Positions 1-34,290 of a stretch of 34,290 nucleotides of DNA are shown here, piece by piece. The stretch covers positions 1 to 34,290 of the forward strand of contig JANYKQ010000081.1 in assembly GCA_025358115.1 (NCBI GenBank). The letters run 5' to 3'. A program made the position numbers and the translations under genes. Under the pieces are notes generated by a model. That model did no database searches, had not been told where the DNA came from, and saw nothing but the letters and a program-made list of their open reading frames with translations. Source of the DNA: Methanomicrobiales archaeon (GTDB lineage: Archaea; Halobacteriota; Methanomicrobia; Methanomicrobiales; Methanospirillaceae). Within the stretch, counting starts at the first letter, position 1. Each line of letters begins with the position of its first letter.

Positions 1-201
1 GGTATAGGGAAAGACGATCTTTCCCCCATCAAGTCCGAGTGCTATCGGCGGTAGACCGATAATATACTCATCGAAGAGCTTGTAGCCGGGATCAACATAC
101 CAGACTTCTGAAAAATTCTTTTCCACGTACTCCCGGCATTCCTTAAAGGAAGCCCCGAGCGGGAGGAGCATCTCGTATTTCAGGTTCTCGATGCAGCCCA
201 T
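1..201 (-). CDS. DUF1894 family protein, N-terminal part (runs off the window)
   Basis: The minus strand is open from an ATG at 201 to the window edge, giving 67 residues that begin MGCIENLKYEMLLPLG. The sequence resembles the small archaeal DUF1894 family, whose function is not established. No signal peptide or membrane segment is visible. Its start lies inside the end of the DUF1890 gene (22-bp overlap), so the two are almost certainly translated from one mRNA; DUF1890 and DUF1894 genes are commonly neighbours in methanogens. The C-terminus is missing, so total length cannot be checked. Confidence 0.7.
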   Translation of the reverse strand, partial: MGCIENLKYEMLLPLGASFKECREYVEKNFSEVWYVDPGYKLFDEYIIGLPPIALGLDGGKIVFPYT

Positions 202-674
202 CCGAACACCTCATTTACCTTTGCCTTCAGTTGCATAGGATTGTGCACTGCCTTTTCCACGATCTTTTCGCACGGGAAATCAATCGATGCTGCAAGCGGT
301 TCGGGATCCTTGCCAAAGATGATCACCACAAGCCGGCTCTGCGGCAGGAGATGACGCATCGTTGCTGCGTACGCAATCGCCGCGTCATTATGGGCACAGA
401 CTATGCAGAGGTCCGCTGCCCGGCGTTTCTCAACGATCTCTTCGATGCATTTCTCGAGCACTTTCATCTCCCCGATATAGTGTTTCTCCGGGTCAGAGAC
501 CTTAAGCAGGTTCAGCACCGACGGGTTGCCGGTGATGAGGAGATCCGTTCCGTGGGTGCGAAGCTGGTGTGCAAGGTACAGGGCAATTGCCTGCTGGGCC
601 GGCGCTTCCGGACAACCGAGCAGGAGGAGCGCATTTTCCGGAACTTTGCCGGGTATTTCAGTTGATTCAGTCAT
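180..674 (-). CDS. DUF1890 family protein, methanogen-conserved
   Basis: This 164-residue protein starts at the ATG at 674 ([20 protein letters not shown]). An upstream in-frame extension to 785 exists but would lie wholly inside the preceding gene and lacks conservation-like content, so 674 is preferred. The body reads like a Rossmann-type alpha/beta protein: a first hydrophobic strand ALLLLGCPEAP, then strands LLITGNPSVL, LCIVCAHND and LVVIIFGKDPEP. It matches my memory of DUF1890, a methanogen family without assigned function. It overlaps the editing-domain gene by 8 bp upstream and the DUF1894 gene by 22 bp downstream, which points to tight translational coupling. A nucleotide or cofactor-binding role is possible but is only inference. 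Confidence 0.75.
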   Translation of the reverse strand: MTESTEIPGKVPENALLLLGCPEAPAQQAIALYLAHQLRTHGTDLLITGNPSVLNLLKVSDPEKHYIGEMKVLEKCIEEIVEKRRAADLCIVCAHNDAAIAYAATMRHLLPQSRLVVIIFGKDPEPLAASIDFPCEKIVEKAVHNPMQLKAKVNEVFGWAASRT

Positions 675-1215
675 GTTTCTCTCCGGTTCCGGAACAGGTG
701 CCCGTGCATCCGGCGGACTGCTGGCAGACATGCACGGCATCCCCTTCCTTAAAAGGGTGATGGCAGTACGGGCAGGTAAAGTCACATTCCGTTCCCTCGT
801 ACGGGCAGATCGTCATCGAGAGATCCGCGAGCGGGTGGCCCTTGCCCCGGATCTCAAATTCCTTATACCAGCCGAACGGTGCCCGCTTCACTTCAACTGA
901 TTCTGCGGAAAGTGCGTCTTTTAGTCCCTTGAGAATCGCTAACGCCACCTGCGGAGAACCGAGTGTGCTTGTAAGGTGGGCATAGGGGTAGATCAACACC
1001 CGGTTCACGCCGAGTGTCGAAAGACGTTTCTGGACATTCCGGGTGGCACTTGCGATCACATTGTCAGGATTTTTCTCATCCAGCTTCTCTACACAGCAGA
1101 AGAGGACAACACATTCCTCCATCCGGTCCTCGCGGGTTGTTGCGGGTTCTGCCATCTTTGTTTTCTGCGTGGCATGGTACCACATCGAGGTGGCATGGAT
1201 GGAGAGAATTCTCAT
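667..1215 (-). CDS. Free-standing archaeal threonyl-tRNA synthetase editing domain with Cys/His-rich tail
   Basis: Residues 1-135 match the archaeal ThrRS N-terminal editing domain, a D-aminoacyl-tRNA deacylase-like fold that removes serine from tRNA-Thr. Visible family signatures are the start [15 protein letters not shown], the segment [20 protein letters not shown] near 77-84, and [20 protein letters not shown] near 111-130. No catalytic or anticodon-binding domain follows. Instead residues 137-175 carry a Cys/His cluster ([25 protein letters not shown]) suggestive of zinc binding. The 182-residue protein starts at 1215, and its ATG overlaps the metX stop by 4 bp (ATGA). Separate editing proteins are known from some Crenarchaeota where the main ThrRS lacks the domain. 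Whether this one edits in trans or does something else is open. Confidence 0.8.
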
Positions 1216-2702
1216 AAATTCCCTCTCCCGACAAGGATGCTGATCGCATCGCTTGTTATAAGACCAATCAGGCGCTGATCGGCATCGACCACCGGAAGGG
1301 CCGATATTGAATGCTCCTCCATCTTCTTTGCGGCAGCTTCAATCGGTTCATCCGGTGTTGTTGTATGCACGTTCTTTGACATGATCTCATCGAGCCAGAG
1401 GAAATTTTTCGCAACCGCTTTTGCGATATCCCACGAGGTAACTATGCCGACCAGATGACCGTCACACGACAGTACCGGCAGATGATTGACCTCAAGGTTG
1501 ATCATTCTGCGTGCGGTAACAGCCGTTGTCGCACCTTCCTCAATTGTCGGGACATTACGGATCATCACATCGCTGACAGCGGTCCGTGAGAGGAACTGCG
1601 CAATCAGGTAGTTGACCTGACCTGCTTCTAAGAGGAACCCATCATGCCCGAAGTTGGACTGGATCTCGCTGTACCGGACCTCCCGCTCATTTGCGGTGAG
1701 GGCAGACACAATCTCCTGCGACTGATAAGGAGGATAGAGCCAGTCGGAAGATACCGAGATTACAAGAAAACCCGCTTTTACTTCCGACAACCCTTTTGCG
1801 AGAGACCCGTCTTTTGTCAGGTCAAAGTAGTCGATTGCTTTTGTGATGTAGAGATACGAGTTTGCATCGAACCGCTGGGTGAACGTGTCTCCCTGGTGAT
1901 GGAGGTAACTCTCAACAGCAAAATCGGTTGAGAAGTCAAATCCGATCCGGTCTTTGGACTGGAGAGAGCGCCCGAACTTCGCATGCATCGATTCATCGGA
2001 AAGATACGTGATGTGGCCAACCATCCGTGCAAGGGCGAGACCCTTGACCGGGCCCGGTGCATCGTAAGATTTCGTGTCGTAATAATTCCCGCCATTCCAT
2101 TCCGGATCCGCAATGATCGCTTTACGTCCTACTTCATTGAACGCGATCTGCTGGGGCGTAGAGTAACCGGTTGCTGCGATCACGATCGCTTTTTTCATCA
2201 GCCCGGGATAACTGACTGTCCACTGGAGCGCCTGCATACCGCCCATCGATCCGCCGGCAACCGCGTAGAGCTGCGGAATTTGGAGATGATCGATGAGCAG
2301 TTTCTGAGCATTCACCATGTCCCTGATGGTGATGACAGGAAATTTTGCACCATAGGGTTTTTTCGTTTCCGGATTGATAGACGATGGACCGGTCGATCCC
2401 TTGCACCCGCCGATCACGTTCGAGCAGATGATGAAATACCGGTCGGTGTCAAATGCCTTGCCCGGGCCAACTACCGCATCCCACCAGCCGGGTTTTTCTT
2501 CACCCTCATGGAATCCCGCGATATGGGCATCGCCCGAGAGGGCATGACAGATCAGGATGGCATTGTTCCTATCCCGGTTCAGTTTGCCGTATGTCTCATA
2601 TGCAATAGTAAGGGAGGGAAGAGTATCCCCACTCTCCAGTACAAGCGGGGAGGAATGGAGATAATACCGTGTAGTTACCGTGCCCACAGACCCTTTGATC
2701 AT
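1212..2702 (-). CDS. metX: Homoserine O-acetyltransferase with C-terminal CBS pair
   Basis: This protein of 496 residues transfers acetyl from acetyl-CoA to homoserine, giving O-acetylhomoserine for methionine or homocysteine synthesis. Residues 1-370 form the MetX alpha/beta-hydrolase: the segment [15 protein letters not shown], the nucleophile elbow GGSMGG with Ser152, Asp320 in SSDWLYPP and His353 in NFGHDGFL. Residues about 377-432 and 440-492 are two CBS motifs ([21 protein letters not shown] and [20 protein letters not shown]). Plain MetX is about 370-380 residues, so the CBS pair is an added regulatory module; CBS pairs bind adenosyl ligands, and feedback by S-adenosylmethionine is an inference. 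AGGTG lies just upstream of the start. It is downstream of metY (82-bp gap) and overlaps the next gene by 4 bp. Confidence 0.95.
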
Positions 2703-2784
2703 CTACACACACCTTCCCGTAACACAGAGAGCTCCGCAAGGAGGTCATGGATATTACCAAATGGTCTGAGTTCTACAGGATTCA

Positions 2785-4101
<1,317 letters not shown>

Positions 4102-4220
4102 TTAAATTTCATTGAATGGTTATCAGGGGGATTCCCTCTCCAGAATGGGGGAGAATGGGTTGTTACATCCCGGTCTTTGTCACAGCCGTCATTACGGTTT
4201 TTTTCGGATGTCAACGATCA

Positions 4221-5585
4221 TTAAAGTGATACGGACAGACCGTATTTTTCTGCAACTTCTGTGAATGCATCGGCGAGATACCGGACTTTCTTGTCAGAGA
4301 GGCCGTAAGTGTTCAGTTTCCAGGTCCGGGTTGCACCGGCAAACTCGCCAACGATCCCGCGGGACGAGAGTTCATCGCTTAAGTAGAACCCACGCCGCTT
4401 GTGGGTCTGGGCGATGGTATCGAAGCTGCCCGTAGTGTCAACCTTGGTGAGCGTATGCTTGCGCGGGTACTCGGAGAGCACCTTGCTACCCGAAATTTTT
4501 AAGAGACGGTCAATGAAGAAGTTCGATCTCTTCACTTCCTCATCCCATTTCAGGGTCCGGGCTTTGACCGTGGGAAACGATGCCATCATGGACAGCAGCG
4601 TCCCGCCCATCAGCGTGCACCCGAGCATCTCGACTTCCTTGATCCCAAACTTCCTTTTTGTCAGGTCACCAACCATCGCGGTTGTCCGCAACGCCTTGGG
4701 CGCCCATTCCTCGGTCATCGCCAGTACTCCGGACGGCGCGACCGAGGCCATACTCTTATGTCCGGAGCCGACGACAAAGTCAGCCCCGATCTTCTTGCCA
4801 TCGACCGGCATCACGCCGACCGTATATGCCCCGTTGTAGAGGAGCGGAATATCGTACTGGTGGGATATTTTTGCAATCGCAGCAATATCGTGCTCGTTTG
4901 CGAACTGGTAATCGTAGTGGTCGATCATCACGAGGACCGGGAGTTTTCCGGTCTCTGTTTTGACCTCTTCGATCTTCTGTGCCGTGGCTTCCGCGGTCAC
5001 GAGGTTCTTTTCGTTCAGCGGCACTTCCCGGACTACCCCGCCGGCATTTTCAACTGCAAGGAACTCGGTGTAGTGGGCGAGCGCTGAAACGATTACGGTA
5101 TCGCCTTTTCCAACGAGCGTACCGGCAACTGCCTGGAACCCCCGCCGTGCACCCGGCACTACCCGGGCGAGATCCATGTTGACGAACTTTGCGAGATCGT
5201 CATGGAAGTCTGCAATGCCCGGCTTTGAGATTTTATCGAGACGGAACGGTTTCCGGCATGCGTCACAGGTTGAGTACCCGTCCCCGTATGAGATGAGGGC
5301 TTTCCTCGCCTCTGTTGTCAGTCTCCCCGCAGCCTGGATCGGCTGGATGTTGATCGATTCCTCTTCGCGGGTGCGGACATCGATGGTGCCGGCGATCTTT
5401 GTCACCTTTGTTGCGCCGGTCCCGGCTTCGAGATCCGCGACAATGGCTTTGAGGTCCGCGATCCGCTGCCGGAACGCCACATCCTCTTCCGCATCCAGAC
5501 CGGTTGGTAAGGATTCCCGGAAGATCCCGCGGATCTCTTCCAACGCAAAGAGTGCTTCGAATGTCTTCTGGATTCTGATACTCAT
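4221..5585 (-). CDS. pscS: O-phosphoseryl-tRNA(Cys):Cys-tRNA synthase (SepCysS)
   Basis: This PLP enzyme converts phosphoseryl-tRNA(Cys) made by SepRS to cysteinyl-tRNA(Cys). The reading frame continues upstream into a tRNA gene, so I place the start at the ATG at 5585 (MSIRIQKTFEALF), 13 bases after the tRNA end and behind GGTGG. This gives 454 residues, with an N-terminal extension of about 90 residues before the family core. The core shows GDGYSTCDACRKPF with the paired cysteines C107 and C110, a PLP lysine K277 in GSGHKSMASVAPSG, and a third cysteine C323 in MLGCTLMGG; three such cysteines are important in characterised SepCysS. Two tRNA-Cys genes lie directly upstream on the same strand, so enzyme and substrate are probably made from one transcript. 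No sepS (SepRS) is in the window. Confidence 0.93.
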   Translation of the reverse strand: MSIRIQKTFEALFALEEIRGIFRESLPTGLDAEEDVAFRQRIADLKAIVADLEAGTGATKVTKIAGTIDVRTREEESINIQPIQAAGRLTTEARKALISYGDGYSTCDACRKPFRLDKISKPGIADFHDDLAKFVNMDLARVVPGARRGFQAVAGTLVGKGDTVIVSALAHYTEFLAVENAGGVVREVPLNEKNLVTAEATAQKIEEVKTETGKLPVLVMIDHYDYQFANEHDIAAIAKISHQYDIPLLYNGAYTVGVMPVDGKKIGADFVVGSGHKSMASVAPSGVLAMTEEWAPKALRTTAMVGDLTKRKFGIKEVEMLGCTLMGGTLLSMMASFPTVKARTLKWDEEVKRSNFFIDRLLKISGSKVLSEYPRKHTLTKVDTTGSFDTIAQTHKRRGFYLSDELSSRGIVGEFAGATRTWKLNTYGLSDKKVRYLADAFTEVAEKYGLSVSL

Positions 5586-5598
5586 GGTTTTTCCACCA

Positions 5599-5670
5599 AG
5601 CCAAGGCCCGGAATTGAACCGGGATGTAGCTGATCTGCAATCAGCCGCGTGACCACTCCGCCACCTTGGC
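5599..5670 (-). tRNA. tRNA-Cys(GCA), copy next to pscS
   Basis: A 72-nt cloverleaf reads from 5670 down to 5599. The acceptor stem GCCAAGG pairs with CCTTGGC. The D-arm has a GCG/CGC stem. The anticodon stem GCTGA/TCAGC carries loop TTGCAGA, giving anticodon GCA with G37. The variable region has 5 nt and the T-arm is CCCGG-TTCAATT-CCGGG. The discriminator is U73, as expected for tRNA-Cys. No CCA is encoded. The 3' end is only 13 bases from the pscS start codon, so processing by tRNase Z would release a pscS mRNA with a very short leader. Confidence 0.93.
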
Positions 5671-5729
5671 ATTCTTTTTCAAAGATTCGCTTCAAGTTTT
5701 TACATCAGGATTTTTAAAATCCGGATAAA

Positions 5730-5800
5730 AGCCAGAGCCCGGAATCGAACCGGGTTGTGCTGATCTGCAGTCAGCTGCGTAGCCTGTCCGCCACTCTGGC
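5730..5800 (-). tRNA. tRNA-Cys(GCA), upstream copy
   Basis: A 71-nt cloverleaf reads from 5800 down to 5730. The acceptor GCCAGAG pairs with CTCTGGC. The anticodon stem GCTGA/TCAGC carries loop CTGCAGA, again anticodon GCA with G37, and the discriminator is U73. The T-arm is CCCGG-TTCGATT-CCGGG. It differs from the neighbouring tRNA-Cys in the acceptor stem, base 32, the D-loop and a 4-nt variable loop (ACAA), so it is a diverged isoacceptor and not a recent copy. The two genes are 59 bp apart in tandem and share a likely promoter upstream of 5800. Confidence 0.93.
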
Positions 5801-5808
5801 ATTGCTTT

Positions 5809-5860
5809 GTTCACGATTGTGAACTTACACATAATAATAACAATTGTGAATATTTATAGA
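5809..5860 (-). promoter_or_regulatory. Likely promoter and inverted repeat of the tRNA-Cys/pscS transcript
   Basis: Read on the minus strand, an archaeal TATA-like TCTATAAATA sits at 5851-5860, about 50 bases upstream of the first tRNA-Cys, predicting a start near 5825-5830. A perfect inverted repeat GTTCAC-GATT-GTGAAC lies at 5809-5824 between that start and the tRNA. A second ATTGTGAA half-element lies at 5843-5850. The arrangement suggests an operator or a leader hairpin. Both calls rest on sequence pattern only. Confidence 0.4.
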
Positions 5861-5955
5861 TTTTGGAACCGTCATTTTTTAGAATTCCATAATGGATCAA
5901 AGCCGCCCTTCTATTCCCCATGACAGTACTACCCCCTTCCCTCAAGGAAAACCAA

Positions 5956-5964
5956 TGTATATAT
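5956..5964 (+). promoter_or_regulatory. Possible TATA element for cysK-cysE
   Basis: The sequence TGTATATAT lies about 105 bases upstream of the cysK start in the divergent region 5801-6069. A start site near 5985-5990 would leave an untranslated leader of about 80 nt, long for an archaeon. No other clear TATA-like site is closer except weak A/T runs near 6030-6045. The call is tentative. Confidence 0.3.
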
Positions 5965-6069
5965 CCCCACCCACCTATTGACGATTGTTACGTTTTCCGG
6001 GCTAAGAGTACATACGGGAAAACCTTCAATTAACTGTAAAAAAAACCAATCATCCCATGAGTGCTTCCT

Positions 6070-6999
6070 ATGAAGATCCATGAAAATATCACGGCAACCA
6101 TTGGCAACACACCGCTCGTGCGGCTGAATTGTCTCACCCCCGGGGCCGGTGCAACGGTGCTTGTCAAGCTCGAGTCCTTCAACCCAATGAGCAGCGTCAA
6201 GGATCGGATAGCAGCAGCAATGATCGATGCAGCCGAGGCAGCGGGTCTCATTAAATCCGATACCATCATCCTCGAACCCACCAGCGGGAACACCGGTATA
6301 GGACTTGCAATGGTGGCTGCTGCCCGGGGATACCGGATCACGCTGGTCATGCCGGAGACAATGAGCATCGAACGGCGCAAACTTCTCAAAGCCTTCGGCG
6401 CCAATCTCATCCTCACTCCCGGAAAAGAGGGCATGAAAGGAGCGATAGGAAAGACCGAAGCCCTCCTTGCAGAGAATGCCCGGTATTTCTATATCCCCCA
6501 GCAGTTCCGGAACCCTGCCAATCCCGCCATTCACCAGAAGACAACAGCGGAGGAGATCTGGCGGGACACTGACGGGCAGGTGGATGCCCTTGTCGCAGGT
6601 GTGGGAACCGGGGGCACCATAACCGGGATTGCCTCTGTCATCAAACTCCGCAGGCCGGGATTCCGGGTGATTGCCGTGGAACCCGATACATCCCCCGTAC
6701 TCTCGGGAGGCCAGCCGGGTCCCCACAAGATCCAGGGTATCGGAGCCGGATTCGTTCCCGATGTGCTCCGGAAGGATCTTCTCGATGAAGTGATCCGTGT
6801 AACGTATGAAGACGCCATTGCAACCGCCCGCCGTATGGCTAAAGAGGAAGGGATCCTCATCGGCATCTCTGGCGGGGCTGCAACATGGGCAGCGCTCCAG
6901 GTTGCTGCACGAAAGGAGTATGCGGGTAAGACAATCGTTGTCATCATTCCGGATTCAGGGGAGCGGTACCTGAGCACGGAACTCTTTGATACCGGATGA
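6070..6999 (+). CDS. cysK: Cysteine synthase (O-acetylserine sulfhydrylase)
   Basis: This 309-residue fold-type II PLP enzyme converts O-acetylserine and sulfide to cysteine. I chose the ATG at 6070 ([19 protein letters not shown]), which gives the usual CysK N-terminus; a GTG at 6061 would add three residues. The PLP lysine is K44 in PMSSVKDRI. The phosphate-binding loop GTGGTITG and the substrate loop [11 protein letters not shown] are intact. The length is normal for CysK. It is followed after 9 bases by cysE, so acetylserine producer and consumer are co-transcribed. It is divergent from the tRNA-Cys/pscS operon, which makes cysteine on tRNA. The organism may therefore keep both routes. 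Confidence 0.95.
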
Positions 7000-7008
7000 G
7001 GACAGACT

Positions 7009-7974
7009 ATGGTTTTCGATTATATTCGGGAAGATATCAGGTCCATTTTATCCCAGGATCCGGCCGCACGCTCAACGATTGAGATCCTGTTCTGCTATCC
7101 GGGGCTCCATGCCCTCTGGTTCCACCGCCGGGTCCACTGGCTCTGGACTCATAATTGGAAATTCTGGGCCCGGTTTATCTCCCACATCAGCCGGTTTTTA
7201 ACGGGCATTGAGATCCATCCCGGTGCGGTGATCGGCCGCAGGGTCTTTATCGATCACGGTATGGGAGTGGTGATCGGTGAAACGGCGGAAGTGGGCGACG
7301 ATGTTCTCATCTACATGGGCGTGGTGCTGGGCGGCACGGCGCTTGAGAATGTAAAGCGCCACCCAACCATTGAAGATGGCGTCATCATTGGTTCAGGGGC
7401 AACCGTGCTCGGGCCCATACGGATCGGCAGGGGGGCAAAGATCGGTGCCGGGTCGGTCGTGGTCCGGTCGGTCCCGCCCGGTGCAACCGTTGTGGGGGTC
7501 CCGGGCAGGATTGCCGGGCCGGAGCACCTGTCGCCGGAAGAGGCAACTGGAAGCGTGATGCCTGACCCCATGCTCCGGGTCGTGAGCCGGCTGCTGGACC
7601 GGCAGAACCAGCTCGAAGAGAAACTCCGGAACCTTGAGCAGACCCGGACGGGCCCGGTCTCTCCGGTCGTCCGGCAGGAATTTGTCTGCGAAAATGAGGT
7701 CCGCGATGCCCTGCGGGAAGTGATCGATCCTGAGGTGGGCATAGATATCGTGGACCTCGGGCTCATCAAGGAGATCCGTATCAGAGATACCAGCGTGGAG
7801 ATCGATATGGTCCTCACCTGCAAGGCCTGCCCCCTGTCCGATCACCTTTCCGAGCAAGTGCGACGCAGGGCGCTCGGGGTCTGCGGTATTGAGCACGTAA
7901 CCGTGAACCTGCTGGATGAGCCATGGAACTGGGACCGTTTTGTCAAACAGCGGGGCAATCTCCGGCAGATCTGA
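7009..7974 (+). CDS. cysE: Serine O-acetyltransferase fused to a DUF59/MIP18-type Fe-S assembly domain
   Basis: This protein has 321 residues. Residues 1-175 are a short-form CysE that acetylates serine: helical N-terminus with [12 protein letters not shown] near 33-44, then a left-handed beta-helix with hexapeptide repeats, catalytic-type DHG at 82-84, GETAEVGD, and the C-terminal [11 protein letters not shown]. Residues 185-215 look like a short coiled coil ([17 protein letters not shown]), as seen after some bacterial CysE. Residues 228-312 are a DUF59 domain with [17 protein letters not shown] and [11 protein letters not shown] (Cys271, Cys274). DUF59 proteins take part in iron-sulfur cluster assembly. 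The coding sequence is continuous with no frameshift sign. A link between cysteine supply and cluster assembly is inferred. Confidence 0.93.
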
Positions 7975-7995
7975 ACCCCCATACAGGAAGGCATC

Positions 7996-8288
7996 GACGG
8001 AGGGGACCGGGGATCTCTTCCAGGCCCCAGAACAGCCCTTTTTATCACCGCGACCGACCCCCCGGGTGTATCTCCCGTTTTTCCTCCGTTCTGCCTCCCA
8101 ATAGCGTACATTAGCGTTTTTCAATCGGCACCAAAACGCCCCGTTTGGCCGGTATTCAAAGGATACCGCGTGTTTTTAAAAAGTGTGTAAAAGTGTACCG
8201 TTTTTTGCAGGAAATTTACCAAAAACAGGGAAACGGAGCCCGCAAAGGGTCCGGATTGCCCCTTCCGGGATCCTCTTTCCCGGGGGGT
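7996..8288 (+). repeat. Dispersed structured repeat, copy A (orientation arbitrary)
   Basis: About 290 bp in the 564-bp gap between cysE and kdp match the region 24537-24823 over most of their length. Shared blocks are GACGG..ACCGGGGA..CTTCCAGGCCCCAGAAC, the block CGTTCTGCCT to CGTTTGGCC (8087-8149), and GTGTGTAAAAGTGTACC through CCCGGGGGGT (8183-8288). A hairpin with stem CCAAAACG/CGTTTGG lies at 8126-8151, another CCGGA/TCCGG near 8251-8268, and a GCCC/GGGT stem near 8238-8250. No convincing reading frame is kept across the whole unit. The first 55 bp recur a third time at 15142-15195. The rest of the gap, 8289-8480, has only the palindrome listed separately. Confidence 0.8.
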
Positions 8289-8404
8289 ACCCAACCAGAT
8301 TCTTTTGAGTCTGAACTGAATTCTTTTTCTGATGATGTGCCTGTTTTATTATGTAGCAGGTGGAAGACTTCTTCTGGCAACCGGGAATTTTCCGTGTAAA
8401 CTTT

Positions 8405-8424
8405 AAAAGGAGACCTCTCCTTTT
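8405..8424. promoter_or_regulatory. Perfect 9-bp inverted repeat upstream of kdp
   Basis: AAAAGGAGA and TCTCCTTTT form a perfect inverted repeat with a 2-base centre, ending about 60 bp upstream of the likely kdp TATA element. A second small hairpin CGGA-AAC-TCCG follows at 8430-8440. It may be an operator for the kdp operon, or a hairpin ending a transcript from the repeat to its left. Sequence pattern only. Confidence 0.35.
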
Positions 8425-8483
8425 CGAGGCGGAAACTCCGAAAACAATTTCAATGAGCATCATGTGATCAGAATAATCAAAGG

Positions 8484-8493
8484 ATAAATATAT
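8484..8493 (+). promoter_or_regulatory. Likely kdp promoter TATA element
   Basis: ATAAATATAT lies about 50 bp upstream of the kdpC-kdpA start codon, in the best A/T-rich block of the intergenic region and preceded by purines (AAAGG). A start near 8515 would leave a leader of about 25 nt containing GGGGGATT as a weak ribosome-binding site. Confidence 0.5.
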
Positions 8494-8538
8494 TCATGCG
8501 GTGAAATCCGGCATGGATCGACTCCGGGGGATTATATT

Positions 8539-10944
8539 ATGGATTCAAAAACCGTTCCGTCCATAATCCTTAACCAGCTCAAACCGGCGATTGTACTTTT
8601 TCTCCTGCTCACCATCATCACCGGCATTTTCTATCCGGTCTTGATCACCGGCATCGCCCAACTGGTCTTCCCTCTCCAGGCAAACGGGAACTTCATTGTT
8701 CATGACGGAAAGGTGGCTGGTTCAGCACTCATCGGACAACCCTTCACATCCCCGGGATATTTCTGGGGCCGTCCCTCCGCCACCTCCCCGGTACCGTACA
8801 ATGCCGGGCTCTCATCCGGTTCAAACCTCGGCCCTTCGAACCCAGCGCTCGTTAATGCAGTAAAGACAAGGGTAGATGCCCTCCATGCGGCGGACCCGGC
8901 CAATACACTTCCGGTTCCGGTTGATCTCGTCACGGCTTCCGGGAGCGGGCTCGACCCGGACATCAGTGTTGCCGCCGCAAACTACCAGGTCCACCGGATT
9001 GCCCGCGAGCGGAACTTCACCGACAGTGATGTCCAGGCGCTTGTAGCCAGCCATGTCGAGCCCCGGCAGTTCGGGATCTTTGGCGAACCCCGGGTGAATG
9101 TCCTGAACATGAACCTCGCCCTCGATGAGATGAGTGCTACTCACATTGTCCCTTCATCCCCGGTACCACAGGGCTTTGATTTTCCGGACGAACCGGGGCT
9201 TCGTATTCCTGACTGGATTGTCCTTATCCTTTTCATTGGAGTCTTCGTAGTTACAGTTGTCCCCCTGGGAAGATTCATGGTACATGTCCTCAAAGGGGAA
9301 CCGCATCTCCTCTCCCCCCTTACCGGGCCGCTTGAACACCGGCTCCTGGCATGGTCGCAGGTGAATGCCAAAGACGAGATGGACTGGATAACGTTTGCGA
9401 TTGCCATGATGGTCTTCTCGTTCATCGGGATCCTCTTCCTCTTCGTGCTACAGCTCACCCAGTCTGTCCTCCCGCTGAACCCCGCCGGCATAGGATCGCC
9501 ATCGTGGGACCTTGCACTCAATACTGCGGTCAGTTTCGTTTCCAACACCAACTGGCAGGCCTATGCCGGGGAGACGGGGGTCAGCTACCTTACCCAGATG
9601 ATGGGCCTGTGCGTCCAGAACTTTACCTCAGCTGCGACGGGGCTGGCGGTCCTTACCGGACTCGCGTATGGCCTCTCCCGCAAATCCGCATCCACCATCG
9701 GGAACTTCTGGGTCCTGCTCGTCCGGAGCGTGATGATCCTCCTGCCGCTCAGCATCATCATCGCGCTCATCCTCGTATCGCAGGGCACGGTCCAGACCTT
9801 CAGCGGACCGGTCATTGTTCAGCTTCTCGATCCGGTGAAGGATGCAAGCGGAGCATTCGTCACCACCCAGACCATTCCGCTCGGGCCCGCTGCCTCCCAG
9901 GTTGCGATCAAACAGCTTGGAGTCAACGGGGGCGGGTTCTTCAACACGAACTCGGCCCACCCGTTCGAGAACCCAACCCCTTTTGCCAACTTCATCGAGA
10001 TCATTGCAATACTCCTCATCCCGTCAGCACTCTGTTATTCGTTTGGGCGGATGGTCGGGGCCGGGAGGAAAGGCGTGAGTCTCCTCATCGCCATGACCCT
10101 TATCTTCCTGCCGCTCCTCGGCCTTGCCATCTGGGCGGAGCTGGGTGGCAACCCGGCACTTGCCGGCATGGGCATCGACCAGACCACAACCGACCTCCAG
10201 CCGGGCGGTAACATGGAAGGAAAGGAAGTGCGGTTTGGCATCACGGGCTCTGCCCTCTTTTCTGTAGTTACGACCGCTGCTTCCTGTGGAGCAGTCAACT
10301 CCATGCACGACTCCTTCACGCCGCTTGGCGGTTTTGTCCAGCTGCTGATGATGCAGTTTGGCGAAGTGGTGTACGGGGGCATCGGGTCCGGTCTCTATGG
10401 CATGCTCATCTTTGTGATCATCGCAATGTTTATTGCCGGGCTGATGGTCGGCCGAACACCTGAATATCTCGGCAAGAAGATCGAGCCGCGGGAAATGGCG
10501 ATTGCCACCATCATCATTCTCATCCCCATCTTCCTGATCCTCATCAGTACGGCAGTCGCGGTTCTCGTGGATTCAGGCAGGATCGCGGTCCTCAACCCGG
10601 GCCCCCATGGTTTCTCGGAGATCCTGTATGCGTTCACCTCTGCCTCACAAAATAACGGCAGTGCTTTTGCCGGCCTGTCTGCCAACAGCCTGTTCTATAA
10701 CCTCATGACCGCTGCCGGTATGTTCATCGGCCGGTTCGGTGTTGCAATTCTTACGCTCGCCCTGGCCGGTTCACTTGTGGTAAAAAAGATCGTTCCGGTA
10801 AGCGAGGGGACCCTGTCGGACCACCGTCCGCTCTTTCTCATCTGGCTGGTCTTTGTAGTCGTGATCATCGGGGCGCTCAGTTTCCTCCCGGCCCTTGCCC
10901 TGGGTCCCCTTGTCGAACATCTCATTCTTGGCGGGGGGGTATGA
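8539..10944 (+). CDS. kdpA: KdpC-KdpA fusion: K+-transporting ATPase subunits C and A in one chain
   Basis: The single 801-residue frame contains two Kdp subunits. Residues 1-198 are KdpC: an N-terminal membrane helix ([25 protein letters not shown]), then [38 protein letters not shown] and the end [13 protein letters not shown]. Residues 199-222 form a Pro-rich linker. Residues 223-801 are KdpA, the K+-selective channel-like subunit, with the four selectivity loops [11 protein letters not shown] (335), [19 protein letters not shown] (461), [16 protein letters not shown] (578) and [10 protein letters not shown] (701). In standard operons kdpA and kdpC are separate genes flanking kdpB; here C comes first and is joined. 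No stop or frameshift is visible in the linker. No kdpF is seen. kdpB follows after 3 bases. Confidence 0.96.
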
Positions 10945-10947
10945 TCC

Positions 10948-13053
10948 ATGCCTGAACCTGCCGGCACCCGGAACAACAAACCGGTACTACCCTTAATTTA
11001 CCGGCGTGCAGTGATCGATGCCATACTCAAGCTCGATCCGCGCCTGATGATAAAAAACCCGGTCATGTTCGTAGTCGAAGCCGGCAGTGCCTTAACAACC
11101 CTGCTCTGGCTGCAGGCACTTGCCGGCAATGGCGAAGCTCCTGCCGGGTTCATCGGTGCGATCTCGGCATGGCTCTGGTTCACCGTCCTCTTTGCAAACT
11201 TTGCCGAAGCCCTCGCGGAGGGGCGGGGCAAGGCCCAGGCAGAATCCCTGCGGAAGATGCGGCAGGACACACTGGCAAAGAAACTCTACCTTGGGTACGA
11301 GATCGTCAAAGGCCGGGAACCGGTTCCCGCTGATTATCTCGAAGTCTCCTCCTCAACCCTGCACAAGAACGACCTCCTATATGTCAAAGCCGGGGATACT
11401 ATCCCGGTCGACGGTGAAGTAACCGAGGGGATCGCATCGGTAAACGAGAGTGCGATCACCGGTGAAAGTGCGCCGGTCATCCGGGAATCCGGTGGGGACC
11501 GGAGTGCCGTCACCGGCGGTACGGTCGTCCTCTCGGACTGGCTCATCATCCAGGTGAGTGCCGGTGCCGGTGAAGGATTCCTCGATCACATGATCAGCCT
11601 TGTTGAAGGGGCAAAGCGGCAGAAGACCCCCAACGAGATTGCCCTCAATATCCTGCTCATCGGCCTGACCGCAGTATTTCTCGTTGTCTGCGCAACGCTC
11701 TGGGCATTCTCCGTGTACAGCGTGCAGACGTCCGGCTCAGGTATCCCGGTAACGGTCACGGTCCTTGTTGCCCTGCTCGTCTGCCTTGCACCGACCACTA
11801 TCGGGGGCCTCCTCAGTGCCATCGGTATCGCCGGGATGGACCGGCTCATCCGCCGCAACGTGATCACAACCTCCGGAAGGGCAATCGAGGCAGCGGGGGA
11901 CGTAGATGTCCTCCTGCTTGACAAGACCGGTACGATCACCCTTGGCAACCGGCAGGCCGTGGAGCTGGTACCGGTCGACAGCACGGATATCATGGACCTT
12001 GTAGAGACTGCACAGCTGGCATCGCTTGCCGATGAAACCCCTGAAGGACGCAGCATCGTTGTCCTGGCAAAGGAGAAGTACGGTCTCCGGGGCAGGACAG
12101 TCGGGGCAACGGAGTCCGGTGCCGGCATGCAGTTCATCGCGTTTACCAGCCAGACGCGGATGAGCGGCGTCGACTCTGGTGACATTCATATCCGGAAAGG
12201 TGCGGCAGATGCGATGTTCAGGCACATTGAAGCGTCCGGCAATCCCGTAACCGACGCACTGAAAAAGGAAGTCAATATAATCGCCCTTGCCGGGGGGACT
12301 CCGCTCGTGGTCACGAAGAACTGCAAGGCGCTGGGTGTTGTTCATTTAAAGGACATTGTCAAAGGCGGGATGAAGGAACGGTTCGCCCAGCTCAGGAAGA
12401 TGGGGATCAAGACGGTGATGATCACCGGTGATAACCGCCTGACTGCTGCAACCATTGCAGCAGAAGCCGGTGTCGACGATTTCCTTGCAGAAGCAACCCC
12501 CGAGAGCAAGCTCAACCTCATCCGCGAGTACCAGACCGGCGGGCGCATGGTGGCAATGACCGGTGATGGTACCAATGATGCACCGGCCCTTGCCCAGGCC
12601 GATGTCGCGGTTGCCATGAATACCGGGACCCAGCCTGCACGCGAGGCAGCGAACATGATCGATCTCGACAGTAACCCGACAAAATTAATCGAGATTGTCG
12701 AGATCGGTAAACAACTTCTCATGACCCGGGGGGCGCTGACCACCTTCTCGATTGCAAACGACCTGGCGAAATATTTCGTGATCATCCCTGCCGCATTCAT
12801 CACCACGTATCCCGCACTTGCTGCACTGAATTTCATGGGCCTCCACAACGCGATTCTCTCCGCCGTTATTTTCAATGCACTGATCATCGTTGTCCTCATC
12901 CCGCTTGCACTCCATGGCGTGACGTACCGCCCGATGACTGCCGAGGTTGCCCTGCGGAACAACATTGTCGTTTATGGCATTGGCGGCCTGGTCGCCCCGT
13001 TTATCGGCATAAAGATTATCGATATGGTGCTCGTACTGATGGGTGTGGTGTGA
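10948..13053 (+). CDS. kdpB: K+-transporting ATPase catalytic subunit KdpB
   Basis: This P-type ATPase subunit of 701 residues (E. coli KdpB is 682) hydrolyses ATP to drive K+ uptake through KdpA. The phosphorylated aspartate is D325 in [13 protein letters not shown]. The actuator loop is TGES at 171-174, whose serine is the inhibitory phosphorylation site in E. coli. The hinge motif [16 protein letters not shown] lies near 537-552. The TM segment [22 protein letters not shown] carries the characteristic Kdp sequence. Its start lies 3 bases after the kdpC-kdpA stop, and the run of G in the preceding stop region can serve as ribosome-binding site. kdpD follows after 6 bases with GAGGT overlapping the kdpB stop. 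Confidence 0.97.
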
Positions 13054-13059
13054 GGTCTC

Positions 13060-15051
13060 ATGGCTGTTACTCCTGAATGCCGTCCCGATCCCGATATGCT
13101 CCTCGCACGCATACAGGGAGAGGAGCGGCGAAAGCACCGGGGCAGGCTGAAGATCTTCCTGGGGTACATTGCCGGTGTAGGAAAGACCTACGAGATGCTC
13201 ATGGCGGCTCACCTCCGGCGTTTCGAAGGCATCGATGTAAGAGCAGGGTATATCGAGACCCATGGCAGGCCCGAGACCGAAGCGCTGCTGGAAGGGCTTG
13301 CCATGATCCCCCGCAAGCAGATGGAATACCGGGGAGTTCTCCTCCCGGAATTCGATCTCGATGCAACCCTGCTCTGCCGCCCGTCCCTGGTCCTTGTCGA
13401 TGAACTGGCCCACACCAATGTTTTCGGCTCCCGGCATGCCAAGCGCTACCAGGATGTCGAGGAACTGCTCGCTGCCGGCATCGATGTCTACACCACGCTG
13501 AATGTCCAGCACATCGAGAGCCTCAACGATGTGGTTGCCCAGATCACCAAAGTGCTCGTGCGCGAAACGATCCCCGACCGGGTGATCGATGAAGCCGACG
13601 AGATTGAAGTTGTTGATCTTGCACCCCCGGAACTTCTCCAGCGGCTGCGGGACGGCAAGGTCTATGTTCCCGATATGGCAGCACGGGCAATCGAGCAGTT
13701 CTTCAACGAGGGGAATCTCTATGCATTGCGTGAACTTACGCTCCGGAGGGCAGCCGAACGCGTAGACGAGCAGATGCTCGCGTATATGCAGACCCGGGCG
13801 ATCCCGGGCCCGTGGGCTGCAGGAGAGCACATCCTTGTGTCGGTCGGGCCGGGTCCGTTGTCCGAGAGGTTGGTGAGGACCGCCCGGAGGCAGGCCGACC
13901 GCATGGGAGCCCGGTGGACGGCAATCTATGTTGAGACACCGGCACATCACCGCCTTTCAAAAGAGGGAAAAGAACAACTGGCACGTACCCTGCAGCTTGC
14001 CGGCAGACTGGGGGCGACTACGGTCACCCTGTTCGGGCTCAATATCGCGTTGACTGTAATCGACTATGCACGCCGGCACAATATTACCCGCATCATCATC
14101 GGAAAGACCCTGCGTCCGCGCTGGCAGGAGTACGTCTTTGGGTCTATCGTTGACCAGCTCATCCACTACAGTGGCACGATCGATGTCTACGTTATCAGCA
14201 GCAGCGATCATGTCCAGCAAAACCTTGTCGACCTGGATCTCCTGCTCCCGGTAGTTCCTCCGAAGGATTACCTTGCAAGTATGGTGCTTGTCGCTGCCGT
14301 AACGATCATCGGGTGGCTGGTAAAGGAGATTATTTCACCCACGAATCTGGCCATGCTCTTCCTGCTTGCAGTTGTTGTTATCGCATTCAGGAGAGGGCTC
14401 CGGCCGGCAATCTTTACTGCAGTCATCGGCGTTCTTGCATTCGATTTCTTCTTCATCCCTCCCTACCTGACATTCCGGGTAACCGATACTGAATACCTCA
14501 TCACGTTTGCCGGTATGATCATCGTTGGTGCATTGATCAGCGTGCTCGTCACCCGGGCACGGGAACATGCCTTTGCAGCACAGGAAAGGGAAAACGAGAC
14601 CGGAACACTCTATGCACTTTCGCAGGACCTTGTTCGTGCGGTTGATGCCGATTCGATCATTGAGGCGGTTACCCGGCATATCCGGGAAATCTTCCAGTGG
14701 GACAGTGTCGTGCTTCTTCCCGATGAAGAACATCTTCTCATCCCCCGCTCTGGTACCGGTCTTGTCCTGAATGCAGATGATATCGCTGTTGCAACGTGGG
14801 CATTCCAGCATCGCAGCATAGCCGGTTATGATACCGATACCCTTCACGGATCCCCGCTCCGGTATATTCCCCTCCAGAGTTCGGCGGGAGTGCTCGGGAT
14901 CCTGGGAGTGAAACCAACGGAGCCGGATGGCGTCATCACGCATGAACAGGAGCGTATCCTCACCGCGTTTGCCAACCAGATTGCACTTGCCCTTGAGCGG
15001 GTGAACCTGGTCCGGACTTCCCGGCAACAGGAGAAAACTGGGGACATGTGA
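13060..15051 (+). CDS. kdpD: KdpD-like sensor without histidine kinase domain
   Basis: The 663-residue protein follows the KdpD domain order but stops early. Residues about 20-235 are the KdpD N-domain with Walker A-type GYIAGVGKT (35-43), LVLVDELAHTN (110-120) and YTTLNVQHIESLND (144-157). Residues about 255-380 are a Usp-like domain. Residues about 403-500 hold four membrane helices (DUF4118 type) with FFFIPPYLTFRV between. Residues about 515-655 are a GAF domain ending FANQIALALERVNLV. In E. coli KdpD the HisKA/HATPase region follows this point; here only 13 more residues and TGA occur, and no kinase fragment or kdpE lies downstream. The protein may sense K+ or turgor and act on the pump or on another partner. 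Confidence 0.93.
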   Translation: MAVTPECRPDPDMLLARIQGEERRKHRGRLKIFLGYIAGVGKTYEMLMAAHLRRFEGIDVRAGYIETHGRPETEALLEGLAMIPRKQMEYRGVLLPEFDLDATLLCRPSLVLVDELAHTNVFGSRHAKRYQDVEELLAAGIDVYTTLNVQHIESLNDVVAQITKVLVRETIPDRVIDEADEIEVVDLAPPELLQRLRDGKVYVPDMAARAIEQFFNEGNLYALRELTLRRAAERVDEQMLAYMQTRAIPGPWAAGEHILVSVGPGPLSERLVRTARRQADRMGARWTAIYVETPAHHRLSKEGKEQLARTLQLAGRLGATTVTLFGLNIALTVIDYARRHNITRIIIGKTLRPRWQEYVFGSIVDQLIHYSGTIDVYVISSSDHVQQNLVDLDLLLPVVPPKDYLASMVLVAAVTIIGWLVKEIISPTNLAMLFLLAVVVIAFRRGLRPAIFTAVIGVLAFDFFFIPPYLTFRVTDTEYLITFAGMIIVGALISVLVTRAREHAFAAQERENETGTLYALSQDLVRAVDADSIIEAVTRHIREIFQWDSVVLLPDEEHLLIPRSGTGLVLNADDIAVATWAFQHRSIAGYDTDTLHGSPLRYIPLQSSAGVLGILGVKPTEPDGVITHEQERILTAFANQIALALERVNLVRTSRQQEKTGDM

Positions 15052-15141
15052 GAGGGGAGATCATCTCATCCCCCATTCCTGTAATAATCCTCACCGCCTT
15101 CTGCGCGGTTACCGGTTCAGCCCCCGTGCCAGTATGCTGCT

Positions 15142-15195
15142 GACGGTGGCAACCGGGGATCGCGTCCAGGCCCCAAAACAGCCATTCTTTTTCCC
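15142..15195 (+). repeat. Dispersed repeat, fragment copy C
   Basis: GACGGTGGCAACCGGGGATC..GTCCAGGCCCCAAAACAGCC matches the first about 50 bp of the two long repeats at 7996 and 24537. The remainder of the unit is absent. It lies in the 286-bp gap between kdpD and dedA. Just after kdpD, an imperfect hairpin GGGGAGAT..ATCTCATCCCC at 15055-15074 could serve as transcript end. Otherwise I see nothing in that gap. Confidence 0.7.
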
Positions 15196-15337
15196 CGCGA
15201 CCATACTAACATCCTGATACCTGGCGTCTCTTACGAAGAAATACACATAGACTGGAGACATTTGCCCGGAAAACCACATTTTGTTTATCACGATTCACAC
15301 TCTTCTTTATCGCTCCGGGCATCCAAAATAACCCGGA

Positions 15338-16009
15338 ATGGATCCGTTCTTTAGCCTCATTGATTTCGTTATCCACTTTGATCATTACCTGCCGGGGATT
15401 ATCGATACGTACGGGTTCTGGACATATCCGATCCTGTTTGCAATCATCTTCTGCGAGACCGGGCTCGTCATCATGCCCTACCTCCCGGGCGACTCGCTCC
15501 TGTTCATTGCCGGTACGCTTGCCGGAGCAGGATACCTGAACATTGAGATCCTGATCGTAAGCCTTGTCATCGCAGCGGTGCTTGGGGACACGGTCAATTA
15601 CTGGATAGGGCACACAACCGGGATGAAGGTTTTAGACAAGAATTATAGTTTCGTTAAGAAAGAACACCTGGAAAAAACCAAAGATTATTTCCAGAAATAC
15701 GGAGGATTTACCATAATTATCGCCCGTTTTGTTCCGTTCATCCGTACGTTCGCTCCATTTCTCGCCGGCGTGGGAAAGATGGATTACCGCTGGTTCCTCA
15801 CCTATAATATCATTGGTGCGATCCTGTGGATCCTTGCATTCACCCTTGCAGGATATTTCCTTGGCAGTCTGCCCATCGTCCAGGAAAACTTCAGTCTGAT
15901 TATCTATGCGATCATAGGCATCTCGCTATTTGCTGTCGCCTCTGTCATCTACAGCATGCTGCGTCCTGCAAGCCCGGCAGGGGATGCTGACCAGAACACA
16001 TCCAGATAA
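15338..16009 (+). CDS. DedA family membrane protein
   Basis: This 223-residue integral membrane protein of the DedA/SNARE-associated (VTT) family acts in the cell membrane; bacterial relatives include lipid flippases and proteins needed for membrane homeostasis. Visible signatures are FCETGLVIMPYLPGDSLLFIAGTLAG near 46-71 and the arginine-containing stretch FTIIIARFVPFIRTFAPFLAGVGKM near 126-150, with GDTVNYWIGHTTG between them. About five hydrophobic segments are present. The ATG at 15338 (MDPFFSLIDFVIHF) gives the normal length. It stands alone on the plus strand, with htpX 222 bp downstream. The substrate in this archaeon is unknown. Confidence 0.92.
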   Translation: MDPFFSLIDFVIHFDHYLPGIIDTYGFWTYPILFAIIFCETGLVIMPYLPGDSLLFIAGTLAGAGYLNIEILIVSLVIAAVLGDTVNYWIGHTTGMKVLDKNYSFVKKEHLEKTKDYFQKYGGFTIIIARFVPFIRTFAPFLAGVGKMDYRWFLTYNIIGAILWILAFTLAGYFLGSLPIVQENFSLIIYAIIGISLFAVASVIYSMLRPASPAGDADQNTSR

Positions 16010-16231
16010 TGAAGAGTAAACAAATTTGCTCCACTTTTTTCAAGAGTGATCCAGAACATTGCTGGTCCGACACGATGGGGCAGGTGCTTTTGTCATGCAA
16101 CAATTTTTGCCGCTTTCTTTTATGCAATATTCTACAAATATCAAAAAAATCGAAAAATTGTTCAGGAACGAGTCATTTTTTGTGCAAAAGTCGATTCCCT
16201 TAATACCATCACGATCGTAAAGGTACTAATT

Positions 16232-17113
16232 ATGGATTGGAAACGTGACTGGGGCCTTACGGGCAGAGTCTGGCTGACGATGTTCTTGCTGTTCATCCTC
16301 TACCTTGTGTTCATGACGGTACTCCTGGCGTTCGGAGCCGGTTACTGGCTGATAGTGCTCCTTGCGGTTGGCATGGGATTGGTCCAGTACTTCTTCTCGG
16401 ATAAGCTGGTGCTCTGGTCAACCGGGGCCCGTATTATTGAAGATAATGAGTATCTTGACCTCCATCTGACCGTGGAGAAACTCTGCAGGGAAGCAGATCT
16501 CCCCAAGCCAAGGATTGCCATCATGCAGAGCCCGGTGCCGAACGCATTTGCCACCGGCAGGAGTCCGAAGCATGCGGTTATAGCCTGCACGGATTCGATC
16601 ATGCGGCTGCTCAAAAAGGATGAACTCGAAGCGGTGCTTGCCCACGAACTGGCTCATGTAAAGAACCGCGATATCCTGACCATGACCATGGCCAGTTTCA
16701 TTGCCATGATCGCTTCGATGATCATGCAGAGTTTCTTCTTCTCTGCGATCTTTGGCGGACGGGATCGTGGAGGTGGCAGCTGGATCGTTGTCTGGATCGT
16801 TTCGATTATCGTGTATGCCGCCAGTACGCTGCTCATCCTTGCCCTCTCACGGTACCGGGAGTTTGCAGCAGATCGCGGCAGTGCACTCATTACGAAGAAT
16901 CCGGAGGCGCTCATATCAGCCCTCAAGAAGATAAGCGGACGGATGGATGCAGTTCCGGTGGAATATAAGGAAAAGGTCGAGGGGGCAAATGCATTCTTCA
17001 TCATTCCCGCCATCTCAGGTAATTCCTTCATGGAACTCCTGTCCACCCACCCCCCGCTCGAGAAGCGGATCGCCAATCTTGAAAAAGTGGCAACAGAACT
17101 CCGGGGATACTAA
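16232..17113 (+). CDS. htpX: Protease HtpX homolog (zinc metalloprotease, M48)
   Basis: This 293-residue membrane protease degrades or processes membrane proteins. I place the start at the ATG at 16232 (MDWKRDWGLTGRVW), because the upstream 62 codons of the open frame lack HtpX-like content and cross an A/T-rich gap. Two membrane helices lie at 15-35 and 37-55. The zinc site is HELAHVKNRD with H138, E139 and H142, and the third ligand is E210 in SRYREFAADRGSAL. Two further hydrophobic segments lie at 150-175 and 184-206. The C-terminus has STHPPLEKRIANLE as usual. The gene appears monocistronic, with a T-run terminator just after it. Confidence 0.95.
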   Translation: MDWKRDWGLTGRVWLTMFLLFILYLVFMTVLLAFGAGYWLIVLLAVGMGLVQYFFSDKLVLWSTGARIIEDNEYLDLHLTVEKLCREADLPKPRIAIMQSPVPNAFATGRSPKHAVIACTDSIMRLLKKDELEAVLAHELAHVKNRDILTMTMASFIAMIASMIMQSFFFSAIFGGRDRGGGSWIVVWIVSIIVYAASTLLILALSRYREFAADRGSALITKNPEALISALKKISGRMDAVPVEYKEKVEGANAFFIIPAISGNSFMELLSTHPPLEKRIANLEKVATELRGY

Positions 17114-17134
17114 TCTCCGTTTCCCCTTCTGGAA

Positions 17135-17142
17135 TTTTTTTT
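17135..17142 (+). terminator. T-run terminator after htpX
   Basis: Eight consecutive T residues occur 21 bases after the htpX stop codon. Archaeal termination often needs only such a run without a hairpin. The remaining gap to 17381 contains a perfect hairpin at 17230-17246 and a TGTCGCGACA palindrome at 17270-17279, discussed in the findings. Confidence 0.5.
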
Positions 17143-17381
17143 GCATTCATCATGAATCGCAAAAATGATTATCTATCCCAGGTAACAATTGTGATTCGCA
17201 TTGAACGACCCGGTAAGCGATGGTGAGAACCACAACAGAGTTGTGGATTTTTTCCGGGAATACAAATTCTGTCGCGACAATCGCAACAGATATGGGAATC
17301 GGGTCGAATAGAGGGAAAAAATTTGGCAGATTCGAATGAGCACTCCCAGCCATATCCCGCATTCACATCAGGAATGACATT

Positions 17382-18227
17382 ATGATTAGCGAATTCATCA
17401 CCACGTATTACATCGATCCCATCCGCTACGGCCAGCCGTACAACATTGTGGACACCCTGACGTATGCCGTCATTCTCATTACGGCGGTATTTCTTATCTA
17501 TCGCTGGCTTGACCGGACCGGCTTTCCGGTGGACGGGAAGTTTGTCCTTGCCACGGTTCCGTTCATCATTTTTGGTGGACTCCTGCGGGTAGTTGAGGAC
17601 ACCGGATACATCACTTCCGATCTCCATCTCCTGCTCGTCACGCCGCTGATTTTCTTTGTGATGTTCTTCTTCACCATCACGGCGTTGTTCATTTCACGGA
17701 CACTTGAACGAGCCGGGATAATTACCTCATATCATACCGGGTACGCCGGTATCGGGACGATGAGTTGCATTCTCGCAGCCGCATTCCTGGCATGGTTCGG
17801 GTTTACCTATACGCAGGTCTCGGTCAGCATCCTTCTCATCATCCTTGCACTAGCCATCGTCACATCCTGCGCAGTCTGGGGATTCATGCGGTATGTACTC
17901 AAATGGGAATATGCGAGCGATCCGCTGTACTGCGTGCTGATCTTCGGCCAGCTGCTGGACGCAAGCGCCACGAGTTATGGCATTGACCTGCACTCCCTGG
18001 TCTATACCGAATCACATGTCGTTGGCGGTGCCCTGATTGCATGGACCGGAACAGCGTTTTCCATGTTCCCCCTGAAACTCGCAGTCCTGTTTCCCGCAGT
18101 GTACATCCTCCAGCTGTACCGGAAAGAAGCACAACCGGTCCTCTGGCACCTGATCCTGCTTGCCATGATCATTGTGGGATTTGGTCCGGGCGTACGGGGG
18201 ATGGTCAGGATGGTATTGTTCATTTAA
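17382..18227 (+). CDS. DUF63 family membrane protein
   Basis: This 281-residue protein has about seven or eight hydrophobic helices and matches the archaeal DUF63 family of unknown function. Recognisable features are the N-terminus ending YYIDPIRYGQPYNIVDTLTYA, PFIIFGGLLRVVEDTGYI near 65-82, a central VLIFGQLLDASATSYGID near 187-204, and the C-terminal FGPGVRGMVRMVLFI. The conserved acidic and arginine residues within membrane segments (RVVED, DASAT) suggest a transport or enzymatic role, but none is proven. The start ATG at 17382 follows AGGAATGACATT. The carbonic anhydrase gene begins 72 bp downstream. Confidence 0.9.
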   Translation: MISEFITTYYIDPIRYGQPYNIVDTLTYAVILITAVFLIYRWLDRTGFPVDGKFVLATVPFIIFGGLLRVVEDTGYITSDLHLLLVTPLIFFVMFFFTITALFISRTLERAGIITSYHTGYAGIGTMSCILAAAFLAWFGFTYTQVSVSILLIILALAIVTSCAVWGFMRYVLKWEYASDPLYCVLIFGQLLDASATSYGIDLHSLVYTESHVVGGALIAWTGTAFSMFPLKLAVLFPAVYILQLYRKEAQPVLWHLILLAMIIVGFGPGVRGMVRMVLFI

Positions 18228-18299
18228 TCCATCTCTTTTATTATACAGATCCTGCTTAATACTCACAATGATTCCGGTTGTTCTCCTTGAGGGCGAAAA

Positions 18300-18908
18300 A
18301 TGACAGAGAATACATCACCTGACCCCATAGAAAGAATGTTTTTGGGAAATGCGGTATTTCGTGAAACTGATTTTTTACCCAATCTCCCGTACTGGAGGAA
18401 AATTGTTCTCGGGCAACAGCCCAAAATTTTGTGGATCGGGTGTTCTGATTCACGGGTTAACCCGGAACGGATTACCGGCTCAATTCCCGGTGAACTGTTT
18501 GTCCAGAGAAATATTGGCAATATTGTCCCATTACAGGACTGGAATTTTACTACCGTTCTCGAATTTGCCTTGATGAAACTTAAGGTTGAACACATCATTA
18601 TCTGCGGGCATTCAGACTGCGGTGCGATCAAGGCACTGGATAACGAAGAGGACAGTGATTACTACATCTCGATCTGGCTGAACAATGCAAAGGAAGCAAA
18701 AGAGCGGGTTGACGTTAAAATCAAAAAACCCGAAACCCCGGAAGAGATCAGGGAACGATACCGGTTGATTGAACTGGAAAACATCCGGCTCCAGATGGAG
18801 CACCTCAAAGCACATCCACTGGTGAAAAAAACAATCAAAGAACGCCCCCTATTCTTACATACCTTGTATTTTGATCTCCTGAACGGGAGACTTACGCATG
18901 TTGATTAA
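18300..18908 (+). CDS. Beta-class carbonic anhydrase
   Basis: This 202-residue enzyme interconverts CO2 and bicarbonate, useful to a methanogen using CO2/H2 or formate. The zinc ligands C48, H104 and C107 are in WIGCSDSRVNPE and IICGHSDCGAI, and the D50-R52 dyad is present. The segment FVQRNIGNIVP (67-77) is also typical. The C-terminal part has a basic, helical stretch with RLQMEHLKAHPLVKKTI before the last strands, as in bacterial-type beta enzymes. The start at 18300 is preceded by GAGGGCG. It follows the DUF63 gene by 72 bp and could be co-transcribed with it. Confidence 0.94.
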   Translation: MTENTSPDPIERMFLGNAVFRETDFLPNLPYWRKIVLGQQPKILWIGCSDSRVNPERITGSIPGELFVQRNIGNIVPLQDWNFTTVLEFALMKLKVEHIIICGHSDCGAIKALDNEEDSDYYISIWLNNAKEAKERVDVKIKKPETPEEIRERYRLIELENIRLQMEHLKAHPLVKKTIKERPLFLHTLYFDLLNGRLTHVD

Positions 18909-19080
18909 AAGAAATTTTTAAAAAAAGTTCTGTAGAATTCCTGCCCGGACCTTAACTGCCCCATGAGGTCCATCCGGTAAAAACCGAATCCTACACGATT
19001 AATTATTTATAATCGCTGGGAGAACAATCATTAACGTACCTTCTCGTAAATCCCGGTGACATCATATCCCGGCGGATACG

Positions 19081-19112
19081 TGCCGCACTGACTAAGCGGC
19101 AGCTCTTTTTTT
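19081..19112 (+). terminator. Hairpin plus T-run terminator, possibly of a small RNA
   Basis: TGCCGC and GCGGCA form a perfect 6-bp stem around ACTGACTAA (19081-19101), followed after GCTC by seven T (19106-19112). It lies about 170 bp after the carbonic anhydrase stop. A TATA-like ATTTATAAT at about 19006-19014 lies upstream, so the hairpin may end a short transcript of its own. See the findings. Confidence 0.5.
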
Positions 19113-19187
19113 GCAGGTAATAATCTGGAATTCTGTCGGTAAACGACGGAACCGGAATCGTGTTCTGACTAAAATTTCAGGTGCATC

Positions 19188-19634
19188 ATGGGTATGATTT
19201 CAGATAAAATGGCTGATGAGTGGGATAGTGCCCTCCCAAAAACGGATGGGATCTACTGCCTCATCGAAAAAACAATGGATAGCAGGAGTCCAAAAGTGCG
19301 GATCTGGGCAATCACTGCGCTTGGAAACAGCGGTGATCCCCGTGCGGTCAGGTCTCTGATTGACTGCTGCCAGGACCGGGACCCGGAGATCCGGCTTCAT
19401 GCGATTGAGGGACTGCAAAGCCTGAGAAGTGGTCGGGCAGTAAGTGTCCTCATCGACCGCCTCAGGGACAAGGAAGAACTGCCCGAAACCCGGCAGCGGG
19501 CAGCTGCAGCGCTCGCCACCATCAGAAGTTTCGGCGCGATCCGGGAACTGAAGAACCTGCATGCAGATTCTGATGAAGATAGTGCGTTGCGCACCTTCGT
19601 CGGCGGGGAACTGGACCGGGTGCACCAATGGTAA
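19188..19634 (+). CDS. Small HEAT-repeat protein
   Basis: This protein of 148 residues is built of PBS-lyase-type HEAT repeats: KVRIWAITALGNSGDPRAVRSLIDCC (about 36-61), EIRLHAIEGLQSLRSGRAVSVLIDRL (about 67-92) and TRQRAAAALATIRSFGAIRELKNL. Such repeats make a helical solenoid that binds other proteins; no catalytic motif is seen. It is likely cytoplasmic. The start at 19188 is preceded by AGGTGC, and an internal ATG seven codons later (MADEWD) cannot be excluded. It is a lone gene; its partner is unknown. A T-run at 19698-19706 probably ends the transcript. Confidence 0.85.
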   Translation: MGMISDKMADEWDSALPKTDGIYCLIEKTMDSRSPKVRIWAITALGNSGDPRAVRSLIDCCQDRDPEIRLHAIEGLQSLRSGRAVSVLIDRLRDKEELPETRQRAAAALATIRSFGAIRELKNLHADSDEDSALRTFVGGELDRVHQW

Positions 19635-19697
19635 CAACAGCTTTACCATGGCAGCGGTCCCATGCCGGGAAAAACCGGAATAATCCTCTCCATCATC

Positions 19698-19706
19698 TTT
19701 TTTTTT
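19698..19706 (+). terminator. T-run terminator after the HEAT-repeat gene
   Basis: Nine T residues lie 63 bases after the stop of the HEAT-repeat gene and 200 bases before the P-type ATPase start. The rest of that 272-bp gap is A/T-rich with no further gene seen. Confidence 0.4.
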
Positions 19707-19906
19707 ACTTTTTGAGAAATTCAAACGAGAGAAAACATCTTCCATCGGCAACCCTATATCTTCACAATTGTAACTTTTATCTTTAATGATGAAATATACG
19801 GTGATGCAAAATCCAATTGCATCACGAGATGAAAGAAAAATAAAAAGACGACACGCTTTTGGAATAGTCGTGATACAAGACTGAAGTATACGAATGGACA
19901 CTGATA

Positions 19907-22465
19907 ATGCCCTCCATTGATTTCGATGCCGTAACAGGTTTATCCGAAACCACCGTACAGGAAAAACTCCGCACGGAAGGTTATAACGAACTCCCGTTAT
20001 CGCAGAAAAGGAATTTTCTGCATATCGTTTTTGAGGTCATTCATGAGCCGATGTTCCTCCTGCTCGTTGCAAGCGGCCTGATCTATTTCTTCCTCGGGGA
20101 TACCAGCGAGGGACTCATCCTCATGAGTTTTGTCGTGTTCATCATCGGTATCACCGTGTACCAGGAGCAGAAGACCGAGCGGGCACTCGAAGCACTCCGC
20201 AACCTGTCGAGCCCCCGGGCACTGGTGATCCGGGACGGAACGCAGAAACGGATTGCCGGGCGCGAGGTCGTAACCGGAGACATGCTCATCCTCTCGGAAG
20301 GGGACCGTGTCCCGGCTGACGGTGCCTTGTTATTTTCCAATAATATCTCCATTGATGAATCCCTGCTGACCGGAGAGTCCGTCCCGGTCCGGAAAGTCCC
20401 GTGGCAGAAGGGCATGGAACCCTCACAGCCCGGTGGGGATAACCAGCCGTTTGTCTATTCCGGAACCCTGGTTGTACAAGGACAGGGACTTGCGGAGGTA
20501 CGGGCAACCGGGTCAAAGACCGAGATGGGAAAGATAGGAGCGGTGCTCCAGACCGTTGAACGGAGCGAGACCCGGCTGAAAGGGGAGATTTCCCGGATTG
20601 TCCGGACGATTGCCATTATCGGCCTTTTCCTCTGCATCATCATCGTTGTTGTGTACGGGCTGACCCGGTTCAACTGGGTTGAAGGATTTTTGGCGGGTAT
20701 CACCCTCGCAATGGCCATTCTTCCCGAGGAGTTCCCGGTCGTCCTGACGATATTCCTTGCGCTCGGGGCGTGGAGGATCTCAAAGAAGAACGTTCTCTGC
20801 CGCCAGATTCCCGCAGTGGAAACACTGGGGTCGGCAACAGTGCTGTGCGTGGATAAGACCGGCACTCTCACCCGGAACGAGATGTCCGTCCGGAGTTTTT
20901 TTGCCGGCGGGGAGTTCTGTGAACATGACAGCACGGGTACCAATTCGGTGGCAGATTCCTGTCATGAGGTAGCCGAGTTTGCCATCCTTGCGTGTAAAAA
21001 GGATCCCTTCGATCCCATGGAAAAGGCCCTGGTCCGGCTCCGCGATGGGGATTTTGGCAGGACCGAGCACATCCACCGCAATTGGGAACTGATCCAGGAG
21101 TACCCGCTCTCGCCCGAACTTCTGGCGATGTCAAATGTCTGGCGATCACCTGATGGCAACGACTACATCATTGCAGCAAAAGGCGCCCCGGAAGCGATCA
21201 TCGATCTCTGCCATTTCGATGCTGTACAGAAACAGGCACTCGATCGCCAGATCGACCGGATGGCAGCAGAAGGACTCCGGGTCCTGGGGGTGGCCAAAGC
21301 CTCGTTCTCAAAACACGAACTGCCCTCAGGACAGCACGACTTTACCTTTACCTTTCTCGGGCTCACCGGATTTGCCGACCCGGTCCGGCCGCAGGTGGCA
21401 GAAGCCATAGCCGAATGTTACACAGCAGGGATCCGGGTGATCATGATCACCGGCGATTACCCGCTGACCGCCCAGAATATCGCCGGGCAGATTGGTCTTA
21501 CCCATACCGACACCTGTATCACCGGTACTGAACTCGACAGCATGAGCGAGGACGTGCTCCGGCAACGGATCGGGTCCGTCAGCATCTTTGCCCGGGTTGT
21601 GCCGGAGCAGAAACTCCGGATTGTCAATGCCCTCAAGGCCAATGGCGAGGTTGTCGCTATGACCGGCGACGGAGTGAACGATGCCCCGGCCCTGAAATCA
21701 GCCGATATCGGGATTGCCATGGGTGGGAGGGGGACAGATGTCGCAAGAGAAGCGTCCTCGCTTGTCCTGCTCAACGATGATTTCATCTCCATCGTATCCG
21801 TGGTAAAACTGGGCAGGAGAATCTTTGACAACCTGAAAAAGGCGATCGCATTTATCTTCTCGGTCCACGTCCCCATTGCCGGCATGTCCCTGATCCCTGT
21901 CCTCTTCAGCATGCCGCTCATCCTTATGCCGGTGCATATCGCGTTCCTCCAGCTCATCATCGATCCCGCATGTTCAACGGTGTTTGAGGCAGAGCGGGAA
22001 GAGAAGAATGTTATGAACCGGCCACCCCGGGGAAAGGAGGAAGGGCTCTTTACCCGCCGTACCCTTACCCTCAGCCTTCTCCAGGGATTTGTGGTTCTCG
22101 CGATTGTCCTGGTCATCTACATCAACGCAATCTCCCGGGGTATTGGAGAGAACGAGGTGCGGGCTATGACCTTTACGACAATCGTCATCGCCGATCTCGG
22201 CCTGATCCTGACAAACCGGTCATGGTCTGAGACCATCGTTTCCAACCTGCTTTCACCGAACACGGCACTGGTGTACGTTTTTGCGGGAACCGTGATCTCC
22301 CTTACCCTTGTCCTGTACGTGCCATTCCTTCAGGAACTGTTCCGGTTTGGAACCCTGTCGTTTGCAGATCTTGCTCTCTGTGCGATAGCGGGTATACTCA
22401 GCATCCTCTGGTTTGAACTCTTCAAACTCTGGGGATTGTCCACACCCGGCAAGACAACGGGATGA
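19907..22465 (+). CDS. Cation-translocating P-type ATPase (P2-like)
   Basis: This 852-residue ion pump has the architecture of Ca2+/Na+-type P2 ATPases: cation_ATPase_N (1-70), actuator with TGESVPV (about 155-161), P-domain with D316 in CVDKTGTLTRNEM and the hinge MTGDGVNDAPAL (about 585), then six C-terminal helices. The ion-binding helix 4 has PEEFP (from 273) where SERCA has PEGLP, so the ion cannot be named from this; Ca2+, Mg2+ or Na+ are all possible. Helix 6 has LQLIIDPACSTVFEAE in place of the SERCA NxxTD type. The start at 19907 (MPSIDFDAVTGLSE) gives a usual N-terminus. A small membrane protein follows 104 bp downstream on the same strand. Confidence 0.93.
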   Translation: MPSIDFDAVTGLSETTVQEKLRTEGYNELPLSQKRNFLHIVFEVIHEPMFLLLVASGLIYFFLGDTSEGLILMSFVVFIIGITVYQEQKTERALEALRNLSSPRALVIRDGTQKRIAGREVVTGDMLILSEGDRVPADGALLFSNNISIDESLLTGESVPVRKVPWQKGMEPSQPGGDNQPFVYSGTLVVQGQGLAEVRATGSKTEMGKIGAVLQTVERSETRLKGEISRIVRTIAIIGLFLCIIIVVVYGLTRFNWVEGFLAGITLAMAILPEEFPVVLTIFLALGAWRISKKNVLCRQIPAVETLGSATVLCVDKTGTLTRNEMSVRSFFAGGEFCEHDSTGTNSVADSCHEVAEFAILACKKDPFDPMEKALVRLRDGDFGRTEHIHRNWELIQEYPLSPELLAMSNVWRSPDGNDYIIAAKGAPEAIIDLCHFDAVQKQALDRQIDRMAAEGLRVLGVAKASFSKHELPSGQHDFTFTFLGLTGFADPVRPQVAEAIAECYTAGIRVIMITGDYPLTAQNIAGQIGLTHTDTCITGTELDSMSEDVLRQRIGSVSIFARVVPEQKLRIVNALKANGEVVAMTGDGVNDAPALKSADIGIAMGGRGTDVAREASSLVLLNDDFISIVSVVKLGRRIFDNLKKAIAFIFSVHVPIAGMSLIPVLFSMPLILMPVHIAFLQLIIDPACSTVFEAEREEKNVMNRPPRGKEEGLFTRRTLTLSLLQGFVVLAIVLVIYINAISRGIGENEVRAMTFTTIVIADLGLILTNRSWSETIVSNLLSPNTALVYVFAGTVISLTLVLYVPFLQELFRFGTLSFADLALCAIAGILSILWFELFKLWGLSTPGKTTG

Positions 22466-22569
22466 AAAATACAGGAATCTCCGGAAGATGAAAAAACATG
22501 ACCTTCGAACCAGACAAAAATCGCCGTAAAAATCCAGCATGTAAGAAAACATGAGGAAGAGGTATAAAA

Positions 22570-23334
22570 ATGTTCATGGCAAAATATGGACTTATTGTAA
22601 AAGCCTTCGGGATTACCATCCCGTTGCTGGTCGTCAGGCTGATCTTTGATTATCTCCAGTTTGACATTCTCCCGGTAACCAACCTGATCTCCGCATTCAT
22701 CAGCGGGGCTATCTTTACGATCGCCATCATTTATTCCGGTACCCTGGTGGATTACAAGGAGAGCGAGAAGATTCCCGGGGAGATCGCCACATCCCTGCGG
22801 ACCTTCTACAGCGACCTCTCACTCATCCGGGTCCCGGACCCGGTGCTTGTGCAGGGCATGCAGAAAAAAACGGCTGGTCTCCTGCGATGCATCAATGCAA
22901 ATCTCCGGAGCAATGCATGGAACCTGGAGGAGATGGACCATGCCATCGATGCACTCAATGAAGATATTTCAAAACTTGTTGACCTGAATGTCCCCCCGAA
23001 CTTTGTTATAAAACTAAAAACGGAGATGACAACGATTGACCGGGTATCGCACCGGATCAAGACCATTGCCGAGACATCTTTCATACCCGCTGCATATGCG
23101 ATCTCCGAACTCGCTGCTGTTGGTGTAATCCTCCTATTGTTCTTTGTCAAACTCGATCCCTATTACGAGGGTCTGGTCATCTTTACCGTCCTTTGCATGC
23201 TGATGACTGCTCTCCTGCTGCTCATCAAGGACATGGACAACCCGTTCGAGGTAGGGAAGAATTCCTATGCAGATATTGACCTGTTCCTGCTCTGGGATCT
23301 GGAGAAAAAACTCGATGAGAAGACAGGGTATTAA
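22570..23334 (+). CDS. Four-helix membrane protein of unknown function
   Basis: The 254-residue protein shows two hydrophobic helices at about 10-28 and 38-56, a 115-residue mainly helical soluble part, then two helices at about 177-193 and 197-217, and a short charged tail. The layout recalls the bestrophin-like DUF4239 group but I cannot confirm membership. The soluble part contains TSLRTFYSDLSLIRVPDPVL and KLKTEMTTIDRVSHRIKTI. GAAGAGGT upstream of the ATG at 22570 supports the start. It follows the P-type ATPase by 104 bp and may be co-transcribed, so it could modulate ion flux. It converges on the CDF gene. Confidence 0.75.
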   Translation: MFMAKYGLIVKAFGITIPLLVVRLIFDYLQFDILPVTNLISAFISGAIFTIAIIYSGTLVDYKESEKIPGEIATSLRTFYSDLSLIRVPDPVLVQGMQKKTAGLLRCINANLRSNAWNLEEMDHAIDALNEDISKLVDLNVPPNFVIKLKTEMTTIDRVSHRIKTIAETSFIPAAYAISELAAVGVILLLFFVKLDPYYEGLVIFTVLCMLMTALLLLIKDMDNPFEVGKNSYADIDLFLLWDLEKKLDEKTGY

Positions 23335-23361
23335 AATGAAATAATCGTGAAAAAAGTAATC

Positions 23362-23383
23362 AGGAGCTCGTTCCTTTTTTTTT
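23362..23383 (+). terminator. Hairpin and T-run between convergent genes
   Basis: AGGA-GCTCGT-TCCT forms a small stem directly followed by nine T (23375-23383), ending the plus-strand transcript of the four-helix membrane protein just before the convergent CDF gene stops at 23394. Confidence 0.5.
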
Positions 23384-23393
23384 AAATGATGAA

Positions 23394-24371
23394 TTATGGT
23401 TCCGGGACAGGCGAACCAGGTCCCGTGTTCTTTTTGTAGAACGTGCAGAACGATCCGCATCGTGTGCATCCCCTGTTGCACGGCTCTATGTGAATGGTCA
23501 CATTGGATCTCGGGTACTCCAGTTTGAGATCCGACTCCAGGTGATCCGCCAGGTCATGGGATTCCAGCACCGTGAGTTCTCCCGGCATTACCAGGTGGAA
23601 TTCAATGAATACCTCCGGGCCCGACCGGCGGGTCCTGAGGTCATGGAACCCCGCATAAATACTCGCATGTTCGCAGAGGATCTCCTCAATGCGCCGGTTA
23701 TCCTTCTCCGGAAGACTGTGAACGATCAGGTCGGCAAAGGATCGGACCGTGAGATCGTACGCCGCTTTCATGATCACAACCGCGACCCCAAGCGCAAAGA
23801 GCGGGTCGAAGATGGTGATACCGGTCAGTTTGATCAGGACAAGTCCGACCATCACACCAACTGAGGTATAGACATCGGTCCGGAGGTGCCAGGCATCGCT
23901 TTCGAGCGCAATGGACTCTGACTGTTTTGCCACGGCAAAGAGCCGGTTCGAGACATACCAGTTCACGAGACCCGATATTCCCATCACGGCGATACCGAGG
24001 ATGAGCAGGTCCGGGGAATAGTGCTCCGCAGGTTCGCCCAGCAGCTTCGTGACTGCCTCTTTGATGATCAGGATCGCTGCAACGAAGATGAGCAGGGCCT
24101 CGACAAGACCGGAAATATCTTCAAACTTCCCGTGCCCGAACGAATGTGCAGCATCCGGGGGTTCTGCGGATTTCCGTACCGAGAAGAATGCGATGACTGC
24201 CGCTATCAGGTCCATTGAAGAGTGAATTGCTTCAGAGATGATACTGACGGATCCTATGGAAAACCCGACAGCAAATTTCATCAGGACCAGCCCGGTGTTG
24301 GAGATGACCGAGAGCCGTGCGGTCTTTTCTTTCAGTTGATCGAGCGATGTCTTGTCAAGGGTGGTACTCAT
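23394..24371 (-). CDS. CDF (cation diffusion facilitator) transporter with Cys-rich C-terminus
   Basis: This metal exporter has 325 residues and six predicted helices. The metal-site residues are H50 and D54 in HSSMD of helix 2 and H162 and D166 in WHLRTD of helix 5. The HxxxD/HxxxD pattern is typical of zinc-transporting CDF proteins. The cytoplasmic C-domain (about 210-297) ends in the usual ferredoxin-like fold with VFIEFHLVMPGE and VTIHIEP. After it comes an extension with four cysteines, C298, C302, C305 and C309 in CNRGCTRCGSFC, that could bind an extra metal. The start at 24371 (MSTTLDKTSLDQL) is the first ATG. The gene stands alone; the metal is inferred from the motif only. Confidence 0.93.
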   Translation of the reverse strand: MSTTLDKTSLDQLKEKTARLSVISNTGLVLMKFAVGFSIGSVSIISEAIHSSMDLIAAVIAFFSVRKSAEPPDAAHSFGHGKFEDISGLVEALLIFVAAILIIKEAVTKLLGEPAEHYSPDLLILGIAVMGISGLVNWYVSNRLFAVAKQSESIALESDAWHLRTDVYTSVGVMVGLVLIKLTGITIFDPLFALGVAVVIMKAAYDLTVRSFADLIVHSLPEKDNRRIEEILCEHASIYAGFHDLRTRRSGPEVFIEFHLVMPGELTVLESHDLADHLESDLKLEYPRSNVTIHIEPCNRGCTRCGSFCTFYKKNTGPGSPVPEP

Positions 24372-24536
24372 GAAGTTCTCATGAGTAATGGGTATCTGAT
24401 TTCATGAAGATATGGGGATAATCTGGTAAAATCCGGGGATATCCTGAGGATGTGCGATACATTCCGATCGCTTTCGCACAGCATTGCCGTGCCCGCACCC
24501 GAACAGGGTGCCTATCCTCAGCTTCCTCACGCTACC

Positions 24537-24823
24537 GACGGTGGTAACCGGGGAACGCTTCCAGGCCCCAGAACAGCCCTTTTTACCCGGGTGACCGTGC
24601 TACCCCCCCAGACACCCTCCGTTCTGCCTTCCAAAAGCGTACATTAGCGTTTCTCAATCGGCACCAAAACGCCCCGTTTGGCCTGAATTACCAGCAAAAC
24701 AGGTATTTTAAAACTGTGTGTAAAAGTGTACCATTTTTTGCAGGAATTGAACAAAAAAGTGCGAAACGGAGCCCGTAAAGGGCCCGGATTGCCCCTTCCG
24801 GAATACTCTTCCCGGGGGGTGCC
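24537..24823 (+). repeat. Dispersed structured repeat, copy B (orientation arbitrary)
   Basis: About 287 bp match copy A at 7996-8288 in the same orientation, with blocks of near identity: CCAGGCCCCAGAACAGCCCTTTTTA, CGTACATTAGCGTTTCTCAAT, GCACCAAAACGCCCCGTTTG, GTGTGTAAAAGTGTACCATT and the G/C-rich end CCCGGGGGGT. Hairpins CCAAAACG/CGTTTGG (24659-24683), GCCC-GTAAA-GGGC (about 24771-24783) and CCGGA/TCCGG are kept. It occupies most of the 462-bp gap between the CDF gene and the 147-residue gene and ends about 10 bp from the stop of the latter. In the rest of that gap, 24372-24536, I see nothing. Confidence 0.8.
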
Positions 24824-24833
24824 AAAAAAGAGG

Positions 24834-25277
24834 TTACTTCCCATCCTCATAAGGAGAGAAGGGATCATCCGTTCCGTCACCCGCAGTACCGGACATGTCC
24901 ACCGTTCTCACTGGGATGGATTCACGCGGGATATACATGCCATCGGCCCGGATCTCCAGGACCGAATCATGCCGGATCAGGAAGAACTGCCATGTTCGAT
25001 TAGGTGACCGGACCCAGAATTCCCGGGCCGTTACCTGCGTCAGGGCCACGCGGTGAAGGCAGGCGATCTCGCGCTGGTACCGGTGCAGGATCTCCTGCAC
25101 ATAGGTAAACGAGGTCTGCGAACGTTTCACTTTCACAAAAACGTTCCGGTCCGGCTCACAGATGATGAAATCAAATGCGCAGCCCCGTTTGCCGGTCACC
25201 TCCTCCACGTTCCCGCGCCGGCCGGCAATATCGAGCGCATCGTTCAGCGCGTTGAGCGGGCGCCGGCCCTTCGTCAC
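24834..25277 (-). CDS. Unknown protein, possibly nuclease-fold (147 aa)
   Basis: I do not recognise a named family. The middle part CAFDFIICEPDRNVFVKVKR (33-52) has the D..xVKVK pattern of the PD-(D/E)XK nuclease-like fold, with an acidic residue before two short strands, and an N-terminal helix of the kind that carries an upstream acidic residue (VEEVTGKRG). This is only a fold guess. The tail from about 118 is acidic and Gly-rich. The start overlaps the stop of the gene at 25274-25681 by 4 bp (ATGA), so both are one operon. Its 3' end abuts repeat copy B. It lies in an accessory-looking region. Confidence 0.65.
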   Translation of the reverse strand: MTKGRRPLNALNDALDIAGRRGNVEEVTGKRGCAFDFIICEPDRNVFVKVKRSQTSFTYVQEILHRYQREIACLHRVALTQVTAREFWVRSPNRTWQFFLIRHDSVLEIRADGMYIPRESIPVRTVDMSGTAGDGTDDPFSPYEDGK

Positions 25278-25681
25278 GATCCACCCCCGTCACCCTGCCG
25301 CTCCAGTTCAAGATCTTCAAGCCGGTAGGCGAGATCACTCAGTCTGAAGAAGATCTCCTCGTTCATCCGGTCCTGCCGCTCCATTAAGGAACAGACAAGA
25401 TCACGGACAACGGTCTCGAACTTCATGTACGGGATCTCGGGATCCTTGCCATAAATTACCCGCTGGGTCTGGCACCGGAGGGAACTCTTTGGTTCTTTTG
25501 GCCGGCCAATGCTCAGCCCCCTCAGCGCAGTCACCCGCTCAACAAGTATCGGGCCGGTTTTTTTACCGGCTCCGGTCCGGGTCCCTGAAGTCACCGTTGT
25601 GTTCGCTCCGTTGCCGGGTTTACCGGACCCGGCCGGGCCAGGTACGTTACTTCCCTCATTATCCGAATTTTTTTCTGTCAT
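25274..25681 (-). CDS. Unknown protein with disordered N-terminus (135 aa)
   Basis: Residues 1-45 are Gly/Ser/Thr/Asn-rich and probably disordered (SNVPGPAGSGKPGNG). Residues about 48-75 are basic (VERVTALRGLSIGRPKEP), and residues about 85-130 form a likely amphipathic or coiled helix (MERQDRMNEEIFFRLSDLAYRLEDLELE). No family is recognised. The helical end could mediate dimerisation or contact with the protein encoded by the overlapping downstream gene. The ATG at 25681 follows GGAGGAT about 6 bases upstream, which supports the start. Confidence 0.65.
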   Translation of the reverse strand: MTEKNSDNEGSNVPGPAGSGKPGNGANTTVTSGTRTGAGKKTGPILVERVTALRGLSIGRPKEPKSSLRCQTQRVIYGKDPEIPYMKFETVVRDLVCSLMERQDRMNEEIFFRLSDLAYRLEDLELERQGDGGGS

Positions 25682-25850
25682 TTTAAAAATCCTCCAGTGT
25701 TTGTGTTCTTGAGGTTCCTGTTCTCCTGCATGACCGGCAGAGCCTCCGCTCGTCCGTATGATTGCGACAGATGTGCAGCCCTAAAGAGACTACCGCGACC
25801 GTGAGCCCGGGTACTGGTCAGTACTCAGCCGGAAACCGGCCGGGGGATTG

Positions 25851-26192
25851 TCACAGGGCCAAACGGCACAAGCCAGTGTCCGCCATAAGAAAAGTTGCGG
25901 CCGGGGGAGATTGCTGCAGCTCCAAAAAGCCGGCGATACATTCCCACAATACACGAAGCGGGATGCCGGGCGAGTCGGTAGATACGGCTGAAAGGTACCG
26001 GTCAGGTTCCAGTTCTTCCTTATGATCACCGCATGCCATTCTTTGGGCATACCAGGTCTTCTGTGCAGCATGTGCTACACACACGAGAATTACCTGCATG
26101 AACAGTAACCTTGCAATGCATTCTGCTTCACGCGGCGGGTGTGCAATCCGCCGGATCTTTGTCATCACGAGGTGGCTGAGTTCGCGGGGCAT
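25851..26192 (-). CDS. Hypothetical small protein (113 aa), possibly leaderless
   Basis: A 113-codon frame begins MPRELSHLVMTKIRRIAHPP and contains a hydrophobic stretch LLFMQVILVCVAHAA at about 29-43. No family is recognised. On the minus strand a TATA-like CATATATCC lies about 32 bases upstream of the ATG and no ribosome-binding site is visible, the pattern of an archaeal leaderless mRNA. This is the main support for it being a gene. Other frames here are also open because the DNA is G/C-rich, so the call is uncertain. Confidence 0.4.
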   Translation of the reverse strand: MPRELSHLVMTKIRRIAHPPREAECIARLLFMQVILVCVAHAAQKTWYAQRMACGDHKEELEPDRYLSAVSTDSPGIPLRVLWECIAGFLELQQSPPAATFLMADTGLCRLAL

Positions 26193-26988
26193 TGTGATGA
26201 GATCAGGTTGATAAAAATAGGATATATGCTTCGTGGTTGAATGGGGATTTAATGTTTTTTTCTAAAAAATCGAATCCGGATAGTCGCACTCAGGTAATGG
26301 GTTGTAGTTATCTCGCATCTAACCCCCCATCAGTTCTGATATCATTATTCTTAAAATCGACCAACTTTGAAGAGTGCTCTCTGTTATCGCGCATCTCTTT
26401 TTTGTTATTTAAGACCCTGGGAAAATCGCCAGTATAATGCACATCCGCTGTTTTCACCGGGACATGTTTTTAAAACAAAATCATGACAGCTGCTCCCACA
26501 GGGAGATTTCGATTTTGCTGGTTCTTTCGGTTGTTTTTTTGATTTTACTGCCATAGATTACCCTGAATTTCATTTGATCGGAATCTCCATTTAACTATTT
26601 GGTTATCCCGCATTTTGCCACCCATAAGATGTGATATCGCATATCCCGGCATTCCTGCTGATAAGAAAAGGATGACACCCTCTCCTGAAAAAATCTAAAG
26701 GGAAGTCCCCCGGCCCACTCCAGGGATCTAAAAAACATTGCCTGTATTATTTCATTGCAGCGCGAACACCTGCTCACAACCCCCCGGTAAATAAAAAATC
26801 CCGCCAAATTGCCCGGAACCATTTCCCGCAGAACCAGCCCCCGATTGCCAATCAAAACAGACCGGAACGATCCCGGGACAATCCCAAACCGCACGGACGA
26901 ACTGTCAACTCTCGGATTTTCACGACCCTTAAGCCACCAGCCATGCAACATGGATGCAAACGGCACAAGCCGGATTTGGAGAATAATT
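26193..26988. other. Gene-poor region of about 800 bp
   Basis: This stretch is clearly richer in A/T than its surroundings and has no frame I can support. It holds a recurring 12-mer (next entry), an inverted repeat CTCCC-ACA-GGGAG at 26493-26505, a GTTTTTAAAAC palindromic block near 26466-26476, and several T-runs (26537-26543 and others). It may contain promoters for the secreted DUF5667 gene to the right and the 113-codon frame to the left, or remnants of a mobile element. Confidence 0.5.
26307..26644 (+). repeat. Recurring 12-mer GTTATCnCGCAT
   Basis: GTTATCTCGCAT (26307), GTTATCGCGCAT (26383) and GTTATCCCGCAT (26602) differ only at the seventh base, and a relaxed form GATATCGCATAT occurs at 26633. 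The first two are followed by CT. Spacing is irregular (76 and 219 bp), so this is not a CRISPR array. A protein-binding site repeated in direct orientation is the simplest reading. Confidence 0.5.
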
Positions 26989-27879
26989 ATGCAAAACAGC
27001 AAGACACTATTCACCGGCCTTCTCGTGCTCGGCCTGCTCTGCCTCAGTGGCATGGCAGCAGCACAGGAAGACACCACGGTAACCGATACCACAGGAACCA
27101 TACTGGCCGATGAAATCTTACCCTATGACGGACCCATCGGTGCAGGCAGCCCCCTCTACGGGTTGAAGATCGCGATGGAGGACATGGATGAATCCTTTAC
27201 CACAAACCAGAGCGAGCGGGTAGACAAGCAGATTGCCCACGGCCGGTTCCGCATTGCAGAAATGCGCAGGTCGCTCGAACTCAACCAGTCCGGTTCTGCC
27301 CAGCAGGCCCTCGATCTCTACTGGCAGAAGATGAACCTCACCCGCTCCACTATTGCCCCGTTCGGGTCCAACGCCACCGGGCTCCTCCATGCACAGGAAC
27401 AGATCGCAAAGCACCAGTTTGTGCTCGAAAGTCTCCTGCTCAGCCACCCGAACAACACCGGCCTCCGGCGGGCGTATAACAACAGCCTTGAACTCGAAGA
27501 GAAGTTCTCAGAAAAGACTGCAATAAAGTTCAGCCGCTCCGCAGGAAAGGACAACAAGACCATCCTCCGTGCCATCGGACTCGAACAGAAAGAGATGGAG
27601 CACAATGGAAAAACAGCCTTTACTCTGCAGGTAAACAAGACCCAAACCCGGCCATCGGAGACCGGGACACAGGAGCCACAGATCGAACGGGAGAAGAACC
27701 AGAATAAGAAACCCGTAGCGGACACCACAACCACGGTCACAACCCAGCCAACCCAGTCCGTAACCGGCAACCAGCAGCAGGGTCGCCAGTCCGATGATAA
27801 GCAGACCGGTAACAGCGGTAATAACGGTAACAGCGGCAATGCAGATACTACGGGAAAAGGCAATTCCCGGAACAGGTAA
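26989..27879 (+). CDS. Secreted DUF5667-type protein
   Basis: This 296-residue protein is probably exported: residues 1-24 form a signal peptide ending SGMAAAQ-E. I chose the ATG at 26989, preceded by TTGGAGAATAATT; the frame is open further upstream but that part has no coding character. Residues about 45-190 match the DUF5667 pattern: GAGSPLYGLKIAMEDMDES followed by helices with ERVDKQIAHGRFRIAEMRRSL. It has several N-glycosylation sequons (NQS, NLT, NAT, NNT). From about 215 the tail is low complexity, rich in Thr, Gln, Asn and Gly (NSGNNGNSGNADTTGKGN). The role is unknown. The following gene on the same strand encodes a membrane regulator, 95 bp away. Confidence 0.8.
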   Translation: MQNSKTLFTGLLVLGLLCLSGMAAAQEDTTVTDTTGTILADEILPYDGPIGAGSPLYGLKIAMEDMDESFTTNQSERVDKQIAHGRFRIAEMRRSLELNQSGSAQQALDLYWQKMNLTRSTIAPFGSNATGLLHAQEQIAKHQFVLESLLLSHPNNTGLRRAYNNSLELEEKFSEKTAIKFSRSAGKDNKTILRAIGLEQKEMEHNGKTAFTLQVNKTQTRPSETGTQEPQIEREKNQNKKPVADTTTTVTTQPTQSVTGNQQQGRQSDDKQTGNSGNNGNSGNADTTGKGNSRNR

Positions 27880-27974
27880 TACGATAAAAAATGAAAACCG
27901 CACAACCCGGCATCCCCCGGGTTCTGCAAATTTTAATACCCGGAGGTGATAGTATTCAACAGGAACGTGGTCCC

Positions 27975-28937
27975 ATGAGATCGGTTAACCGTAACCATCT
28001 TCTTTTACTGGCAGTACTGCTGGTATGCATGTTACCGGCAGGCACAGCAGCAGCGGCAGCCCCGGCCTATGCCACAACCTATACAATCACAGTCCAGGAA
28101 GACGGCTCCGCTCTCTGGCAGATTGAGTACCGCACGCTCCTTGCATCGGACGAGGACCTGCTGGCATTCGACAACTATACCCGCGACCTGTCATCAGTCT
28201 ACCTGCCACAGGTACGGGACCTGATGCAGCATTCCGCGGTCCAGGCTTCGGTTGCCGCCTCCCGGCCCATGGCCGTCAGCAACGTGACCGGCAACACCAT
28301 TGTCCAGACCTCCCCCACGGGCAGGTACGGGATCGTCATCTATTCCTTCAGCTGGTCGGGATTTGCAAAACCTGATGGCAGCCTGGCGATAGGTGATGCT
28401 TTTTCCGGGGGGATGTATCTTGCCAAGGACAACACTCTCGTGATCCGGTATCCCTCCGGCTGGACAGTCTCGCAGGCAGAACCGGCACCCGACCTGCAGC
28501 GCGACGAACTTGTCTGGTATGGCCTGCAATCGTTCAGTCCCGGTGAACCCCGGGTCCTGCTCGAAAAACCCGCATTCCCGCTCGTCCCGCTGATTGCCGG
28601 GATTATTGTCATCGCCGTCTTTGGAGGGTTTATTGTATACCGGGCAACAAAGCGCCGGACCGGGCAGGACAGATCCGAAGACCGGGATGAACCGGAGGAT
28701 GCAGGCGTACCAGAATTACCATTGTCCGAAGCGGAAGAGGCCGGTCTCGAAGAGAGAATCACAACGCTGCTCAAAGCCGGCGGGGGAGAGCAGTACCAGT
28801 CGGAGATTGTAAAAACGCTGGGCCTTCCCAAATCAACGGTGAGCTCTGCGCTCAACAATCTTCACCAGAAGGGAATCATCCAGAAGATAAAGAAAGGGCG
28901 GGAGAACCTCATCCGGCTCGTGCAGGGCCGGACATAA
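27975..28937 (+). CDS. Membrane-anchored winged-helix regulator with extracytoplasmic domain
   Basis: This 320-residue protein starts at 27975 (MRSVNRNHLLLLAVLL). A signal peptide or anchor covers 1-28, then a beta-rich extracytoplasmic domain of about 170 residues (YTITVQEDGSALWQIEYRTLL). A membrane helix follows at about 201-223 (LVPLIAGIIVIAVFGGFIVY), then a charged linker and a cytoplasmic winged helix (LEERITTLLKAGGGEQYQSE, STVSSALNNLHQKGIIQKIK). The architecture corresponds to archaeal DUF7345/DUF7343-type proteins, likely one-component regulators that read an outside signal. A strong GGAGGTGAT lies at 27942-27950, too far for this ATG; it probably overlaps the promoter, with TTTTAATA at 27930-27937. 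Its natural target may be the neighbouring secreted protein gene. Confidence 0.85.
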   Translation: MRSVNRNHLLLLAVLLVCMLPAGTAAAAAPAYATTYTITVQEDGSALWQIEYRTLLASDEDLLAFDNYTRDLSSVYLPQVRDLMQHSAVQASVAASRPMAVSNVTGNTIVQTSPTGRYGIVIYSFSWSGFAKPDGSLAIGDAFSGGMYLAKDNTLVIRYPSGWTVSQAEPAPDLQRDELVWYGLQSFSPGEPRVLLEKPAFPLVPLIAGIIVIAVFGGFIVYRATKRRTGQDRSEDRDEPEDAGVPELPLSEAEEAGLEERITTLLKAGGGEQYQSEIVKTLGLPKSTVSSALNNLHQKGIIQKIKKGRENLIRLVQGRT

Positions 28938-28972
28938 GGTCGGACACGTCCCGTTTACCCAAAGCAAATCTC

Positions 28973-28980
28973 TTTTTTTT
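28973..28980 (+). terminator. T-run terminator after the winged-helix regulator gene
   Basis: Eight T residues follow the stop codon of the regulator gene by about 35 bases. No hairpin is evident. The gap to 29210 is otherwise without a gene. Confidence 0.4.
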
Positions 28981-29210
28981 AAGAAGTGCCGGGAACCGCG
29001 AAAGAAAGAAGAAAAAAGTGCTGAACTTAAAACGCAGAAGCCGGGCATATACTCACCTTATCCCACTATCGTATCTCACCCGCCCGTCATGTACAAAGAG
29101 GATACGGAATATCTCACCACAAACCTGATAGCTTATTGTCCTCAGCACCAACCGTATAGTGTATGACACCTGCCACGCCCGGTACTCCTCTGTCGTCACG
29201 GAACAATACC

Positions 29211-30371
29211 ATGGCTCAGTTTTTTTCCTCCCATCCCTCCCGGGCGGACAATTTTACAGAATCAGTGATCCGGGAGATGACCCGGCTCTCCCTGAAACAT
29301 AACGCGATCAACCTTGCCCAGGGCTTCCCGGACTTTCCCTGCCCTGCAGAACTGAAAGCCGCGGCCTGCGAAGCGGTCAACGAGGACTACAACCAGTACG
29401 CGATCACGTGGGGCGCACAGGACCTCCGCGAGGCGCTCGCCGCCCGGGTAGCGCAGTTCAACGGCATGACCTTCGATCCCCAGACCGGCATCACCGTCAC
29501 CTGCGGCTCAACCGAGGCGATGATGGCCTCGATGCTCGCCATCATCCAGCCGGGCGATGAAGTGATCGTGCCCGAACCGTTCTACGAGAATTACGGGCCC
29601 GACGCCCAGATCTCGGGAGCGGTGCCACGGTACGTCCAGCTTAAGGATGATTTCTCCATCGATGAAGAGGCCTGGAAGTCCGCGTTCAATAAGAAGACCC
29701 GGGCGATCATCCTCAATACCCCCAATAACCCGACCGGCAAGGTTTTTTCCAAAAAAGAACTCGCGTTCATCGCGGACCTTTGTATCGATCACAATGTGAT
29801 CGCCATTACGGACGAGATCTACGAGCACATCCTGTACGATGGCAGGAAACATGTCTCGATAGGAGCTCTTGATGGCATGCAGGACCGGACCATCACCATC
29901 GGGAGTTTCTCCAAGACCTACAGCGTGACCGGATGGCGTGTCGGGTATGCCCTGGCCGGCACCGAGATCACAGCACGGCTCCGGAAGATCCACGATTTCT
30001 TAACGGTGGGTGCACCCGCCCCGCTCCAGCACGCCTGTGTGGCGGCCCTCCGGTTGCCGGATGCCTATTACCATGAGCTGGCCCGGGAATATGATCGGAA
30101 ACGGCACATCCTCTTTGACGGGCTGAAGAAAGCCGGGTTCACCTGCCAGCTGCCGGAAGGGGCCTACTATATCTTTACGGATATTGCCGGGTTTGGCATG
30201 AAAGATACGGAGTTCGCCCGCTATCTCGTGGAGAAGGTTGGGGTGGCAGCGGTCCCGGGAAGCTCGTTCTATCACGAGGGGGGAGAGACGAAACTCCGGT
30301 TCACCTTCTCGAAGAAGGATGAGACACTGGTCGAAGCGTGCAGAAGGCTGGAGACGCTCGATCTGGGATAA
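29211..30371 (+). CDS. Class I PLP-dependent aminotransferase (possibly cysteate/aspartate aminotransferase)
   Basis: This 386-residue fold-type I aminotransferase has INLAQGFPDFPCPAEL near the start, NTPNNPTGKVFSKKEL, TDEIYEHILYDG, and the PLP lysine K235 in SFSKTYSVTGWRVGYA. I start at 29211 (MAQFFSSHPSRADNF); an in-frame ATG at 29163 would add 16 residues without family character. The substrate cannot be read from the sequence; relatives act on aspartate, methionine or aromatic amino acids. It converges, 39 bp apart, with a coenzyme M operon that lacks only the transaminase turning L-cysteate to sulfopyruvate, so that role is a reasonable inference. Confidence 0.9.
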   Translation: MAQFFSSHPSRADNFTESVIREMTRLSLKHNAINLAQGFPDFPCPAELKAAACEAVNEDYNQYAITWGAQDLREALAARVAQFNGMTFDPQTGITVTCGSTEAMMASMLAIIQPGDEVIVPEPFYENYGPDAQISGAVPRYVQLKDDFSIDEEAWKSAFNKKTRAIILNTPNNPTGKVFSKKELAFIADLCIDHNVIAITDEIYEHILYDGRKHVSIGALDGMQDRTITIGSFSKTYSVTGWRVGYALAGTEITARLRKIHDFLTVGAPAPLQHACVAALRLPDAYYHELAREYDRKRHILFDGLKKAGFTCQLPEGAYYIFTDIAGFGMKDTEFARYLVEKVGVAAVPGSSFYHEGGETKLRFTFSKKDETLVEACRRLETLDLG

Positions 30372-30381
30372 GTCGAACTAT

Positions 30382-30399
30382 AAAAAAAAAAATTTTTTT
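30382..30399. terminator. Bidirectional A/T-run terminator between convergent genes
   Basis: Eleven A followed by seven T fill the 39-bp gap between the aminotransferase and comDE. On each strand a T-run follows the stop codon within 10-30 bases, so the element can end both transcripts. Confidence 0.6.
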
Positions 30400-30410
30400 A
30401 ATTCTTTCAG

Positions 30411-31535
30411 TTACCGGGAGTTTTTCATCGCTGCCGAGAACCGGTCCCGGATCTCGTGCGGCGTGAGAGGGATGTTCTTTACCGAAGAATTACCGGGCTT
30501 CAGCAGCACGTGAATGAAGTTCGGACCTTTACAAAGTCCCCCGATAACCGCTGCCAGTTCAGTTTCCGTCTGGGCTTTTGTGGTGAACCGGAAACCTGCC
30601 GCAATGGCAAGCAGCTCGATATCCGTATCCCGGTATGCCGGGGTGAGCTGGTTACCGGTACTGCCAAATGCGCCATTGTCGAGACAGAAGATCGTGAGGT
30701 TATCCGGCTGACGGGCGCCGATAACCGGCAGGATACCGGTCCCAAGGATACTCCCGTCCCCGTCAATAACCCAGACATCGCGCCCGGTGCCTTCAGCAAG
30801 CCCGAGCCCCAGCGGCGAGGCCTGCGTGTAGCTCCCGAGCATGTAGAAGTTCAGGGGCCGGTCGTTTGCAGCATAGAGTTCCTTGCCGGGCACCCCGATG
30901 TTCGAGACTACGGCCTGCTCCTCAAGATGCCGGGCAATGACACGGATCGCATCGAACCGGGTCATCACCGGTTCAGTAATAGTCCGCTCATAGGAAACAG
31001 CTACCCGCCGGGCACGGGATGGGGGCGGGCACTCTTCCCGGCAGGACCCGGCTCCTTCCCATGCCTTGGGGAGCACGAGAGCCACATGGGGTCGCGAGTG
31101 GAGGAATGCATCGTCAATCACATCGCCAATCTTTACGAACTCTTCGTTCGTAAGGATAATGGTATACGGGATTTCAGTTGCCTCAAGGATCTTTGGGATC
31201 GCTGCATTGAAGGGCACCTGTGCGGGAATGATCTCGTCCTGCACCCCACGCCAGCTTGCGATGATGGGGAGCGGGAGATCGTAGGTCTTTGTCAGGGACA
31301 TGATGGCATTGAGCGAGTTGCCCAGCCCCGAACTCTGGATGACCATTGCCGGCCGCTGTCCGGCAAGAGCAAGACCGGCACAGACACCAATCCCGTCCTC
31401 TTCCCGGGTAAGGCAGGTATGGTCGAAGTGGTCGGGCAGCAGGAAACAGAGATCTTTTGCCTTGTCGCACGGGATTGACGCGATGTGGCTGATGCCGTGC
31501 TCTTTCAAGATATCGATAACGAGGTTCTCATACAT
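30411..31535 (-). CDS. comDE: Sulfopyruvate decarboxylase, alpha and beta subunits fused (ComDE)
   Basis: This 374-residue TPP enzyme decarboxylates sulfopyruvate to sulfoacetaldehyde in coenzyme M synthesis. Residues 1-165 correspond to the alpha (ComD) part, with the cofactor-activating glutamate E46 in TREEDGIGVCAG. Residues about 190-374 correspond to the beta (ComE) part, with the TPP/Mg motif GDGSILGTG at 259-267 through LDNG. In Methanocaldococcus the subunits are separate genes; a fused form is usual in Methanosarcina and relatives. The start overlaps the end of the cysteate synthase gene by 8 bp, so translation is coupled. It is the last gene of the operon. Confidence 0.95.
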   Translation of the reverse strand: MYENLVIDILKEHGISHIASIPCDKAKDLCFLLPDHFDHTCLTREEDGIGVCAGLALAGQRPAMVIQSSGLGNSLNAIMSLTKTYDLPLPIIASWRGVQDEIIPAQVPFNAAIPKILEATEIPYTIILTNEEFVKIGDVIDDAFLHSRPHVALVLPKAWEGAGSCREECPPPSRARRVAVSYERTITEPVMTRFDAIRVIARHLEEQAVVSNIGVPGKELYAANDRPLNFYMLGSYTQASPLGLGLAEGTGRDVWVIDGDGSILGTGILPVIGARQPDNLTIFCLDNGAFGSTGNQLTPAYRDTDIELLAIAAGFRFTTKAQTETELAAVIGGLCKGPNFIHVLLKPGNSSVKNIPLTPHEIRDRFSAAMKNSR

Positions 31536-32796
31536 GATTCACCATCTCCGCGAGTTCCGTTTTCACGTCTCCGGCAGTTGCTCCGGCCGGGACACAGAAT
31601 GCAGCCTGGACCGGGACAAGCGGGTAATCTTCCCGCACCCGCTCGTATCCCCCGCCAGTGATATTCAGGAGCACGGTCCGGCTCTTGTCGATGCTGCCGC
31701 TCTCGCACGCCCGGAGGAGCGAGGCTGTGCATACCGCAGCAGCGGGATCAAGGTCGATGCCTTCGAGTTCAGTAAACAGGGCCCCGGCAGCACGGGCCTC
31801 ACCATTTGAAACCGCATACATCCTGCCGTCTGTTGCCGACATAGCATCGAACACCCCGCCGGGAACCGCATAGGGGGGTTCGCGGTTGGTCAGCACATCC
31901 GAATACACACAGGATATACATTTTTGTGCATCCGGCATATCCGTCTCCGCGATGAGATCTCTCCGCCGGTCATTCCAGGCCGAGACCATCGGCACAAACG
32001 GGAGGTTCTGGCTGAGGTGGAGGGAGGGCAGGGCAGTCCCGAACCGCCCGTCAGCCTTGAGGCGCATCGCAGCTTCCCATGCCGCTATTCCCCCCGTGCC
32101 GCTGCCAATTGCCTGGAAATAGTAGTCCGGGATACGGCCGATGGTCACGGCCGCATCGAGCATCACGGTCCCCATGCCGTCCCGCCGGGCAACATTCCGT
32201 GCCCCCCCCTCCTCGATATAACCGGGCAGGGAGCAGACCTCGCGGCTGAAACGGATGGCGTCGGTGTAATCCCCCCGGACCGCAATCACGCAGGCCTTCT
32301 CTGCCGGAACAGTTGTCCAGAGCCGGGGCAGGGCTTTTTCCGGTACAACGACAACGACCGGAACCCCGGTCAGGGCCGAGACCTGGAGGAATGCCCGGGC
32401 GGTATTGCCGGCCGAAGCAATGACAAGGATCTTGTTCGTGGTCTCGCGGGCGCGGACCATGGTCGGGAGGGCTTCGAGCTCCTTGAACGAGCAGGTGGTG
32501 ATCTTCCCACCCCGTTCCGGCCAGTAACCGTTGAATCCGATATACAGGCTGGGGAGGCCCAGTTCACGGGCCAGTGCTTCACTCTGGTAACTGACCGGGC
32601 CTGCATCGATGGGCAGCGTGCCCTGGATCGGAAGCCAGCTGCCAAAGTGGAAGATACCGGGAGCGTTTTTAAGATTCAGTTGTTGTTCCGCGTAATCGGC
32701 CCGGAGAAGGGATGGATGACCCTGAGGGCAGGAAAGGGTATAATGCTCCGGTACCTCTTCGCCACAGTGGACACAACGGAGCGTGTAAGCACTCAC
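31528..32796 (-). CDS. Cysteate synthase (threonine synthase-like)
   Basis: This PLP enzyme of 422 residues is expected to replace the phosphate of O-phosphoserine by sulfite, giving L-cysteate, the first step of coenzyme M synthesis in Methanosarcinales and Methanomicrobiales. The N-terminus has a zinc-ribbon-like LRCVHCGEE..LSCPQGHPS (C8, C11, C23). The PLP lysine is K105 in CSFKELEA, and the phosphate loop SAGNTARA is at 128-135. Its assignment over true threonine synthase rests on family resemblance plus its place between comDE and a marker 16 gene. ATGA overlaps join it to both neighbours: 8 bp downstream and 4 bp upstream. Confidence 0.9.
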   Translation of the reverse strand: MSAYTLRCVHCGEEVPEHYTLSCPQGHPSLLRADYAEQQLNLKNAPGIFHFGSWLPIQGTLPIDAGPVSYQSEALARELGLPSLYIGFNGYWPERGGKITTCSFKELEALPTMVRARETTNKILVIASAGNTARAFLQVSALTGVPVVVVVPEKALPRLWTTVPAEKACVIAVRGDYTDAIRFSREVCSLPGYIEEGGARNVARRDGMGTVMLDAAVTIGRIPDYYFQAIGSGTGGIAAWEAAMRLKADGRFGTALPSLHLSQNLPFVPMVSAWNDRRRDLIAETDMPDAQKCISCVYSDVLTNREPPYAVPGGVFDAMSATDGRMYAVSNGEARAAGALFTELEGIDLDPAAAVCTASLLRACESGSIDKSRTVLLNITGGGYERVREDYPLVPVQAAFCVPAGATAGDVKTELAEMVNHV

Positions 32797-34040
32797 AGGA
32801 GATCCTCCACCTTTCCGGTGAGGCTGAACTTCCGGTCAAGGATCAGATCTTTGAGATGCGTGCACAACCGCAGTGCCCGGGCACGATCCGACTGGCGAAG
32901 CGTGATGGGAACCTTTGTTGTGTTCACCGGTAACGCTCCGAGCATTCCGGAGAATGCTCCCCCGGGACACTCACGGACGCAGGTGCCACAGTTCACACAG
33001 AGCATCGGATCGATCCCGGCCTGAGGTGTGATCGCTCCGGTAGGACAACTCTGTGCAGACGTGCAGGTATCGCACTGCACACAGGCGCCGGGCGAGAAGG
33101 AGATAACCGGATCCGTACCATCCCAGACATCCGAGTAACGGGCAGTGGCAAAGGGGATCCGGTCCCGGACATCGGCAACCGGCAGCGGGATGCGGTCATT
33201 GGTGATGCGGAGGCCGTCAAGGACCGCATCGTCAAGTACGGGAATGGGGATGGCAACCGAGGTGTTGCACTCGGGCCCCAGCGACGTAACAAAACCGCCC
33301 ATCATCTCGGGGATCATCGTGTGCATATCCCCGTAGGCAGCGATGTTGGGTTTTTCCCGGCTGCTCCGGGTGCCCGTACCCATAACGTACCCGGTCCCCC
33401 CGTTGAGGAGGATCCGTGTTCCGGGGCCGATCACGCGAAAACCCGGATCGTTCTGGAGCGGGTTGATATCCCCGCACCCGCTCACCGAGACCTCGGTACA
33501 GGGCCCGGTCAGTCCTTTTGCCGAGAAGATGGTCTGGACCGTGTCGGGTTTAGTATTGAGGACCGCCAGGTAATTCCGGAATGCACTCCGGGTGGTGATG
33601 AGGCGGGCATGGCCCATATCGGCCAGCGTCACGGTGCGGGAGAACCGCTTGTTCGAGGACTCTACGTCAACAGCCACCTCATGTCCTGCAACGATGTCGC
33701 GGAAGAGATGCCCCCCGCCATACGTGGCGCTCGCCCGGGCAGTCCCGTATACCACGAGATCGACTGACCCGAGCCCCTCGTTCGGGCAGGGTCCGGGAAT
33801 GGCCGGCACACCATTCAGCCAGACTTTTTCCGCATGCCGGAAGGTGCCGGGTGCAGTTACCGGGAGGTGCAGGACGGCAAGGGTACCGGACATTACGCCA
33901 AATGTCCCGGTGGTCACCACATCCACATTGGCCGCGGTGATGGTCTCGTCCTCTGTAATGCGCTCTTTGAGTTCCGCGGCAGTGCAGACAACGGCATTTC
34001 CCCCGGAAATTTTCCTGTTGATCTCATCAATCGTCTTCAT
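32793..34040 (-). CDS. Methanogenesis marker 16 metalloprotein (DUF39 plus ferredoxin, ComF-like)
   Basis: The 415-residue protein starts at 34040 (MKTIDEINRKISGGNAVV); 21 more upstream codons are open but lie over the end of the next gene. Residues 1-300 are the DUF39/HcyBio domain (GTFGVMSGTLAVLHLP, SGCGDINPLQNDP, GGTGYVMGTGTRSS), related to the homocysteine-forming sulfurtransferase of methanogens. Residues about 310-363 carry two 4Fe-4S motifs (CVQCDTCTSAQSCPTGAI and CVNCGTCVRECPGGAF). From memory, a Methanocaldococcus protein of this type was reported to turn sulfoacetaldehyde into coenzyme M (last step). Its operon with cysteate synthase and ComDE fits that role strongly. The gene overlaps cysteate synthase by 4 bp. 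Confidence 0.92.
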   Translation of the reverse strand: MKTIDEINRKISGGNAVVCTAAELKERITEDETITAANVDVVTTGTFGVMSGTLAVLHLPVTAPGTFRHAEKVWLNGVPAIPGPCPNEGLGSVDLVVYGTARASATYGGGHLFRDIVAGHEVAVDVESSNKRFSRTVTLADMGHARLITTRSAFRNYLAVLNTKPDTVQTIFSAKGLTGPCTEVSVSGCGDINPLQNDPGFRVIGPGTRILLNGGTGYVMGTGTRSSREKPNIAAYGDMHTMIPEMMGGFVTSLGPECNTSVAIPIPVLDDAVLDGLRITNDRIPLPVADVRDRIPFATARYSDVWDGTDPVISFSPGACVQCDTCTSAQSCPTGAITPQAGIDPMLCVNCGTCVRECPGGAFSGMLGALPVNTTKVPITLRQSDRARALRLCTHLKDLILDRKFSLTGKVEDLL

Positions 34041-34050
34041 TCCTGCACTC

Positions 34051-34290
34051 CTAGAGGATCCGGATATCCTCGACCCGCACCTGCAGGCCCGTGGACTTCT
34101 CAAGCACCTGGTTCACCACACCGGTGTGGGCAACCTGCATTATGCAGAACGACGGGAGGAAGAACTGCCGGAACCCGAACTCCGGGGGGCGTCTCACTAC
34201 TTCTGCCATCCCCTCGAACCCGATGACATGGTAGGCCTGCACATCTTTCCCCCCGTTCTTCCGTGCCTCGTGGGGCCCGACCGTGTGGCA
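34051..34290 (-). CDS. Unrecognised CDS, C-terminal 79 residues (runs off the window)
   Basis: A minus-strand frame is open from the window end to a TAG at 34051. The fragment begins CHTVGPHEARKNGG, continues DVQAYHVIGFEGMAEVVRRP and ends VNQVLEKSTGLQVRVEDIRI-L. The stop is 10 bases before the marker 16 start, so it is the next upstream gene of the coenzyme M operon. I do not recognise the family; it could be another methanogen-specific marker protein. The N-terminus is missing. Confidence 0.6.
   Translation of the reverse strand, partial: CHTVGPHEARKNGGKDVQAYHVIGFEGMAEVVRRPPEFGFRQFFLPSFCIMQVAHTGVVNQVLEKSTGLQVRVEDIRIL

Follow-up and report, generated by a model that had tools for sequence, protein, structure and literature searches.

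The closest described counterpart of the system reported here is KdpFABC from Escherichia coli (a P1A-type ATPase; PDB 5mrw, 6hra, and others), in which the KdpA, KdpB, and KdpC subunits are separate polypeptides. E. coli KdpC consists of one helix and an outer domain located near the filter, and is static between states; within the available parts of two reports, its role was called uncertain and a β-subunit-like effect on affinity was suggested (PMC6255902, PMC8385062). Separate kdpA-B-C-D operons, found in archaea of the order Methanomicrobiales (G196, G225, G192, and G052) and in one genome of another class (G517), encode the same subunits as the locus described below and, in last position, a related KdpD, and differ from it in having a free KdpC behind KdpB. 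KdpC adjoins KdpA in kdpBAC(D-N) of Deinococcus radiodurans, in which KdpD is also shortened, as far as the accessible portion of the source describes it (PMC5716572), and in the plasmid-borne kdpA-C-B of Burkholderia arboris (L085); however, the genes are separate in both cases and C is located behind A, and neither arrangement is therefore a step toward a fusion with C first. Since the B-A-C (Deinococcus), F-B-A-C (Sphingobium), and A-C-B (Burkholderia) orders all exist, the statement in an initial annotation of this DNA that known kdp genes follow the order A-B-C was too broad.

The DNA analyzed (the window) was a stretch of 34,290 nucleotides from a Methanomicrobiales archaeon (contig JANYKQ010000081.1), and positions 8539..10944 of its forward strand formed a single ORF of 801 codons without an internal stop, referred to as kdpCA. 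From the ORF reading, Pfam, NCBIfam, and the alignment of relatives, it was divided into a KdpC part with one membrane helix and an outer domain (residues 1-196; 8539..9126, + strand), a linker (residues 197-224; 9127..9210, + strand), and a KdpA part, the channel-like subunit with filter loops (residues 225-801; 9211..10941, + strand). PF02669 (KdpC) matched residues 15-197 over profile positions 2-182 of 182 (251 bits), and PF03814 (KdpA) matched residues 231-795 over positions 2-548 of 548 (752 bits). The NCBIfam equivalog cut-offs were also passed: 239 against 153 bits for TIGR00681 (kdpC) and 700 against 388 bits for TIGR00680 (kdpA). KdpC chains in the PDB matched the KdpC part with E values of 2e-47 to 2e-46, and 6hra_A matched the KdpA part with an E value of 5e-174; the identities of the E. 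coli chains were 52% for KdpA and 47-48% for KdpC over the aligned residues. The full-length PF02669 match and the fold match thus identified a KdpC of the P1A type with one helix and an outer domain, and the full PF03814 profile and the filter positions identified a KdpA with filter loops. The complete KdpC and KdpA read earlier in one continuous frame were thereby borne out, also by the relatives described below, and the boundaries originally given (1-198 and 223-801) were right to within a few residues. When the whole protein and PF02669 were used as queries, kdpCA was found at one place only in its own genome, a Methanoregula-like draft of 97 contigs that is 70% complete.

Upstream of kdpCA, a TATA-like box, ATAAATATAT (8484..8493, + strand), which was read against the archaeal TATA-box consensus and is a candidate promoter, was located 46-55 bases before the start codon, and a weak ribosome-binding-site-like GGGGGA (8526..8531, + strand) was located 7 bases before the ATG. 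The kdpB gene (10948..13053, + strand; 701 aa; 981 bits for TIGR01497) started three bases past the kdpCA stop, and the TGES, DKTGT, and NDxAKYF motifs in its translation assigned it to the P1A-type KdpB. It was followed by a gene for a KdpD-like sensor (13060..15051, + strand; 663 aa) with KdpD, Usp, DUF4118, and GAF domains, in which Pfam detected no histidine kinase domain; the score for NF038185 (KdpD-like non-kinase sensor) was 351 bits against a cut-off of 550. KdpD-like frames of a similar length also came after kdpCA-B in relatives. In comparison with E. coli KdpFABC, the fused system shared the filter positions, TGES, DKTGT, and the ion-site motif, and differed in its single C-A chain with C first, in the order (CA)-B-D, in the absence of a detected KdpF and of the kinase domain of KdpD, and in that no response regulator was found among the 19 window ORFs scanned.

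Among the 232 Methanomicrobiales genomes searched, 32 carried full-length kdpCA in one open frame, at 33 loci in total (the window and its genome included). The kdpCA query matched 74 of the 232 genomes, again including its own: four further genomes had a piece spanning the joint (G002, G027, G172, and G204), three had pieces short of the joint (G162, G173, and G174), and KdpA and/or KdpC were apart in 35. One genus (g25) was mixed, with G200, G204, G205, and G207 fused and G201 apart. Six of the fused genomes were single contigs (G010, G017, G020, G175, G195, and G207), and the relatives found by name comprised Methanoregula sp. UBA247 and four Methanomicrobiales/Methanoregulaceae metagenome genomes (5 loci). 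Since C and A shared the frame in all 33 aligned loci, the system is a variant of KdpFABC, and the KdpC-KdpA fusion is genuine and conserved in this group of methane-making archaea. The single-contig genome G010 had two fused kdpCA-B operons (L072 and L073), with kdpD after one only.

Outside the order, no fusion was found in the 13 matching genomes of a 392-genome phylum sample, in 39 matching genomes of 237 from the class of G417, in 7 of 341 from the class of G400, or in 6 of 7 from the class of G241; these samples overlap, and some of the matches were pieces. There was also none among the matches listed for plasmids (60 of the 469 records with a match). The survey covered the archaeal order, the phylum and class samples, and plasmids; in a control list of 14 well-known genomes, which says nothing on the fusion, KdpC was found in five. 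Several candidates with a fused or split look were dismissed. In at least 21 plasmid records the best place covered at least 80% of the query, and all 21 were in two pieces; the three plasmid loci opened (Deinococcus, Burkholderia, and Sphingobium) had separate genes with C behind A. A row from G605 covering residues 152-800 contained five stops, KdpA and KdpB of G232 were in the same frame with a stop in between, and the KdpA-only place on contig 87 of G176, which had looked like a split gene, was a match running to the contig end.

The gene order was (CA)-B in 33 of 33 fused loci. The next gene was kdpD in 21 fetched loci and in the window itself, while 10 fetched stretches broke off inside kdpB, and no kdpD followed the second fused copy in G010. 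On the other hand, the unfused loci of the order that were fetched whole (G196, G225, G192, and G052) had the order A-B-C-D; eight others were fetched just through A-B, and, in unfused genomes with both places on one contig, KdpC was downstream of KdpA with a gap that fits KdpB. KdpC is thus absent from behind KdpB in the fused loci and is located before KdpA. In another archaeal class (G241, G232, and G273), kdpC came first and kdpA-kdpB later, as in L101 (3682-7034), where a Usp-like gene of opposite orientation stood between kdpC and kdpA-kdpB; G241 also had KdpF beside kdpA. This C-first order was rejected as a forerunner of the fusion because the KdpA of that class is far from the fused clade.

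The linker was 25-34 residues in length and in frame in all 33 aligned loci, while its sequence drifted. In the window, it was hydrophilic, with 28 residues and a net charge of -5; across relatives, it was variable, mostly acidic (with a negative median charge), and rich in small residues. The proline-rich character initially described applied to the window (6 Pro), but not to all of its relatives (1-7 Pro across the 33 rows). Column by column, the commonest residue had an average share of 0.39 in the linker versus 0.79 in both KdpC and KdpA. Among 26 close pairs, dN/dS was 0.06-0.14 for KdpA and 0.08-0.22 for KdpC (25 pairs computable), whereas the linker gave values of 0.13-1.68 (18 pairs computable). 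KdpC and KdpA are therefore under purifying selection, and the pattern in the linker is in keeping with a tether that is translated, but free in structure. In the KdpA filter, seven positions were tested (Q340, G464-466, G584, G707, and S708), and all were invariant in 33 rows, and TGES, DKTGT, and NDxAKYF were present in 20 of 20 full-length KdpBs beside fusions, a count from which 13 cut or split KdpBs were excluded. Individual damaged loci were also observed: a second kdpCA copy in G008 (contig 357; L075, 5863-8356, - strand) with the frame broken in the KdpC part, beside an intact copy elsewhere in that genome; kdpB in two pieces next to an intact kdpCA in G022 (L117, 6956-8948, - strand); and a copy in G027 with a break within KdpA.

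In E. coli, the N-terminus of KdpC is inside and its C-terminus outside, and the N-terminus of KdpA is outside. The loop after the first helix of KdpA had a net charge of +1 in the window, and in each of the 33 rows its charge was more positive than that of the linker; a negative linker with a more positive first-helix loop fits this topology, in agreement with the earlier proposal that it is compatible with the fusion. The predicted model of kdpCA was of middling confidence (mean pLDDT of 68.8 and pTM of 0.77), and pLDDT was lower than 50 in the linker (210-220), KdpC (67-101 and 125-138), and parts of the filter loops. TM-scores on the target were 0.89 for KdpA chains and 0.61-0.64 for KdpC chains. 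The model confirms the predicted folds of KdpA and KdpC only, and gives no placement of KdpC on KdpA.

These results led us to regard kdpCA, with high confidence, as a genuine fusion subunit of an ordinary P1A-type K+ pump in which KdpC is tethered to KdpA. The KdpC helix (N-terminus in) and outer domain would be made first, and the outer linker of approximately 28 residues would then lead into helix 1 of KdpA (N-terminus out). KdpCA and KdpB would together form the usual pump: K+ would pass from the KdpA filter through the tunnel to KdpB, where the use of ATP would free it inside, and KdpC, here tethered, would lie close to the mouth of the filter, its position in E. coli. The fusion would set C:A at 1:1, with KdpC already present while KdpA folds, and may plausibly help pump assembly. 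K+ pumping by KdpCA-KdpB is likewise probable from the conserved sequences, and does not look like the work of a new kind of pump, but that of a variant of the known Kdp. A more detailed picture, with a two-chain KdpCA plus KdpB pump lacking KdpF, KdpC as a β-like tether fixing the assembly order and K+ affinity, and a single origin in or near Methanomicrobiales followed by gene transfer between families, is put forward tentatively, as a serious possibility and not as the expectation.

The joined frame may in principle have arisen from an assembly or sequencing error that deleted a stop between adjacent genes, and the genome of the window is an incomplete draft in many contigs; however, the same fusion occurred in 32 genomes, including the six single-contig ones, with linkers of different lengths all in frame, and 33 open-frame loci led us to reject error or chance, the probability of which is practically negligible. 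Decay into a non-functional locus is hardly more probable: the broken second copy of G008, the break in KdpA of G027, and the split kdpB of G022 show that single loci do decay, while the low dN/dS in both KdpC and KdpA, the invariant filter positions, and the intact KdpB motifs led us to reject a pseudogene for the family as a whole. More weight, although still little, is due to the production of two proteins, either because KdpA is also initiated internally, at a codon in the linker or close to where KdpC ends, or because the linker is cut after insertion. A variable linker rich in small residues would suit this. Six of the 33 loci (the window, L005, L006, L008, L076, and L077) also had an in-frame start with a ribosome-site-like motif at residues 186-191, at the end of KdpC, the candidate in the window being the ATG at residue 191, and similar candidates from residue 199 on were found in three (L015, L016, and L073). 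However, 24 of the 33 loci had no candidate start between 12 codons before the linker and 12 after it, the candidates were at differing places with none common to most loci, and the site at 186-191 encodes conserved KdpC residues, which may account for the motif. Furthermore, the frame was held through the length changes in all 33 loci, which independent starts would not need. Two separate products are therefore unlikely, and KdpCA is probably a single uncut protein.

The initial annotation had also suggested that the fusion replaces KdpF. In six fused genomes (G000, the genome of the window, and G010, G195, G020, G094, and G207), PF09604 had no match next to kdp, which is in line with a fusion that matters mainly as a stand-in for KdpF, steadying the contact between A and B. 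However, none was found beside kdp in the unfused G196 and G503 either, and the linker is hydrophilic, whereas KdpF is a membrane helix; the suggestion was therefore not upheld, and such a stand-in role is very unlikely. Among the nine genomes tested, PF09604 was located beside kdpA in G241 only. Other matches (G207, G010, G195, G503, and a second in G241; E values of 0.009 to 3) were distant from kdp or on other contigs, and were discarded. This model is weak, with 24 positions, and matched 12 of the 14 control genomes at E values of up to 10; even at this threshold, it had no match in G000, the genome of which is 70% complete. Fused pumps may lack KdpF.

Phylogenetic trees were constructed after rows with short or weak matches had been removed. 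The 33 fused loci formed one side of a branch in the trees of KdpA (56 rows; support of 100/100) and KdpB (57 rows; 100/99). When four proteobacterial KdpAs were added and only 12 of the 33 fused rows were retained, the fused clade was sister to an unfused clade of the order and its archaeal kin (94/88). The unfused KdpAs of the order and G517 were ~48-56% identical to the fused KdpA among full-length rows, with second copies near 40% left out. In the KdpC tree (49 rows), there was no single fused clade: two changes were required, and one clade appeared in 2% of bootstrap trees. When four long rows were removed, two changes were again obtained, with one clade in 26% of bootstrap trees. A single-clade constraint was not rejected (AU p of 0.357). 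The KdpC part is short and fast, and its tree neither shows nor rejects one origin, which nevertheless appears probable for this part. In the most economical reading, the relocation of kdpC from behind kdpB to before kdpA would have occurred once, in an ancestor that belonged to Methanomicrobiales or was close to this order, and both genes would then have merged. Fused G037 and G060, from another family, fell among rows of the family of the window in the KdpA tree, and this placement suggests transfer of the kdp operon between families.

No description of a KdpC-KdpA fusion was found in the literature among the matches listed, which were mostly titles and abstract openings with few subscription journals, and the words "fused" and "fusion" were absent from the available part of the text of a P-type ATPase review (PMC10654040). 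The fusion is apparently undescribed, as initially supposed, while the architecture may be listed in domain databases because the sequences are public. A natural C-A fusion in some thirty species indicates that KdpC and KdpA can stay joined through the pump cycle, and fused kdpCA offers a ready-made construct for probing the role of KdpC. The locus also offers a clear example of a subunit gene being shifted within its operon and fused with the topology kept.

In other parts of the window, the Rfam scan found two adjoining tRNA genes (5599-5800, - strand) and nothing else. A hexapeptide-repeat acyltransferase-like protein, of the CysE type by its look, was encoded at 7009-7974 (+ strand) with a C-terminal PF01883 FeS-assembly P domain, an unusual fusion, and its gene adjoined that of a PLP enzyme resembling cysteine synthase (6061-6999). 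Genes for an aminotransferase, a protein with both the N- and C-domains of TPP enzymes, and a PALP enzyme were adjacent at 29163-32796, a set resembling a coenzyme M (cysteate) route.
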